Positions 1 through 60,431 of a stretch of DNA of 60,431 nucleotides are shown one piece after another. Every line of letters starts with the position of its first letter. Within the stretch, counting starts at the first letter, position 1. The notes below the pieces were generated by a model. The model was given only the letters and a program-made list of their open reading frames with translations. It was not told where the DNA came from and ran no database searches. The position numbers and the translations under genes are program-made. This DNA comes from Halodesulfovibrio sp. MK-HDV (GTDB lineage: Bacteria; Desulfobacterota; Desulfovibrionia; Desulfovibrionales; Desulfovibrionaceae), in assembly GCF_009914765.1 (NCBI RefSeq), contig NZ_WYDS01000024.1:1-60431 (forward strand), given 5' to 3'.

Positions 1-128
1 AAACTTGCATTTTTTTCTAAAACATACGGCATAACCGCAAATGATAATTCAAATCGAACTAGATATAAACCTAAGTATGATTTGATTATCACCTAGCAAC
101 TTGGCCAGTTGCTATTTTAAAAAAAAAA

Positions 129-203
129 TGGTTGGGCCACAAGGACTTGAACCTTGATTAACGGAATCAGAACCCGTCGTCCTGCCAATTGAACGATAGC
201 CCA
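129..203 (-). tRNA. tRNA-Gln (anticodon CUG)
   Basis: On the minus strand the segment folds as a 75-nt tRNA with an encoded 3' CCA. The acceptor stem is TGGGCTA paired with TGGCCCA, the anticodon stem is ACGGG/TCCGT around loop TTCTGAT (anticodon CTG), and the T-loop is a normal TTCAAGT type. It reads CAG glutamine codons. It lies directly downstream of the glutaminyl-tRNA synthetase gene on the same strand, so enzyme and substrate are linked, although a terminator lies between them. Confidence 0.93.
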
Positions 204-324
204 ACAAGTTGTGAGATGTGTATCTATGGAAAACACGGCTTGCTGTCAACGGAAAAACTTTAAAAAAGTACATTTCAATTCATACTTATCAGGCATCCCT
301 TCACAGCACTTTAAAATTACCTAT

Positions 325-355
325 AAAAAAAGCCCCTGTTCCCATGAACAGAGGC
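325..355 (-). terminator. Intrinsic terminator after glnS
   Basis: On the minus strand an arm GCCTCTGTTC pairs with GAACAGGGGC around an ATGG loop and is followed by seven T. It lies 25 bases past the glnS stop codon. Confidence 0.85.
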
Positions 356-379
356 CTTAATCGTTTTGACAACCTAACT

Positions 380-2092
380 TTATTTCTGGTTGCGCTCTAC
401 ACGTTTCCAGCTATCACGCAACGTTGTAGTACGGTTAAATACTGCTTTTTCAGCAGTCATATCGAGATCTGCGCAGTAGTAACCTAGACGTTCAAACTGT
501 ACACGCTCACCAGCCTTGCATTCTGCAAGGCGCGGCTCAACGTACGCTGTGATAATTTTTTCTGAATCAGGGTTGATGTAATCAATGAAGGTTTTGCCTT
601 CTTCAACCTTGTTCGGGTTTTCTTTTTCGAAAAGTGGTTCGTACAAACGAACTTCTGCCGGCACCGCGTGCTTTATAGAAACCCAATGCAATGTACCTTT
701 TACCTTACGACCATCTTCGGACCAGCCGCCTTTGGTTTCAGGATCATAGGTACAATGGATTTCAACAATTTCGCCGTTCTCGTCTTTCACAACGTCGGTT
801 GCAGTAATGTAGTATGCGTACCGCAAACGTACTTCTTTACCGATGGCAAGGCGGAAGAACTTTTTGTTCGGCGCTTCTTCACGGAAATCTGCACGCTCAA
901 TGTACAGTTCACGAGAAAACGGAACAATGCGCTTGCCGTATTCTTCCAGTTCAGGATGAAGAGGCATATCAAATTCATCTACCTGATCTTCAGGGAAGTT
1001 TGTGATCACAACTTTAACAGGATCAACAACGCCCATGAGACGCGGAACAACGGCATTAAGCTTTTCACGCATGCAGAATTCAAGCATTGCTGCGTCAACC
1101 ATAGAATCAGCTTTTGCTACGCCGATACGGGAACAAAATTCGCGGATAGCTTCCGGAGGACAGCCACGGCGACGCAGACCGGAAATGGTAGGCATACGCG
1201 GGTCATCCCAACCATGAACATAATCTTCTTCCACGAGCTGAATGAGCTTACGCTTGGAAAGAACGGTATGTGTCAGGTTCAGACGTGCAAATTCAATCTG
1301 CTGCGGACGGTATGCACCAAGAGTTTCGAGCAACCAATCGTACAATTCGCGGTTATTTTCAAACTCGAGAGTACAGATAGAATGTGTGATGTGCTCCTGA
1401 GAATCAGAAAGACAATGTGCAAAGTCGTACATTGGGTAAATGCACCATGCATCACCAGTTCTATGGTGAGTCGCTCTGCGGATACGGTACAACGCAGGGT
1501 CACGCATGATCATGTTCGGTGAAGTCATATCGATTTTAGCACGCAGAATACATTCACCGTCAGCAAACTCGCCATTGCGCATGCGATTGAAGAGATCAAG
1601 GTTCTCTTCAACACTGCGGTTACGGAACGGACTTTCAGTTCCTGTCTCTGTGATTGTACCGCGCATTTCACGGATAGCTTCCAGAGTGGAGTGATCTACG
1701 TACGCTTTGCCCATTTCAATCAGCTTTACAGCATGACCGAAAAGCACTTCAAAATAGTTAGAAGTATAAAACGGTTTCTCGCCCCAATCAAAGCCGAGCC
1801 ATTTTACGTCTTCTTGAATGGACTGAACGTATTCATCTTCTTCTTTCAACGGGTTTGTATCGTCAAAACGAAGATTGCAGATGCCGCCTTCGTGCTCTTG
1901 TGCAATGCCGAAGTTCAAGCAGATGGATTTTGCATGCCCAAGATGCAGGTAGCCATTTGGCTCTGGCGGGAAACGGGTATGTACGCGTCCTTCGTACTTT
2001 CCGCTCTCACAATCTTCAGCAATAATAGTGCGGATAAAATCCAGACTAGTTCCTTCGTTGTTCTCTTCAGGTGCTACAGGAGCCTTACTCAT
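380..2092 (-). CDS. glnS: Glutaminyl-tRNA synthetase
   Basis: Cytosolic class I aminoacyl-tRNA synthetase that charges tRNA-Gln with glutamine. The 570-aa product has the class I HIGH-type motif near residue 40 ([14 protein letters not shown]), the KMSKS-type motif as VLSKRKL near residue 270, and the C-terminal anticodon-binding beta barrels usual for GlnRS. Length matches the family (about 550-570 aa). I chose the ATG at 2092 because AAGGA precedes it at proper spacing; the frame stays open 30 codons further upstream, but that stretch has no synthetase character. It is transcribed towards the tRNA-Gln gene. GlnRS rather than GluRS is indicated by the eukaryote-like N-terminus with the [14 protein letters not shown] signature. 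Confidence 0.95.
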
Positions 2093-2751
2093 GAATACGT
2101 CCTTAAATCTATTTCTTCGCAATTTTGCGATTATGAACAATTTATAAGCGGATGACATACGGGAAACAACCGCAGCGGTCAATTGGCAGCGATGTGCCTA
2201 CCTAGTCAAAATACCGATTATTGCCACGTCTAAACATCATTATATACAAGCCGCAACAGTGAACCAAGTACAAATCACGGATTTGATAAAAACACCTCAC
2301 ACCATTGTGCTCGTCAGCAAGTCTGCAGAACATGCGCTCCTCTCCATTTTCTGCAAAAAGAATCAAAATCCTCCTGCCTGATATTTTTTGATATAATCTT
2401 GCGTCGATTTTCTGAGAATTTCTGCAATTAATTGAAAAATAAAAATCATATTATCAACTTTTTCGAAAATACTGAGCGCAACATCATTTTTTATCAGTGT
2501 GCCACTTTACCTGTTATATCAACAGATAATAAAAAGTATATATAAACTAAATCTGATATATTAAGTTTCTTTCATATATTTTTTACTTTTTTGATAAAAA
2601 GAGCAGTTTTCATTTTGACAATTTTAGTATTTTCGGGAACAAAGAATATGAAGGGGACGTTATTTTTTCCCATTCACCCTAGACGACACACGCATCAACA
2701 ACCATATTGCTAGAATAACAGGCAATACGATTTTCAACGCTGGAGGAACAT
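2093..2751. other. AT-rich divergent intergenic region, glnS / livK
   Basis: About 660 bases between the divergently transcribed glnS and livK genes. It is strongly AT-rich in its second half. TTGACA occurs at 2615-2620 and TATAAT at 2392-2397, but neither has a properly spaced partner, so I do not call a promoter. No credible ORF, tRNA or repeat was seen. The livK ribosome-binding site GGAGG is at the right end. Confidence 0.5.
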
Positions 2752-3873
2752 ATGACATTTTCTGGTTTGGTTAAGTCCATCGTAACCGGCCTCGCCGTTA
2801 CAGCATTGTGTGTACCTGCTTTTGCAGCAGACACTATCAAACTCGGTGTAGCTGGCGCACACAGTGGCGACCTTGCTTCCTATGGTCTGCCAACAGTTAA
2901 CGCAGCTAAAGTTGTTGTTGAAAAAATCAACGCAGCCGGTGGCGTAAATGGCAAACAGGTTGAACTGCTCATTCAGGATGACCAGTGTAAACCTGAACAG
3001 GCTACCAACGTAGCAACCAAACTTATTTCTGACGGTGCAAATGTTGTACTGGGTCATATCTGCTCCGGCGCTACTAAAGCTGCTCTGCCTATCTACACAG
3101 AAGGCAAGCTTATCGCCATGTCACCTAGTGCAACCAACCCTATGCTCACCCAGTCCGGTGACTATCCTACATTCTTCCGCACTATCGCATCCGACGATAT
3201 GCAGGCACGCCTTGGCGTCGACTTTGCTATCGACAAGCTTGGTGCAAAGAAGATTGCAGTACTGCACGACAAAGGTGACTACGGTAAAGGCTACGCAGAA
3301 TTCGCACGTAAATTTATTGAAGAAGGCGGCAAAGCAGAAGTTGTTATGTTTGAAGGCGTAACACCTGGCGCTCCTGACTACTCCGCAGTAGTACAGAAAA
3401 TCCGTCGCTTTAAAGCTGACACCGTTATCTACGGTGGTTACCATCCGGAAGCTTCCAAGCTTATCAGCCAGATGCGTAAAAAACGTATTAAAGCAAACTT
3501 TGTTTCTGATGACGGCGTAAAAGATGACACCTTTATTAAGGTAGCCGGTAAAAAAGCTGAAGGCGTTTACGCTTCCGGCCCTATCGATGTATCTGACTTG
3601 CCTATGTACCAAGAAGCGATTGCAGCACACGTAAAAATGTTCGGTACCGAACCGGGTGCATTCTACCCAGCCGCTTACGCAGCAACCGTAGCAATGCTTA
3701 CCGCTATCGAACGTGCTGACTCAACAGACTACGATGCAGTAACTGCTAAACTGCGTGGTGAATTTGTTGAAACCCCTATCGGTAAAATCAAATTCAACGA
3801 AAAAGGCGACGCGGAAGGCGTTGGCTTCTCCATGTACCAGGTACAAAACGGTAAATACGTAGAACTTAAATAA
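2752..3873 (+). CDS. livK: Branched-chain amino-acid ABC transporter, periplasmic binding protein
   Basis: Periplasmic ligand-binding subunit of a high-affinity leucine/isoleucine/valine-type ABC importer. The 373-aa product has a Sec signal peptide ending AFA-AD at about residue 25, then the type I binding fold typical of LivJ/LivK/BraC (IKLGVAGAHSGDLASYG near the mature N-terminus, DDQCKPEQA near residue 83). GGAGG lies seven bases before the ATG. It is first in the liv operon and is followed by a terminator hairpin, so it is probably made in excess over the membrane parts. Exact specificity (Leu/Val, other amino acids, or amides) cannot be read from sequence. Confidence 0.92.
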   Translation: MTFSGLVKSIVTGLAVTALCVPAFAADTIKLGVAGAHSGDLASYGLPTVNAAKVVVEKINAAGGVNGKQVELLIQDDQCKPEQATNVATKLISDGANVVLGHICSGATKAALPIYTEGKLIAMSPSATNPMLTQSGDYPTFFRTIASDDMQARLGVDFAIDKLGAKKIAVLHDKGDYGKGYAEFARKFIEEGGKAEVVMFEGVTPGAPDYSAVVQKIRRFKADTVIYGGYHPEASKLISQMRKKRIKANFVSDDGVKDDTFIKVAGKKAEGVYASGPIDVSDLPMYQEAIAAHVKMFGTEPGAFYPAAYAATVAMLTAIERADSTDYDAVTAKLRGEFVETPIGKIKFNEKGDAEGVGFSMYQVQNGKYVELK

Positions 3874-3896
3874 CTCAACAGATTAGCCGCAGCACA

Positions 3897-3930
3897 ACGG
3901 GGAGCAATCTCGCATTGTTCCCCGTTTTTT
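3897..3930 (+). terminator. Terminator between livK and livH
   Basis: ACGGGGA/TCCCCGT stem with an additional CAAT/ATTG inner stem, followed by six T. It sits 24 bases after the livK stop and before livH, so it probably works as a partial terminator that lets more binding protein than permease be made. Confidence 0.8.
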
Positions 3931-3999
3931 ACTCAGATAATTGGCCTCGTACCTGCAACGATTTTTGCAGACAGGCACCTCTCTGACAGGGACATACAC

Positions 4000-4908
4000 A
4001 TGGATTGGGATTTTTTCATCGAATTGGGTCTTGGCGGATTAACACGCGGGAGTATCTACGCTCTCATCGCGATTGGCTACACGATGGTTTACGGTATTAT
4101 TGAGCTTATTAACTTTGCCCATGGCGAAATTTACATGCTTGGTGCTTTTACCGGACTCATTGTTGCCGGAGTGATGGGTGTCTACGGATTCCCTGTTTTT
4201 GCGATCCTGCTTATGGCAATAGTCATCGCAGTATTGTATTGTGCAGCCTACGGGTACACTATGGAGAAAGTGGCTTACAAACCACTTCGCGGCGCTGCTC
4301 GCCTCTCTCCACTTATTTCAGCTATCGGTATGTCACTTTTTCTCCAGAACTACATTATTCTGGCGCAAACATCTGACTTCTTACCGTTTCCAGAATTAAT
4401 TCCAGATTTCGAATTTATGGAACCAGTTGCACACATCTTTGGTTCTACAGATTTAGTTATCGTAGTTGCCAGCTCCGTATCTATGCTGGCACTGACATTG
4501 TTCATCAAATTTACTAAAATGGGCAAAGCCATGCGCGCGACCGCCCAGAACAGAAAAATGGCAATGCTCCTTGGCATTAATGCTGACAAAATCATTTCTA
4601 CAACCTTCATCATCGGCTCTTCACTGGCAGCGCTTGGTGGCGTGCTTGTTTCTACGCATTCAGGCCAGCTGAACTTCATGATCGGCTTTATTGCTGGTGT
4701 AAAAGCATTTACGGCTGCGGTTCTCGGCGGTATCGGCTCCATTCCGGGTGCCATGCTCGGCGGACTATTCCTCGGACTGACAGAAAGCTATGCAGCAGGG
4801 TATATTTCCAGTGACTACGAAGACGTTTTCGCCTTCTCACTGCTGGTAATCTTCCTTATTTTCCGTCCTTCCGGCATCTTGGGCAAAGCCCCTGTTGAAA
4901 AGGTATAA
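4000..4908 (+). CDS. livH: Branched-chain amino-acid ABC transporter permease LivH
   Basis: Inner-membrane permease subunit of the Liv importer, 302 aa, with about eight hydrophobic spans. It has the LivH signature GLTRGSIYALIAIGYTMVYG at the N-terminus, the INFAHGEIYMLG motif near residue 38, and the cytoplasmic coupling segment with MRATAQNRKMAMLLGI near residue 180 that contacts the ATPases. Start chosen at the ATG after AGGGAC. It pairs with LivM immediately downstream. Confidence 0.93.
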   Translation: MDWDFFIELGLGGLTRGSIYALIAIGYTMVYGIIELINFAHGEIYMLGAFTGLIVAGVMGVYGFPVFAILLMAIVIAVLYCAAYGYTMEKVAYKPLRGAARLSPLISAIGMSLFLQNYIILAQTSDFLPFPELIPDFEFMEPVAHIFGSTDLVIVVASSVSMLALTLFIKFTKMGKAMRATAQNRKMAMLLGINADKIISTTFIIGSSLAALGGVLVSTHSGQLNFMIGFIAGVKAFTAAVLGGIGSIPGAMLGGLFLGLTESYAAGYISSDYEDVFAFSLLVIFLIFRPSGILGKAPVEKV

Positions 4909-4930
4909 CCGTGTTCACCCGTAACGAAAG

Positions 4931-4968
4931 AAGGAGTTGCAGAATTTAGTTTCTGCAGAAAAGATACA
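4931..4968 (+). promoter_or_regulatory. Hairpin between Shine-Dalgarno and start of livM
   Basis: AAGGAG at 4931-4936 is too far (32 bases) from the livM ATG for normal initiation, but the arms TGCAGAA (4938-4944) and TTCTGCA (4951-4957) can form a hairpin that would bring it to about 12 bases. This may be how livM is initiated; it is a reading of the sequence, not a known element. Confidence 0.35.
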
Positions 4969-6192
4969 ATGCAAGGACTGAAACAATCCATAATTGCTAG
5001 TTTGTGGTTCATGTTCCTTACATTTCCTATCATGGTTGTTCGAGTTAACACTATCGAGAACACCATTGAATGGAGATGGATGAACCTTGCCTACGTCGGC
5101 GTAGGAATATTCTTTATATCCTACGTATGGCGCTGGGCCTTGGCTCGTAAAGAAGCCAAACAGTACGAAACTGAATCCACAACTAAACAAAAGAAACAAC
5201 TCTGGCTCTCCCGTGCAATGGAAGAACCAGCAGTGGCACGCCCTGCTCTTGCAGCAATTTTTGCGCTGAGCGTTGCGTTACCACTTCTTGTAACAACATA
5301 TCAGACCAACATCTTCATTTCATTTTTGCTGTATGTCGTTCTTGGTCTCGGCTTAAATATTATTGTTGGTGTAGCTGGCCTGCTCTTCCTTGGGCATGCT
5401 GCGTTCTACGCAATTGGTGCATACAGCTACGCGCTGCTTAACCACTATTTTGGAATCGGCTTCTGGGTGGCATTACCACTTGGTGGACTATTCGCCTGTC
5501 TCGGCGGGATCATGCTTGCCTTCCCTGTTTTGCGACTGCGCGGTGACTATCTCGCAATCGTAACTCTCGGATTCGGCGAGATTGTTCGACTGGTTCTGGA
5601 AAACTGGAGTTCTCTGACCGGTGGCCCTTCCGGCATTTCAAACATTGATCGCCCGGGCTTATTCGGTGTGGAACTTTCCGTAGCAGACGCAAACATCTAC
5701 ATTTACTACATCGTTCTCGCGCTTGCTATCATTACCATTATATCTGTGCAGCGATTAAAAGATTCCCGTATCGGCCGTGCTCTTCAAGCACTGCGTGAGG
5801 ATGAAATCGCTTGTCAGGCAATGGGTATTGACCGCGTTAACGTTAAGCTTATGGCATTCGGGCTTGGTACAGCTTGGGCTGGTTTTGCAGGCGTGATCTT
5901 TGCCGCAAAAACCACCTTTATTAACCCAGCCAGTTTTACCTTTATGGAATCAGCAATCATTTTATCCATTGTTGTTCTTGGCGGCATGGGTTCCAACCTT
6001 GGTGTGATCCTCGGTTCTGCGTTCCTCGTGCTTATGCCGGAATATCTGCGTGCATTCTCTGAATACCGCATGATCATTTTCGCATCCGCAATGGTACTGA
6101 TGATGGTATTCCGCCCACAGGGACTTATTGCTCCTAAAGGACGTAAATACCATATTGATGACCCGGATCTTGTCCAAAAAGGAGATTCGTAA
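4969..6192 (+). CDS. livM: Branched-chain amino-acid ABC transporter permease LivM
   Basis: Second inner-membrane permease of the Liv importer, 407 aa. After a variable, partly hydrophobic N-terminal extension (about 100 residues, also seen in other long LivM proteins) it carries the family core: LGLGLNIIVGVAGLLFLGHA near residue 125, the RGDYLAIVTLGFGEIVRL motif near 190, and the coupling loop LREDEIACQAMGI near residue 275. Its TAA stop overlaps the livG ATG by one base (TAATG), indicating translational coupling. Initiation looks unusual because the only good Shine-Dalgarno sequence lies far upstream, before a hairpin. Confidence 0.92.
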   Translation: MQGLKQSIIASLWFMFLTFPIMVVRVNTIENTIEWRWMNLAYVGVGIFFISYVWRWALARKEAKQYETESTTKQKKQLWLSRAMEEPAVARPALAAIFALSVALPLLVTTYQTNIFISFLLYVVLGLGLNIIVGVAGLLFLGHAAFYAIGAYSYALLNHYFGIGFWVALPLGGLFACLGGIMLAFPVLRLRGDYLAIVTLGFGEIVRLVLENWSSLTGGPSGISNIDRPGLFGVELSVADANIYIYYIVLALAIITIISVQRLKDSRIGRALQALREDEIACQAMGIDRVNVKLMAFGLGTAWAGFAGVIFAAKTTFINPASFTFMESAIILSIVVLGGMGSNLGVILGSAFLVLMPEYLRAFSEYRMIIFASAMVLMMVFRPQGLIAPKGRKYHIDDPDLVQKGDS

Positions 6193-6980
6193 TGTCTACA
6201 GTACTGAACGTTAATGCACTCTCCAAAAGCTTCGGTGGTCTTCGTGCACTCAACGATGTTGATCTGCAAGTGGACAGCGGCGAAATTGTTGCACTCATCG
6301 GCCCTAACGGTGCCGGTAAAACAACATTCTTTAACTGCATTACCGGCATTTATGAACCGACTGACGGCGATGTGTTCTTTACTCCTCTCGGAAGTACAGA
6401 ACGCCGCGTTAACGGCATGAAGCCCAATAAAGTTACTGAACTTGGCATGGCGCGTACCTTCCAGAACATTCGACTTTTTAAGAATATGACTGTGCTGGAA
6501 AACGTTATGGTAGCCCGCCATTGCCGCACAAAAGCAGGCATTTTAGATGCACTGCTTCGCCCGCCACATGTGAAGCGTGAAGAAAAAGAAAATATTGATA
6601 AAAGCTATGAGCTTCTCAAATATGTAGGTCTAAATCAGCACTACAACGACCTTGCCTGTAACTTGCCGTACGGCGATCAGCGCAAATTAGAAATTGCACG
6701 TGCTATGGCGACCCAACCCTCGCTGCTTTTACTTGATGAGCCGGCAGCTGGTATGAACCCGCAGGAAACAGAATCGCTGAAACAGCTGGTGCTTGATATT
6801 CGTGACAAGTTCAAACTTGCTATTCTGCTTATTGAGCATGACATGAGCATGGTTATGAGCCTGTCCGATCGTATTTATGTTATGGAATATGGTTGCCTTA
6901 TTTCTCAAGGTACTCCTAATGAAGTACGTAACGATCCACAGGTTATCAAAGCATACCTCGGGGAGGAAAGCCTTGCTTAA
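6192..6980 (+). CDS. livG: Branched-chain amino-acid ABC transporter ATP-binding protein LivG
   Basis: Cytoplasmic ATPase of the Liv importer, 262 aa. Walker A GPNGAGKTT near residue 36, an ABC signature in the LivG form (NLPYGDQRKLEIARAM near 158) and Walker B LLLLDEPAAGMNP near 178. The long insertion between Walker A and the Q-loop is typical of LivG and separates it from LivF. It overlaps livF, whose start lies inside the last codons. Confidence 0.94.
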   Translation: MSTVLNVNALSKSFGGLRALNDVDLQVDSGEIVALIGPNGAGKTTFFNCITGIYEPTDGDVFFTPLGSTERRVNGMKPNKVTELGMARTFQNIRLFKNMTVLENVMVARHCRTKAGILDALLRPPHVKREEKENIDKSYELLKYVGLNQHYNDLACNLPYGDQRKLEIARAMATQPSLLLLDEPAAGMNPQETESLKQLVLDIRDKFKLAILLIEHDMSMVMSLSDRIYVMEYGCLISQGTPNEVRNDPQVIKAYLGEESLA

Positions 6981-7677
6981 AATTAATGGAATCAACACAT
7001 TCTACGGCAATATTCATGCTCTGCATGATGTAAGCCTGCATATTGATGAAGGTGAAATCGTAACACTCATCGGCGCTAACGGTGCCGGTAAGTCAACAAC
7101 CCTCATGTCCATCTGTGGTGGCACACCGCCCCGCACTGGCGAAATTCTCTTTGAGGGAAAACCGATTCACCAAACTAAAATGGATCAAATTGTACGCCTT
7201 GGCATCTCACAGGTACCAGAAGGCCGACTCATTTTCCCCGACTTAACCGTTATGGAAAACTTAGAGCTCGGAGCCTTTCTGCGTAACGACAAAAGCGAGA
7301 TCAAGCGCGATATGGAATACGCCTTCGACCTGTTCCCAATTCTGGAAGAACGCCAGAAGCAGACAGGCGGCACACTCTCCGGTGGTGAACAGCAAATGCT
7401 CGCTATCTCCCGTGCCCTGATGGCAAGACCTCGGTTACTGCTCCTTGATGAGCCATCCCTTGGTCTTGCACCTATTATTATCCAGCAGATCTTCCAGATC
7501 ATTCAAAAGGTTAACGAGTCTGGCACCACAGTATTTCTTGTGGAACAGAATGCTAACCAAGCGCTCAAAGTTGCGCACCGCGGATACGTAATGGAAACAG
7601 GACACATTACCATGGAAGATAATGCAGCAACCCTGCTCACCAACGAGGACGTAAAAAAAGCATACCTTGGCTTATAG
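6973..7677 (+). CDS. livF: Branched-chain amino-acid ABC transporter ATP-binding protein LivF
   Basis: Second ATPase of the Liv importer, 234 aa, the usual LivF length. Walker A GANGAGKST near residue 36, signature LSGGEQQMLAISRAL near 135, Walker B LLLLDEPSLGLAP near 157. I place the start at TTG 6973 because GGGGAGG lies six bases before it and homology to LivF begins at once (LKINGINTFYG). The first ATG, 96 bases upstream, would add about 30 residues that are only out-of-frame livG sequence. It overlaps the livG end by eight bases. Confidence 0.92.
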   Translation: MLKINGINTFYGNIHALHDVSLHIDEGEIVTLIGANGAGKSTTLMSICGGTPPRTGEILFEGKPIHQTKMDQIVRLGISQVPEGRLIFPDLTVMENLELGAFLRNDKSEIKRDMEYAFDLFPILEERQKQTGGTLSGGEQQMLAISRALMARPRLLLLDEPSLGLAPIIIQQIFQIIQKVNESGTTVFLVEQNANQALKVAHRGYVMETGHITMEDNAATLLTNEDVKKAYLGL

Positions 7678-7695
7678 CCAAACCCATTCGAGAGA

Positions 7696-7725
7696 GGGCG
7701 ACAGCTGTTGCTGCGCCCTTTTTTG
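7696..7725 (+). terminator. Terminator of the liv operon
   Basis: GGGCG/CGCCC and CAGC/GCTG stems with one bulged A, followed by TTTTTT, 18 bases after the livF stop. Confidence 0.88.
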
Positions 7726-7812
7726 GTTTCTAATACTCAAAATTAATTACACATATCCCTCTAATATCATGTATGATACGCACAAATAAACATGATACTG
7801 GAGGGGTTTCTT

Positions 7813-8929
7813 ATGCAATTAGACATGCATTTCTACGGCACCTACGCACTTGCCCGTGCCGCTGGCATCCCGCAAAAGGATGCATACACCATCGCGTACG
7901 CAGCACAGTACGTGGATGACTCCACAAAACAGGATAGCAAGCAGCATGAAGACGGTGGGATTCTCTATGGCATTGCCACATCCCATGAAGGCGGCCAGTA
8001 CATATTAAAACACCCCAAAGATGTACATGGCGCACGCGAGGAACAACGCCGCGTGTGGGTTCCATTCCACTTCCTTCCCGGTGCGCAAGGCAAAGATTTT
8101 GAAGAACAGCTTCTTTGCAAAAAAAAATAGCAAACCTGCTCAGAATATGATGCGTAACCACCTCGCCCTTGCCCAACAAAAAACATATGGTCTAGAGTTG
8201 CTTGGCATTGCTGCGCATGTCTATATGGACACCTTCTCTCACTCCGGTTTTTCTGGCGTTGGCTCTTCATTAAACAAAGTTATTGAGGGAAGTATTAAGC
8301 CGCTAGATGTCAAAGATCCTAAAATGGCTGATTACGTGCTTACCAAACTTGGACGTTTCGTTAAACGGTTTAAGATTGGCAGTGTGATCAGTTTTTTTGC
8401 AGAAGAAAGCACAAGCAGCCTCGGGCATGGTGCCGTTGCAACATTTCCTGACCGTCCGTATTTGAAATGGTGTTTCGAATACGAATATCCGCATGAAAGT
8501 TCAGAATCTAATCTTCCGATTGAAGCAGAACAAATAGAAACACGTGATAATAAAATAAACTTCTTTGAAGGATGCGAGCTGCTTTACAGCTATTTCCGCC
8601 AACATGCTGAAGACGTATATGACTCGCCGGAATTCATCCCATTTGATGACATTGCAGATGACATTAAAGCAATTATTGCAGTTGAAGAAGACTGTGATGG
8701 GCGAGTCGACGAATGGCGCGCCCTGAAATGGAATAATACACCAATCATTGAACCCAAAGTTCGATACAACAAGAGTGATTGGGAAAATCAAAAGTTCGAC
8801 TTTGAAGACAAAGAAGAAGCAAAAGACAATATTTCAACCAACGTCTATCGATTCCATCAGGCAGCCGCATATCACCGGTACTACGTGCTCAAAGATTTGC
8901 TCCCAGCCTATGGGATAGCCGTTTACTAA
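7813..8929 (+). pseudogene. DUF6765 family protein, frameshifted as written
   Basis: Two overlapping frames join into one 371-residue protein of the DUF6765 type (function unknown). The N-terminal part (7813-8130) has the family's DMHFYGTYALARAAGIP and IAYAAQYVDDSTK segments and VWVPFHFLPG; the C-terminal part continues with LELLGIAAHVYMDTFSHSGFSG. The break is in nine A (8119-8127); removing one A joins the frames exactly. The many His/Asp residues (QYVDD, HFLPG, HVYMDTFSH) resemble a metal-dependent phosphohydrolase-like site, which is inference. GGAGGGG seven bases before the ATG at 7813 fixes the start. A terminator follows. Confidence 0.72.
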
Positions 8930-8948
8930 TTACAAACCAATGTCATTC

Positions 8949-8974
8949 AGCCGCACATATGTGCGGCTTTTTTT
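8949..8974 (+). terminator. Terminator after DUF6765 gene
   Basis: Perfect AGCCGCAC/GTGCGGCT stem around ATAT, followed by a T run. Confidence 0.9.
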
Positions 8975-9048
8975 ATGTGTCCTCATTGTTGCAATTGACT
9001 TTGATTATCATCTTCAATACTCTTCGTAAAAACGTAACGGAGAAATGA

Positions 9049-10032
9049 ATGAGACCATCCGAGATTGCATCTGCTTTAGAAACACTGCTCACAGTAAAAC
9101 AGCCAGCATTCATCTGGGGAGCCCCCGGTGTAGGCAAAAGTCAAATAGTCGCACAGTTGGCAACAAAACAAGGGCTTACCCTTGTGGATATCCGCGCTGT
9201 CCTTCTTGATCCTGTTGACCTTAGAGGTATTCCTCGCATTGATGATACAGGTAAAACCGCGTGGTGTGCCCCCTCCTTCCTGCCAACTGAAGGTAAAGGC
9301 ATTCTATTTTTAGATGAGCTAAACACTGCACCGCCACTAGTTCAGGCCGCATGTTACCAGCTTGTTCTCGACAGAAAACTTGGCGAATACGAGCTGCCCG
9401 AAGGTTGGACAATTCTCGCAGCAGGCAACCGCGAATCAGACAAAGCAGTCACCCATAGGATGCCGTCTGCGCTTGCAAACCGCATGGTGCATCTCGATTT
9501 TGAAGCAAACCTCGACGACTGGCTCACATGGGCGGACGACAACGAAGTCATCCCGTCACTCAAAGCATTTCTGCGTTTTCGTCCTAAATTACTGCATGCT
9601 TTTGATCCGAAAAAAAATGACAAAGCTTTTCCATCCCCTCGATCATGGGAATTTGTTTCCAACATCCTCGCTGCCAACCCTGTAGCCAATACTAAACGCG
9701 CCCTGATAACAGGCGCGGTTGGCGAAGGTGCAGCGACAGAATATCTTGCATTCATGACGGCATGTGATGAGTTACCAAGCGTCGAAGCCGTTCTCGCAAA
9801 TCCTGACACTATTGAACTTCCGGACGATCCTGCTGTTGCATACGCACTCTGCGAATCAGTCGCTCGCAAAGCATCGGACGACGTAATTCCTCAGATTGCT
9901 ATTTTAGCCGCGCGACTTCCTATCGAATTCAGCGTGCTACTTATGCGTGACTCTGCCGCCACATCACCATCAATTGTGGAAACTCCTTCATTCGCTAACT
10001 GGGCATGTGCCAACAGCGATATTCTGGTCTAA
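9049..10032 (+). CDS. MoxR-family AAA+ ATPase
   Basis: 327-aa AAA+ ATPase of the MoxR/APE2220 branch, likely a chaperone that remodels the VWA-domain partner encoded next. Walker A GAPGVGKS at about residue 24, Walker B GILFLDELN near 84, sensor-type AAGNRESD near 123. ACGGAG precedes the ATG. It is followed two bases after its stop by the VWA gene, the classic MoxR-VWA pairing. Substrate unknown. It may be listed as 'ATP-binding protein' elsewhere. Confidence 0.85.
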   Translation: MRPSEIASALETLLTVKQPAFIWGAPGVGKSQIVAQLATKQGLTLVDIRAVLLDPVDLRGIPRIDDTGKTAWCAPSFLPTEGKGILFLDELNTAPPLVQAACYQLVLDRKLGEYELPEGWTILAAGNRESDKAVTHRMPSALANRMVHLDFEANLDDWLTWADDNEVIPSLKAFLRFRPKLLHAFDPKKNDKAFPSPRSWEFVSNILAANPVANTKRALITGAVGEGAATEYLAFMTACDELPSVEAVLANPDTIELPDDPAVAYALCESVARKASDDVIPQIAILAARLPIEFSVLLMRDSAATSPSIVETPSFANWACANSDILV

Positions 10033-10034
10033 CT

Positions 10035-11351
10035 ATGCACCAAGCCGCGCAGACAAAAATGCTCAAAGCCCGCATGGAGCTTGTGCTTGATCATCCATTT
10101 TTTGCAAACCTCGCACTCCGTTTAGAGTTCCGTGAAGACCCAACATGCCGAACAGCATGGGCAGACGGGCAAACACTTGGGTACAACCCCATCTACATTG
10201 ATGCTCTCCCATTAGAGAAAGTGAAAGGGTTGCAGTGCCATGAGGTACTGCACCTTGCCTGCTGTCACCATACACGCCGTGGTTTACGGGACGTAAAGCT
10301 CTGGAATACATCCTGCGATTACGCAATTAACCCAGTCCTTCTAGAAGCTGGAGTCGAGCTTCCGACCGGCTACCTTGATGATCCTAAACACCACGGAAAA
10401 AGCGCCGAGGCTATCTACTCTGCTCTCAAAAACCATAATGAAGAGCTCAAGGGCGGAGCCGACGGTGGTGCAGAACAAGGAGCTGTTGCAGGAGAAGATC
10501 TGGAAGGCGGCGGTGACGGCGATGCCATGTCTGAAAGCGAAGACGAAAAATCTGCGCAAGGCAGCGATGGCGAAGCACCGGAAGAAAAAGGAGACGGTGC
10601 AGGAGCTGGCGATGATGGTGAGGATGATCAGGATCAGTCAGACGACAGCAACGATCCGGGTATGACTGGCGAAGTACGCGATGCGCCATCAAACGGCGGC
10701 GGCACAGATAGTGAATCCACGCAGCAACAGGAAGACGCATGGCGTTCGGCGCTCACTCAAGCTATCCACAAGTCGCTTGAATTTGGAGATCTCCCCGGCA
10801 ATATGGAGCGCCTGTTTAACAACATCATGTCTCCCACTCTTAACTGGCAGGAACTCTTGCGACAATTTATGTCAGATGCTGCAAAGAACGACTTCTCGTG
10901 GGTGCGTCCCAACAGACGCTATATCCACGCAGGCTTGTTTCTTCCCGGTATGCACAGTGAAGAGTTGCCGGAAGTCGCCGTAGCAGTGGATGTATCCGGC
11001 AGTATCACACAGCACGAACTAGACATCTTCGCAGCGGAACTTTCCGACATTCTTGAAGAGTTCGATACAACAATCACAGCCATTGCATGTGACACACAAA
11101 TTTCTGAAGAAAAAAGACTCTCCAAATGGGACTTACCGCTTGAGCTCACAGCCTCCGGCGGTGGCGGGACAGATTTCCGTCCCCCATTCCACAGATTGGA
11201 AGAAGAAGGGATCACGCCTGCGTGTCTCATCTACTTAACAGACATGCAATGTAACCTATTTCCAGAAGACCCCGGATATCCCGTACTCTGGGTCAGCACA
11301 ACACCACAATACAACGCTCCGCCTTTCGGCGAAGTGCTTGTTCTGGAGTAA
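10035..11351 (+). CDS. VWA-like protein with N-terminal metallopeptidase domain (DUF2201)
   Basis: 438-aa cytoplasmic protein. The N-terminal region has an HExxH zinc-peptidase-like motif (CHEVLHLACCHH, near residue 70) as in the DUF2201 putative metallopeptidase domain. A low-complexity acidic linker rich in Gly/Glu/Asp (about residues 140-235) leads to a C-terminal von Willebrand A-like domain with the MIDAS start AVDVSGSIT near 315 and the GGGGTDF segment near 375. The start at 10035 avoids overlap with the ATPase gene; another start at 10005 would overlap by 28 bases. Together with the MoxR ATPase this is probably a chaperone or protease pair; its target is unknown. Confidence 0.82.
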   Translation: MHQAAQTKMLKARMELVLDHPFFANLALRLEFREDPTCRTAWADGQTLGYNPIYIDALPLEKVKGLQCHEVLHLACCHHTRRGLRDVKLWNTSCDYAINPVLLEAGVELPTGYLDDPKHHGKSAEAIYSALKNHNEELKGGADGGAEQGAVAGEDLEGGGDGDAMSESEDEKSAQGSDGEAPEEKGDGAGAGDDGEDDQDQSDDSNDPGMTGEVRDAPSNGGGTDSESTQQQEDAWRSALTQAIHKSLEFGDLPGNMERLFNNIMSPTLNWQELLRQFMSDAAKNDFSWVRPNRRYIHAGLFLPGMHSEELPEVAVAVDVSGSITQHELDIFAAELSDILEEFDTTITAIACDTQISEEKRLSKWDLPLELTASGGGGTDFRPPFHRLEEEGITPACLIYLTDMQCNLFPEDPGYPVLWVSTTPQYNAPPFGEVLVLE

Positions 11352-11353
11352 CC

Positions 11354-11824
11354 ATGAATATTGACTGGTCCATCAGTAAAAAGCGAGGCAACTTCCGCCC
11401 GATTCTGACCTATGCCATTACCCTTACTGACTTTGAGAAAAGTCTTGCCATGCCGCCAGTGCGAACAACAAGCACCATCCCAAAGCCTCCTGAGGTCGGT
11501 TGGACACACTGTTGGCCTGATCAACATGAGCGCACAGACTGGAAGCCTTCAGAGTATTATCAGCTCGCGGCTCCATCACATAAGGAAAAGGAAACACTTG
11601 TGACTCTCAAGCTTCCGTGGCGTGAGTCAAACGAGTATCCAGAAGTAGAAGAGTCGCTCGCAATCCTGCGTGACGCGTTCGAAAAAGCACTCATCACTTC
11701 TATGAACAGCACCGCAGTCAAGACACAAGGCAGTCTCAAAACCTCTGCATCAGCAAAAGGCATTATCGCCCCTACTTTTGCAGCGGAACGAATTTTACAG
11801 TCGGTGGCTCGAAAGACGGCATAA
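11354..11824 (+). CDS. Hypothetical protein of the MoxR-VWA cluster
   Basis: 156-aa protein I do not recognise. It starts two bases after the VWA gene stops, so it is almost certainly co-translated with it. It has no signal peptide or membrane span. It begins NIDWSISKKRGNFRP and has a Trp-rich middle (GWTHCWPDQ, TDWKPSEYY). It could be a specificity or substrate subunit of the MoxR-VWA pair, on context only. Confidence 0.65.
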   Translation: MNIDWSISKKRGNFRPILTYAITLTDFEKSLAMPPVRTTSTIPKPPEVGWTHCWPDQHERTDWKPSEYYQLAAPSHKEKETLVTLKLPWRESNEYPEVEESLAILRDAFEKALITSMNSTAVKTQGSLKTSASAKGIIAPTFAAERILQSVARKTA

Positions 11825-11845
11825 TAACTCCTAGCTATTACAACT

Positions 11846-11886
11846 AAAAAAAGGGCTGTCCTTCGTTTGAAGGACAGCCCTTTTTT
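11846..11886. terminator. Bidirectional terminator
   Basis: A 14-bp stem, AAGGGCTGTCCTTC with its exact complement around a GTTT loop, with A runs on the left and T runs on the right. It ends the MoxR-VWA operon on plus and can serve the converging signalling operon on minus. Confidence 0.9.
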
Positions 11887-12010
11887 CAAGAAAATTTATT
11901 TTCTCGGAAAGTCTATTTACGATTCCTCATTGAAAACTGTGAAGAATTCCACACAAAAATATATCTTTCAGAAAGAACAATAAGACCTGATCGGGGGTCA
12001 GAACTTACTG

Positions 12011-13009
12011 TTAGCATTCAAGAACAGCTGAACAACACACGTTACGACCATCGCCTTTTGCTTTATACAAAGCTGCATCTGCGGCTTTTATAAGCGAAAG
12101 CGTGTCTTCTTTTTGTGTCGGAACAATAGAAGCAGCGCCAACGCTCACAGTTACATGAGCAGAAACAGGCGAACCGTCATGGGGGATAGCGAGAGACTCA
12201 ATATTATTACGCACACGCTCTGCAACGTATTGTGCTCCTGCAAGTTCAGTATCCGGCAGGATTATCGCAAACTCTTCACCGCCCACACGCGCCGTTCTAT
12301 CAACATCACGCTTTACGGTGTCAGCTAACGCCTGCGCGACCTGAACAAGGCACTCATCGCCTTTAGCATGTCCGTAGGTATCGTTGTATGCTTTGAAGAA
12401 ATCAATATCGATAAGAATAAGAGACAACCAAGATTTGTTTCGGTGTGCCCGCTTCCATTCATAGGAAAAGTTTGTATTAAACTGACGTTTATTCAGTAAG
12501 CCTGTAAGACCATCAGTGATGGAAAGAAGAAGGAGCTGTTCGTTTGTCTGCTCCAACTGCTGTTGCAATTCTTCAAGCTCTGCAAGCTTTTGGTCAAGCT
12601 CAAGGCTCTTTTTCTCAAGCGCTTCTTTATGATGGAACAGTTCGATAAAAACGCCAACCTTACTTTTAAAGATATGAGCATCAAGCGGTTTAAACAAATA
12701 GTCAACAGCACCTGATTCATATCCCTTAAAAACTTGGGCTTTCCCCTTTACCTCTGCCGTTACAAAAATAATCGGTATATGCTTTGTTTTTCTATTACCA
12801 CGCATAAGTTCTGCAACTTCATAACCGTCCATTCCCGGCATCTGAACATCCAACAAAACTAATGCAAAATCATAATCAAGCATTTGGGCGAGTGCTTCCT
12901 CACCCGAGTTTGCCCGAATAATATCTATTCCAGGTTGTTCTAACAGGCCTTCCAACGTAAGGAGGTTTTCTGGCCTATCATCCACTATGAGTACCTTGGC
13001 GATTCCCAT
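12011..13009 (-). CDS. Response regulator with GGDEF diguanylate cyclase domain
   Basis: 332-aa PleD/WspR-like cyclase. Residues about 5-120 are a receiver domain (VDDRPEN acidic pocket, phospho-acceptor Asp in LLDVQMPGMDG, Lys in FKPLD). A coiled coil (about 130-160) leads to a GGDEF domain with active site RVGGEEFAI near 248. An RxxD I-site (RDVD) lies five residues before GGEEF, so product inhibition is expected. It makes c-di-GMP from GTP, presumably when phosphorylated by the hybrid kinase encoded upstream. It starts two bases after the cheB stop, with GAGGA before the ATG. Confidence 0.92.
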   Translation of the reverse strand: MGIAKVLIVDDRPENLLTLEGLLEQPGIDIIRANSGEEALAQMLDYDFALVLLDVQMPGMDGYEVAELMRGNRKTKHIPIIFVTAEVKGKAQVFKGYESGAVDYLFKPLDAHIFKSKVGVFIELFHHKEALEKKSLELDQKLAELEELQQQLEQTNEQLLLLSITDGLTGLLNKRQFNTNFSYEWKRAHRNKSWLSLILIDIDFFKAYNDTYGHAKGDECLVQVAQALADTVKRDVDRTARVGGEEFAIILPDTELAGAQYVAERVRNNIESLAIPHDGSPVSAHVTVSVGAASIVPTQKEDTLSLIKAADAALYKAKGDGRNVCCSAVLEC

Positions 13010-13011
13010 GG

Positions 13012-13596
13012 TTATCCTCTATTACTAAGTGAATTCATAAATAGCCCGATTTCATTCAAGGGAAGAATAAAATCTGGACTTGAAGCCGCAAGTGCAGCCC
13101 TCGGCATTGTATCAAACTCCGCAGATTTCGGAGATTGAACAATGGTAAGACCGCAGCGTTTTTGTATTGTAGACAATCCATTGGCACCGTCAGAAGTTGT
13201 TCCTGTCAGAATAATTCCCACAAGCGATTCGCAATATGCTTCTGACGCAGTCTCAAATAAAACATCAATGGATGGTCGCGATAAATTAACCCTGTCCTGC
13301 ACAGACAACGCAAGACTTTTGTCCGGCTCCACTAACAGGTGATAATTAGGTGGAGAAATATATACGTTACCTTCTCTAACTTGATCCTTGTCCTCAGCTT
13401 CCCGCACTAAGCCCGTGCCGTACTGACTAAGCAAAACTGGTAATCGGCTTTCATAATTCGGACTGACATGCTGAACAATAAGAATAGGCAGTCGAAACTT
13501 TTCATCCAGTTGAGAAAAAACACGGTGCAAAGCGGTGAGCCCCCCTGCAGATGTTCCTATAACAATAGCTTCATATTTCCGTGTGCTCTTCTCCAT
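13012..13596 (-). CDS. CheB-type protein-glutamate methylesterase (no receiver domain)
   Basis: 194-aa CheB catalytic domain alone. Catalytic Ser in IGTSAGG (about residue 15), His in VQHVSPN (about 43) and Asp in TGTTSDGANG (about 137) are all present. The receiver domain of chemotaxis CheB is missing, so it is not directly regulated by phosphorylation. It lies between cheR and the GGDEF regulator. No chemoreceptor is in the window, so its substrate may be the hybrid kinase or an unlinked receptor. Confidence 0.9.
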   Translation of the reverse strand: MEKSTRKYEAIVIGTSAGGLTALHRVFSQLDEKFRLPILIVQHVSPNYESRLPVLLSQYGTGLVREAEDKDQVREGNVYISPPNYHLLVEPDKSLALSVQDRVNLSRPSIDVLFETASEAYCESLVGIILTGTTSDGANGLSTIQKRCGLTIVQSPKSAEFDTMPRAALAASSPDFILPLNEIGLFMNSLSNRG

Positions 13597-13615
13597 CTAC
13601 TATCCTAGTGAGTAA

Positions 13616-14452
13616 TTACATGCGTTTTTTACGATAAATTTTCTCACGTTCGGCAACCACTTCGAACTTATGTGCTACGTCTGAAAACTTAATATTTTCC
13701 TTTGACCCAAGGCATAGGAATCCCCCCGGACATAAGCTTTCGTAAAACAAGTTCAGCACTCTATTTTGTAGATCTCTATTAAAATAGATAAGAACGTTGC
13801 GACAAAAAATAGCGTTCATTTCTCCAAACACGCCATCTGTCACAAGGTTGTGTGAAGAAAAAAGAACCTGTTCTTTTAAAAATCTCTTCATAACAACATT
13901 GTCGTAGTCCGCAGTGTAATAATCTGAAAAAGAACTGCTGCCCCCAGCCTGCTGGTAATTTGCGGTATATTCGCGCACCAAATTCATGGGGTAAATGCCA
14001 TCCTTAGCCTTGGCTAAAATCAGTTCGTTAAAGTCTGTTGCGTACATTTGCACACGCTCTTTCATGCCCTCTTCCCGCAAAACAATGCCCATAGAATAGA
14101 CTTCCTGTCCGGCGGAGCAGCCTGCATGCCAAACTTTAGCAAACGGGTACGTTTGCAGATACGGGACCACAAACTCCCGAACTTTCTTGTAGAACCAAGG
14201 ATCTCTAAACATTTCAGTCACATTAATCGACAAATCCAAAAGTAATCTGTTGAAAAATGATTCATCATGTATAAGCAAATGCTGCATTGCTGCCATATTA
14301 GGCAACCCTTCAAGCGTACGCCTATGTTCCAGCCTGCGCTTTGTATGGGCACTTGCATATTTTCTAAAATCATACCCGTACTTTAAGTAAATAGCTTCCA
14401 GTAGAAGTTTTACCTCTAATCGATCATTTTCAACCTGCTCAATTTCACACAT
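13616..14452 (-). CDS. CheR-type protein-glutamate methyltransferase
   Basis: 278-aa SAM-dependent methyltransferase of the CheR family. The N-terminal helical domain includes YDFRKYASAHTKRRL and the catalytic domain shows VWHAGCSAGQEVYSMG (SAM site, near residue 120) and FCRNVLIYF (near 215), both CheR hallmarks. The ATG at 14452 sits against the kinase stop codon (TAGCATG), so translation is coupled; a GTG 18 bases upstream is an alternative. With the adjacent CheB it would set a reversible methylation level on a Glu-rich coiled coil. Confidence 0.9.
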   Translation of the reverse strand: MCEIEQVENDRLEVKLLLEAIYLKYGYDFRKYASAHTKRRLEHRRTLEGLPNMAAMQHLLIHDESFFNRLLLDLSINVTEMFRDPWFYKKVREFVVPYLQTYPFAKVWHAGCSAGQEVYSMGIVLREEGMKERVQMYATDFNELILAKAKDGIYPMNLVREYTANYQQAGGSSSFSDYYTADYDNVVMKRFLKEQVLFSSHNLVTDGVFGEMNAIFCRNVLIYFNRDLQNRVLNLFYESLCPGGFLCLGSKENIKFSDVAHKFEVVAEREKIYRKKRM

Positions 14453-14453
14453 G

Positions 14454-17400
14454 CTAGTACAACCAAACACGCATCATAGAAAGAAGCTTATCGGTATTAA
14501 CCGGCTTTGAAAGGTAATCGCTTGCTCCAGAATCAATGCACTTACTTCTGTCACCCTTCATAGCTTTTGCAGTCAGGGCAATAATCGGCAGTTTTGCGTA
14601 TTCCGGATTCTTACGAATCTCAGTCATTGCCTCGTACCCATCCATTTTGGGCATCATAATATCCATAAGCACACAGTCAATTGATTCGACTTCTTCGAGT
14701 TTTTCAAGACACTCGATACCGTTTTTAGCGACAACAACATCCATGTTTCTGTCTTCAAGAACACTGGATAACGCAAAAACGTTACGCATATCATCATCCA
14801 CAATCATGATTTTTTTGCCATTAAGCACAGATTCTTTATCGTGCACCAGCTTGAGCATCTGCTGTTTGTCATGTGGCAGGTTTGATTCCACCCGGTGCAA
14901 AAACAAAGCAGATTCATCAAGTAATCGTTCTGGAGATTTTACCCCTTTGATGATTATGCTATCGGCGTATTTACTAAGTTGCTTCTCTTCATCATGGGTC
15001 AAATCACGACCTGTATAGATAATGACTGGAACACGCATAGAAGATTCACTCATTCGGATCTTTTCCAGCAACTCAAAGCCGGACATATCTTCGAGTCCTA
15101 AGTCCAGAATCATACAATCGTAATTGCCTCTGGAAAGCTCTTCATACGCAGCCCTGCCAGTAGCAACGTCGGTTGTTTTCACATCACCGTTACCGATTAA
15201 ATCTTTGATGCTCTTGCACTGAATTTTATCATCTTCAACAAGCAGTAAATTACGCACTGGTTTGGAAATAACATCTTCAAGCGCGCTGAATGCTTCTTCA
15301 ACATGTTCCATGGTCACTGGTTTTGCCAGATACCCGATTGCTCCCATACGCAAAGCATCAAGAGAATTGTCGTTAGCAGACATGAAATGAACTGGAACAT
15401 GACGTAATTCCGGATTATCTTTCAGTCGTTCCATTACGGTCCAACCGTCAATTCCCGGAAGACCAACATCCAGAATTATTGCACTCGGTTTGTAATAATC
15501 CGCAAAGTGCAATCCTGTTTCACCGTCCTCTGCCACAAGACACAGGAATCCGCGTTCACGACCGAAGTCGCGCATAATTTTTGCGAAATTCCAATCATCT
15601 TCAATAATCAGCAGGCTTCGAGATTCCGGAGTAATGGCTACACGGTCATCCTCAACGTATTCACTCTCTTTCGGCGGAGCAGGTTTTTCCTGCGCTGGTA
15701 TTGAAACAACCGGCGCAGACGTTCGAGATGATCCAGCCTCCCCGTCACAAGCCACCTTTTCTGTAGAAGCAAGTTCAGGCTTGGCAAAGCCTTCACCGCC
15801 TGCTGCAAGCGGCAGGTCTATTTTTTCAAATACGTCGGCCTGTTCAACAGTCTCTTGGTAGAATTCAGGGAGAACCACTGTAAAGGTGCTGCCTTTTCCT
15901 TCATCACTTTCAAGATAAATAGCGCCCTGCAACAATCTGGAAAGCTCGCGAGAAATGGAAAGTCCAAGTCCTGTCCCGCCATAATTTCGGCTCGTGCTGC
16001 CATCTGCTTGTTGGAATGCCTGGAAAATAGCAGTCTGCTTATCGCTGGCAATACCAATTCCTTCATCAGATACAGCAAAGGCCAATGCATTGCTGGCATC
16101 AATTCCCAAATCATCAGTCATAGCCTGAGGTGGCCTTGCGATGGATAAGGAAACTGTTCCCTCATGCGTGAACTTAAAGGCATTGGTAAGTAAATTACGT
16201 AAGACCTGCTGCAATCTCTGAGAATCCGTTTCCAGTGCTGCCGGAACATCCTGTCCAACAGTTATTTCGAAGTTAATTCCTTTGTCTGCGGCTATATCTC
16301 TATAAAGACGATTAATATCCTGAATCAAATTGGAAACGCCGACAGGTTCAATAATTAGCTCGACTTTTCCTGCTTCAATTTTTGAAAGATCCAAAATTTC
16401 ATTAATAAGAGTCAACAAATCTGAACCGGAAGAATGGATCGCATAGGCAGATTCAATCTGCTTATCACTCAAGTTGCCGTCTTTATTTTGACCGAACAGC
16501 TGAGATAAAATGAGAATTGAGTTCAGAGGAGTGCGTAATTCATGCGACATATTCGCTAAGAATTCAGACTTATACTTACTTGCCACTTCTAAATCTTGGG
16601 CTTTCTGCCTTACAGCTTTCTGTGCTTTGACCAGCTCAGAATTCTTTACAGCAATGGCAGTCTTCTGTTCTTCGAGTGCTTTTGTACGTTCTTCAAGCTC
16701 TTCATTGATAACACGAAGTTCTTCCTGTTGTGCCTGAAGTTCGGATTCGGATTCTTTAAGAACCTTAGCCTGCCCTTCAAGCTCTTCGTTCGTTACTCGA
16801 AGCTCTTCCTGCTGTTGCTGCAATCGTGACTCAGATTCAAGCAACGCATCGGTCTGTTCTTCCAACTCTTCGTTGGTAACACGCAGCTCTTCCTGTTGCA
16901 TCTGTGCCTGTTCCAACAATTCATGCACGAGCTGACGGGACTGCGCAGCGTTCATCAAAATCGCCAAGTTTTCAATATTCTGCTCAATAAATTTTCTATG
17001 TAACGGCGAAAATGTGTCGAGAGTTCCTAATAGAATAACTCCAACAACTCTGTTCTCAAAAGCAACCGGCACTGCCATATATGCATTTGAAAGAACTTCC
17101 CCCACGCCGTAGTTCACAGCAGGAACATCTTCAGTAACATTTGAGAACACAATAATTTCGTTTTCAAATGCCGCCTGCCCTACGATCCCTTCACCCATCG
17201 CAACACGGTTAAAATTACCTTTGCGGTCAGTAAAAGCATAACTCGCTCTCAGCTCCAACATGTCATCGACCAACGCATAGACTGCACCAAGTTGTGCGCC
17301 CATGTGCTTACAAAGATATGCGATAGATGTTCGGGCTAATTCCTGAGGAGTATGCTCCCCACGCATGGAGTCATCCAGCCCTTCCTTGCCGGACTTCAAC

Positions 17401-18620
17401 CAGTCCAGCTCCTGAAGATTACGAGCCATACTATCTAGAGAACGGGCAAGATCACCCAGTTCGTCTTGTTGATCGACTTCTATCGTTGCGTCAAGATTGC
17501 CATCTGCAATGGCCTGAGCAAATTCCATATCCGCAATGATCGGGCGAGTGATTGTACGGGAAAAGAAGACCGCAAGCAGACCCACAAGAAGAAGTAAAAA
17601 ACCGGACACAATGCCGAGCACTTCATATGTCTGCCTGATAGGAGCAGTAACTTCGTATTTATTAATCTTGGAGATAAGGAACCAACGGATACCGGCAATA
17701 CTCAGTTCATTATAGGCAACAAGAACCTCTTGGCCTGAACTGTCAGTATAGGTGCTATGACCACCGGATTCTCCGGCAGCAGCAGCGTCTTTCCAGTAAT
17801 CCAATGGGCTCTGGAGAGAATAGCCGACAACAAAAGCACCATTTCCCATAGTGCGCAGGTTGCTACGAAATTCATATTTATTCTGAGCCAGATTAACGCC
17901 CATAAGATACGATTCGCCCGTGCTCCCCATTCCCTGACGGGAATCAACAACTCGAGTAATAAGCTTTGGGGTCAACTGGAAGATGAGAACACCGACAACT
18001 TTGCCGTATTCGTCACGGATGGGTTCTGCAATAAAAGCCGCTTCGACTCCACCGCTTGGTTCATACCTTGCAAAATCGACAAGTGTTGTTTTTCCAGAAG
18101 TAATAGCGCGCTTCCACGCATTCCCAAGTCCGCTATTCCTGTACTGACCGAGCTTTAAATTCGTTCCCAGATCTTCTTCACGGGCAAGAGAGAAGAGCAC
18201 GTTCCCCTCGTCAGCATCAACAAGGAACAAGTCATGGTACCCATAGGCACTGATATATTTTTTTAACGGGGATACAAAGCTTCGGAATTCTTCTTGATAT
18301 TGCAAAGAATGCGCATCTTTGACCAAAGAGTGATCTTTGATTTTCTCCAGACGATGTCTGGTCAGTAACCGCATCATTTCTTGAATTCGTTCAGAGTCTG
18401 CTAAAATACTGATCCGAGCAAAACTTGTCGTAAAGAAATCTTCTATTTGCCCTTTACGAATCGACTGTACTGTTATCAGCTGATTATACGATTTTTCCAT
18501 CAATGCATCTGTTGCCAGCTTACTCCCCACAATACTCACAATAAGCAGAGGAATAGCACCGACAGAAACAAGTAAAAATACAAGTTTAGGTCTAATACGG
18601 ATATCTGAAAGACGGATCAT
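14454..18620 (-). CDS. Hybrid sensor histidine kinase with three receiver domains
   Basis: About 1388 aa, inner membrane. Order: TM helix (about 15-32), a periplasmic Cache-like sensor (about 40-340), TM helix (about 342-362), HAMP, GAF (about 430-575), a coiled coil with three near-identical copies of an EELRVTNEELEE heptad unit, HisKA with NMSHELRTPLNS, HATPase (NLLTNAFKFT, DEGIGI, GGTGLGLS), then three receiver domains each with DD and an acceptor Asp (ILDVGLPGIDG, ILDLGLEDMSG, LMDIMMPKMDG). I start at ATG 18620, preceded by a G-rich Shine-Dalgarno. It heads an operon with CheR, CheB and a diguanylate cyclase, so it likely links an external signal to c-di-GMP. Ligand unknown. Confidence 0.93.
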   Translation of the reverse strand: MIRLSDIRIRPKLVFLLVSVGAIPLLIVSIVGSKLATDALMEKSYNQLITVQSIRKGQIEDFFTTSFARISILADSERIQEMMRLLTRHRLEKIKDHSLVKDAHSLQYQEEFRSFVSPLKKYISAYGYHDLFLVDADEGNVLFSLAREEDLGTNLKLGQYRNSGLGNAWKRAITSGKTTLVDFARYEPSGGVEAAFIAEPIRDEYGKVVGVLIFQLTPKLITRVVDSRQGMGSTGESYLMGVNLAQNKYEFRSNLRTMGNGAFVVGYSLQSPLDYWKDAAAAGESGGHSTYTDSSGQEVLVAYNELSIAGIRWFLISKINKYEVTAPIRQTYEVLGIVSGFLLLLVGLLAVFFSRTITRPIIADMEFAQAIADGNLDATIEVDQQDELGDLARSLDSMARNLQELDWLKSGKEGLDDSMRGEHTPQELARTSIAYLCKHMGAQLGAVYALVDDMLELRASYAFTDRKGNFNRVAMGEGIVGQAAFENEIIVFSNVTEDVPAVNYGVGEVLSNAYMAVPVAFENRVVGVILLGTLDTFSPLHRKFIEQNIENLAILMNAAQSRQLVHELLEQAQMQQEELRVTNEELEEQTDALLESESRLQQQQEELRVTNEELEGQAKVLKESESELQAQQEELRVINEELEERTKALEEQKTAIAVKNSELVKAQKAVRQKAQDLEVASKYKSEFLANMSHELRTPLNSILILSQLFGQNKDGNLSDKQIESAYAIHSSGSDLLTLINEILDLSKIEAGKVELIIEPVGVSNLIQDINRLYRDIAADKGINFEITVGQDVPAALETDSQRLQQVLRNLLTNAFKFTHEGTVSLSIARPPQAMTDDLGIDASNALAFAVSDEGIGIASDKQTAIFQAFQQADGSTSRNYGGTGLGLSISRELSRLLQGAIYLESDEGKGSTFTVVLPEFYQETVEQADVFEKIDLPLAAGGEGFAKPELASTEKVACDGEAGSSRTSAPVVSIPAQEKPAPPKESEYVEDDRVAITPESRSLLIIEDDWNFAKIMRDFGRERGFLCLVAEDGETGLHFADYYKPSAIILDVGLPGIDGWTVMERLKDNPELRHVPVHFMSANDNSLDALRMGAIGYLAKPVTMEHVEEAFSALEDVISKPVRNLLLVEDDKIQCKSIKDLIGNGDVKTTDVATGRAAYEELSRGNYDCMILDLGLEDMSGFELLEKIRMSESSMRVPVIIYTGRDLTHDEEKQLSKYADSIIIKGVKSPERLLDESALFLHRVESNLPHDKQQMLKLVHDKESVLNGKKIMIVDDDMRNVFALSSVLEDRNMDVVVAKNGIECLEKLEEVESIDCVLMDIMMPKMDGYEAMTEIRKNPEYAKLPIIALTAKAMKGDRSKCIDSGASDYLSKPVNTDKLLSMMRVWLY

Positions 18621-19109
18621 CAAAGCCCCCCCGAGCATACGCAAACACTTACATACGTTTCATTGAAACAATGAAACACTCTTCTTCATAGCAACTACGT
18701 ATTCATAATTATTTTAAGACGTAAGATTAGACCAACGACTATGTTCTAACTTGAACAGAAAATCAATATTATTAACTCAAAACCATGTTTTTTATGAGTA
18801 AACAATAAACAGTGGGAGTGTCAGCCACCTAAAAAAGCGTTGCAAAAATGCACAACAAAAACCCTGACCACCGTTCACCATTCCTGATTATCAATTTATC
18901 ATCATCTTTTTACATAGAAAATATAAATACACATTCATAATTCACATTATTGGATGAAATACTATGTAAAATTTTAAATAAAAAAACCTCTGCATTGAGT
19001 GCAAAGGCTTTTCATTTCTTCTGAATAGATAGCAAAATTGAGTTTAGAAAAAATACATGATCAAGTCACATTTCATTAAATACTGTAACCAGATAATACG
19101 TTGTTTTTC
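18621..19109. other. Intergenic region between hybrid kinase and tunR-like gene
   Basis: About 490 AT-rich bases upstream of the minus-strand kinase operon and downstream of the tunR-like gene. Apart from the terminator at 18980-19008 I see no gene or clear promoter. The kinase promoter must be within it. Confidence 0.5.
18980..19008 (-). terminator. Terminator of tunR-like gene
   Basis: On the minus strand CCTTTGCA pairs with TGCAGAGG around CTCAA and is followed by seven T, about 100 bases past the stop codon. Confidence 0.75.
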
Positions 19110-20163
19110 CTAATATACAGAATGGAGTACAACTGAAAGCTCTTTAAAATAGACGTCAACTAAACTTCCAACATCAATATTTAAAGAATCAATCACGTTT
19201 TTAGAAACAAGTGAACATATACCGCTACCATCTTCCAGATGGCCCGTTACCTCAGATAACACTTCTGTTGATGCAATACGTTCCACACTGCACGTAAATT
19301 TATTCCTGCACCCCTCATTATTACAAGCGTATTGCTTACTAATATCAATATAAGGAGCTTTAATAGTCGCAACTACAGGAGTCCCGATACAAATTTTCAA
19401 AGTACGCAAACTTTCTTCTGTGATCAGAGAGAAAATGGACATGCCGGATTCGGTTACAACCTCAACTTCAGCCATTATGCCATCAGCTGACACTCGCGCT
19501 ACATGCCCCACAAATGAGTTACGGGCACTTGTCCTACGCTGCATCTCATTATGCGCTTTGCGGACGATCGAAGTCACATCATCATTTGTATAATTTCGAA
19601 AACTGGCCAGAACATCTGCGGACAGATGCCCGAGCACGTTACTGACTACCAGTAGCGGGACACCGCCGCGCACCATTTCCAGAGCACGGCTGTACCGCAA
19701 CACTCTCGGCGTTGCCAAAGCTTTCGGCAAACCGCAATCCATGGCACGGGCATAAAAAATTCTCCGCACATACCCCGGGTCCATATGAAAAAAAATGTCC
19801 GCGAAGACTGTATCCCATGGAACTTTCGAGTACTTCCTGTATCGAATCACTGGCAAAGGTTTCCAAAGGAACATCCCGTTTGGTTTCCCCATGCCCTAAG
19901 CAGACAATTTTACGTGAAAAATCAAATGCAGTTCTGTCATCCAGCGTCAAAACTTCCCCGAGCCTCGCTCCGGTAAATCGTAACAACAAGAACAATGCAC
20001 GCATACGCTGACGGGAACGTACATACTCCTGCCTGTCCGTTGCCGCACACCACGCGTTAAAAGACTGGAGGAAAACTTCAAGCTGTTGCGGCTCAAGATA
20101 TCGCAACGAATCAGAAACAGTAAAAATAGTATGCGGGGATAGTGATCCGACATGTTCAGGCAT
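19110..20163 (-). pseudogene. tunR: TunR-like regulator (integrase-fold + two TOBE/Mop domains), frameshifted as written
   Basis: Two overlapping frames form one 350-aa protein. The N-terminal two thirds resemble a tyrosine recombinase (FTGARLGEVLTLD, then LGHLSADVLASFRNY), and the C-terminus has two Mop/TOBE oxyanion-binding domains (SARNSFVGHVARVSADG and CSVERIASTEVLSEVTG). This is the architecture of TunR, the tungstate-responsive regulator of sulfate reducers, and it lies divergent from modABC. The recombinase box normally HxLRH reads RVLRY, so a catalytic His is missing, which fits a DNA-binding regulator. The frames break in eight A (19788-19795); one A fewer restores them. Start at ATG 20163 with GGAG before it. 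Confidence 0.78.
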
Positions 20164-20179
20164 GACAACTCCACGGGAA

Positions 20180-20205
20180 GTCACGGTTTCAAATTTTTCC
20201 GTGAC
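20180..20205. promoter_or_regulatory. Palindrome between tunR-like gene and modA (candidate operator)
   Basis: GTCACGG and CCGTGAC are perfect inverted 7-mers separated by 12 bases. The site is 17-42 bases upstream of the tunR-like ATG in the divergent tunR/modA region, so it is the best candidate for autoregulation and control of modABC by the TunR-like protein. Confidence 0.5.
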
Positions 20206-20313
20206 GTGCTTGTTCTAAATAAGCAATCTTCATAGAAGCAGATACAAAAGTAAAGTCATGAAATTTTCAACGGTTACAAACTTCCTATTTCTCAGAATAT
20301 ATGGAGACTTCGT

Positions 20314-21048
20314 ATGAAACTACTGCTTACCCTTATGATGGCTCTTTGCGTATCTCTGCCAGCTAATGCACAGGCAGCTAATCTCATAATTGCTCAGGCT
20401 GCGAACTTTATGCCCGCGATGCAAGAGATTATTCCTGCTTTTGAAAAAGAAACAGGGATCAAAGTGCAGGCAACCTACACTTCCACAGGCAAGCTGTACG
20501 GACAGATCATCAGCGGTGCTCCATTTGACATGTTCCTTGCTGCCGACACTCTTCGCCCTGAAAAATTATTTGCTGAAAACCTTGTGCAGGAACCTTTCAT
20601 CTATGCAAAGGGACGTATTGTTCTTTGGACACGTAATGAAAAGCTCTGTGGAAAGTCGTGGAAAGAGAGCATCAGCTCCCCTGATGTTACCCACATTGCC
20701 ATTGCTAATACAGAGACTGCTCCATACGGCACCGTGGCGAAGATTGCATTGGAAAAAGAACAACTCTGGACAACTATTCAGCCCAAACTTGCCATCGGAC
20801 AATCAATCTCTCAGGTGTTCCAGTATGTGGCTACCAGAGCAGCAGATGCAGGTTTTTGTGCGTACTCTTACATGTTCACACCTGAAGGAAAAAATGGATG
20901 CTTTGTCCCAGTGAAAGAAGCACCAATGGTTATCCAGAAAGCATGTATTCTTAAAAGTACACCCAATAAACAAGCAGCAGAAAAATTTGCAGCATTTCTC
21001 GGTTCCCCGACAGTAACGGCCATCAAAAGTAAATACGGGTACGAATAA
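20314..21048 (+). CDS. modA: Molybdate/tungstate ABC transporter, periplasmic binding protein
   Basis: 244-aa periplasmic oxyanion-binding protein. Signal peptide with cleavage after about residue 21 (NAQA-AN). The mature part has the ModA pattern: AANFMPAMQEIIPAFE, YTSTGKLYGQIISGAPFDMFLAAD (ligand Ser residues), and IANTETAPYGTVA near residue 130. Delivers molybdate or tungstate to ModB/ModC, supplying the aldehyde oxidoreductase and other Mo/W enzymes. GGAG precedes the ATG. modB begins three bases after the stop. Confidence 0.93.
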   Translation: MKLLLTLMMALCVSLPANAQAANLIIAQAANFMPAMQEIIPAFEKETGIKVQATYTSTGKLYGQIISGAPFDMFLAADTLRPEKLFAENLVQEPFIYAKGRIVLWTRNEKLCGKSWKESISSPDVTHIAIANTETAPYGTVAKIALEKEQLWTTIQPKLAIGQSISQVFQYVATRAADAGFCAYSYMFTPEGKNGCFVPVKEAPMVIQKACILKSTPNKQAAEKFAAFLGSPTVTAIKSKYGYE

Positions 21049-21051
21049 ACT

Positions 21052-21711
21052 ATGACGCTAGAGCCTCTCCTCCTCTCAGCAAAACTAGCGTTTTGTACTA
21101 TGGTGCTCATTCCGTTACTTGCGTTTCCCCCTGCATATTTCCTCGCCTTTGGAAAATGCAGAGGGAAAAGCATTCTGGATGCTCTCATCACGCTGCCCAT
21201 GGTTATCCCCCCAACGGTTCTCGGTTTCGGGCTGCTCATTCTTATGACACCCTCGGGAGCCGTCGGTTCAACATGGCAGAGCCTGACAGGCGACAGGCTC
21301 ATATTCAGCTTTGCGGGTATTCTATTTGCGTCCCTCATTTTCAATCTACCCTTTGCAGTGCAGCCACTGCGAGCGTCGTTTGAAAAACTGGACAAACGAT
21401 TACTGGAAAGTGCGGCAGTCTTAGGACTGTCTCCATTCCAAACGTTTTACCGTGTCATACTCCCAAACTGTGTAAGCGGCATCGTGGCAAGTTCCATTTT
21501 GGTGTTCGCCCACAGCCTTGGGGAGTTCGGTGTTATTCTTATGGTCGGCGGCAGCATACCGGGGCGGACGCAGGTTGCATCTATTGCAATCTTCGAAGCA
21601 GTTGAAGCACTTCGATATGATGACGCCATCTATATGTCTGCGGCACTGGTACCTGTATGTTTTGTCTTTCTCTTAGTCATCAACGCCGTCAACGGGAGGC
21701 AGCAGTCATGA
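21052..21711 (+). CDS. modB: Molybdate ABC transporter permease
   Basis: 219-aa inner-membrane permease with five or six hydrophobic spans. Carries LPMVIPPTVLGFGLLIL near residue 45 and the EAA coupling loop (LESAAVLGLSPFQTFYRVILPN near residue 118, Gly in the conserved place), as in ModB. Its TGA stop overlaps the modC start as ATGA, so translation is coupled. Confidence 0.93.
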   Translation: MTLEPLLLSAKLAFCTMVLIPLLAFPPAYFLAFGKCRGKSILDALITLPMVIPPTVLGFGLLILMTPSGAVGSTWQSLTGDRLIFSFAGILFASLIFNLPFAVQPLRASFEKLDKRLLESAAVLGLSPFQTFYRVILPNCVSGIVASSILVFAHSLGEFGVILMVGGSIPGRTQVASIAIFEAVEALRYDDAIYMSAALVPVCFVFLLVINAVNGRQQS

Positions 21712-22472
21712 CGCTTACACTTTCCGTATCCAAACAGCTTGAAAACATTACCGTACAGCTTGAAACAACCTGTCCGTCTAATACGTTGACAGCGATTGTC
21801 GGCCCTTCCGGCTCTGGAAAGACAACCCTTATCCGTATGCTTGCAGGACTTGAGACTCCGGACAGCGGCACTATAAGCTGTAACGACAATGTCTGGTTTT
21901 CCAGCACATCCGGCATAGCAGTTCCCCCGCAACGTCGGCATGTCGGACTGGTATTTCAGGACTACACGCTCTTCCCGCATCTTACGGTAGAAAAGAACAT
22001 TCTCTTTGCCGCAGTAAAGCCGGAAACCGTGCCTGAATTGCTACAGACGTTTGGAATTGAGCACATAAAACACAAAAAGCCGCACTCCATTTCTGGTGGA
22101 GAACGGCAACGGGCAGCATTCTGTCAGGCACTGGCACGGGAACCAGTGGCACTACTATTAGATGAACCGTTTTCGGCGCTTGATGTAACAACACGTCGGA
22201 AACTTCAACACTTGCTGTTAGAAATAAAAACGCGACTTCCGATCCCAATTATCCATGTGACACATGATCTGGAAGAGGCTACCCTGCTTGGTGACACCAT
22301 TATCGCAATGGAACAGGGAAAACTTTCTCCAAACTGGCTTAATACACAGTTGCTTGCGGCGCATCAGGCCGCTCAAAGCAACATCATGTATGAACAATGC
22401 CACCACTGTGGCATGAAACCCATAACGCCGATCACAACGTTAAGCGAGAAACAGAATGCAGGCATTAGCTAA
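21708..22472 (+). CDS. modC: Molybdate ABC transporter ATP-binding protein
   Basis: 254-aa ATPase of the molybdate importer. Walker A GPSGSGKTT near residue 29, signature SGGERQRAAF near 128, Walker B LLLDEPFSALD near 149. It is about 100 residues shorter than E. coli ModC and lacks the C-terminal Mop domain, ending instead in a His/Cys segment (CHHCGMKP). Oxyanion sensing is therefore left to the separate TunR-like and ModE-like regulators. The ATG at 21708 overlaps the modB stop. Confidence 0.92.
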   Translation: MTLTLSVSKQLENITVQLETTCPSNTLTAIVGPSGSGKTTLIRMLAGLETPDSGTISCNDNVWFSSTSGIAVPPQRRHVGLVFQDYTLFPHLTVEKNILFAAVKPETVPELLQTFGIEHIKHKKPHSISGGERQRAAFCQALAREPVALLLDEPFSALDVTTRRKLQHLLLEIKTRLPIPIIHVTHDLEEATLLGDTIIAMEQGKLSPNWLNTQLLAAHQAAQSNIMYEQCHHCGMKPITPITTLSEKQNAGIS

Positions 22473-23178
22473 TATCCACGAGCAGGCTCTTTCCCATTGG
22501 AAAGAACAAAATATTCTTCATGAAAAAATTGTCGTCTCCGCCAAGCCGCTCACCGCTGAGGAAGCTATCGGTAAGCCCGATGATCTGGACTACCCAATTC
22601 AGCAGGGCAAAGAGCATCTGATGGAAGCCACATTCAACGGCTACAAAGGTCAGGCTTTCACCGGCAGCCGCGGCACCTTCTCCGGAACACTTGCAGATAT
22701 TGCAGCCCTTCCGCTTACCGACGATTTTAACCGCGCCATCTTTGTAGCAACACTCAATGCCGTAGGCTGTGCTTATGACAACACAACCAACACCATTCAC
22801 TGTAAAGACAATGAACCAAAAGAGTGTGCGAAACAGCTTCGCGAATATATTCAAAAAAAATACGGAAAATGCCGCATCACAATTATCGGTTTCCAGCCAA
22901 TGATGACCGAAGCGCTTCAGTCAGACTTTGAAGTCCGTCTTGTCGATCTTGATCCCAACAACATCGGACAAGTAAAGCGCGGCGTGATGGTAGAGGGCAA
23001 AGAAAGTACAAACGAGGCAATAGCATGGGCAGACCTGCTACTGATAACAGGCACTACGCTTGCCAACAACTCCATCGATCTCTTCCTCACCGACAAACCG
23101 GTTATCTTTTATGGAACCACCATTGCCGGTGCTGCACCATACATGAACTGGGAACGCTTCTGTCCTATGAGCAAATAG
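22456..23178 (+). CDS. DUF364 family protein, putative heavy-metal chelation domain
   Basis: 240-aa cytoplasmic protein of the DUF364 (Rossmann-like) type. It shows GSRGTFSGTLADIAALPLTDDF near residue 70 and a C-terminal half with ITIIGFQPMMTEAL and DLLLITGTTLANNSIDLFL, typical of this family. It overlaps the modC end by 17 bases and is therefore part of the mod operon. A role in binding or inserting the transported metal is plausible from the family description and context, but no reaction is known. Confidence 0.82.
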   Translation: MQALANIHEQALSHWKEQNILHEKIVVSAKPLTAEEAIGKPDDLDYPIQQGKEHLMEATFNGYKGQAFTGSRGTFSGTLADIAALPLTDDFNRAIFVATLNAVGCAYDNTTNTIHCKDNEPKECAKQLREYIQKKYGKCRITIIGFQPMMTEALQSDFEVRLVDLDPNNIGQVKRGVMVEGKESTNEAIAWADLLLITGTTLANNSIDLFLTDKPVIFYGTTIAGAAPYMNWERFCPMSK

Positions 23179-23211
23179 GACTTATCGAGCTCAAACTGAC
23201 CGAGCCCAAAT

Positions 23212-23553
23212 TTACCGAACCCAGTTGAAGCAGTCTTTCATAATTTTTTGAGCTGCTTGATCCATTTTCTTTTCCGCTTCTCTATAGGATGTAATAAACC
23301 GTCTTCCAGTTTCTGTAAGGCGGTATCCTTTTTTGTTTCCCCCGACTTTTGTCACCAAGTCTTCCCCGATACTTTCTTCCAATTTCTTTAAGCGTCCCCA
23401 CGCCCTTCTGTACGACATCCCCAATTCTTTCGACGCTCCAGAAAGAGATCCCAGCGCGTCAATTTGCTCAAGCAGTACCGCGCCACCTGAACCGAACAGC
23501 ATTTCGCCGTCCTTTTCCAGCCACAGTTTGTACTTTACTCTCTTCGCTTGCAT
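23212..23553 (-). CDS. ModE-type winged-helix transcriptional regulator (DNA-binding domain only)
   Basis: 113-aa protein matching the N-terminal domain of ModE: KLWLEKDGEMLFGSGGAVLLEQID, then the helix-turn-helix GSLSGASKELGMSYRRAWGRLKKLEE, then the wing LVTKVGGNKKGYRLTETG. The C-terminal Mop/TOBE oxyanion-binding half of E. coli ModE is absent, so it either does not bind molybdate itself or uses a partner. It converges on the mod operon and diverges from the MoeA-like gene. A palindrome in that divergent region is a likely target. GGAG lies eight bases before the ATG. Confidence 0.87.
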   Translation of the reverse strand: MQAKRVKYKLWLEKDGEMLFGSGGAVLLEQIDALGSLSGASKELGMSYRRAWGRLKKLEESIGEDLVTKVGGNKKGYRLTETGRRFITSYREAEKKMDQAAQKIMKDCFNWVR

Positions 23554-23644
23554 CGCTCACTCTCCTTATTGCTGCTCTCACTCGCTTGTGAATTTTTTCT
23601 TAAGCAATTTCACGCCCATGCTATTTTTTTTTAATAAAAAAATG

Positions 23645-23674
23645 TTTGACTTATTATGTCCCCGTGGACATAAG
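23645..23674 (+). promoter_or_regulatory. Promoter with overlapping palindromic operator (ModE-like target)
   Basis: TTGACT (23646-23651) and CATAAG (23669-23674) are spaced 17 bases and read towards the MoeA-like gene. Between and across them lies a perfect palindrome, TTATGTCC / GGACATAA with a 4-base centre (23654-23673). An operator placed there would block RNA polymerase. It lies about 100 bases upstream of the ModE-type gene on the other strand, so both genes could be controlled. Confidence 0.5.
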
Positions 23675-23740
23675 AAAAAGCACCAGTAATCGCCTACTCA
23701 CTACTTTTTTTATCAACCTGAATCGCAAAAAGAGATTACA

Positions 23741-24763
23741 ATGCAGGCAGTTCCAGTTCAAAATTCAATTGGTATGGTTCTTTGTCACGACATCACTCGG
23801 ATCGTTCCGGGCGAGGCTAAAGGCCCTGCGTTCAAGAAAGGCCACATTGTCAAAGCTGAGGACATCCCGACCCTTCTCGATATTGGTAAAGAGCACCTCT
23901 ACGTGCTTAATCTTACCGAAAATCAAATTCATGAAAACGAAGCCGCTGCCCGTATAGCAAAAGCCGTTTCCGGTGAAGGCATCACTCTAAGTGATGTTTC
24001 TGAAGGACGAGTAAACCTTATTGCAAACAAAGGGCTGCTGTCCATCGATGTTGAAAAAGTACATGAGATTAATGCCATTGAAGAAGTTGTGCTCTCAACA
24101 ATGCACGACGGTTTGCATGTTATGACAGAGCGCCCTGTTGCAGGTACCCGCATTGTTCCTCTCGTTACCGATCGATCCAAGGTTGAAGAAGTAGAAGCTG
24201 TTTGCGCCAAGGGCGGCCCTGTTATTCAGGTTAAGCCGTTCAAACATCATAGAGTAGGTGTCGTTACCACCGGTAGCGAAGTTTACAATGGTAGAATTAC
24301 AGATAAGTTCGGCCCTGTAATCCGTAAAAAATTTCACGAACTCGGGTCAAGCGTTGCGGAACAGGTTTTTGTTCCCGACGACCAGCAAATGACAACAGAT
24401 GCCATCACCTCGTTCCTCGATCAGGGAATGGATTTTGTTGTTGTAACAGGCGGCATGTCTGTTGACCCAGATGACAGAACACCCGCCAGTATCCGCGACA
24501 CCGGAGCAGATGTAGTTACCTACGGCTCCCCTACCTTCCCCGGTGCCATGTTTATGCTCGCCTACAAGGATGGCCGACCTATCATCGGACTTCCCGGCTG
24601 CGTCATGTACTACCGCGCCAGTATCTTTGATCTCATCGTACCACGCATTCTCGCAGGCGAAACCATTACCCGTAGAGATATTACGAACTTAGGACACGGC
24701 GGCTTTTGTGCCGGCTGCGACACATGCCACTTCCCGCTGTGTTCCTTTGGTAAATCGTCATAA
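23741..24763 (+). CDS. MoeA-like molybdopterin-binding protein
   Basis: 340-aa cytoplasmic protein related to MoeA/MogA. The middle carries the molybdopterin-binding fold: RVGVVTTGSEVYNGRITDKFGP near residue 172 and DFVVVTGGMSVDPDDRTPASI near 230, then GRPIIGLPGCVMYYRAS near 280. It lacks the long N-terminal domain of full MoeA and ends in a Cys-rich tail (GFCAGCDTCHFPLCSFG) that could bind metal. It probably binds or adenylates molybdopterin or inserts metal for the aldehyde oxidoreductase encoded next. Whether it catalyses insertion is not shown. Confidence 0.85.
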   Translation: MQAVPVQNSIGMVLCHDITRIVPGEAKGPAFKKGHIVKAEDIPTLLDIGKEHLYVLNLTENQIHENEAAARIAKAVSGEGITLSDVSEGRVNLIANKGLLSIDVEKVHEINAIEEVVLSTMHDGLHVMTERPVAGTRIVPLVTDRSKVEEVEAVCAKGGPVIQVKPFKHHRVGVVTTGSEVYNGRITDKFGPVIRKKFHELGSSVAEQVFVPDDQQMTTDAITSFLDQGMDFVVVTGGMSVDPDDRTPASIRDTGADVVTYGSPTFPGAMFMLAYKDGRPIIGLPGCVMYYRASIFDLIVPRILAGETITRRDITNLGHGGFCAGCDTCHFPLCSFGKSS

Positions 24764-24896
24764 TAATTGGCTGGTTCTGCTGTAGAACCCTCCTGCTTTA
24801 TAACCTATATGTGGTGGTACCTTTCACAGCATCAACAACCTTCGCCTTGTGTTGTATCGCGCTGTTTGATCGTCTAGGTACCCGAGAGGAGCTTCC

Positions 24897-27614
24897 ATGT
24901 TAAAAAAAATGCTTCATGTTAACGGCGTAGACCGGATGGTCATATGCGAACAAGATGAAACACTTGCGAACGTACTTCGTGAGAATTTGAATCTTACCAG
25001 TGTAAAAATTGGTTGTGGTTCAGGCCAGTGCGGCAGTTGTACCGTTGTTGTAGACGGTAAGCTGAAACGTACTTGTACAATTAAAATGAAGCGCATTGCA
25101 GAACACACTAAGATTGTTACTGCTGAAGGTGTGGGCACACCGGACAATCTGCATCCTATCCAGCTTGCATGGATTGCTCATGGTGGCGCACAGTGTGGTT
25201 TCTGTACACCTGGCTTCATTATTTCTTCCTACGCACTTCTTCTTGAAAACCAGTCTCCAAGTCGTGAAGACGTTCGTGACTGGTTCCAGAAGCATCGTAA
25301 CGCATGCCGTTGCACAGGCTACAAACCTCTTGTTGACGCTGTTATGGATGCTGCTGCAGTTCTGCGCGGTGACAAAACACGTGATGAGCTGATGAAAGAC
25401 GTACCAGTAGAAGGCCGCATCTTGGGTACAAAATACCCACGTCCGTCCGCTGTTGCAAAAGTAACCGGTACTCTTGATTACGGTGCAGACTTAGGTCTTA
25501 AACTTCCTGCAGAGACTCTGCGTTGTGCTCTTGTACAGGCAGAAGTTTCTCACGCAAAAATTATTTCCATCGACACTTCCGAAGCTGAAAAAATGGAAGG
25601 CGTTGTAAAAGTAGTTACACACAAAGACGTTAAAGGTAAAAACCGCATTACCGGTCTTATTACCTTCCCAAGCAACAAAGGTGATGGTTGGGATCGTCCT
25701 ATTCTGTGTGATGAAAAAGTATTCCAGTTCGGCGATGCAATTGCTATCGTTTGTGCTGATACCGAAAAGCATGCAAAAGCTGCTGCTGAAAAGGTAAAAG
25801 TAGAACTCGAAGAACTGCCAGCATACATGAGCGCTCCTGAAGCAATGCAGGACGACGCTATTGAAATTCACCCTGGCACCCCTAACACATACTTCGTACA
25901 GAAAGTTGCCAAAGGCGACGAAACTGCACCTATCTTTAAAGACGCAGACGTTACCATTGAAGGTGACTACTACGTTGGCCGTCAGCCTCACATGCCTATC
26001 GAACCAGACGTAGGTTTTGCATACCGCAACGATGAAGGCAAACTCGTTATCCATTCCAAATCTATCGGTATGCACCTGCACGCTGCTATGATTGCTCCTG
26101 GTCTTGGTGAAGAGCTTGATAACATCGTTATGGTTATGAACCCTGCCGGTGGTACTTTCGGGTACAAATTCAGCCCTACAATGGAAGCATTGGTTGGCGT
26201 TGCATGTATGGCTACTGGCAAACCTGTGTACCTCAACTACACATGGTACCAGCAGCAGACTTACACTGGTAAACGTTCCCCATTCTTTATGAACGTTCGC
26301 ATGGCTGCTAACAACGAAGGAAAACTCCTTGGTATGGAAACTGACTGGTCTGTTGACCACGGTCCTTACTCCGAGTTTGGTGACCTTCTTACACTTCGCG
26401 GCGCTCAGTTCATCGGTGCTGGTTACAACATCGATAACATCCGTGGTGAAGGCCGTACCGTTTGTACTAACCACGCATGGGGTTCTGCATTCCGTGGCTA
26501 CGGTTCACCGCAGTCTGAGTTTGCTTCCGAAGTTCTCATGGACGAACTTGCTGAAAAAATCGGCATGGACCCATTAGAACTGCGTTACAAAAACGTATAC
26601 CGTAAAGGTTCTACAACTCCTTCCGGTCAGGACCCAGAAGTATACAGCTTGCCTGAACTTCTCGACACTATCCGTCCTAAATACGAAGCTGCAAAAAAAC
26701 GCGCAGCAGAACTTTCCACTGCGGAAGTTAAACGCGGCGCAGGTATTGCTATCGGCGTTTACGGTTGTGGTCTTGACGGTCCTGATACTGCAGAAGCAGC
26801 AATGGAACTTACCGAAGACGGCATCATCACAGTTTACACCACATGGCATGACCATGGTCAGGGTGCAGACATCGGCGCTTTAACCACTGCTCATGAGGCT
26901 CTCAGCCCAATGGGTATTCCTGCTGAAAAAATCAGAGTTTGTCTGAACGATACCAGCAAATGCCCTAACGGTGGCCCTGCTGGTGGTTCCCGCTCACAGG
27001 TTGTAATCGGTCGTGCTATTAAAGCTACCGGTGAAGCAATGGTTGCATCGATGACAAAAGCAGATGGTTCCATTTACACCCACGCAGAAATGGTAGCAGA
27101 AAATATTCCTACCCGCGTTGATGGTAAATGGTCAGCACCTTGTACTGATTGTGATGAAAACGGCCAGGGTAACCCGTTCGCATGTTACATGTACGGCGTA
27201 TTCCTTGCTGAAGTAGCTGTAGAACTCGCTACCGGTAAAACTACCGTAGAGAAAATTACAGCAGCATCCGACATCGGTACCATCATGAACCAGCTTGCTG
27301 TTGAGGGCCAGATGTACGGCGGTCTTGCTCAGGCTATCGGCCTTGCGCTTACAGAAGACTTCGAAGACATCAAAAAGCATTCAACCATGGTTGGTGCTGG
27401 CTTCCCATACATCAAGCAGATTCCAGACGATATGGAACTCATCTTCATTGAGTCCAAACGTCCTGAAGGCCCATTCGGTGCATCCGGTGTTGGCGAGCTT
27501 CCACTCACCAGCCCGCACGCAGCTATCATCAACGCTATCTACAATGCTTGTGGCGCACGTATTCGTCATCTGCCTGCACGTCCTGAAAAAGTACTCGCAG
27601 AACTCAACAAGTAA
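24897..27614 (+). CDS. mop: Aldehyde oxidoreductase, molybdenum iron-sulfur flavin-free type (MOP)
   Basis: 905-aa member of the xanthine oxidase family, very like the D. gigas aldehyde oxidoreductase (907 aa). N-terminal plant-type [2Fe-2S] domain with CGSGQCGSC near residue 40, second [2Fe-2S] domain with CGFCTPG near 100 and CRCTGY near 138, then the large Mo domains with GGTFGYKFSP near 418 and, close to the C-terminus, GASGVGELPL with the catalytic Glu. It oxidises aldehydes to carboxylic acids using a molybdopterin cytosine dinucleotide centre; electrons leave through the clusters. No FAD domain. AGAGGAG precedes the ATG. It is followed by a run of accessory genes. Confidence 0.95.
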   Translation: MLKKMLHVNGVDRMVICEQDETLANVLRENLNLTSVKIGCGSGQCGSCTVVVDGKLKRTCTIKMKRIAEHTKIVTAEGVGTPDNLHPIQLAWIAHGGAQCGFCTPGFIISSYALLLENQSPSREDVRDWFQKHRNACRCTGYKPLVDAVMDAAAVLRGDKTRDELMKDVPVEGRILGTKYPRPSAVAKVTGTLDYGADLGLKLPAETLRCALVQAEVSHAKIISIDTSEAEKMEGVVKVVTHKDVKGKNRITGLITFPSNKGDGWDRPILCDEKVFQFGDAIAIVCADTEKHAKAAAEKVKVELEELPAYMSAPEAMQDDAIEIHPGTPNTYFVQKVAKGDETAPIFKDADVTIEGDYYVGRQPHMPIEPDVGFAYRNDEGKLVIHSKSIGMHLHAAMIAPGLGEELDNIVMVMNPAGGTFGYKFSPTMEALVGVACMATGKPVYLNYTWYQQQTYTGKRSPFFMNVRMAANNEGKLLGMETDWSVDHGPYSEFGDLLTLRGAQFIGAGYNIDNIRGEGRTVCTNHAWGSAFRGYGSPQSEFASEVLMDELAEKIGMDPLELRYKNVYRKGSTTPSGQDPEVYSLPELLDTIRPKYEAAKKRAAELSTAEVKRGAGIAIGVYGCGLDGPDTAEAAMELTEDGIITVYTTWHDHGQGADIGALTTAHEALSPMGIPAEKIRVCLNDTSKCPNGGPAGGSRSQVVIGRAIKATGEAMVASMTKADGSIYTHAEMVAENIPTRVDGKWSAPCTDCDENGQGNPFACYMYGVFLAEVAVELATGKTTVEKITAASDIGTIMNQLAVEGQMYGGLAQAIGLALTEDFEDIKKHSTMVGAGFPYIKQIPDDMELIFIESKRPEGPFGASGVGELPLTSPHAAIINAIYNACGARIRHLPARPEKVLAELNK

Positions 27615-27630
27615 TATAGAATAAAAAACC

Positions 27631-27656
27631 GTCCGTGCTGTTTAGGCAGCACGGAC
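27631..27656 (+). terminator. Hairpin between aldehyde oxidoreductase and accessory operon
   Basis: Perfect 10-bp stem GTCCGTGCTG/CAGCACGGAC around TTTAGG, with no good T run on the plus strand. It may act as a weak terminator or an RNA-stabilising 3' end that raises the oxidoreductase message over the accessory genes. Confidence 0.55.
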
Positions 27657-27673
27657 GTATTTAGTAGAGCGCT

Positions 27674-29956
27674 ATGGAACAACACGAACTACGCCAATGG
27701 GAAGCACAGTGTACGCAAGAAGAAGCGCCACACTGCCAAGCCCAGTGTCCCCTGCACATTGATGTCCGCACCTTTTGCAAAAAATTTGCTGCGGGTAAAA
27801 TTAATGAAGCATGGGCTGTTTTGTATAAAAGCATGCCTATGCCGCATATTACTGCCAACTTATGCGACGGCTCATGTATGGAAACATGCCTGCGTAAAGA
27901 CCTTGGCGGCAGCATTAATATGCCGGAACTTGAGCGATGTTGTGCAGCCAATGCAACCAAGAACCCGCCTGTGCGCCCTCTTCCGTCCAAAGGAAAACGC
28001 GTTCTCATTCTTGGCGGCGGACTTAGTGCGTTAGCAGCCGCGTGGGATCTAGCTAAAAAGGGCATCAGCCCAACCATTCTCTCTACTGAAGCATACGACG
28101 ACATTGCGTCCCGTATTCCTGAGGACGCATTTGCACAGCATGAACAGGCAATGGAAAAACTTGGTGTCATTTTCTCCAATGAAGAACCACCAGCAGATCT
28201 TACCAAAGCTTGCGCCGAATGGGATGCCGTGTTGTTAGCATCACCGGAAGTTGCAGATCAATATGCGTGCGAACTAAGTGATCCTAAAATATTACAAACA
28301 AATATTTCCTCCGTATTCTCCGTTCCGTCCCCTTGTATTGCTACCACGATAGAACGTATTGCCCTTGGCAGAACGTTAGCATTATCTGCGGAACGGTCTA
28401 TACAAAATGTATCCCTCACTGCAGGTCGAGACATGGAAGGATCGTACGGGTCCCGACTGCAAACCGCAGTCTCCACTGTCTCCTCACTTCCACAACTTCC
28501 TGCAGGTGATGAGGGATATGATGAAGCGACAGCTATGCTGGAAGCCGGAAGGTGCATACAATGCGAATGCATGCAGTGTGTAAACAACTGTGTGTATTTG
28601 GCAGAGTTCAAAAGCTATCCGAAGGTATACGCGCGGCAGATCTATAACAATGCCGCGATCATCATGGGTACACGACATGCTAACAAAATGATCAACTCCT
28701 GCATGTTGTGTGGCTTATGTGAAGAAATTTGCCCTGAAGACTTTGCAGTTCAGAACCTCTGCCTGTCAGCTCGACAAGAGATGGTGGCAGCTTCCACAAT
28801 GCCATCTTCTGCACATGAATTTGCAATCCGCGATATGGCGTTTGCCAATACCGCGGGTAGGATCGCAAAGAATGCACCTTCCGCTTCCACTAGCACGTAC
28901 GCTTTTTTCCCGGGATGCCAGCTTCCTGCAATATCACCCCATCTGGTTGAAAGTACCTATGCATACTTACGGGCATCTCTCGAAGAGCCTGTAGGATTAT
29001 TCATCCACTGTTGCGGAGCCCCTGCACACTGGTCGGGGCAAAAAGAGCTGACGGAAACAACAACTGCTCAGATCCTTCAACAATGGGAAGCCATGGGAAA
29101 ACCGCAGCTGATTACCGGCTGTCCGACATGCACAACAATGTTTGCAGAACTGCTGCCGCAGATTCCAACGCGCTCATTGTGGGAGGTTATGGAAGAAGTG
29201 GGATTGCCTGCGCAAGCACGCTTACCACAACAGCCATACGTTTTGCATGACCCGTGCTCCACTCGTCATGACGAGCCTATGCGTACGCATGTTCGCTCCA
29301 TCACAGAAAAATTGACAATTTCAACTACAGAGCCACATCTTTCCGGTTCATTGACCGAATGCTGCGGCTTTGGTGGTTTGCTCGATTCAGCGAACCCTAA
29401 GCTTTCACGCAAAGCATCTCAACACAGGGCGGATGTGCTCTCTCAGTGTACAGAAGATGAGCAAGACGTGCTCACTTACTGCGCCATGTGTCGTGATATG
29501 CTTGCCAGAACAGGCAAACGCACAATCCATCTACTGGATATCCTTTTCCCTGAAAGTAACCCTGCGCTCACATGCTGCAATGCCGACCCTGCCGCTGTTC
29601 CTGTTACAGGCTTTTCTGAACGTCGCGAAAATCGTATGCGTCTTAAAGAACACCTGCTCACAACCTTATGGAACGAGGCAGAATCTCCAGCGGAAGAAAA
29701 TGCGCCAGTAATCACATACACAGAACAGGCTGCGGCCAACATGGAAGAGCGTCGTATTCTGCGAAGCGACATCCGCAAAGTTGTAGACCATGTTGAAGCA
29801 ACCGATGAAAGTTTATTCAACACAGAAAGCCAGCTTCACGCTGCCAGCTTCCGGCCGGTAAGTGTTACGTACTGGATGGAATACACGAAGGATGAAAGTG
29901 GATATTTGATCCACAATGTATGGTCGCATCGTATGCAGATTATTCCTCCTAAATAA
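27674..29956 (+). CDS. Pyridine nucleotide-disulfide oxidoreductase / dicluster iron-sulfur protein (DVU_1558-like)
   Basis: 760-aa cytoplasmic redox protein. N-terminus resembles the GltD-type Cys-rich domain (HCQAQCPLHIDV, CDGSCMETCLRKDLGG), followed by a dinucleotide-binding segment (LILGGGLSALAAAWDLAKKG near 110), two [4Fe-4S] ferredoxin motifs (CIQCECMQCVNNC near 296; CMLCGLCEEICP near 341) and two CCG heterodisulfide-reductase-type domains (FIHCCGAPAHWSG, TECCGFGGLLDS). It therefore can pass electrons between a nucleotide or flavin and Fe-S centres. It directly follows the aldehyde oxidoreductase as in D. vulgaris and may be its electron-transfer or maturation partner. Confidence 0.85.
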   Translation: MEQHELRQWEAQCTQEEAPHCQAQCPLHIDVRTFCKKFAAGKINEAWAVLYKSMPMPHITANLCDGSCMETCLRKDLGGSINMPELERCCAANATKNPPVRPLPSKGKRVLILGGGLSALAAAWDLAKKGISPTILSTEAYDDIASRIPEDAFAQHEQAMEKLGVIFSNEEPPADLTKACAEWDAVLLASPEVADQYACELSDPKILQTNISSVFSVPSPCIATTIERIALGRTLALSAERSIQNVSLTAGRDMEGSYGSRLQTAVSTVSSLPQLPAGDEGYDEATAMLEAGRCIQCECMQCVNNCVYLAEFKSYPKVYARQIYNNAAIIMGTRHANKMINSCMLCGLCEEICPEDFAVQNLCLSARQEMVAASTMPSSAHEFAIRDMAFANTAGRIAKNAPSASTSTYAFFPGCQLPAISPHLVESTYAYLRASLEEPVGLFIHCCGAPAHWSGQKELTETTTAQILQQWEAMGKPQLITGCPTCTTMFAELLPQIPTRSLWEVMEEVGLPAQARLPQQPYVLHDPCSTRHDEPMRTHVRSITEKLTISTTEPHLSGSLTECCGFGGLLDSANPKLSRKASQHRADVLSQCTEDEQDVLTYCAMCRDMLARTGKRTIHLLDILFPESNPALTCCNADPAAVPVTGFSERRENRMRLKEHLLTTLWNEAESPAEENAPVITYTEQAAANMEERRILRSDIRKVVDHVEATDESLFNTESQLHAASFRPVSVTYWMEYTKDESGYLIHNVWSHRMQIIPPK

Positions 29957-29965
29957 GAGCACGCC

Positions 29966-30181
29966 ATGAAAACGTTACAAGTTTTACACGACGATTATTC
30001 ACATTGGAAATGCACCCAGTGTAACGAGCAGCTTGTCTTCAAAGCTGTAGACCTGGTGTATCTTGAAAGTAAATTTTCGGTTGAATTACCAGTATGTCCA
30101 GCATGTGGATACGTACTTATACCTGAATCTCTTGCCTTAGAAAAAATGGCAGAAGTGGAAAGTTTACTGGAAGACAAATGA
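29966..30181 (+). CDS. Small CxxC/CxxC redox or zinc-ribbon protein (DVU_1557-like)
   Basis: 71-aa protein with two Cys pairs, WKCTQCNE near residue 15 and PVCPACGYVLIP near 46, arranged like a zinc ribbon or rubredoxin-like metal site. It corresponds in position to the small redox protein of the D. vulgaris aldehyde oxidoreductase cluster (family name recalled from memory). Its stop overlaps the next start as ATGA, so it is coupled to the methyltransferase. Confidence 0.78.
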   Translation: MKTLQVLHDDYSHWKCTQCNEQLVFKAVDLVYLESKFSVELPVCPACGYVLIPESLALEKMAEVESLLEDK

Positions 30182-30927
30182 GTACTCCGCTTTGGCAGCA
30201 TCCTCTTATGGCAACATTGGAGGATGGCGCACTTCGCCCCGGTGGTCTCGCGCTTACCCGCAAGGCCTACGATGGATTGAAGCTTTCGCCTTCCACTCGT
30301 ATTCTGGATGCAGGATGCGGCACTGGAGTCACAGGCGAATTTCTCCAACAAGAATATGGAGTCCACGTCACCGGACTTGATCTTTCCGCTCAGAATACGC
30401 TGCAAACTCAGGAAAGACACATTCCTGTGGTGCAGGGAACAGTTGAACAGCTTCCTTTTCCCAACGCTGCATTTCACATTGTTAACTGTGATTGCGTACT
30501 CTCCCTCAGCAGCTCTTTGGAAACATCAATCCTAGAATTTTCACGTGTACTCTGTGCAGGCGGCACACTTGTTTTGTCCGATCTTTACAGACGCGGAAAA
30601 AACGTCGGGCTTTCTGCTCCAACAACCTATTGTGACTTACCGCAAGAGGTCGCCCGCGCTGAACGCTCCAGTTCTTCATGTGTAGTTGAAGGATGTAGCA
30701 GTTCACCGATAGAGCTTAAACAACTTTTTGCCGTGCTTATGAAGGCAGGGTTTACACACACATGCAGCACAGACTGCACAAAAGAGCTTAAAGAGCTCAC
30801 AGCAAAGCTTATTTTTTCGGGCATTGCATCCTGCTGCCAAGGCAACACAAACACTGCCCAAAGCCGCACTGCATCATACGATAAAAGTATTGGGTACATA
30901 CAAATCAAAGCCGTCAAAAAGGAATAA
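30178..30927 (+). CDS. SAM-dependent methyltransferase (DVU_1556-like, TrsM)
   Basis: 249-aa class I methyltransferase. SAM motif I is ILDAGCGTGVTGEFL near residue 41, motif II region VTGLDLSAQN near 64, and HIVNCDCVLSL near 100; it belongs with UbiE/Methyltransf_11 proteins. The C-terminal third has several Cys (SSSCVVEGCSSS, CSTDCTKE, SCCQ) not usual in this family. It lies in the accessory operon with a radical SAM enzyme, so it may methylate a cofactor or peptide intermediate; the substrate is unknown. Confidence 0.85.
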   Translation: MSTPLWQHPLMATLEDGALRPGGLALTRKAYDGLKLSPSTRILDAGCGTGVTGEFLQQEYGVHVTGLDLSAQNTLQTQERHIPVVQGTVEQLPFPNAAFHIVNCDCVLSLSSSLETSILEFSRVLCAGGTLVLSDLYRRGKNVGLSAPTTYCDLPQEVARAERSSSSCVVEGCSSSPIELKQLFAVLMKAGFTHTCSTDCTKELKELTAKLIFSGIASCCQGNTNTAQSRTASYDKSIGYIQIKAVKKE

Positions 30928-30930
30928 CAC

Positions 30931-31389
30931 ATGCTTTCCGACATCCAACTGCAATTGCTTCAATGGTCTAGCAAGGGATACTGTTGCAGCCAAATTCTCG
31001 TCGGTATGGCGCTCGAATTTTCAGGCATTGAAAATCCACCACTCCTAAGAGCAGCGGAAGGATTATGCAGCGGTATGTCCGGTTGTAACGGAACATGTGG
31101 TCTGCTTACAGGCGGATCATTGCTTCTAGGTTTATACGCGGGGCACGACGCTGAAACTGAAGAAAAGAACGAACATCTTCCTCTTCTGCTCGAGTCATTC
31201 ATAGACTGGTTTACACAAAAAACAACAGAGCAGTATGGCGGCATTTCCTGTGGTCAAATTCTTGGAGAAACCTGCGACTCCCCCCTGCCGGACACCTCAA
31301 AATGTGGTTCCCTGCTTGCGGAAACATTCTCCTATATTGAATCTCTACTTGCCGAATACGACTACGATATTTCTGCATTAAAAGAGTAG
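30931..31389 (+). CDS. C-GCAxxG-C-C family (redox) protein (DVU_1555-like)
   Basis: 152-aa protein with the Cys pattern of the C_GCAxxG_C_C family: GYCCSQIL near residue 17, GLCSGMSGCNGTCG near 47, then ISCGQILGETC near 103 and CGSL near 120. These Cys residues suggest a redox or Fe-S function. AAGGA precedes the ATG. It sits between the methyltransferase and the radical SAM gene, as in the equivalent D. vulgaris cluster. Confidence 0.85.
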   Translation: MLSDIQLQLLQWSSKGYCCSQILVGMALEFSGIENPPLLRAAEGLCSGMSGCNGTCGLLTGGSLLLGLYAGHDAETEEKNEHLPLLLESFIDWFTQKTTEQYGGISCGQILGETCDSPLPDTSKCGSLLAETFSYIESLLAEYDYDISALKE

Positions 31390-31391
31390 TT

Positions 31392-32750
31392 ATGTCTGAT
31401 CACATTTCCCATACCGAAAGCGTTTGCCCTCAGTGTCTTCAGCGTATTCCTGCTATGCGTGTCACCAAAGGGGAAGAAACCCGCCTTGTAAAACACTGTC
31501 CGCAACACGGCGCATTCTCAACTCCTGTCTGGCGTTCAACTCACATGGCAACGGCCTTTAAAAACTGGTTACGCCCTAAAATTCCATCCACACCGCCTAC
31601 TGTTTCAACATCTGTCGACAAAGGCTGCCCTTTCGACTGCGGTCTATGCGAAGATCACCGTCAGCACAGCTGCATGGCGCTTATTGAAGTGACATGGAAT
31701 TGTAACCTCTCCTGCCCTGTCTGCTTTGCATCAGCAGACAACAAAGGAAAGCCGTCCACCCCGAAAGACCCAACCAAAGAAGAACTCATTCAGCTGCTCG
31801 AAACCACCATGCGCACCACAGGCGGGTGCAATCTACAATTTTCCGGTGGGGAACCGACAGTACGCGATGATCTTCCTGAACTCGTTGCAGAGGCAAAACG
31901 CATCGGGTTCCCGTTTGTGCAAATCAACACCAACGGAGTTCGTGCTGCACAAGATCCTGAATATGTCGCGAAGCTTGCGGCAGCAGGTGTTGATTCCGTA
32001 TTCCTGCAATTTGACGGATTACGCGAATCAACGTGGAAAGCGTTCCGCAATGCTGATCTTCGAGAAATCAAAGCAAAAGCAATTGCAGCGTTTGCAAAAG
32101 CAAACATCGGCATCGTGCTCGTACCGGTCATTTCGCCCGTCATCAACAAAGATGAAGTGGGCGATATTATCCGCTTTGCCATAGATCACGCACCAGCAGT
32201 ACGCGGTGTTCATTTTCAGCCAATAAGTTATTTTGGGCGCTATCCAGTTGCGCCTGCGGATGCAGAACGCATCACGCTTCCGGAGCTGGCTGACGAACTT
32301 GAGCGGCAGACAAACAACCTTGTCGCAACAGGGGACTTTGTGCCTCCCACCTGTGAACATGCGTTGTGCTCATTCCACGCCAATTACATTATCAATGATG
32401 ACAAAACGCTTCAGCTTCTGTCTGTTCCTAAAAATTCCTGCAACTGCAAGCCAAAGCCTGCAGCTGAAGGGGCAGAAAAAGCACGCTCATTCGTACGCAG
32501 CCAATGGGCAGCAGCGGAGCAAGAAAAGAAACCGCAGTCACTGTCCAATGAGCTTGATTCGTTTATTCAACAAGCATCAACACGGCGCTTTGCCATATCA
32601 GCCATGGCTTTTCAGGATGCATGGTCTCTTGATATAGAACGGTTAAAAGGCTGCTGCATTCATGTGGTTGCGCCGGATGGAAGGCTTGTTCCTTTCTGTG
32701 CATACAACCTTACAGCAGCTGACGGAACGACTTTGTATCGCGGGAAGTAG
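31392..32750 (+). CDS. Radical SAM protein (DVU_1554-like, TrsS)
   Basis: 452-aa radical SAM enzyme. The cluster motif CNLSCPVC (CxxxCxxC) is near residue 102, followed by LQFSGGEPTVRDDLPEL and a TIM-barrel pattern (FVQINTNGVR, SVFLQFDGL). It has extra Cys-rich sites: an N-terminal zinc-like CPQCL ... HCPQHG, CPFDCGLCEDH just before the SAM motif, and CNCKP with KGCCIHV at the C-terminus. Overall it resembles the MoaA/tetraether-lipid-type radical SAM group. Relatives include (seleno)proteins according to my memory of family names; this copy has no in-frame TGA. Substrate unknown; probably cofactor maturation for the aldehyde oxidoreductase. Confidence 0.85.
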   Translation: MSDHISHTESVCPQCLQRIPAMRVTKGEETRLVKHCPQHGAFSTPVWRSTHMATAFKNWLRPKIPSTPPTVSTSVDKGCPFDCGLCEDHRQHSCMALIEVTWNCNLSCPVCFASADNKGKPSTPKDPTKEELIQLLETTMRTTGGCNLQFSGGEPTVRDDLPELVAEAKRIGFPFVQINTNGVRAAQDPEYVAKLAAAGVDSVFLQFDGLRESTWKAFRNADLREIKAKAIAAFAKANIGIVLVPVISPVINKDEVGDIIRFAIDHAPAVRGVHFQPISYFGRYPVAPADAERITLPELADELERQTNNLVATGDFVPPTCEHALCSFHANYIINDDKTLQLLSVPKNSCNCKPKPAAEGAEKARSFVRSQWAAAEQEKKPQSLSNELDSFIQQASTRRFAISAMAFQDAWSLDIERLKGCCIHVVAPDGRLVPFCAYNLTAADGTTLYRGK

Positions 32751-32782
32751 TTTTGAAATACTGCTGAGAATGAAATCAGTAA

Positions 32783-32860
32783 GTTGCCTCCGGCGGGTCT
32801 CCGACGGGCAAGGGCTCTGCCCTGCACCCGCGAGAGGGACGCCCTCTCGACTGCGAAGTT
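32783..32860. repeat. GC-rich multi-hairpin intergenic repeat
   Basis: An 80-base GC-rich block in an AT-rich gap between the radical SAM and ligase genes. It contains back-to-back inverted repeats (GGGCA...TGCCC; CGAGAGGG...CCCTCTCG) and opens with GCCTCCGGCGGG, a type of sequence I associate with dispersed intergenic repeats of Desulfovibrio genomes. Probably a REP-like element within the operon. Confidence 0.6.
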
Positions 32861-33012
32861 GGACTACCTATTTATGGTTATTATGAGGTACTGAGAAGTT
32901 CGCAGTATTGGCAGATAAGACAGTACTTTTAGATTGGCATAGTTAGGATAAATTACGGTAAGTACCTTTAGGGGCACCCCCTTAAAATGAAGAGTCTCTT
33001 TACAGGATCGCA

Positions 33013-34362
33013 ATGCAAAAGACTTTCGTAGAAAATGCACAGCAACGAATCGTTATCGGGGCAAACCCGCTAGACGCACCAGCTCAAGAAGATATGGGTT
33101 TTGATGCATCTGCGCGCTCGTTCTCTCATGCTCAAATTGAAGCATGGCAGCTTAGCAAACTCAAAGAAGTTTGCAGTTATGCAAAAGAGAACGGAAGTTT
33201 TTACGCTGAACATTTTCGCGGCTTGAACCTAGATTCCATCGCGTCCCGTGAAGAATTTTCAAAACTTCCACGAACTACATCAGCGGATATCAGTGAAGCA
33301 CCTTTCAAATTTCTATGCACTTCGCAAGACGACATTGCACGTGTTGTAACGCTGACAACCTCCGGTTCCACAGGCAAACCCAAACGTCTCTATTTCACGC
33401 AAGATGAGCTAGACGAAACTACGGCATTTTATAACCACGGTATGCGTTGCCTCGTTAATGCGGGGGACACCGTTCTGGCGCTCTTGCCTGCTCCCAAACC
33501 AGACAGTGTTGGTGCATTACTCGCGGATGGGTTACGGCAATTAGGTGCAAATCCTGTACTGAATCAAGATCCTGATGACGTTACAGCTTCGCTGACGATG
33601 CTTAATGAACATAGCCCTGACTGTGTGGTGGGAACCTCTGCACATGTCCTTGCTTTGGTAAAATTATGGAAGCACCAAGGCGGAATGAATTCACCAGTAA
33701 AAAGTGTTTTGCTTTGCTGGGATGCAAACTCCCGCTCAATTCGCAAATACATTGAAAGAATCTGGGATTGCCGAGTGCACACACACTGGGGAATGACAGA
33801 GACCGGACTCGGTGGTGCTGTAAGTTGCGCACACAGTAAAGGAATGCACCTACGCGAAACAAATTTATATCTAGAAATTACAGACCCAGAAACGGGAATG
33901 GTTCTGCCGGATGGTGAACGCGGCGAAATAGTTGTTACGACCCTTACGAGAAAAGGGATGCCGCTTATCCGCTACCGCACAGGCGACGAGTCACACATTA
34001 TGAAAAATGCCTGTCCGTGTGATTCCCCGTTACGTCAACTCAGCCCGAATATTCGACGGATTGTTCAGCCGAACGATACGCCGGACTGGTTCCAGTTCGT
34101 CACTCCGACGTCTATCGATAGGCTGTTACTCTCTGTTCCAAATTTTCTTGCCCAGCAAGCACAATATTGGGTGGCACCAAACAAGCTGGAAGTAACTGTT
34201 GACATGAGTGAGAACTCACCCCAACAATTAGCCAGCGTAAAGGAGCTATTATGCGATCTTGTTTCTCCGTTGCATAATGCTCCGGATATATTGTGCTTGC
34301 CGGGCAGAAATGACGGCAAAATTTCTATTGGATTCGCAAAACGCAAAATATGCGTAACGTAA
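33013..34362 (+). CDS. AMP-dependent CoA ligase-like protein (DVU_1553-like)
   Basis: 449-aa adenylating enzyme of the phenylacetate-CoA ligase (PaaK) group. The phosphate-binding loop is LTTSGSTGKPKRLYFT near residue 114, the A5-type motif THWGMTETGLGG near 257, and the A8-type RYRTGDES near 322. It would activate a carboxylate with ATP to an acyl-AMP and perhaps on to a thioester. As a neighbour of an aldehyde oxidoreductase it could handle the acid product, or act in cofactor or peptide maturation. The cluster-conserved position favours the latter but does not prove it. Confidence 0.82.
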   Translation: MQKTFVENAQQRIVIGANPLDAPAQEDMGFDASARSFSHAQIEAWQLSKLKEVCSYAKENGSFYAEHFRGLNLDSIASREEFSKLPRTTSADISEAPFKFLCTSQDDIARVVTLTTSGSTGKPKRLYFTQDELDETTAFYNHGMRCLVNAGDTVLALLPAPKPDSVGALLADGLRQLGANPVLNQDPDDVTASLTMLNEHSPDCVVGTSAHVLALVKLWKHQGGMNSPVKSVLLCWDANSRSIRKYIERIWDCRVHTHWGMTETGLGGAVSCAHSKGMHLRETNLYLEITDPETGMVLPDGERGEIVVTTLTRKGMPLIRYRTGDESHIMKNACPCDSPLRQLSPNIRRIVQPNDTPDWFQFVTPTSIDRLLLSVPNFLAQQAQYWVAPNKLEVTVDMSENSPQQLASVKELLCDLVSPLHNAPDILCLPGRNDGKISIGFAKRKICVT

Positions 34363-34372
34363 CGAGGTTACA

Positions 34373-35407
34373 ATGCATTCTATTCTTTCAGATATCACCA
34401 AAAAACTCTCAGCGCATAACTGCGTTCTTGCCACCGTCATATCCAGCACCGGTTCAACGCCTCGTTCATCCGGCGCACACATGCTTATTTGTCCGCAAGG
34501 CGAATTTTATGGAACCGTCGGTGGTGGTCTAATCGAAGCTAAAGTTCAAGAAACTGCCGCAAAATTTCTCGCTGGCAACACAGGTGCTGCTTCCCTGCAT
34601 TTCTACGAACTGGATAATACCAAAGCTGGCGCGCTCGGCATGTCTTGTGGCGGAGCACTGACCGTATTGTTGGAACGACTGATTCCAGAATACCATGCGG
34701 AATTTGCACAGCTCGAAAATGATGTTCGCAAAGGCAATGCAAGCTCACGCGAAGCCTACTATGTTCAGTCCGGTGACGACTGGAATCGTATTGATGCAGA
34801 TGAACTGACAAATACATTGGCAGATGCGGAATATGCTAATGCCATGCAGTCCATAAGCACTGCTAAAGGTGCAGCAGCTAGTGGCGCTTCCCCGTTACTC
34901 TTCAATGAACAGCCTCTTCAATATTTTTCTGAAACCTACCATCCGTCAGCCACTGTCATTATTGCCGGTGCAGGACATGTTGCGAAACCTACAGCAGAAG
35001 TCGCCCACCTTGCTGGATTCTCTGTCACTGTATTGGATGACCGCGACGACTTTGCGAATGCCGAACGTTTTCCGAATGCACACGTTCTCGTTGTGGATTC
35101 ATTAGAAGATGTGCTCTCTGAAATTACCGTTCACAAAGATTGCTATATTGTAATCGTAACCCGTGGACACGAGCACGACAAAACAGTGCTGCAACAGATG
35201 CTCACAACTCCTGCAAAATATATTGGTATGATCGGCAGTAAAAGCAAGCGTGATGGGTTATATCAGCGTCTGCGTGAAGAAGGCGTCACTGATGAAGCCA
35301 TAGCCCGTTGTCATTGCCCGATTGGGCTGCCACTTGGCGGCAGAACACCTGAAGAAATTGCGGTAAGCATCATGGCGGAGATCATTCAAACTAAAGCACA
35401 GGGTTAA
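34373..35407 (+). CDS. XdhC/CoxI family molybdenum cofactor maturation protein
   Basis: 344-aa XdhC-like chaperone that loads or sulfurates the Mo cofactor for xanthine oxidase-family enzymes. The N-terminal XdhC_CoxI domain has STGSTPRSSGAHMLI and GTVGGGLIEAKV; the C-terminal Rossmann domain has VIIAGAGHVAKPTAEVAHLA near 201, IVTRGHEHDKTVL, YIGMIGSKSKRDG and CPIGLPLGGRTPEEIAVSI. The obvious client is the aldehyde oxidoreductase in the same cluster. GAGG precedes the ATG. Confidence 0.9.
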   Translation: MHSILSDITKKLSAHNCVLATVISSTGSTPRSSGAHMLICPQGEFYGTVGGGLIEAKVQETAAKFLAGNTGAASLHFYELDNTKAGALGMSCGGALTVLLERLIPEYHAEFAQLENDVRKGNASSREAYYVQSGDDWNRIDADELTNTLADAEYANAMQSISTAKGAAASGASPLLFNEQPLQYFSETYHPSATVIIAGAGHVAKPTAEVAHLAGFSVTVLDDRDDFANAERFPNAHVLVVDSLEDVLSEITVHKDCYIVIVTRGHEHDKTVLQQMLTTPAKYIGMIGSKSKRDGLYQRLREEGVTDEAIARCHCPIGLPLGGRTPEEIAVSIMAEIIQTKAQG

Positions 35408-35411
35408 GCGC

Positions 35412-36572
35412 ATGCTTAATGCCTATGCAATAATACTGGCGGCCGGATACGGTTCCCGCATGAAACAATGCAAACCCACGTTGCACCTTGGGGATAAAAC
35501 CGCGCTGCAGACACTTGCTGATGCCTTTATTCATGAAGGTGTTACCCCGTTAGTCGTCACCGGCTACGCCAGAGAAAAGGTTGACCAGGAATGCCAGCGT
35601 CTCAAGTTACGCACTATTCATAATGCAAACTTTGATGACGGAATGTTTTCCTCTGTTCAAACTGGCTGCAATGCTCTTCCTGATGATGCAGATGTATTTT
35701 TTATTACTCCGGTGGATATTCCACTTATCCGCACTCGAACTATTGCTATGCTGCTTGATAGCGCCACACAAACGGATGTTGATGTGATCCATCCTATTCT
35801 GGATGACAGTTCATTATTGGCGCTTCCGGATTTTCTTTACGCAACAGAAGCTAAACGAGGACACCCCCCATGTATGCGGGCATCCCTCAAGCAAGCAATT
35901 CTGCAATACAGTGGTGAGGGCGGACTAGCGAATGCGTTAGACCAGCATGTTGGTTCCACCCAGTACATCCCTGTTATAGACAGTGGAATGCTGCTGGATA
36001 TGGATACCCCTGCGGATTACGAAAATCTGTGTGCCATGCAAAAGCTCTACACCGTACCCACCATGCAGGAATGTTACGCCATCTGGAATACTGTTTCGCT
36101 GCCCACACACATCAGGAAACATTCAATGTCAGTCGCTGATGTCGCCCACATTATGCTGAAAAAACTTCCCGCTATTTCCCCTCTTTTTAAACAGACAGTT
36201 ATCGCCGGTGCTATGTTGCACGATATTGCGAAGGGTATGCCGCAACATGCTGCAGTCGGTGCCAAGCAAGTCACCGAATTCGGCTTTCCGGCACTTGCGC
36301 AATGCATTGCAGACCACTCACATCTTATACCCGCAAAAGGCGCTGTCACAGAATCAGAGATCATTTTTTTAGCGGATAAGTTTGTAGAAGGCACAAACAA
36401 GTGCACTTTAGACAGAAGGTATAAAGAGAAAATGGCATGTTATGCCGAGTCCCCAGAAGTTGTTGCAGCAATTCAACAAAAACTTCAGGAAGCACAAGCA
36501 GTACTAGATAAAGTAAATTTAGCAGCCAAAGTTGATTTCAACACACTGCTCACTGCAAACGGGACTACCTAG
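35412..36572 (+). CDS. NTP transferase-HD domain fusion (DVU_1551-like, MocA-type)
   Basis: 386-aa fusion. Residues about 1-195 are a MobA/MocA-type nucleotidyltransferase with LAAGYGSRMKQCKP near residue 9 and DVFFITPVDIPLIR near 95; it would add a nucleotide to molybdopterin, cytidine being the expected one because D. gigas-type aldehyde oxidoreductase carries the cytosine dinucleotide form. Residues about 225-340 are an HD phosphohydrolase domain (HSMSVADVAHIM, MLHDIAKGMPQHAAVGA, CIADHSH). Fusion of a cofactor-nucleotide synthase to a hydrolase suggests control or editing of the nucleotide, which is inference. Confidence 0.85.
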   Translation: MLNAYAIILAAGYGSRMKQCKPTLHLGDKTALQTLADAFIHEGVTPLVVTGYAREKVDQECQRLKLRTIHNANFDDGMFSSVQTGCNALPDDADVFFITPVDIPLIRTRTIAMLLDSATQTDVDVIHPILDDSSLLALPDFLYATEAKRGHPPCMRASLKQAILQYSGEGGLANALDQHVGSTQYIPVIDSGMLLDMDTPADYENLCAMQKLYTVPTMQECYAIWNTVSLPTHIRKHSMSVADVAHIMLKKLPAISPLFKQTVIAGAMLHDIAKGMPQHAAVGAKQVTEFGFPALAQCIADHSHLIPAKGAVTESEIIFLADKFVEGTNKCTLDRRYKEKMACYAESPEVVAAIQQKLQEAQAVLDKVNLAAKVDFNTLLTANGTT

Positions 36573-36573
36573 T

Positions 36574-37156
36574 ATGATTTATCTCGTTCGCCACGGCGAA
36601 ACCGTTCTCCATAAAGGAATTTGCATAGGGCAAACAGACATTCCATTGGCTGAAAAAGGAATTGCGCACGTCTCTCAAAACACACTACCGCAATTACTTG
36701 CTCTACAACCGGAGAATCCACGGATCATTGCCAGCCCACTACGGCGCACGATGCAAACTGCTGAGATTTTGGATAACGAGCTTGGGGCGGGGATTGAAAC
36801 GGAATCTGCTTTAAAAGAAATAGATATGGGAAAATGGGACGGCCTCACGTTTTCATACATACAAAAAAAACTGGCCGGAAGCTTACGAACAACGCGGCGA
36901 TGACTTTGCTCACTTTCGAACACCAAAAGGTGAATCCTTTTTTGATGTTCAACAACGGGTGCTGGAAGTAGTTATTCCACTATGCCAAGTGCCTGAATCG
37001 CTTATTTTGGTAACTCACGCCGGAGTCATACGCACCCTGCTCTGCGCCGCAAACCAGACACCATTACAAGAGCTGTTCACCTATAAGCCTGCAACGGGTT
37101 CCATCACGTTACTCAGCAAGCAAATATTCCTCGAAAAGACACTCTATCTGGAATAA
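36574..37156 (+). pseudogene. Histidine phosphatase (CobC/PhoE-like), frameshifted as written
   Basis: Two frames make one 193-aa phosphoglycerate mutase-like phosphatase. The first half has LVRHGET (catalytic RHG) at the N-terminus and IIASPLRRTMQTAEIL near 50; the second, from about 36871, has FRTPKGESFFDVQQRVLEV and LVTHAGVIRTLL with the second His. The break lies in eight A (36863-36870); one A less gives an exact join. It starts one base after the previous gene's stop and ends the molybdenum accessory operon. Substrate is uncertain (phosphorylated cofactor intermediate, or alpha-ribazole phosphate in CobC). Confidence 0.75.
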
Positions 37157-37169
37157 AAATTTCATATAG

Positions 37170-37209
37170 AAATCCCCCGTCACTCATTAATGTAACGGGG
37201 GATTTTTTT
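37170..37209. terminator. Bidirectional terminator
   Basis: AATCCCCCGT pairs with ACGGGGGATT, with A-rich left and T-rich right flanks. It separates the plus-strand Mo cluster from the convergent patatin gene. Confidence 0.88.
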
Positions 37210-38071
37210 ATGCTGAAAGAAATTCCTGTAAGGCAGCTGTATGCTTTAGTGCCATCGCATAGCCATCATCATACAATTGATACAACTTACGCTGATCGCG
37301 GCAAACACGCCCGACGCCAAGAGTACTTTCAGGCCGAATCACAAAGATTTCGCCCTGCTTTTCCTTCGCCTCGATTACTGCCAGTTGATCATTATATGCT
37401 TCATGGCGATGCTCCAGCACTCTGATCAATCCTGGAAATTGTGGATACCGCCATTTACATAGTGCTAACGATTTGCTGGCATGTTTGCGATAACCTTCCG
37501 GTTGCGTAAGAACCAAAACCGGCTTTTCACCATGCTCCAGACACTGCTGAAGCGGGATAAAGTTCGCAATGCCACCATCCATATACACCGAGCCGTTATA
37601 TTCCACAGGCTTGGCAATAAGCGGCAAGCTTGCCGATGCCCGCATAATAGTCAGCACGTTCTCCCGACTTCCAAGCATGCTCTTTTCAAACATCACGGCT
37701 TCACCGGTATAGCAATCAGTTACACCTATCCAAAATTTGATCGGATTGTTTTTAAACGTTTCATAATCAATCGGTACGATGTGCAATGGCATATCTTCAA
37801 AAATGAAATCCATTCCGAACAAATCGCCGCCTTTTAACAGACGTAAAAAGCTTAGGTACCTTTTGTCGTTAACAAAACGTATATTTGCTATTCTGTTTCG
37901 CTCCGGCTGGTTGGAAATAAGATTGGCACCGTTACATGCCCCCATAGATACCCCGTACAAGGAAGAAAACGAAAAACGCATGTCCATAAAATGCCGAAGT
38001 ACACCAGCAGAGAAATTTCCCCGAAGTCCTCCGCCTTCAAGAACAAGTCCGGCGGTAACAGTTGATTGCAT
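37208..38071 (-). CDS. Patatin-like phospholipase
   Basis: 287-aa lipid acyl hydrolase of the patatin/YjjU type. Oxyanion motif LEGGGLRGNFSAGVL near residue 9, nucleophile elbow GVSMG (GxSxG) near 40 and catalytic Asp in YMDGGIANFIPL near 168 form the Ser-Asp dyad. No signal peptide, so probably cytoplasmic. The start at 38071 follows AGGAGG at eight bases; an upstream in-frame start at 38110 would add 13 residues without support. Confidence 0.88.
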   Translation of the reverse strand: MQSTVTAGLVLEGGGLRGNFSAGVLRHFMDMRFSFSSLYGVSMGACNGANLISNQPERNRIANIRFVNDKRYLSFLRLLKGGDLFGMDFIFEDMPLHIVPIDYETFKNNPIKFWIGVTDCYTGEAVMFEKSMLGSRENVLTIMRASASLPLIAKPVEYNGSVYMDGGIANFIPLQQCLEHGEKPVLVLTQPEGYRKHASKSLALCKWRYPQFPGLIRVLEHRHEAYNDQLAVIEAKEKQGEIFVIRPESTLGVGRVCRDQRKLYQLYDDGYAMALKHTAALQEFLSA

Positions 38072-38262
38072 CGGTAAAACCTCCTGAGGAATTGCTTGGT
38101 AAAACAACAACTCAACCTTGGAGGTGTTGTATAGTATTTGGAGAACATAATCGAAAGTGTCCTGAGAGGACAGTAGCAGAAAGAAGATTCTCTATCATGA
38201 TAATTGTCTACACAAAATAACTAGTATTTTTTCAACACCAACGTTCACGCTAATTACAGAAC

Positions 38263-38294
38263 AAAGGCTCTCACATTTTCATGTAAGAGCCTTT
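38263..38294 (-). terminator. Hairpin downstream of panF
   Basis: AAAGGCTC...GAGCCTTT stem with ACAT/ATGT inner pairing around TTTC, about 75 bases past the panF stop. The T run is poor in both directions. Its loop and stem resemble the hairpins at 43659 and 51404. Confidence 0.5.
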
Positions 38295-38367
38295 GTATAT
38301 ATTCAAGCTTCTCTGCATTCAAAACAGTGAATAGCTGTTCCTTTCACAGAATAAAGAAGTTGTTACA

Positions 38368-39852
38368 CTATCGCTGTTCACCCCAGAATAAGGCAATAAC
38401 CCTATCATTCGGAGCACGGCCAACATACGATCCTGCAATAAAAGCGCTGAGTGCTATCAACGTAGTCGGCACAATTGCATGCACTCCGCCCATCGCCGGT
38501 TTCATCATGCTGATTGTAATGAAGGATACAACACCAAAGGTAATCGAAGCCACAGCACCAGTTGCGTTTGCTCGCTTCCAGTAAAGTCCAAGAAGAATTG
38601 GCCACAGGAATACAGCTTCCAACCCACCAAATGCAAACAAGTTAATCCACACGAGCAGATCTGGCGGCTGAATAGCAGCAAAAAAGACTATCAGCCCGAT
38701 GACGGCAGTAGACATCAAGCTCATACGCTGAATGCTTACAGAAGGCATCAGAGAGGCATCGCCTTTTAATCTGTAATGCACATATAAATCTTTAATAATC
38801 GCGGCAGAAACAAGCAGAAGCATGGAATCAACGGTGGACATGATGGCAGCAAGAGGCCCTGCAATGAACACCCCAGCCCAGAACGGTGAAAGCAATTCCA
38901 TAATCAACGATGGCATTGCAAGGTCACCCGCAGGAAGATCAGGAAGAATCGCACGTCCCAACGCGCCGGAAAGATGCGCACAGAGGATAATGAATCCGAT
39001 AATAAGTGTACCGATGATCATAGCATCATGCATCGCACGGGAATCTTTGTAGCCCATGCAACGTTGCGTTGTCTGCGGCAGGCCTAATATCCCCAAGCCT
39101 ACAAGAATCCATAAGGACATTGTAAAAGGCTGCGGAACAGCATTTTTGGGCCCCGTTGGAGTAATCAAACCGGGATCAATATCTTTAAGTGCTGTCATGC
39201 ACTGTTCCATTCCCCCACCGGCATTAATGATTGCCAGCAGGATAACGACAACAGCCACAACCATAATAACACCTTGAATGGCATCAGTAATAACTACGGC
39301 ACGGAAGCCGCCCACGGCAGTGTAAAGAACAACGGTAACACCAAACAACACCAGTCCGACAATGTACGGATATCCGGTTACTGCCTGAAAAAGTCGTGCT
39401 CCGCCGATAAACTGAGCAAGCATGGCTGCCATGAAAAATACGAGTAACGCAACTGAGCAAAGGATTACAACGGCATCGCTTTTATATCGAGCGCGTAAAA
39501 AGTCCGTAATAGTCATGGAGTTGGTTTTACGGGCAATAATGGCAAAACGTTTACCGAGAACACCCAGCGTAAGAAAGGTGGTCGGTACCTGAATCATTGC
39601 AAGAAACACCCAGCTCAAACCGTAACGGTACGCAACCCCGGGGCCGCCAACAAAACTGCTGGCACTGGTGTAGCTTGCGATAATTGTCATAGCGAGAACA
39701 AAACCACCCATGGAACGACCACCGATAAAGTAGTCTTCCATAAATCCCTGAGAAGATTTGGATGATGCTTTGTTACGCGCCCAAAGCGCCACAGCAAATG
39801 AAAGTGCCAGATACAGCACCACAGGGATTATTGTAATCAGCGCATCACTCAT
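38368..39852 (-). CDS. panF: Sodium/pantothenate symporter
   Basis: 494-aa inner-membrane transporter of the sodium:solute symporter family with about 13 spans. Family patterns: DYFIGGRSMGGFVLAMTIIASYTSASSFVGG split over residues 40-70 with the Na-binding Ser/Thr cluster, and FIAGPLAAIMSTVDSMLLL near 310. PanF is favoured over PutP because of the adjoining yhdT gene, the usual partner; specificity is therefore by context. Its ATG overlaps the yhdT stop (ATGA). Confidence 0.87.
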   Translation of the reverse strand: MSDALITIIPVVLYLALSFAVALWARNKASSKSSQGFMEDYFIGGRSMGGFVLAMTIIASYTSASSFVGGPGVAYRYGLSWVFLAMIQVPTTFLTLGVLGKRFAIIARKTNSMTITDFLRARYKSDAVVILCSVALLVFFMAAMLAQFIGGARLFQAVTGYPYIVGLVLFGVTVVLYTAVGGFRAVVITDAIQGVIMVVAVVVILLAIINAGGGMEQCMTALKDIDPGLITPTGPKNAVPQPFTMSLWILVGLGILGLPQTTQRCMGYKDSRAMHDAMIIGTLIIGFIILCAHLSGALGRAILPDLPAGDLAMPSLIMELLSPFWAGVFIAGPLAAIMSTVDSMLLLVSAAIIKDLYVHYRLKGDASLMPSVSIQRMSLMSTAVIGLIVFFAAIQPPDLLVWINLFAFGGLEAVFLWPILLGLYWKRANATGAVASITFGVVSFITISMMKPAMGGVHAIVPTTLIALSAFIAGSYVGRAPNDRVIALFWGEQR

Positions 39853-40184
39853 GCGATATTTCCTTTATTGGAATCTACGGCATGCTGTTCGCTTTCCGCA
39901 GTGCCCAATTCATCGTCAGATACTTCATCATCAAGCGGCATTTCTTTAAAAAAGAAACGCACAATTCCCCAGAGTAGAATGGTAATTAAAGGGTAGCCGA
40001 CAATACAGCTGTAAAAAAACCATTCCGGCATACCGAACACATACGCATACTGTTCTGGATCGCCGTCGCCCATTCCGTATCCGAAAATGAACCACCAGAA
40101 AAAATACAGAGCGTAGGCTCCCAAAGAAAACAACGCCTCTTTGTTGGCTTGAGCAAAACGCCAGTCCTGTGTCTGCTTATTCAT
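39849..40184 (-). CDS. yhdT: YhdT family small membrane protein (DUF997)
   Basis: 111-aa protein with two membrane spans (ALFSLGAYALYFFWWFIF near residue 17 and FFYSCIVGYPLITILLWGIV near 58) and an acidic C-terminus. It matches YhdT, which is found next to panF in many bacteria and is probably an accessory subunit of the symporter. ATG 40184 is chosen for the AGGTG in front; GTG 40193 is an alternative. Confidence 0.85.
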   Translation of the reverse strand: MNKQTQDWRFAQANKEALFSLGAYALYFFWWFIFGYGMGDGDPEQYAYVFGMPEWFFYSCIVGYPLITILLWGIVRFFFKEMPLDDEVSDDELGTAESEQHAVDSNKGNIA

Positions 40185-40987
40185 ATGATACACCTGTAAA
40201 ATTTAAGAAACGAACACTGCAAGCAAGGCATGAACGTTAACAGCCCATTATCAATACTAAAAAAGATACCAACAGCACTTTTACACAGTGTCGGTATCAA
40301 TACGGTAAGGCGGAATAAAATTGCCTCACATTTTTGCTATGCAGTCTAAGCGTTATGCAAACTCTTTAAAAAAAGAACACTAAAGGACATTAATTCCTTC
40401 AGCACAAAAAATAACACCAATTGCTTGAAGCCTTCTGCCCTAAAGCACTCAAGAAAACAAGCCATCGGACGCTGTTTTCATTCCCTTATTTTCCTCTTCC
40501 AACCACACCTGCTCCACACAATAGAAACACCAATTCAGTAGAAATTTTGCAATTCAATTTTTACAAGCCAACCTACTTCAACGCTCGGTACTATACAAAA
40601 GCAAACAAAGTTACACTTGGACAAAATTGCCCCGGCTTATACAAAAACTATCACTTCATGACGAGGGTTATTAACGACAAGCAAAAATGAAAAACAGAAA
40701 CAGAACCATATCCCACTATTCTGGACAGAAAATATGAGTCCTCATCGATCAGAAACCTTTTCCGCTCAAAACTGGCAGAGTTTCATTACGTGTTATGGTC
40801 ACAGCAACAAAACCTGATTGCTGTACTTTGAATTAACAGCTTAGAGCGACTAAAATTATGAGTAAAAACACTTTTATCTTATTAGATTCAATATTAAAGT
40901 TTTTATTCTTAAATAATTTTTAGAAATTTAGTTGACGCTATCAACCTTTATGCTTATTTTCTCTTTTAGAAAAAACGGAGCTGACAC
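40185..40987. other. Long AT-rich intergenic region before the MarR regulator
   Basis: About 800 bases. It holds the yhdT-panF promoter side on the left and the MarR promoter/operator on the right. The open frame at 40421-40690 has no recognisable features or ribosome-binding site and is not called. No tRNA or clear repeat was seen. Confidence 0.5.
40928..40947 (+). promoter_or_regulatory. MarR operator copy 1 (imperfect)
   Basis: GTTGA/TCAAC inverted repeat (40931-40945) in the context TTAGTTGAC, matching the left arm of the perfect site at 41455. It lies about 40 bases upstream of the MarR gene, so autoregulation is likely. Confidence 0.6.
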
Positions 40988-41428
40988 ATGAAACAATTAA
41001 CGACAGCAAACACAGTTGTTGAAAACATATTAGAAATAGCGTGGCACTTTAGTTCCCGCGGTATTAATGGTGCATGTTGTGCAGATTTATCTCTTGCGGA
41101 ATTTAGAGCTCTGCAAACAACTGCCATTACACCTAACTGTTCTGTTCAGCACATAGGTAGAATTCTAGATTTCACGAAAAGCGGCGCAACCCGCATCGTT
41201 AATCGATTAGAAAAGCAACAACTGGTAACAAAAGTTCGCTCCGCAGCGGATGCCAGAGTTTGTTGCGTTACCCCTACTCCCGCCGGACTAGAACTGTTGC
41301 AAGACGCAATGCAGTGTACCAATGATCGTCTGGAACAGGCTCTACGTAAGGTAACTCCATCTGAGCGGGATGATATTTCCAACTCTTTGAATTTACTAGC
41401 GAGAACACTCACTTCATTGGATAAATAA
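40988..41428 (+). CDS. MarR family transcriptional regulator
   Basis: 146-aa winged-helix regulator. The recognition region is SVQHIGRILDFTKSGATRIVNRLEKQQLV (about residues 52-80) and the wing SAADARVCCVTPTPAG. It has two vicinal Cys pairs (ACC near residue 34, VCC near 97) plus further Cys, suggesting a thiol- or arsenic-type metalloid sensor. The gene precedes an ArsP-like permease, and the same operator sequence precedes both, so the permease is its probable target. Confidence 0.85.
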   Translation: MKQLTTANTVVENILEIAWHFSSRGINGACCADLSLAEFRALQTTAITPNCSVQHIGRILDFTKSGATRIVNRLEKQQLVTKVRSAADARVCCVTPTPAGLELLQDAMQCTNDRLEQALRKVTPSERDDISNSLNLLARTLTSLDK

Positions 41429-41454
41429 AGGGCTCGTCCCCCTTTTTTAAAATA

Positions 41455-41475
41455 TTAGTTGACGATGTCAACTAA
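41455..41475 (+). promoter_or_regulatory. MarR operator copy 2 (perfect palindrome)
   Basis: Arms TTAGTTGAC and GTCAACTAA with a 3-base centre, ending 13 bases before the permease ATG. It overlaps the leader and Shine-Dalgarno area. The same left arm occurs in front of the MarR gene. Confidence 0.7.
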
Positions 41476-41487
41476 AAGGAGACCAAC

Positions 41488-42384
41488 ATGAACAACCTAC
41501 AAAAGACTTTAGAATATTTTGCCTTCATCAGCGTTGAACTTACGATTTTATTCCTTGGAATCAGCACCGCAGTCGCGCTAGCCCTCATGTATATCCCACA
41601 GGAAAAACTTAAGGGCTGGATTTCCCGTAAAGGCATATGGGGCAATATTCTCGGAGCACTGGTTGGTGGCCTGACTCCATTTTGTGCCTGCTCGACCATT
41701 CCGATGACCCTTGGACTCCTCAATGCAGGGACACCGTTCGGCCCAGTAATGTCCTTTGTAATCGCCTCGCCAATTCTTAACCCGATTATTTTAAGCATGA
41801 TTGCTACCTTAATGGGTGGGAAAGCGGCACTTATGTACGGTATAGTAACATTCGTTGCTGCGGTAACATTCGGCTTACTTTTAGATGCATTCGGATTTGG
41901 TAAACTTGTTCGCAACGTACGTCTTCAGCAGAGCTGCTGTGGTGGGGAAGCTGAAACAGTACCCCCAACATTTGGGGGGAAAAGCAAAGCAGCCTTTAGT
42001 TCAGCTTTGGGAGATTTTAGACGCGTGTTCTTCTACCTGTTCATAGGTGTCGCAATTGGTGCGGGTATCTATGGCTACATGCCACAGGAACTCATTGTAG
42101 AGTGGGCAGGCCCTAGCAACCCGCTTGCAATTCCTATCGCAGCTCTTGTTGGTATCCCTCTTTATATCCGTGCTGAAACAGCAATTCCAATTGGTTTAGC
42201 GCTTGCGGGAAAAGGCATGGGGCTTGGAGCTGTCATCGCGCTCATTATCGGCGGTGCAGGGATGGCTATTCCTGAAATGAGTATGCTTGCTTCTATCTTT
42301 AAAAAACGCCTTGTTGCTGCCATCGTTCTAGTCATTTTTTCAACGGCTGTTGTGGCTGGTATTTTCTTCACCACCATACTGTAA
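41488..42384 (+). CDS. ArsP/YraQ-family permease
   Basis: 298-aa inner-membrane permease with eight or more spans in two similar halves. It carries the family motif GLTPFCACSTIPMTLGLLNAG (about residues 60-80) with the conserved Cys pair, and in the second half GIPLYIRAETAIPIG. ArsP exports trivalent organoarsenicals; the Cys motif and the Cys-rich MarR regulator fit a metalloid or thiol-reactive substrate, but this is inference. AGGAGA lies before the ATG. Confidence 0.87.
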   Translation: MNNLQKTLEYFAFISVELTILFLGISTAVALALMYIPQEKLKGWISRKGIWGNILGALVGGLTPFCACSTIPMTLGLLNAGTPFGPVMSFVIASPILNPIILSMIATLMGGKAALMYGIVTFVAAVTFGLLLDAFGFGKLVRNVRLQQSCCGGEAETVPPTFGGKSKAAFSSALGDFRRVFFYLFIGVAIGAGIYGYMPQELIVEWAGPSNPLAIPIAALVGIPLYIRAETAIPIGLALAGKGMGLGAVIALIIGGAGMAIPEMSMLASIFKKRLVAAIVLVIFSTAVVAGIFFTTIL

Positions 42385-42414
42385 GCACTCAAACAACCTT
42401 TAAGGGAGATTATT

Positions 42415-42579
42415 ATGGAAGATACTAAGAAAAAAAGCCTTTGGGCTCGCTTAACCGGCACGGGCTCTGATTGCGGATGTTGTTGCGGAACAATCATTGA
42501 GGAAACGCCTGAAGCTGAAAAAGAAAGAACTCAGCCGGATGAGGGCAAAAAAACTCAAGAAAAAACCGACACCAAGTAA
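42415..42579 (+). CDS. Small Cys-rich protein following the permease
   Basis: 54-aa protein with DCGCCCG near residue 20 and a Lys/Glu-rich tail. AGGGAG stands seven bases before the ATG and it follows the permease by 30 bases, so it is very likely co-expressed. Small proteins with a DCCC-type motif beside ArsP-like permeases are described as putative metal-binding proteins in this group of bacteria (recalled, not checked). It may bind the transported metalloid. Confidence 0.7.
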   Translation: MEDTKKKSLWARLTGTGSDCGCCCGTIIEETPEAEKERTQPDEGKKTQEKTDTK

Positions 42580-42655
42580 CACATACAGCTGCATCCCTCT
42601 GTACATCGACTAAATCTGCAACCCAACTCACACTCAACTTACAAAGAAACTACCC

Positions 42656-42995
42656 ATGGATGCTATTTTAGCTGAAATGGAATTTGAGGCGCTTGCCAAC
42701 GGCGAGTTCATAACCTCTGCAGAAGGGGTACGAAACATTATTGTTAATAAAAGTGTTCTACTCTTGGATGTCCATACTGGAACAGAAGCCCCACATTGCA
42801 GCTATCCGTTCGCGAAGAACATTCCTCTGGAAAAATCTTCCAGACCGCATATGTGAACTGCCTACAGACAAGATAATTATCACGCTGGCAGCCTCTTCAT
42901 TTCAAGATGCCGTTGGTTTCTTTTACCTGCGTCAAGCTGACTTTGAGGCAGTAAAAACCATGGTCGGTGGATCAGAGCAATTGCTACTATTTTAA
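42656..42995 (+). pseudogene. Degenerate rhodanese-like protein, frameshifted
   Basis: Two frames form a 112-residue rhodanese-like domain (SAEGVRNIIVNKSVLLLDVHTG, then LPDRICELPTDKIII and FFYLRQADFEAVKTMVGG). One A too many in AAAAA (42831-42835) breaks the frame. The loop that should carry the active-site Cys reads ITLAASSFQDAV, without Cys, so it is decayed or inactive even if the frame were joined. Confidence 0.6.
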
Positions 42996-43059
42996 AGCCT
43001 GCCCCACTCTACGCACGCATGAAAAAATCATAACTCGTTCTTCTAATTTTACTTTGAAA

Positions 43060-43314
43060 AACTACACAACAGAGACTCCCAGAATCAATATTCATACCCC
43101 TCTGAGAGAACTGAGCTTTGAATACTTAGCGAGTGGTAAACACTGCGTGACCGGAAAAGAATTTCTCAGTCTCATTGCATCCAATGAAGTTTTATTTTTA
43201 GATGTGCGAACAGATGAAGAACAGTACAACTCCGTGCACCCGTGGGCGACGCACATTCCATTACATATTCTTCTAGAAAGAATTTGTGCCCATTTTAGGA
43301 TTGATGAACTTTAA
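43060..43314 (+). pseudogene. Truncated rhodanese-like fragment
   Basis: An open frame (from about 43060) with SFEYLASGKHCVTGKEFLSL and NEVLFLDVRTDEEQYNSVH, the N-terminal half of a rhodanese like that just upstream. It stops at RIDEL before the active-site loop. A tandem duplicate cut by a deletion is the simplest reading. Left edge is approximate. Confidence 0.5.
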
Positions 43315-43329
43315 AGCGTAACAAATTGC

Positions 43330-43561
43330 ATCAATAACAGCACTGGTTGTTCCGGTTTCATCTTTCTCTGGATTTCTAGTGTACCTTCAAATGGGTGACG
43401 TAACCTTTTGGGTTGCTGCAACTTGCGGAGGTATGGCAGTAATTGGGGGATATGTAGAAACCAAAGTAATGGATCGCTGTTTTTCACAAACTGTTGTTCG
43501 TAAATTCCTTGCGGTTGTTATGCTGTTTCTCGCAGGCAAAATACTTTTTAATTCCTTTTAA
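43330..43561 (+). pseudogene. C-terminal remnant of a TSUP (TauE/SafE) permease
   Basis: About 75 residues with three hydrophobic segments ending MLFLAGKILFNSF, preceded by ITALVVPVSSFSGFLVYLQMG without a start codon. This is the usual C-terminal half of TauE/SafE-type sulfur-compound permeases, which often accompany rhodaneses. The N-terminal half is missing, apparently removed by the same deletion that cut the upstream rhodanese. Confidence 0.55.
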
Positions 43562-43650
43562 TCAACTGGGAGGAAAAATGATGATGCAACTGCGCCTAAC
43601 AACAACCACGCGACCTTTTACGACTTGAACGTCCCTCTCAACATTTGAAC

Positions 43651-43752
43651 AAAAAAAAAGCTCTTACACTTTCGTGTACGAGCTTTTTTTTTGCTTGTTC
43701 TATCCAAGAGGATTTATCCTCATGCCGCCTGCGTAAAAGGCAGGTGTAATCT
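43651..43752 (-). repeat. Left copy: terminator hairpin + degenerate tRNA 3' fragment
   Basis: On the minus strand a decayed tRNA-like 3' segment (anticodon-stem-like CCTGC/GCAGG around CTTTTAC) is followed by the hairpin AGCTCTTACAC/GTGTACGAGCT with T and A runs. Base for base it aligns, with many substitutions, to 51399-51498. The two copies are direct repeats bounding a 7.7-kb segment. Confidence 0.6.
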
Positions 43753-43857
43753 TCTAGACAAGAATTTCAGTATTCACTCTAAAACCACAAGAACAACAAA
43801 CGTGACCTACCCTTAAAACAGGTAATTTCTCAAAGCAAAAACGGAACTCAACCCATC

Positions 43858-43873
43858 CTATCGAAATCGATAG
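43858..43873. promoter_or_regulatory. Palindrome upstream of the autotransporter
   Basis: CTATCGAAATCGATAG is a perfect 7-bp inverted repeat with a 2-base centre, 54 bases before the autotransporter ATG. Possible operator; the LuxR-type gene downstream is one candidate binder. Confidence 0.4.
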
Positions 43874-43926
43874 TAGTTAACTAGTTACCCCTGTGTATAT
43901 GATGCTTGGCAAAAGGGGGACTAACA

Positions 43927-46782
43927 ATGCTCATTACTATAAAAGATTACGCTCAAGACTTTCTAAAATTACTTCTCTTATCCTGCATTCTGATTGTAGT
44001 GCCGACAAAAATGGCTAGCGCGGGACAACTTATACAATCCCTTGAAAAAGATTATGTTAATTATGATAACATTTACGCCCCAGCCAATATCTACGGTGAA
44101 AAGGCCGGCATTGGTGTCGTAAATCCATCTAAATATTCTATTACAAATTATGGAACAATTTCTTTCGTAGAAATCAATTCGGATTCAAGCCCTGAAGTAT
44201 ACGGAATTGTAGCTCACGAAATGATAAAAAACTATGGAGACATTACCGTTTCGTCCCTATCTGCGAGCACTGCTTCAACAAAGCCTACTGATGCGAGTGC
44301 AACAGCTCTAGGGATTTACTCATCTATTGGTGTGGAAAACCATGGGGATATTACGATACAAGCAAGAGGTGGAGAGTCAGTTAGTCTTAACACCATCTCG
44401 AGTAGCTCTGAAACGGAGGGGGTTGGACTTCAAACAAAGGGCGTTATCACGAACCATGGTGCGATCTCTGTATCTTCAATAAGTGGAAACTCATCTCTCA
44501 CCTATACTTCACCCGATATTATCGGCTATTCCAGAATACACAACAATGCTAAAGCCTATGGTATTATGTCTAAAAGCAATGTCACAAACTATGGTAATAT
44601 TTCATCACTAGCTGTTTCTGGGATTACCCATATAGTTGCCGACGATTTTTCATTAAATTACGACAAAGCCTACGCGTATGGTATAAAAACACTCGGCAAT
44701 GTAACTTCCTATGGATCAATTTTCTCAACGGCAAAAGGGGGAAGAGCTTCCACTAACGCAACGGTATTTACCGACGCCAATGCTCATGCTTATGCCTATG
44801 GAATTTACACCGATGGAACAGTTACTAACTATGGAAACATAACAGCTACCGCTCTGGGGGGAACCGCCTTTAACAATGTTAGTACAAGTAACACTGCCCG
44901 TTGTTATGGATCAGCTGAAGCTAAGGGTATCTATTCTGAAAAAGCCGTAACTAACTACGGTACAGTTATAGCTAAGGCTGTTGGTGGCAAAGCTACTTAT
45001 ACTACAAATAAATGGGGTTCCGCTGTTGCTGATGCTGATGCTGTAGGCATTTACTCTAAAGGCAATGTATCAAGTTATGGCGACATCATCGTCACAGCTC
45101 AAGGCGGAAACGCAATTGCTTCAGACTCGGTTATCATAATTGATAAATACAACACGGGAACGGATGCAGAAGGCTATGCCAAAGGGATCATAGCTTCCGG
45201 TGATGTGTTAAGTACGGGCAATATAACAGTAACCGCTACTGGTGGAGTGAAAAAGAGAGCCGGTGTGCTGACAAGCGATGTGTCAGAAGCAACGGGTATT
45301 CAAATGAATGCTACTGGTAGACTGGATTCACGAGGGATTATTAGTGCTTCAGCTTTTCCAGCATCAGGGTATGCTTTTGATCCAACAAAACATATTGCCA
45401 GACAAGTTTATATTGCAAAAGGGGTGACTACACTGACGGGCTACGGCATGAAGTTTTCCAATTCAAACAAAGCATTAACATCGGAGTTTGGAGGAAGCAT
45501 CCATGTAAATAACGACGCTTCGGCAGCTGCAGATCTCCTTTTTCAGCAAGCTGTACTCTACGCCCATCAGGGAGTTCATTTTGCAGTTGGAGTCTATGAA
45601 ATCCCAATGATTGAAAAAGGAGCAACACATTCAGACGCGACAGACGACCAGTTCGTCGATGTTGTTGCATCCCACCCAGACATAAAAGCAGCTCTCACGG
45701 CAGGAAACAGTGGTAGACTGCAACAAGTTACTTTTACTTATGCTCCCAAAAGTTCGCCCTCCCTTCTTTCTACCCGCGCTGCTGCTGATGCACAGATGAA
45801 ATCGCAATATACAATTGCAAACGAACTTTCAAACATGTTGTTCGCATCTGCACGCCCCTCTTCTGTGCAAGAAAAACAGGTTGCTGGCATTAATGACAAC
45901 ACAAGCCACATGGTAGCGTCCTCAGATGCTACAGTTATTCCTACTATAGAATCTAGTTCTGACAACACACACACTCTCTTCCTCCGCCCAATCGTTGCAA
46001 CTTCTGAAGATACGTCTACATATGGTTATGATTCTAGAACTGCAGGCTTTGTACTCGGGTACACACATAAATTTAGCGATGCTTTTTATCTTGGTGGACA
46101 TGCAGGCTATACCCGCAGCAATGTGGATTATACTGACGTTGGCACTGGATATTCAGACCGTGAAGAGGACATTGATACTTATTACGGTGGGATTCATGCA
46201 ATTGGTCGGTACGACAAAAATTGGATTTTCACCGGAATGTCTTCCTTCTTCATCGGTGACAATACGTATTCCAACAATGACCCAGCATTAAAAGAAAATG
46301 CAACGTATTCATCCTATGCATTGCGCACCAAACTTACTGGCGGATACCTGTTTGCAATTGGGGAAAATCAGTTTTTGCCTGAACTTGGCCTTACTCACAC
46401 TTGGCAACACCACGATGAATACTCCACCAAAAACACCACCACGTTCTCGACTACATACGGATCACTGGATGACAACGAACTGTACGGCACTGCTTCCATC
46501 AAATGGCTTCGCAAGTTTAAAGTAGGTAACAACTGGTTATTTACCCCACAGCTTGGCATTGGTATTACGCAAGTGCTTACGGATGGTGAAATATCTGTAA
46601 CTCAACGCGCCGCTGCAGCGGCACAACTTATGGTTGATTCAGAAGATAAAACGACCATTACTCCAGAACTAAGCTTAACCATGCAACAAGACGATTTTTC
46701 TCTCACTCTCGGCTACAACGGAGGCTTCTCAGACACCACCCGTAATAACCAGTTCTGGGTGCAAGGAAGCGTAGATTTTTAA
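43927..46782 (+). CDS. Autotransporter outer-membrane beta-barrel protein (type Va secretion)
   Basis: 951-aa surface protein. Signal peptide to about residue 37 (MASA-GQ). The passenger (about 40-560) has around eleven imperfect repeats of a TNYGNI-type motif (for example SNVTNYGNISS, GTVTNYGNITA, KAVTNYGTVIA, GNVSSYGDIIV), the pattern of a right-handed beta-helix. The C-terminal 280 residues are an autotransporter barrel beginning TAGFVLGYTHKFSDAFYLGGH and ending in Phe (GSVDF). No catalytic motif is seen in the passenger, so adhesion is the likely role. ATG 43927 is preceded by AGGGGGA. A terminator follows immediately. Confidence 0.9.
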   Translation: MLITIKDYAQDFLKLLLLSCILIVVPTKMASAGQLIQSLEKDYVNYDNIYAPANIYGEKAGIGVVNPSKYSITNYGTISFVEINSDSSPEVYGIVAHEMIKNYGDITVSSLSASTASTKPTDASATALGIYSSIGVENHGDITIQARGGESVSLNTISSSSETEGVGLQTKGVITNHGAISVSSISGNSSLTYTSPDIIGYSRIHNNAKAYGIMSKSNVTNYGNISSLAVSGITHIVADDFSLNYDKAYAYGIKTLGNVTSYGSIFSTAKGGRASTNATVFTDANAHAYAYGIYTDGTVTNYGNITATALGGTAFNNVSTSNTARCYGSAEAKGIYSEKAVTNYGTVIAKAVGGKATYTTNKWGSAVADADAVGIYSKGNVSSYGDIIVTAQGGNAIASDSVIIIDKYNTGTDAEGYAKGIIASGDVLSTGNITVTATGGVKKRAGVLTSDVSEATGIQMNATGRLDSRGIISASAFPASGYAFDPTKHIARQVYIAKGVTTLTGYGMKFSNSNKALTSEFGGSIHVNNDASAAADLLFQQAVLYAHQGVHFAVGVYEIPMIEKGATHSDATDDQFVDVVASHPDIKAALTAGNSGRLQQVTFTYAPKSSPSLLSTRAAADAQMKSQYTIANELSNMLFASARPSSVQEKQVAGINDNTSHMVASSDATVIPTIESSSDNTHTLFLRPIVATSEDTSTYGYDSRTAGFVLGYTHKFSDAFYLGGHAGYTRSNVDYTDVGTGYSDREEDIDTYYGGIHAIGRYDKNWIFTGMSSFFIGDNTYSNNDPALKENATYSSYALRTKLTGGYLFAIGENQFLPELGLTHTWQHHDEYSTKNTTTFSTTYGSLDDNELYGTASIKWLRKFKVGNNWLFTPQLGIGITQVLTDGEISVTQRAAAAAQLMVDSEDKTTITPELSLTMQQDDFSLTLGYNGGFSDTTRNNQFWVQGSVDF

Positions 46783-46801
46783 GACACAACGTGTCTTTTC
46801 T
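46781..46801 (+). terminator. Terminator after the autotransporter
   Basis: AAGACAC/GTGTCTT stem followed by TTC, overlapping the stop codon. A second, stronger hairpin follows at 46811-46842. Confidence 0.65.
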
Positions 46802-46810
46802 CATAATCCA

Positions 46811-46842
46811 AACGGCATCGGATCAGTACTTTCGGTGCCGTT
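46811..46842 (+). terminator. Second hairpin after the autotransporter
   Basis: AACGGCATCG pairs with CGGTGCCGTT around a 12-base loop, followed by TCATTTATT. Probable back-up terminator. Confidence 0.55.
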
Positions 46843-47012
46843 CATTTATTCTAGAAACAGCCTCCACCCACTTGATCAATTTATACTCCGGACAACGTAT
46901 TCCTCATTGCTGCAAGTAAGAGCCGTAGAAGGATTATCCCCCCTGTACCCAAAGGTAGATTTTTATATCCACACACTTTGCCTTCTTACTCTTTTACGAT
47001 TATGCCAAACAG

Positions 47013-47696
47013 ATGCACGATAAATTTCTTTTTTTTATAGCATTATTCACAGGTGGTATCACTGGTCTTCTCATTTCATTAATTGCGAATAAAACAGTTT
47101 GCTCTGTTCGTAATAAATACAAGATGACCCCCGTACTACCCAACACAAAAGACATTCCTGAAGAGCCTTCTTTAACAGACCTTCTACAAGGATCAACTTT
47201 AGTAGTACTTTGTTGTATCGTAAGCTTGGTCTCTGCAATCCAGTTCGGGATTAATCTGGAGTGGGCAGTGGGGATTCTTTTTTCTGCAACTCTTCTGCTG
47301 CTGGCAGTGGTTGACCTTCGAACCCACTTTATTCCAGACATGTTAGTTCTACCTGCGATACTTATTGGAACCATTTTCTCTCTAAGGATACTGGGAACAG
47401 ACCCATATGACATGACGCTTGGCGCTATTGTCGCCAGTTGCAGCGCGCTACTGCTGCGAAAAATTTATGCCATGATGTCTGGCAAGATTCCTGTAGGATG
47501 GGGGAATGTTAAATTGCTTATCTGCTGTGGAGCTGTAAGCGGACTATATGGGTTGCCCAAGCTCTTTTTTGTCGCATTTTCAATGGCATGCCTTTGGATT
47601 ATTGCGCGCGCTATTCTTAGAATAAATACAAATACAGACTACATACCAATAGGCCCTTGCTTAATCGCAGGCACCTTTTTTCAAATGTTTTTCTAA
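47013..47696 (+). CDS. Prepilin peptidase-like protein (A24 family), second catalytic Asp replaced
   Basis: 227-aa inner-membrane protein with seven or so hydrophobic segments, similar to the catalytic core of type IV prepilin peptidase. The first aspartate motif is intact (VVDLRTHFIPD near residue 97), but the second, normally GxGD(x)KL, reads GWGNVKLL near residue 162, replacing the catalytic Asp with Asn. The N-terminal Cys/methylase domain is also lacking. It may be inactive or have another role. No prepilin gene is seen near it. No strong Shine-Dalgarno in front of the ATG. Confidence 0.78.
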   Translation: MHDKFLFFIALFTGGITGLLISLIANKTVCSVRNKYKMTPVLPNTKDIPEEPSLTDLLQGSTLVVLCCIVSLVSAIQFGINLEWAVGILFSATLLLLAVVDLRTHFIPDMLVLPAILIGTIFSLRILGTDPYDMTLGAIVASCSALLLRKIYAMMSGKIPVGWGNVKLLICCGAVSGLYGLPKLFFVAFSMACLWIIARAILRINTNTDYIPIGPCLIAGTFFQMFF

Positions 47697-47976
47697 TATT
47701 TTTCTATCTGGTTACAGACTAAATGCTTGCTCATTCTAAAATGAGACTGTTTCTCTCATGGCTATAAGCTTATGCCGCTCGTTAATCCACGCAGACATAA
47801 CGCTCAAAACAGCAGGTGTAACTATCAAGATTATTAACAAAATTGACAATTACTTTAGCCAATTATATCATTCATCATAAACGATAAGATTACCTTTTTC
47901 GCTGAAGTGTCTTTTCCATGCTTCGGGACAAAACTCACAACCACAGAAAACTTTTATTTGAAGAAAAGTTATAACT

Positions 47977-48693
47977 ATGAATTATGACATCCTCGAAGAA
48001 ATCAAAAAATCACAATCCACTAAAGAACTATGGGGAATTCTAGCGCAAAACATGATGCGCTGGGGTGTGCCATATGTTGCCTCGTGGGTAGGGTCTGTCC
48101 CCGGTAATGCACAAATAGAAACAAATCGTCCAGAATGGTGGATGCAATACTACCTTGAGCAGCATCATCCAATTAATGACCCTGCTATCCAGCATTGCCT
48201 CTATCACAAAGGATTCTTTTTTTACTCTACAACAGATGACCAGCCTTCCCATATCCCCCCGGAAGGTGCTCGTATCTTGTCTGAAGCAAAAGACCTGCTC
48301 GGTTTTAATTCAGGCTTGGTATTTCCTGTCTTTTGTAATGAAAATCGACTGGGCGGTATGAGTATTTCGTTCGAGACTCCTTTGCAGGATCTCGAAAAAA
48401 TGCCCATTAAAGATTTTAGCGAAATGCTCGTATGTTGCAATGTAGCGTTCGAACGGTTTGCTCAGATTCACAACAAAAAAATTACTCCGGAAGGTGGTCT
48501 TGTCTCACGAGAAATCGATTGTTTATCTTGGCTTGCTCGTGGTCTGCGCACAGCTGACATCAGCAAAAAACTAAACATCAGCGATGCCACAGTTAGCTTT
48601 CATCTGAACAAGGCTAAAAAAAAACTTGGGGCAACCACTAGAGAACAAGCAGTAGCTCGAGCAATTGTTCTGCAAATCATTACCCCAAACTAA
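47977..48693 (+). CDS. LuxR family regulator with autoinducer-binding domain
   Basis: 238-aa regulator. N-terminal domain resembles acyl-homoserine-lactone receptors (EWWMQYYLEQHHPINDPAIQHC with the Trp/Tyr/Asp ligand pattern near residues 49-70, GLVFPVFCNENRLGGMS near 108), although the later pocket Trp is replaced in GFFFYST. C-terminal LuxR-type helix-turn-helix: LVSREIDCLSWLARGLRTADISKKLNISDATVSFHLNKAKKKLG split over residues 172-215. No luxI-type synthase is in the window, so it is a 'solo' receptor. A nine-A run in KAKKKLG is in frame here. Confidence 0.87.
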   Translation: MNYDILEEIKKSQSTKELWGILAQNMMRWGVPYVASWVGSVPGNAQIETNRPEWWMQYYLEQHHPINDPAIQHCLYHKGFFFYSTTDDQPSHIPPEGARILSEAKDLLGFNSGLVFPVFCNENRLGGMSISFETPLQDLEKMPIKDFSEMLVCCNVAFERFAQIHNKKITPEGGLVSREIDCLSWLARGLRTADISKKLNISDATVSFHLNKAKKKLGATTREQAVARAIVLQIITPN

Positions 48694-49303
48694 CGCTTCG
48701 TTACATACTAGCTCCCCCCACCTCTCCAGCACCTTTGGGCACATCAAAAATATTATCCAGATATTCAGTAGCCTGAGAGCGTGGGTCTGAATGATAAATG
48801 CTAATGATAAAATTAGGCATAGACTTTCAGGAAATATCGGAATCAAACCCGCTCTCCCGCCTACCTAGGGCTACCATTGAAAAAAAGTGCACACACGACA
48901 TGCCACCTTTAGGAGGCGTGCATAGCCACCAAAAGGACGAAAATTTAGCGTGTATAAAAATTATTTTTTTGCAACATATCCTGAAAGATCCTTAACTGTA
49001 TCGCATTGTGAATTCAAATAATTTGAAGACACTACCTAAATAAAAAAGATAGACTTTGACCTTCTAGACCGCTGATCGAGATTTAGATTTTTTCTGCGGC
49101 ATGCCTGAAAACATAGGTATACAGACTTTCTATCTGAATACCTTTTTCTTTTTTCAACCATACTTCCATTTAATACAATATATTTGTGTTCAGTATTACC
49201 TCAGACTTGATCTCACCCCCGTAGTCCATGTTACAGTTTCAGTGACTTCAACTGTAACATCATGGCTCGTGTCTATTGAGACGGAGTAATGCGTGAGGTA
49301 AAT
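48694..49303. other. Intergenic region before APC-like transporter
   Basis: About 600 bases. The open frames at 48798-48995 and 49101-49289 look like chance ORFs, with biased Phe/Leu or Lys content and no family features. The only structure is the long inverted repeat at 49228-49260. Confidence 0.5.
49228..49260. promoter_or_regulatory. Long inverted repeat upstream of transporter-rhodanese operon
   Basis: ATGTTACAGTT and AACTGTAACAT are perfect inverted 11-mers with an 11-base spacer, 44-76 bases before the transporter start. There is no T run, so an operator is more likely than a terminator. Confidence 0.5.
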
Positions 49304-50500
49304 ATGTTAACAGCGGCCTTGCTCGCAATGGGTTTTCTGCTTTCCCCCAGAGCTTTTATGATCACAGGAAGCGGTATCGGCCTGGCTGGGAACTGGTATT
49401 TTGTAGTCGCCGCAGTTCTTCTAGCAACTCAAATAGTCACTATCTCCCCACGAACTTCAAACCGTGAAGGCACCTACACCAATGCACTAGAATCATTTGG
49501 CTATGGTGTCCGCTTTTTTTCACTAGTGTTCTTTTCATGCTCGATATTGGGGATTGCCGGCTATGCTTTCAACGAAGTATTCCTATACTGGTTTCCCAAC
49601 TTCCTTTTCAGTTTCATCATACTAACATGCTCATTTCTCACCTGCCTGGCACCTTCCTGCTACGCTAGAAAGATACAACTCATCGTAATCATAACGATAC
49701 TTGTCGGTATCATTTTTCTCTCTGTTGCCTCACTATGGGCTCCATCTCCAAAGGAAGCGAATTCACCTGACTTCTTTTTGCCGTATGGACTATCTCCTTT
49801 CTCCGAAGGACTCTTTTTCATGGCCCCCCTTCTGATTGGTTATGAACTCTATGCTTCATCTTCCACCAAGAACAAAGTTTCCGGTTCTTCATACGCTCTG
49901 GCTCTGGGCATGGCAGCACTGTTCCTGTCCATTTTTGCCTACGCCGCATTGAGCGTATCCGGTACGGAAAAATTGGCTGATTCGACTGTCCCTTATATGA
50001 TCGGCGCCAGAAAGATACTGGGTCAAACCGGACGGTATATAATGGGAGGCATCATCATTTTGGGCAGTTATGTTGCTTTCAATACAATTCTCTTATTTCT
50101 CAAAACCCCATTCATCACGCTTATGGATTCCCACTTTTTAACTCGACTTCCTAGTCGCAATCTGGGCAAGCAAGTTGTTGCGACAACCATTCCAACTCTG
50201 ACGGTTTCCATTCTGCTCCTCCGTGGTTATGCCGGCGAACCAATTACCGAGTCATATATCGCTGGAGGCTTCGCCCTTTGGTTTGTGTTCTATGGATTGT
50301 CCACAGCAGTTTCCGTAACAGACACGGATTCACTTCTTTCCAAGTTGTTAAAAATATGTGGTATTTTTTCATGCTCATACCTCGCGTATGCAGTATTACA
50401 GATGCCTGAAGCCCCTCTCAAAGGACTCATCACGGCAGGTGTCGTCTCAATTTTCATCACTGCAGTGGGCATAATAGGCAGGAAAAAGTTGTTGCCCTAA
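49304..50500 (+). CDS. APC-superfamily-like membrane transporter
   Basis: 398-aa inner-membrane protein with about 11 hydrophobic spans. The opening segment (FLLSPRAFMITGSGIGLAG) resembles the broken first helix of amino-acid/polyamine/organocation transporters. I cannot assign a substrate. ATG 49304 is preferred because GAGG lies five bases before it; ATG 49289 is an alternative. It precedes the exported rhodanese by 45 bases and is probably co-transcribed with it, hinting at a sulfur or selenium compound as substrate. Confidence 0.68.
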   Translation: MLTAALLAMGFLLSPRAFMITGSGIGLAGNWYFVVAAVLLATQIVTISPRTSNREGTYTNALESFGYGVRFFSLVFFSCSILGIAGYAFNEVFLYWFPNFLFSFIILTCSFLTCLAPSCYARKIQLIVIITILVGIIFLSVASLWAPSPKEANSPDFFLPYGLSPFSEGLFFMAPLLIGYELYASSSTKNKVSGSSYALALGMAALFLSIFAYAALSVSGTEKLADSTVPYMIGARKILGQTGRYIMGGIIILGSYVAFNTILLFLKTPFITLMDSHFLTRLPSRNLGKQVVATTIPTLTVSILLLRGYAGEPITESYIAGGFALWFVFYGLSTAVSVTDTDSLLSKLLKICGIFSCSYLAYAVLQMPEAPLKGLITAGVVSIFITAVGIIGRKKLLP

Positions 50501-50545
50501 AAATATATGGTACAATGCAAAACAAATATTCATAGAGAGGTTACC

Positions 50546-50938
50546 ATGAAACCAATTAGACTAGCCGCCTTGGTCATAATAATCTTGGCATTTGTAGCTA
50601 CAGCATTTGCCGACGACGTTCGGTCTATAGACAAAGAAGCTCTGAAAGCAGATATGGGTTCCTACACCATTGTCGATGTCCGCACCGGCTCGGACTGGAA
50701 AGGAAGTGAATTCAAAATACTGGGAGCTGTTCGTCTCAAAGGAGATATTGTTGATTTCGCCAAAAGCAAAGGCTGGGCAAAAGATGCGAAAATTGTTCTT
50801 TACTGTGCCTGACCGAATGAAGCTACAAGCGTCCGGGAGGCGCAAAAATTGATCGATGCAGGCTACACAAATGTTTTCGCTCTGGATGGCGGCTGGAAGG
50901 ATTGGTATAGAAACAAATATCCTGTCGAAGAAAAATAG
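50546..50938 (+). CDS. Exported rhodanese-like protein with in-frame TGA (probable selenoprotein)
   Basis: 130-aa periplasmic rhodanese. Signal peptide to AFA-DD (about residue 22), then YTIVDVRTGSDWKGSEF (CDC25-like rhodanese motif), and the active-site loop VLYCA-TGA-PNEATS. Reading continues in the same frame through SVREAQKLIDAGYTNVFALDGGWKDWY to TAG at 50938, all well-conserved rhodanese sequence. TGA is codon 89, two residues after the loop Cys, where relatives have a second Cys (CxC). That is the signature of selenocysteine. A stem at 50829-50843 (GCGTC/GGCGC, G-containing loop) lies at a bacterial SECIS-like distance. GAGAGG precedes the ATG. Alternative: a nonsense mutation. Confidence 0.72.
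50829..50843 (+). promoter_or_regulatory. Candidate bacterial SECIS stem-loop
   Basis: GCGTC pairs with GGCGC (one G-U) around loop CGGGA. The loop begins 22 bases after the TGA and has G in its second position, which fits the general description of bacterial SECIS elements. The stem is short, so this is tentative. Confidence 0.4.
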
Positions 50939-51135
50939 GGCAAAGTCGAAGGTAAAATAAGTCCGTACATTTGATGACACTATCTAATCAACATAACTCA
51001 AGCACTAAATATTTTCTGTACAGACAGACTTTACTTTCCCTAAGTCAAAGCAGCATATGGACTACATAGAATTTGTTGGAACCATTTTCTCATGCCTATC
51101 TAGGTGGCAGATGTTGGTTCGTAGAAAACTTTTTT

Positions 51136-51165
51136 AACCGTCTGTTTCAAAAGAAACAGACGGTT
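51136..51165. repeat. Perfect 13-bp inverted repeat
   Basis: AACCGTCTGTTTC and GAAACAGACGGTT around AAAA. There is a T run before it, not after it, on the plus strand, so it is not a standard terminator. Function unknown; could be the end of the rhodanese message or a mobile-element relic. Confidence 0.5.
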
Positions 51166-51403
51166 AATATTTAGCTAGCTGAATGCTGATGGATACTACA
51201 CTTGCTATATGATTGGTGAGCTGCTAGCTGACTTGCGGCTTTTCGTCATTCTTATTGCCCTCACTTACCCATCAGCAATGAAATGCGGATAATTATATAA
51301 ACATTGCGGTGTGGTAAGAAGAAAGATGAAGAGAAAGGCAAAGCAAATTCAGCTCAAAATGGAAATTTTAAAACTCACATCCGTGATGGGATAAAACAAA
51401 AAA

Positions 51404-51429
51404 AGCTCTTACACTTTCGTGTAAGAGCT
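51404..51429 (-). terminator. Hairpin downstream of tRNA-Glu fragment
   Basis: AGCTCTTACAC/GTGTAAGAGCT around a 4-base loop; on the minus strand it is followed by seven T. This is the original tRNA terminator, preserved with the tRNA fragment. Confidence 0.75.
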
Positions 51430-51438
51430 TAAATTGCT

Positions 51439-51498
51439 TGGCGTCCCCAAGGGAATTTGACTCCCTGTCGCCTGCGTGAAAGGCCGGTTCATACCTAG
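51439..51498 (-). pseudogene. tRNA-Glu 3' fragment (pseudo-tRNA)
   Basis: On the minus strand: CTAGG, then an anticodon arm CCGGC-CTTTCAC-GCAGG (anticodon TTC, one stem mismatch), a T arm AGGGA-GTCAAAT-TCCCT, and the 3' end TTGGGGACGCCA. This is tRNA-Glu(UUC) without its 5' acceptor and D-arm half. The T-loop begins G instead of T. Such a 3' fragment with encoded CCA is what integration at a tRNA gene leaves behind. Confidence 0.75.
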
Positions 51499-51732
51499 CA
51501 GAAACTGCTTATTCCCCAATTTACAAGGCTCCTACAGAAACACAGATACCATTAGCGACATTAAAAACATAAGGTGCTTACACCTCACTTGCGGCAGTAG
51601 GTAAGATTTAACCTAACTTAATTTTGCAGATTAATCCTGTTTTGCATCTACATTCCTCATGTATACTCAAAAAACAACTGTGGTTAAAGTAGCGCTAGCC
51701 TTGCCGTTGAAATAGCACTATTCCGGCATAAC

Positions 51733-52308
51733 TTATTGCAACAAAGCGTCAACCTGACTGTCTAATTCTTCGAATGCTTTGTTCGCTTTAAAGTCATCAT
51801 ACAAATTTTTCTTAATCGCTTCAGTTTTTACGTCTTTCTTAACTTCTTTTTTGTAAGACGCTGCCGGATAGAATGCTAGTGAATGAACTGTTCCATCCGG
51901 ACAGAACTGGCGTTTTGTAACACGTGCACCACGAAGAACTTGAGAAGAAACAGATTTACTTACACTTTGTACATATTCAAGCACAGAAGCATCATCGCCA
52001 AACCCGCTCTGTTGCATAAAATCCTTCAGCATAGAATCTGTTTTACTTTCTACCTGACGACCAATCTCACGCATGGCTCGAGAATCAGCTGTTTCACGAC
52101 TAAGTGCAGCAAGTTTAAGTTGAGCCTGACCACTGGCATAAAAACCATCAGAAGCACTTGGCGGATTAGTTTCCCATTCTGGAATACACATATCTGCAGG
52201 TGCAGCAGCAACTGGTGCCGGAGGAGCAGTTTCTACCTTATACTGTTTTGCACAACCGACAGAGAATACCATTACCATAGCCATCATCAATAACAGAAAC
52301 TTTTTCAT
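51733..52308 (-). CDS. LPP20-family lipoprotein
   Basis: 191-aa outer-membrane-type lipoprotein. Lipobox FSVGC at residue 19. After a Pro/Ala linker it has IPEWETNPPSASDGFYASGQAQ and the LPP20 core with ALSRETADSRAMREIGRQVES, the SxxxAxxxAxxEIA-type pattern of LPP20/FlgP proteins. It is the last gene of the exported-protein run. Function unknown; FlgP of vibrios, the best-known relative, forms part of an outer-membrane ring at the flagellum. Confidence 0.8.
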   Translation of the reverse strand: MKKFLLLMMAMVMVFSVGCAKQYKVETAPPAPVAAAPADMCIPEWETNPPSASDGFYASGQAQLKLAALSRETADSRAMREIGRQVESKTDSMLKDFMQQSGFGDDASVLEYVQSVSKSVSSQVLRGARVTKRQFCPDGTVHSLAFYPAASYKKEVKKDVKTEAIKKNLYDDFKANKAFEELDSQVDALLQ

Positions 52309-52320
52309 ACATGTACTCCA

Positions 52321-53355
52321 TTAACTATTACTATACAGTCTCGACCGTTCCACAACTTTTTTTACATACTGTTTCGTTTCATTATGTGGCAAATTATTCA
52401 GCAAGGCGGTATACACCTCTTTTGCAGTCATAGTGTTTACCTTTTGCACTGTTTTCGAAAGATTAGTGGTCCCCGTAAGGGTACGTGCAACATTCCCCGG
52501 CCCAGTATTATAAGCCGCTACTGACACAAGGTACGAAGTCATTATGTCTTTGACACCCTTAAAATACACATTCTTTAGCTTGCCTAGATACGCCACACCT
52601 AATTGAATGTTGTTCTTTGAATTATATAAATAGGCGGCAGTTGGTGTTACAGACTTTTTGAACACATATTGATAAGCATCACGCCCACCAGACTTTGGCA
52701 CCAACTGCATAAGCCCAAAGGCAGGTACATGCGATCTTGCAAATGGGTTAAAATACGATTCAGTATGAATTACTGCGAACACAAATTTGGGATCAATGCC
52801 ATATACAGCAGCATTTTTTAGCACATCTCTTTTGTACTTAGCAGCAGACTTTCTCAAGTAATCTGAAGGCAGCGGAATGCGTACTTTGACAATTTTCTTA
52901 CCGTTTTCTGTTGACGGCTTAAGAATGATGGCTTTCTTTTGTATATTAGGTTTGTTAGCCCCTGTTGACTCAATAGAGAACCCCGCCTGCTTATTGCATT
53001 TCGAATCAATCTTATGCAGATGCTTCTTAATAGCCGGAAGCGCAGCTTTTACAGGAGACTGAGTAGTTACAGGAACCAGAGATTCAATTTCAACAAAGCC
53101 TTTCTCAAAATTTACTGTGCTTCGTGTTGAGAGATTCTTGCTATAGTCCACCCATAACTTTGGAGTTGAGCCTTTAAAGCCCCCCCACTCTTTAACAATC
53201 TCTTTTTCAAAAGCAAAATAGCTGTTGGTTTCTTTATCCAAATACTGCGCAAAACCATCTAACTCTTCCTTTTGAAAATCATCAAATGATGAAGCAGCCA
53301 AACAGGGTGAAACGCATAATACTAACAAAACAATTTGGTATAGAATTTTTCGCAT
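52321..53355 (-). CDS. Lytic murein transglycosylase (MltC-like)
   Basis: 344-aa exported protein. Signal peptide to CLAA-SS (about residue 21; no clear lipobox). The N-terminal half resembles the MltC DUF3393 domain (FDDFQKEELDGFAQYLDKE, KLWVDYSKNLSTRSTVNFEKG) and the C-terminal half is an SLT domain with catalytic Glu in VIHTESYFNPFARS, GLMQLVP and AAYNTGPGNVART. It cleaves peptidoglycan glycan strands. In this run it would open or anchor to the cell wall for the other exported proteins. Confidence 0.87.
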   Translation of the reverse strand: MRKILYQIVLLVLCVSPCLAASSFDDFQKEELDGFAQYLDKETNSYFAFEKEIVKEWGGFKGSTPKLWVDYSKNLSTRSTVNFEKGFVEIESLVPVTTQSPVKAALPAIKKHLHKIDSKCNKQAGFSIESTGANKPNIQKKAIILKPSTENGKKIVKVRIPLPSDYLRKSAAKYKRDVLKNAAVYGIDPKFVFAVIHTESYFNPFARSHVPAFGLMQLVPKSGGRDAYQYVFKKSVTPTAAYLYNSKNNIQLGVAYLGKLKNVYFKGVKDIMTSYLVSVAAYNTGPGNVARTLTGTTNLSKTVQKVNTMTAKEVYTALLNNLPHNETKQYVKKVVERSRLYSNS

Positions 53356-53364
53356 TCACTCCCC

Positions 53365-54021
53365 CTAGTTACCGGAAACAATTTGGCCTTCTAACTTCAC
53401 TCCCTCCCAATATACCTCGCGAGGGGATGCACCTTTATACATTACGACAACTCGCTCCCGAACAGAGAGATCCTCATTCGTTTTAAAACGCACTTTTCTA
53501 CCTTCATCTGTCTTCAGCCACACAATATTATTACGTAAACGATACACAAGAGCATGTACCTCCCGCAGCATAACCTTGTCGTACTTCAGGGGAGCATCTT
53601 TAACCCACTCTGAACTTTTATCCTTTGGAATACTTACTCGAGCCCATAGCTGATGCCGATCTTCATCAAACCACAAGGCGGGAGGATTTGTGCGTAGCTG
53701 TAGCTTTGTCTTAAACTGCCCCTTACTATAGACGCTCTGTGATGATTGGCCATTGCTCTCTGACATACTGTCACCAGTCTGCGAAGACACAACAGATTCA
53801 AACTGACGAGCCAAGGCAACCTTTGCCCTTTTCTCCACATCACTAATTTCAGATTGTGTTGGCGTAGAGCCTTTAATGGAAATGAATGCCACGCCTGCAT
53901 ACTCTGCAAACTGGCTCACGTTACCCGAAAAGTACTCGGCTACCCATATTGGCTTTATGGCCAAACTCACACTCGGAAAACAAAGCAGAAATAAAAAGCA
54001 CATATAGATAAAACGAGGCAT
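53365..54021 (-). CDS. Exported protein, LPP20-like
   Basis: 218-aa protein with a signal peptide (cleavage after about SLA-IK, residue 21). It has EYFSGNVSQFAEYAGVAF and a stretch SDVEKRAKVALARQFESVVSS, a helix like those of LPP20/FlgT domains, then RHQLWARVSIPKDK. C-terminal part looks beta-rich. I do not recognise a named family. It sits nine bases from the transglycosylase gene, in the same operon. Confidence 0.65.
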   Translation of the reverse strand: MPRFIYMCFLFLLCFPSVSLAIKPIWVAEYFSGNVSQFAEYAGVAFISIKGSTPTQSEISDVEKRAKVALARQFESVVSSQTGDSMSESNGQSSQSVYSKGQFKTKLQLRTNPPALWFDEDRHQLWARVSIPKDKSSEWVKDAPLKYDKVMLREVHALVYRLRNNIVWLKTDEGRKVRFKTNEDLSVRERVVVMYKGASPREVYWEGVKLEGQIVSGN

Positions 54022-54035
54022 AACTTATCCCCTTC

Positions 54036-55451
54036 TTACATATAGCTAAAGACGAGCTGCCCATTCTTAGTGCCACAGGCACCAAGGCGGCGTAGCCTAA
54101 ATTCTCTGGCTTTTTTCATAACATCTACCTGCAATGAATCAGGATTTCCCAAATAAATAAGTTCAAACTCAATACTATGCTTCACAATAGGTCGAGACGT
54201 GACACTCTTAGTTAAGGGAAGTGCTTCAAGGCATCGCTGAAACTCATTAATTTGATCCATATTTCGAAAACCAGTCAACTGAACAAGAACCTTTGCACCG
54301 TTGTTAAACTGCTGATTAAGCGTACGATTAATCGCTGAAACAAATTCTTCTTCAATAGTTTCTAACGCATACCTATATGAATTGCGTTCCAGCAGCTCCA
54401 TATTGGCAGAAATTTCCACACTATCCTCGGGATCATTACTTATCTTGAACAAAACATCACGCACATTTTTACTATCGCTCACAGAGATGTTAATTTCTGT
54501 ACGCATCCCTTTCATAGTTGAATTTGCTGGGATATCGTACTGTTCTTTGTTCACATGAGCAGCAACGATGTATCGCGCAGAGCTTTTTTGTGATGTTACT
54601 GGATAATCAGCTTTTGAAAGAGCAGATTGCAACATACGAGTTAATCGCCCATCTTTTGTTGCAATGTAAAAAGAAGGTCGCCCAAGACTCTCTTTCACAG
54701 CATCAAGAGAGTGCTCATTTTCTTTTTCTGAAATTCGTGCTGCTATCTCGATGACATACTGTTTTCCTTTAACATACTCCTTAAGAATGGAGTATTTCTC
54801 GACCTGTCCATGAGAAATTGCAGCAACACCACTATGTAATTTTCCATTATTCTCAACGGTAGAGCGTGAAGCTGTTTGTACACCGGCATACTGCTCAACG
54901 GCATTGCGTAACGCCTGTGCAAGCGCTAATTTTCGCGCCTTAACAACACCAGGTTTCAATGAGGCTACACCACGAGCCTTTACTTCGTTAGAAGTATCAA
55001 GCTGCATAAGCGAATCACGCACAAATTGATTTTTCTCCGTAATAGCGAGGGCTACCCATGATTCACGTCCGGAATCACCACTTGCTACAACCTTGGTACT
55101 CTTTAAAAACGCTTGAACATTAGATGACACTTTTGAGAAAAAAGACTCTTTTGCTATGCCATCCTGATACGACATTTGAGCCGATTCAGAACCAGATACA
55201 GTTTCACCACCTAAAAAGGCTCCAAGCTGCTTTAAAGCATCAAGGCGAGCAATTTCTAATGCCTTGTTTGGACTTCTATGGCTGCCATGCCCAATACTAA
55301 TGATCCCCAACCCAGTTTTTTTACTTTTAAAAACTTCTACCCCTGCACCTCTATCCAGCATTTCATGGGCCTTTGCTTCGAACATATTCTGAGCAAACGC
55401 AGGTACAGACATGATAACAACCAACAACAGTCCAGCAATAAAACGTAGCAT
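54036..55451 (-). CDS. Exported FlgT/LPP20-like protein
   Basis: 471-aa exported protein. Signal peptide to AFA-QN (about residue 20). Two repeat-like helix-strand modules: ALEIARLDALKQLGAFLGG near residue 60 and ARKLALAQALRNAVEQYAGVQTAS split near 170, each followed by a strand of the type EKYSILKEYVKGKQYVIEIAARIS. That is the N-domain pattern of FlgT-type ring proteins. The C-terminal 200 residues include LMELLERNSYRYALETIEE-like helices (from the seen NMELLERNSYRYALE). ATG 55451 is used because AGGA lies six bases before it; starts further upstream lie in the hairpin. Confidence 0.65.
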   Translation of the reverse strand: MLRFIAGLLLVVIMSVPAFAQNMFEAKAHEMLDRGAGVEVFKSKKTGLGIISIGHGSHRSPNKALEIARLDALKQLGAFLGGETVSGSESAQMSYQDGIAKESFFSKVSSNVQAFLKSTKVVASGDSGRESWVALAITEKNQFVRDSLMQLDTSNEVKARGVASLKPGVVKARKLALAQALRNAVEQYAGVQTASRSTVENNGKLHSGVAAISHGQVEKYSILKEYVKGKQYVIEIAARISEKENEHSLDAVKESLGRPSFYIATKDGRLTRMLQSALSKADYPVTSQKSSARYIVAAHVNKEQYDIPANSTMKGMRTEINISVSDSKNVRDVLFKISNDPEDSVEISANMELLERNSYRYALETIEEEFVSAINRTLNQQFNNGAKVLVQLTGFRNMDQINEFQRCLEALPLTKSVTSRPIVKHSIEFELIYLGNPDSLQVDVMKKAREFRLRRLGACGTKNGQLVFSYM

Positions 55452-55461
55452 ACACATCCTC

Positions 55462-55501
55462 AAAAACTTGTGCAGGTAAAGCTCATCTACCTGCACAAGT
55501 T
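55462..55501 (-). terminator. Terminator-like hairpin between operon genes
   Basis: A perfect 14-bp stem (AACTTGTGCAGGTA with its complement, 9-base loop), followed on the minus strand by TTTTTG directly before the Shine-Dalgarno of the next gene. It can act as a partial terminator inside the operon. Confidence 0.65.
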
Positions 55502-55513
55502 CCTTTATTCTAG

Positions 55514-56212
55514 TTACCAGTCAAAGCTGTCTGAACCAGCACCGCCCTGTACAGCAGATTTGTTTCTATAAACATTCTTCTGCCCTTTTGCAGGAGCCAC
55601 TGCACTAGAAGAAGTTGAAGTTTTTGCAGAACGAGCAGACATCTTTTTTGCCTGTTTAACACTTTCTACATATCCAGCTTTGGTTGTTTTCTTACGTTTC
55701 TGGTCAACAACATCCATGATCCGGCTAAGGTAGTTTGATTTTTCCATTTTCATTGCCTGCCGTGCAGACTCACTAGTCAAATCAAAAATGGCCACATACA
55801 TTTTCTGGCCAGAAATAGGATGAATCAACTCTTTACCGTACACTTTGCCTAATCCGCTAATCTGTCGATTTTCAAAAGACTGCTTAAGAGTTGAAGCATA
55901 GCTTTGAAGTGCAATGGATTCATCTTTGCCATTCATGTTGTATGTCTTTTGTGCAAGATCGGCACGTTCGTATGCTGCTACATTCGCAAACAATGCTGTT
56001 GCGACTTCTTTACGCGCCATCATTTCTGCAATACCGCGGCCAGCCTTTCGGCTTGTTGATGATGTCCCAAGAGCAGCTGCACCAATGCCAATAAAGTGTG
56101 TTTCACCCTTATTGTCCTGGAATTTGCGTCCACCAATAGAAGAGCTCCAATCCTGACTTGTAAGCCATTCCGCAAGAGATTTTGCTTTAGGTGTTTTTTT
56201 TGTATTCAACAC
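55514..56212 (-). CDS. C-terminal half of a DUF6844-like exported protein (separate frame)
   Basis: 232 residues with no signal peptide of its own. It has HFIGIGAAALGTSS, then GRGIAEMMARKEVATALFANV (LPP20-type helix) and a Lys/Ser-rich tail. It overlaps the upstream gene, and the frames meet in eight T (56194-56201; A on the coding strand). Removing one A would fuse EYKK to TPKAKSLAEW and give one 549-aa protein (55514-57164), which would give this part the signal peptide it lacks. A start of its own (GTG/TTG at 56212-56209) is possible but less likely. Confidence 0.6.
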   Translation of the reverse strand: MLNTKKTPKAKSLAEWLTSQDWSSSIGGRKFQDNKGETHFIGIGAAALGTSSTSRKAGRGIAEMMARKEVATALFANVAAYERADLAQKTYNMNGKDESIALQSYASTLKQSFENRQISGLGKVYGKELIHPISGQKMYVAIFDLTSESARQAMKMEKSNYLSRIMDVVDQKRKKTTKAGYVESVKQAKKMSARSAKTSTSSSAVAPAKGQKNVYRNKSAVQGGAGSDSFDW

Positions 56213-57164
56213 CTTTCAAAAAAGCACGGACAGCTTTCTCGTTAGACTTACTCCAAGCAATCACAGTAACCATTTCAAAGCGTTCTTCAGACTCTACCCA
56301 GCCTTCAAACTGAGCCACAGTCATAGCACCTAGTAATGGCATGGCAGAACACAGTTGAGCTGAACTTGTAAGAGTTTCCTTTTCGGTTCCTTCGTAGCTT
56401 TTCATGGTATTTTGCAAATCTTCAAGTTCCTGATTTGCTTCGGTGTATCTTTTTTTAATTTTAGCTAATTTTTCATGCTTCTGAGCATCAATTTTGCCAG
56501 CATCAAAGTCACTATCGAGCTTTTTGATAGCAGCCTCTATCAACGCATTAACTCTGTCGCCAGTAGTTACACCTGCATTTGCTTCAACCTCTGCCTGCTC
56601 CTGCTGTGTAAGTAGTTTCATTACTTTTGATTTCTGAGCATGAATTTTTTTATTCAGCTTATCGAGCTTTTGATTAAACTGCTCATACAAGTCAGTGCCC
56701 GGTGTAGACACCTTGTCTTCAATACTCATATTTGTACGAATATATTTAATAACACTCGCGCGCGCAGAAAGAGTTGCTTCCATGGCTTTCAATGAACGCT
56801 TAATTAAAAAACTGTCATCGTATGAAGGATCTTCGCAATCGACACTTGCTTCACCAATGGCAATGAACACTTTTTTATCGCTGTTCCACCCTTCGGTTAC
56901 GCCGCGCTTTGTCAAAAATTCCTGTACCTTGTCTAATGCATTAACTTCCTGAGCCTGAGAAACATCTTTAGGCGCTTGCAGCAAATCCTGAACAGTTGCA
57001 TCTGCGACTGCATCTTCCATTGCCACCTGCGCGTTTTCGGCTACAGCTTGTACGTCTTGAACCGGATTGTTTTCTTCATACTCAACAGCAAAAGAACTTA
57101 CTGTCATGCACAACGTACACATAGTGGCAACTACTACGATTTTATAATAATGACTGATAACCAT
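56187..57164 (-). CDS. N-terminal half of a DUF6844-like exported protein
   Basis: 325-aa exported protein as written. Signal peptide near MCTLCMTVSSFA. Core: KVFIAIGEASVDCEDPSYDDSFL, then a long coiled coil (EQFNQKLDKLNKKIHAQKSK, KHEKLAKIKKRYTEANQELE) and MTVAQFEGWVESEERFEMV. It resembles DUF6844 proteins, which normally continue into a second LPP20-like domain, here found in the next frame. ATG 57164 has GGGAG before it; it overlaps the upstream gene's end region. Function unknown. Confidence 0.65.
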   Translation of the reverse strand: MVISHYYKIVVVATMCTLCMTVSSFAVEYEENNPVQDVQAVAENAQVAMEDAVADATVQDLLQAPKDVSQAQEVNALDKVQEFLTKRGVTEGWNSDKKVFIAIGEASVDCEDPSYDDSFLIKRSLKAMEATLSARASVIKYIRTNMSIEDKVSTPGTDLYEQFNQKLDKLNKKIHAQKSKVMKLLTQQEQAEVEANAGVTTGDRVNALIEAAIKKLDSDFDAGKIDAQKHEKLAKIKKRYTEANQELEDLQNTMKSYEGTEKETLTSSAQLCSAMPLLGAMTVAQFEGWVESEERFEMVTVIAWSKSNEKAVRAFLKGVEYKKNT

Positions 57165-57195
57165 CACACTCTCCCAGAACGTTATAAAAAGAAGT

Positions 57196-58551
57196 TTATA
57201 CATCAGTTATACGCTGTGTAATTTTTTTAATTACAGCGCGATTTTTAGGCGTAGCCATTGCACGTGCTGTAATGCAAAGCCATTTGGCATGATCAGTAAA
57301 TCCAAGATGCCAAACGCTCTCTGCATAACTAGCCATTGCTTCTCCATTGGTAGGTTGAAGCATTAGCAACTGCCGATATACAGCTGCACTGTCTCGCCAG
57401 TTCTTTTTTGCTTTAAAAACTGCACCTAAATAATCCCAGCACGATGCATTGGCAGGGCTTTGACTAATTGCTTTCATTAACTTTGTCTGAATAGCCCCAA
57501 CAGGCTCACGCTTCGCAAACATTTTTCGAGCAGATTGAAAACTAATCGTATCTATTGCTGTAACAGAAGGGTCCATAAAAAAGCACCCACCACTATCCAA
57601 GACCATTGACACAATATGTTCTGGTGCAAGTTGCAAGGATGAGGGATGGTTTAGTAAAAAAGATGTGAGAGAATTAGAGCTATAGGCGGTAATGGTTTCG
57701 AGCGACCAATCCTTTGGAAATGCAGCATGGGCAAGCATTGCAATGCTGAAAGGTTCAATATCGCCTTTAGGAAAGGAGTCATGCAATGTATGCATTATTG
57801 CATTATTTGCAGGAGAAACCGCCAGAAGGGCATAGTCAGCATCCACAATAGATTTCTTGGAAATCACCACATCCAACCGGCGCTGTGCGAGTGAGTTCGT
57901 ACGAAGTGAGTAGTTTGCCAACGGATAAGAGTCAGACAAGTCCGCAACAATAAAGCGTGCTGCTAAAAACTCTTCCCCAAGTTCTGCAAACAATTTGGAA
58001 AGCCTACTATTAGCACCTTCAGCAACAAGCGAGCGAATATACGCTTCCATTAGCGCAGCATAGTCTACCGTAGCCTCTTGGTATGCTTCCAACTGCTTGT
58101 TCAATGCGGCACGTTTTCCTGCAATCACAAGCCGGTATGTTTTTTTCACCGGCTTATCCACGAGTACTGCGACAGAAAGCCCATCTAAACCAAAAAAGGA
58201 TGTTCCCTGCGCCATAAAGTCTGATAGATCTTGTCTCAACACTGACGAGGTAATTCCCGTTGCAGCAGAAAATTGAGGAGAATTAGCATTTCCCCATTTT
58301 ACAAGTTCCTTTACGAGGCATTGGCGAGACTGCTTTTTCAAAACCTTACGACTTTCATCGTGTAAACGCGGCAACTCAACAATGACAAAAAAATCATCCT
58401 TGTATTCATACACTCCAGATGGAGACTGCATATACTTTGCTTCATATATTGCAGACCGCTTCATCGAATCATCAACAGAAGCATGTACGGGCGCTACATG
58501 CATCCCGATCCCAATGATCAGCAGCAGCCCCCCCAATGAACATAATTTCAT
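57196..58551 (-). CDS. Exported TPR-like protein of unknown function
   Basis: 451-aa protein with a signal peptide (cleavage near VHA-SV, residue 25). A central region has GEEFLAARFIVADLSDSYP and no named domain that I recognise; the C-terminal 90 residues form tetratricopeptide-like helices (ASCWDYLGAVFKAKKNWRDS, AAVYRQLLMLQPTNGEAMAS, YAESVWHLGF). TPR repeats suggest a scaffold for the other exported proteins of the operon. AGGGTG precedes the ATG, and a terminator separates it from the CsgG-like gene upstream. Confidence 0.68.
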   Translation of the reverse strand: MKLCSLGGLLLIIGIGMHVAPVHASVDDSMKRSAIYEAKYMQSPSGVYEYKDDFFVIVELPRLHDESRKVLKKQSRQCLVKELVKWGNANSPQFSAATGITSSVLRQDLSDFMAQGTSFFGLDGLSVAVLVDKPVKKTYRLVIAGKRAALNKQLEAYQEATVDYAALMEAYIRSLVAEGANSRLSKLFAELGEEFLAARFIVADLSDSYPLANYSLRTNSLAQRRLDVVISKKSIVDADYALLAVSPANNAIMHTLHDSFPKGDIEPFSIAMLAHAAFPKDWSLETITAYSSNSLTSFLLNHPSSLQLAPEHIVSMVLDSGGCFFMDPSVTAIDTISFQSARKMFAKREPVGAIQTKLMKAISQSPANASCWDYLGAVFKAKKNWRDSAAVYRQLLMLQPTNGEAMASYAESVWHLGFTDHAKWLCITARAMATPKNRAVIKKITQRITDV

Positions 58552-58563
58552 TATGCACCCTAT

Positions 58564-58598
58564 AAAAAAAGGGGAGAGAACACTCTCCCCTTTTTTTT
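58564..58598 (-). terminator. Strong bidirectional terminator after the CsgG-like gene
   Basis: GGGGAGAG/CTCTCCCC around AACA (reading plus) with seven A on one side and eight T on the other. It splits the lipoprotein pair from the rest of the run, so the TPR gene onward relies on readthrough or its own promoter. Confidence 0.88.
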
Positions 58599-59619
58599 AA
58601 TCTTTGTAGTTAGTTTCCCATTCTGGCGGGGTTGGCATGCCGTTGGAGACAGCAAAAACTTCATTGCGAGCCATGAAAGTTGGATCTGACTTAGCTTCTT
58701 CAACCAGTTCTTTAAGTTCTGGATCAGTGCTCCATTTTATGATTTTACCAGAAGATTTATGCGCACCTGGATGAACTTCACCAACAGCTAATGGCACATC
58801 AATCCCCATATCTTCTGTGTACATAATTATAGTCTGCTGCCCCATGAAGCCTTCTTCTTTACCCTTATCAAGGGCAAAGCGAGAGCCACGGATACCAACA
58901 ACCTGCGCACCAATTGGAAGCTTATTACCAAGACGGTTAGCGAGGACTTTGAGAGCATTGATGGAAGCCTGATTTATTGCGTCCGTTGCACCACGAGTTG
59001 GATCAAAACCACCAAGAATTTTTCCGGATGGAAGACGAACAAAAGTGCGCCTTGAGCGACCTTCCACATAGTCCGCTTCAACAATTTCATCAGTTTCAAC
59101 ATCAAGTAATTGATAATCGACACGCACAATATAAATAAGTTCATTGTTGTCTACTCGTTCATATTCTTCTTTCACGGCAGAAACACCACCAAAAAGAGTA
59201 TAATCTGCATTCAGGCCACGTCCAAAACGCATACGAGTTTTGCTGTCAGTCGTTCCCATATCCTGAAAACGTTTTTCAGCCATTTTTGCTTTCTGCCCAC
59301 CATGGCGAGAAACAATAGTAAAACGTTTCAGTTTACTAATTTCAGTTTCTAAAGAGGTAGAAACTGTTTCAACTGGAAATTCACCATAGTTATCTGAATC
59401 TTTATTAGGGAAGAAATAGACACCTACGACAAGGCGTTTGTAATTGTTTTGAGAATAGTTCTCGGGTAGCTCAATTTCTTTATCCGTTTTTATGTAGTCT
59501 GCTTTACTTGTTGTATGAAGAGTCGGATTAATCTGAATCCCGCTCTTCCCACCTACACAACCAGTCATCAATATTGCCACAGCAGTAATGCAAAGTAATA
59601 CCTTAAAAATATTGTTCAT
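58597..59619 (-). CDS. CsgG-like outer-membrane lipoprotein
   Basis: 340-aa lipoprotein; lipobox ILMTGC at about residue 21, mature end CVGGKSG. The middle matches the CsgG/FlgO-type domain: RLVVGVYFFPNKDSDNYGEFPVETVSTSLETEISK split near 65-100, RFTIVSRHGGQKAKMAEKRFQ, and GLNADYTLFGGVSAVKEEY, with YIVRVDYQLLDVETDEI. CsgG forms the curli secretion pore, while FlgO-like members build flagellar outer rings. It ends TPPEWETNYKD, echoing PEWETN in the LPP20 lipoprotein. No curli subunit gene is seen. Confidence 0.8.
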   Translation of the reverse strand: MNNIFKVLLCITAVAILMTGCVGGKSGIQINPTLHTTSKADYIKTDKEIELPENYSQNNYKRLVVGVYFFPNKDSDNYGEFPVETVSTSLETEISKLKRFTIVSRHGGQKAKMAEKRFQDMGTTDSKTRMRFGRGLNADYTLFGGVSAVKEEYERVDNNELIYIVRVDYQLLDVETDEIVEADYVEGRSRRTFVRLPSGKILGGFDPTRGATDAINQASINALKVLANRLGNKLPIGAQVVGIRGSRFALDKGKEEGFMGQQTIIMYTEDMGIDVPLAVGEVHPGAHKSSGKIIKWSTDPELKELVEEAKSDPTFMARNEVFAVSNGMPTPPEWETNYKD

Positions 59620-59620
59620 C

Positions 59621-60226
59621 TTAGCGTCCCTGATAAGTTCGTGCTCGATCTAAAGCAGCTCTATAATCGTTCATCCATGACAAGGCTTTAACGGAATACG
59701 TAGCTTGCTCTGAAGCGTGTGAAAAACCGTTGTACATCTTTTTGTATTCCAAAAAGTTAAAGGCCAGTTTGCCTACATCTACTTTGGATAATCCTACAAC
59801 AAGCAGATTTGCATCTTTAAGCAGGTGATTAGCCGTCTTAAGGCTGTCTATTTCATTATCAAGATACTTATTGTATTCCTTTTTATCTTCAGGAGACAAT
59901 GTATCAAGTGCTTCTTTAAAAGCTTCTTCTCCATACTCTTTACGAACTCGTTCCAACTTCAAAGCTACATAGCAATGCTCTGTACGTTCAACAGTCTTAT
60001 CCAGCATACCTGTAGATAACCCGTACATATCATCAATGCTTTGGAAAATTTTAGTTGTTCCTTCGTCGCTAATTTTTTCAAACCCATTCTCGGGTCTATT
60101 TTCCTGAAACTCTTCCCATGCCATTTGTTTAGAGCCAGCGCCGTCTTCTACTTTGGTTGCTTTTCCGCCGACACACCCAGCAGAAACAATCATAAGAACA
60201 CAGCAAAAAAATACTTTTTTAAACAT
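59621..60226 (-). CDS. Lipoprotein of unknown function, first gene of the envelope run
   Basis: 201-aa lipoprotein; lipobox VSAGC at residue 18 and mature end CVGGKAT, almost the same as its CsgG-like neighbour. The rest is helical and Lys/Glu-rich (ERVRKEYGEEAFKEALDTLS, EDKKEYNKYLDNEIDSLKTA). No family recognised. It is followed one base later by the CsgG-like gene, so the two are a unit. The upstream 200 bases to the window edge carry the promoter, not identified. Confidence 0.72.
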   Translation of the reverse strand: MFKKVFFCCVLMIVSAGCVGGKATKVEDGAGSKQMAWEEFQENRPENGFEKISDEGTTKIFQSIDDMYGLSTGMLDKTVERTEHCYVALKLERVRKEYGEEAFKEALDTLSPEDKKEYNKYLDNEIDSLKTANHLLKDANLLVVGLSKVDVGKLAFNFLEYKKMYNGFSHASEQATYSVKALSWMNDYRAALDRARTYQGR

Positions 60227-60431
60227 AGTCCCCCTCTTTTGCTAAAGACAAAAAACAGAAAGACCGTATTTTTTTTTTCGTCAAAATAGTCAACGATGCT
60301 TATCAAAGATTCGCTAACAGTACTTTTCTATCAAAATAACAGATTGAACTGTAAACTTTCCCCTCCTTATCGCAGCGTCACGACTTAGGTCACGTTCGCG
60401 GTAAGTACTCACTCTTCCTTTTATAGTAAAA

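Follow-up and report, generated by a model that had tools for sequence, protein, structure and literature searches.

A gene in the 60,431-nt stretch of Halodesulfovibrio sp. MK-HDV DNA analysed here (the window) very probably encodes a single-domain rhodanese of the C-x-U family NF041203, which is probably exported. On the comparative sequence evidence below, the UGA at its codon 89 would be decoded as selenocysteine (Sec) by SelB and tRNA-Sec, directed by a hairpin located 17–31 nt downstream. The features concerned are the following.

49289–50500, forward strand: gene for an APC-permease-like membrane protein of 403 aa, ending 45 nt upstream of the rhodanese gene
50534–50540, forward strand: AGAGAGG, resembling a ribosome-binding site, ahead of the ATG at 50546; found by eye and alike in L017
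50546–50938, forward strand: predicted gene for a rhodanese selenoprotein of 130 aa (U89 included), ending in TAG; assigned by its NF041203 and PF00581 scores
50546–50611, forward strand: signal-peptide-like N-terminus MKPIRLAALVIIILAFVATAFA, then DD; recognized by eye, with a pLDDT of 62–66 in residues 1–20
50804–50806, forward strand: TGT, the codon of Cys87, an invariant column in a 36-row alignment in which U was written as C
50810–50812, forward strand: TGA, predicted to be read as selenocysteine (U89); TGA in 12 of 12 orthologues among the 39 nearest genomes
50829–50843, forward strand: candidate SECIS-type hairpin GCGUC-CGGGA-GGCGC, at +17 to +31 after the TGA, assigned on a comparative basis

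The reading frame opens with the ATG at 50546, contains a single in-frame TGA at 50810–50812 and closes with the TAG at 50936–50938, whereas the table-11 ORF listing cuts the gene at the TGA. A first-pass annotation of the window had described an exported rhodanese with the active-site loop Tyr-Cys-Ala-TGA-Pro-Asn-Glu, and the frame indeed reads Y-C-A-TGA-P-N-E (with Sec, LYCAU-PNEATS, where LYCAU represents residues 85–89). It had also counted 42 in-frame codons up to the TAG; the frame does stay open, but over 41 sense codons, the figure of 42 including the TAG itself. Another 88 codons lie 5' of the TGA. Because the PF00581 match (49.4 bits against a cut-off of 22.2) extends over residues 32–122 and thus across the TGA, both sides of this codon belong to one rhodanese domain. 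Read with Sec, the product would consist of a 22-residue signal-peptide-like start, as judged by eye, and 108 residues holding the rhodanese domain. An AlphaFold model, in which Sec was given as Cys, exhibits a rhodanese fold with a pLDDT of 90.6, and its Foldseek matches are rhodaneses. Escherichia coli GlpE (1gmx) and the Wolinella polysulfide-sulfur transferase (1qxn) share this common fold, at 24% and 16% identity to the model respectively, but neither is labelled a selenoprotein in the Foldseek listing. Cys87 corresponds in position to the catalytic Cys known from rhodaneses. Among the 14 rhodanese matches in the genome, only the one at 50546–50938 contains an in-frame stop. The observation of an interrupted rhodanese frame is correct and is not a product of chance.

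The proposal that this is a new selenoprotein, in contrast, is not supported. The protein scores 143.9 bits against NF041203 (cut-off 115), the very name of which, rhodanese_LYCAU, holds the motif. Entries in PMC13188914 include a 'Rhodanese-like domain-containing protein form 3' (NF041203, CxU, one Sec), entries in PMC9312934 include 'COG0607 form 2, CxU', and TKB26178.1 is given for the CxU rhodanese in both. Given this score and the presence of a CxU rhodanese in two reviews, the family counts as already described, and the window gene adds one more member, assigned to it by score and sharing its C-x-U motif. No departure from NF041203 was seen in the window protein, whereas some relatives, those with U-x-U, do depart. 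Portions of PMC1088965 and PMC2398784 describe other rhodanese-related selenoproteins of the sea, and according to a portion of PMC8318568, the selenoproteins of a deltaproteobacterium include a rhodanese-like domain; in PMC1794560, rhodanese was found in the reference list only. Among the matches listed for NF041203 or LYCAU in the literature, PMC13188914 alone is selenoprotein-themed by title. TsoB (NF045694, rhodanese/DsbD fusion-like, UxxxxU) is likewise a rhodanese-domain selenoprotein, but its Sec spacing differs and the window protein reaches 25.5 bits against the NF045694 cut-off of 805. Rhodaneses with the loop YCACPNEA, mostly from Betaproteobacteria such as Herminiimonas and Ralstonia, have the same loop but carry Cys at the place of Sec.

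We examined the residue at position 89 in relatives at several distances. Within the nearest-genome set of 39 genomes, the window's genome counted, 12 contain an orthologue of the rhodanese gene, each with TGA at codon 89; 11 of these exceed the NF041203 cut-off and that of G004 is slightly below it, at 109.8 bits. The protein of Halodesulfovibrio spirochaetisodalis (L017) is 87% identical over its whole length. Of the ten genomes of the genus, two have selB but no orthologue, namely G003 (86% complete) and G005, which counts against the Sec reading. The first-pass annotation had supposed that decayed sequence behind an early stop in close relatives would speak against a selenoprotein; instead, the frame is open in all 12 orthologues and, as judged from the sequences, the part 3' of the TGA is under purifying selection. 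Specifically, pN/pS in five genomes of the genus (G000, G001, G002, G008 and G009, with all five genes 390 nt long) is 0.146 before the TGA, in the mature part, and 0.213 after it.

Family matches at E ≤ 1e-18 were found in 87 of 395 sampled genomes of the phylum, 61 above the cut-off. The phylum sample listed 128 places, and typing omitted the 17 weakest of them (E 1.2e-23 to 4.3e-19) as well as the truncated L248; these 17 show TGA in nine (one also with two TAA), no stop in seven and TAA in one. The nearest-genome set and the phylum sample together provided 121 typed genes, in which the loop pair is C/U in 94, U/U in 13, C/S in nine, C/C in two, C/A in two and S/S in one. Position 89 is thus U in 107 genes, located in 85 genomes, and U or C in 109; in the remaining 12 it is Ser or Ala, which counts against the Sec reading. 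A sequencing error giving a false TGA has a negligible probability and is refuted by the relatives, as the same TGA is present in 11 other near genomes and throughout these 107 genes.

Cys also appears at exactly this codon. Desulfatitalea L019 (169–570), at 49% identity, carries TGT there, and 78 of 80 homologous loci encode Cys where the window gene has its TGA, the remaining two, both Halodesulfovibrio, having TGA. The Cys count is biased because YCACPNEA was among the search patterns that fetched these loci. Within this pattern-biased set, the first-pass view that Sec replaces the second Cys of a C-x-C motif is supported. Separately, several other rhodanese matches below the NF041203 cut-off contain an in-frame TGA: G031:C1:3036293-3036631, G018:C18:20700-20957, G036:C5:41569-41835 and 42544-42906, G016:C5:269179-269532 and G035:C109:1607-1951.

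Bacterial SECIS elements are hairpins located just downstream of the UGA, with a G in the apical loop. A short stem with a G in its loop had been noted 17–31 bases 3' of the TGA, and it is located there. Of the 107 Sec genes, 103 form all five pairs within the 15 nt at +17 to +31 and the other four form four, whereas 500 synonymous recodings of the same peptides gave five pairs in 4.5 genes on average and in 12 at the maximum. When the 3' arm was shifted by one, two or three bases, five pairs were left in 0 or 1 of the 107. The second pair is U-A in 48 Sec genes and C-G in 55, as expected of compensatory changes. All 107 have G as the second base of the loop; this G is under protein constraint as well, being the central position of a codon for Arg, Ser, Gly or Trp. 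Among the 78 Cys homologues, only Desulfatitalea L019 retains a five-pair hairpin, and its sequence suggests the trace of a recent change from Sec to Cys. The 14 family genes without U at position 89 likewise include one with five pairs, L201 (368–742), a YCSSV form with Ser at the Sec place yet all five hairpin pairs. In L213 (2501–2863), the TGA is shifted by one codon (YCCSU), and four of the five pairs are present in the family's register. The window's own hairpin region folds no better than shuffled sequence (z = 0.54; 143 of 200 shuffles folded equally well or better), so the case for the hairpin is a comparative one. An Rfam search of 50400–51400 at E up to 5 returned six matches, each far under its gathering score.

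These data bear directly on whether the TGA could be a genuine stop, leaving an 88-residue truncated protein or a pseudogene. TGA is a stop in table 11, as the ORF listing reflects, and the window's hairpin region taken alone is not thermodynamically striking; the intact and selectively constrained frame downstream in 12 of 12 nearest orthologues, the conserved and covarying hairpin and the homologues with Cys at exactly the TGA codon nevertheless make a genuine stop very improbable.

Decoding of the UGA as selenocysteine, the preferred reading, would also require the corresponding machinery. The first-pass annotation had asked after selA/B/C/D and regarded a genome without selB and tRNA-Sec as fatal to its proposal; the genome contains selA (630.3 bits), selB (385.6 bits), selD (344.4 bits) and tRNA-Sec, the selC product (84.6 bits). 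The selD gene has an in-frame TGA of its own, in the context AAGUAAKI, and selA is located on a different contig, being absent from the ORFs listed near selB. ARAGORN identified no tRNA at 50900–52000 of the window and none in L017. Across the phylum, 84 of the 87 genomes that carry the family have selB at E ≤ 1e-75, compared with 269 of the 308 that do not carry it (Fisher p = 0.011). The counts of 84 and 269 were taken by reading through lists of matches, and in some of the 87 genomes the family genes have no TGA. The three family genomes without selB above the cut-off, G047 and G117 (85% complete) and G211 (99% complete), count against the Sec reading. The gene in G211 (L230, G211:C79:2168-2533) is itself of the TGA form.

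It is less credible still that TGA is read as an ordinary sense codon throughout the organism. None of nine neighbouring window genes that were checked ends in TGA, which would fit such a code, but the same nine genes run for ~3,300 codons without TGA (their ORFs having been called under table 11, which ends at TGA), the in-frame stop is confined to one of the genome's 14 rhodanese matches, the Sec machinery is complete, and the hairpin would lack an explanation.

The local genomic context includes a further gene, the APC-permease-like gene, which is the probable operon partner of the rhodanese. A homologue adjoins the rhodanese gene in 9 of 11 relatives (10 of 12 with the window), G024 and G011 being those without, and the link to a membrane transporter claimed in the first-pass annotation is in this sense retained. 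A profile built from nine permease-like proteins was run on 86 upstream ORFs, of the 121 family genes, and matched the upstream ORF of 18; eight of these matches are members of the profile, and the ten outside it comprise that of L114 and those of nine genes belonging to other families within the phylum. Of nine distant permease orthologues found, five were scanned, and AA_permease_2 was above its cut-off in two. The window's own permease-like protein has no Pfam match, and querying PDB sequences with the permease profile gave no match. Foldseek matches of the permease model are APC transporters, although this is weak evidence because the model is poor (pLDDT 59.1). Elsewhere in the window, a perfect inverted repeat, AACCGTCTGTTTC / GAAACAGACGGTT, was seen by eye at 51136–51165, 3' of the rhodanese gene, and 43906–46782 encodes a protein with an autotransporter beta-domain (PF03797).

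Both loop positions are encoded by TGA in 13 of the 121 typed genes, from 12 genomes (L112, L156, L162, L166, L177, L186, L195, L196, L198, L200, L207, L228 and L235). In these U-x-U genes, the two TGAs are six nt apart and the family hairpin begins 16 nt after the second. On a quick tree of few columns, from which rows with an internal TAA were left out, U-x-U takes 10 changes versus a shuffled mean of 12.6, with 6 of 500 shuffles as low, and the starred branches force four. The string 'UxU' is absent from the text of PMC13188914, and no paper with both 'rhodanese' and 'UxU' was found among the matches listed, most subscription papers being outside the literature covered.

A C-terminal part of ~400 residues is fused to the rhodanese domain in L112, L190, L198, L200 and L228, four of which are U-x-U genes. 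Multihaem cytochrome families are above their Pfam cut-offs in the fused part of the three that were scanned (L112, L190 and L228). With NCBIfam, all five fusions are above the NF041203 cut-off, and the cytochrome-type matches (hydrazine dehydrogenase, DmsE-type and others) are all below theirs. Octahaem tetrathionate reductase (TIGR04315), a family listed with one Sec in an entry of PMC13188914, was considered for the fused part and dropped, as no TIGR04315 match at E ≤ 1e-5 was obtained. In L240 and L253, a C-x-U rhodanese domain is fused behind a VTT (DedA-type) membrane domain; extensions similar in length are present in L241, L252 and L254, and no second Pfam domain was found in L170, L180, L181 or L256, which have long N-terminal extensions. 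The gene upstream of L220 encodes a multihaem-cytochrome-like protein, which blastp relates to the ORFs lying upstream of L229 and L230.

The role that we favour, because of the permease neighbour and the cytochrome and VTT fusions, is a periplasmic redox or sulfur relay by Cys87 and Sec89, and we hold it with even confidence. In such a relay, these two residues of the active-site loop would act as a single redox pair, of which one would take up sulfane sulfur or be oxidized and the other would resolve it as a selenenylsulfide. A partner would then re-reduce the Cys87–Sec89 pair, and a cytochrome or membrane partner could give or take the electrons. The upstream APC-permease-like protein may be connected with this partner in the window's lineage; elsewhere, a multihaem-cytochrome-like part or a VTT membrane domain, joined to the same rhodanese domain, could serve.

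One alternative concerns the role only. Sec would be present, but Cys87 alone would be catalytic, as in a plain sulfurtransferase, with Sec89 tuning the loop or binding a metal. Rhodanese catalysis needs a single Cys, at the position of Cys87; within the family, Cys87 is kept alongside Ser (nine genes) or Ala (two genes) at position 89, of the 121 typed. This alternative is nonetheless unlikely, though far less so than those concerning the TGA itself: position 89 is U or C in all but 12 of the typed genes, the multihaem-cytochrome-like fusions suggest electron transfer, and the U-x-U forms suggest a paired function. Returning to the relay, we tentatively extend it to the family as a whole, at somewhat lower confidence: the C/U-x-U domain may be a modular periplasmic chalcogen redox relay, combined with an APC permease, a multihaem cytochrome or a VTT domain, and both UGAs of the U-x-U genes may be decoded via the same hairpin to give a diselenide rhodanese.

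Together, these comparisons support a selenoprotein gene that the table-11 ORF listing cuts at its TGA. Sec is the commonest state among the family genes typed from the phylum (107 of 121) and not an oddity of one genome. The remaining interest is in the 13 U-x-U genes and the domain fusions. If their reading is true, the U-x-U members would raise the testable question of one hairpin serving two UGAs six nt apart and, with the fusions, would make the role of a paired chalcogen centre in a rhodanese testable as well.
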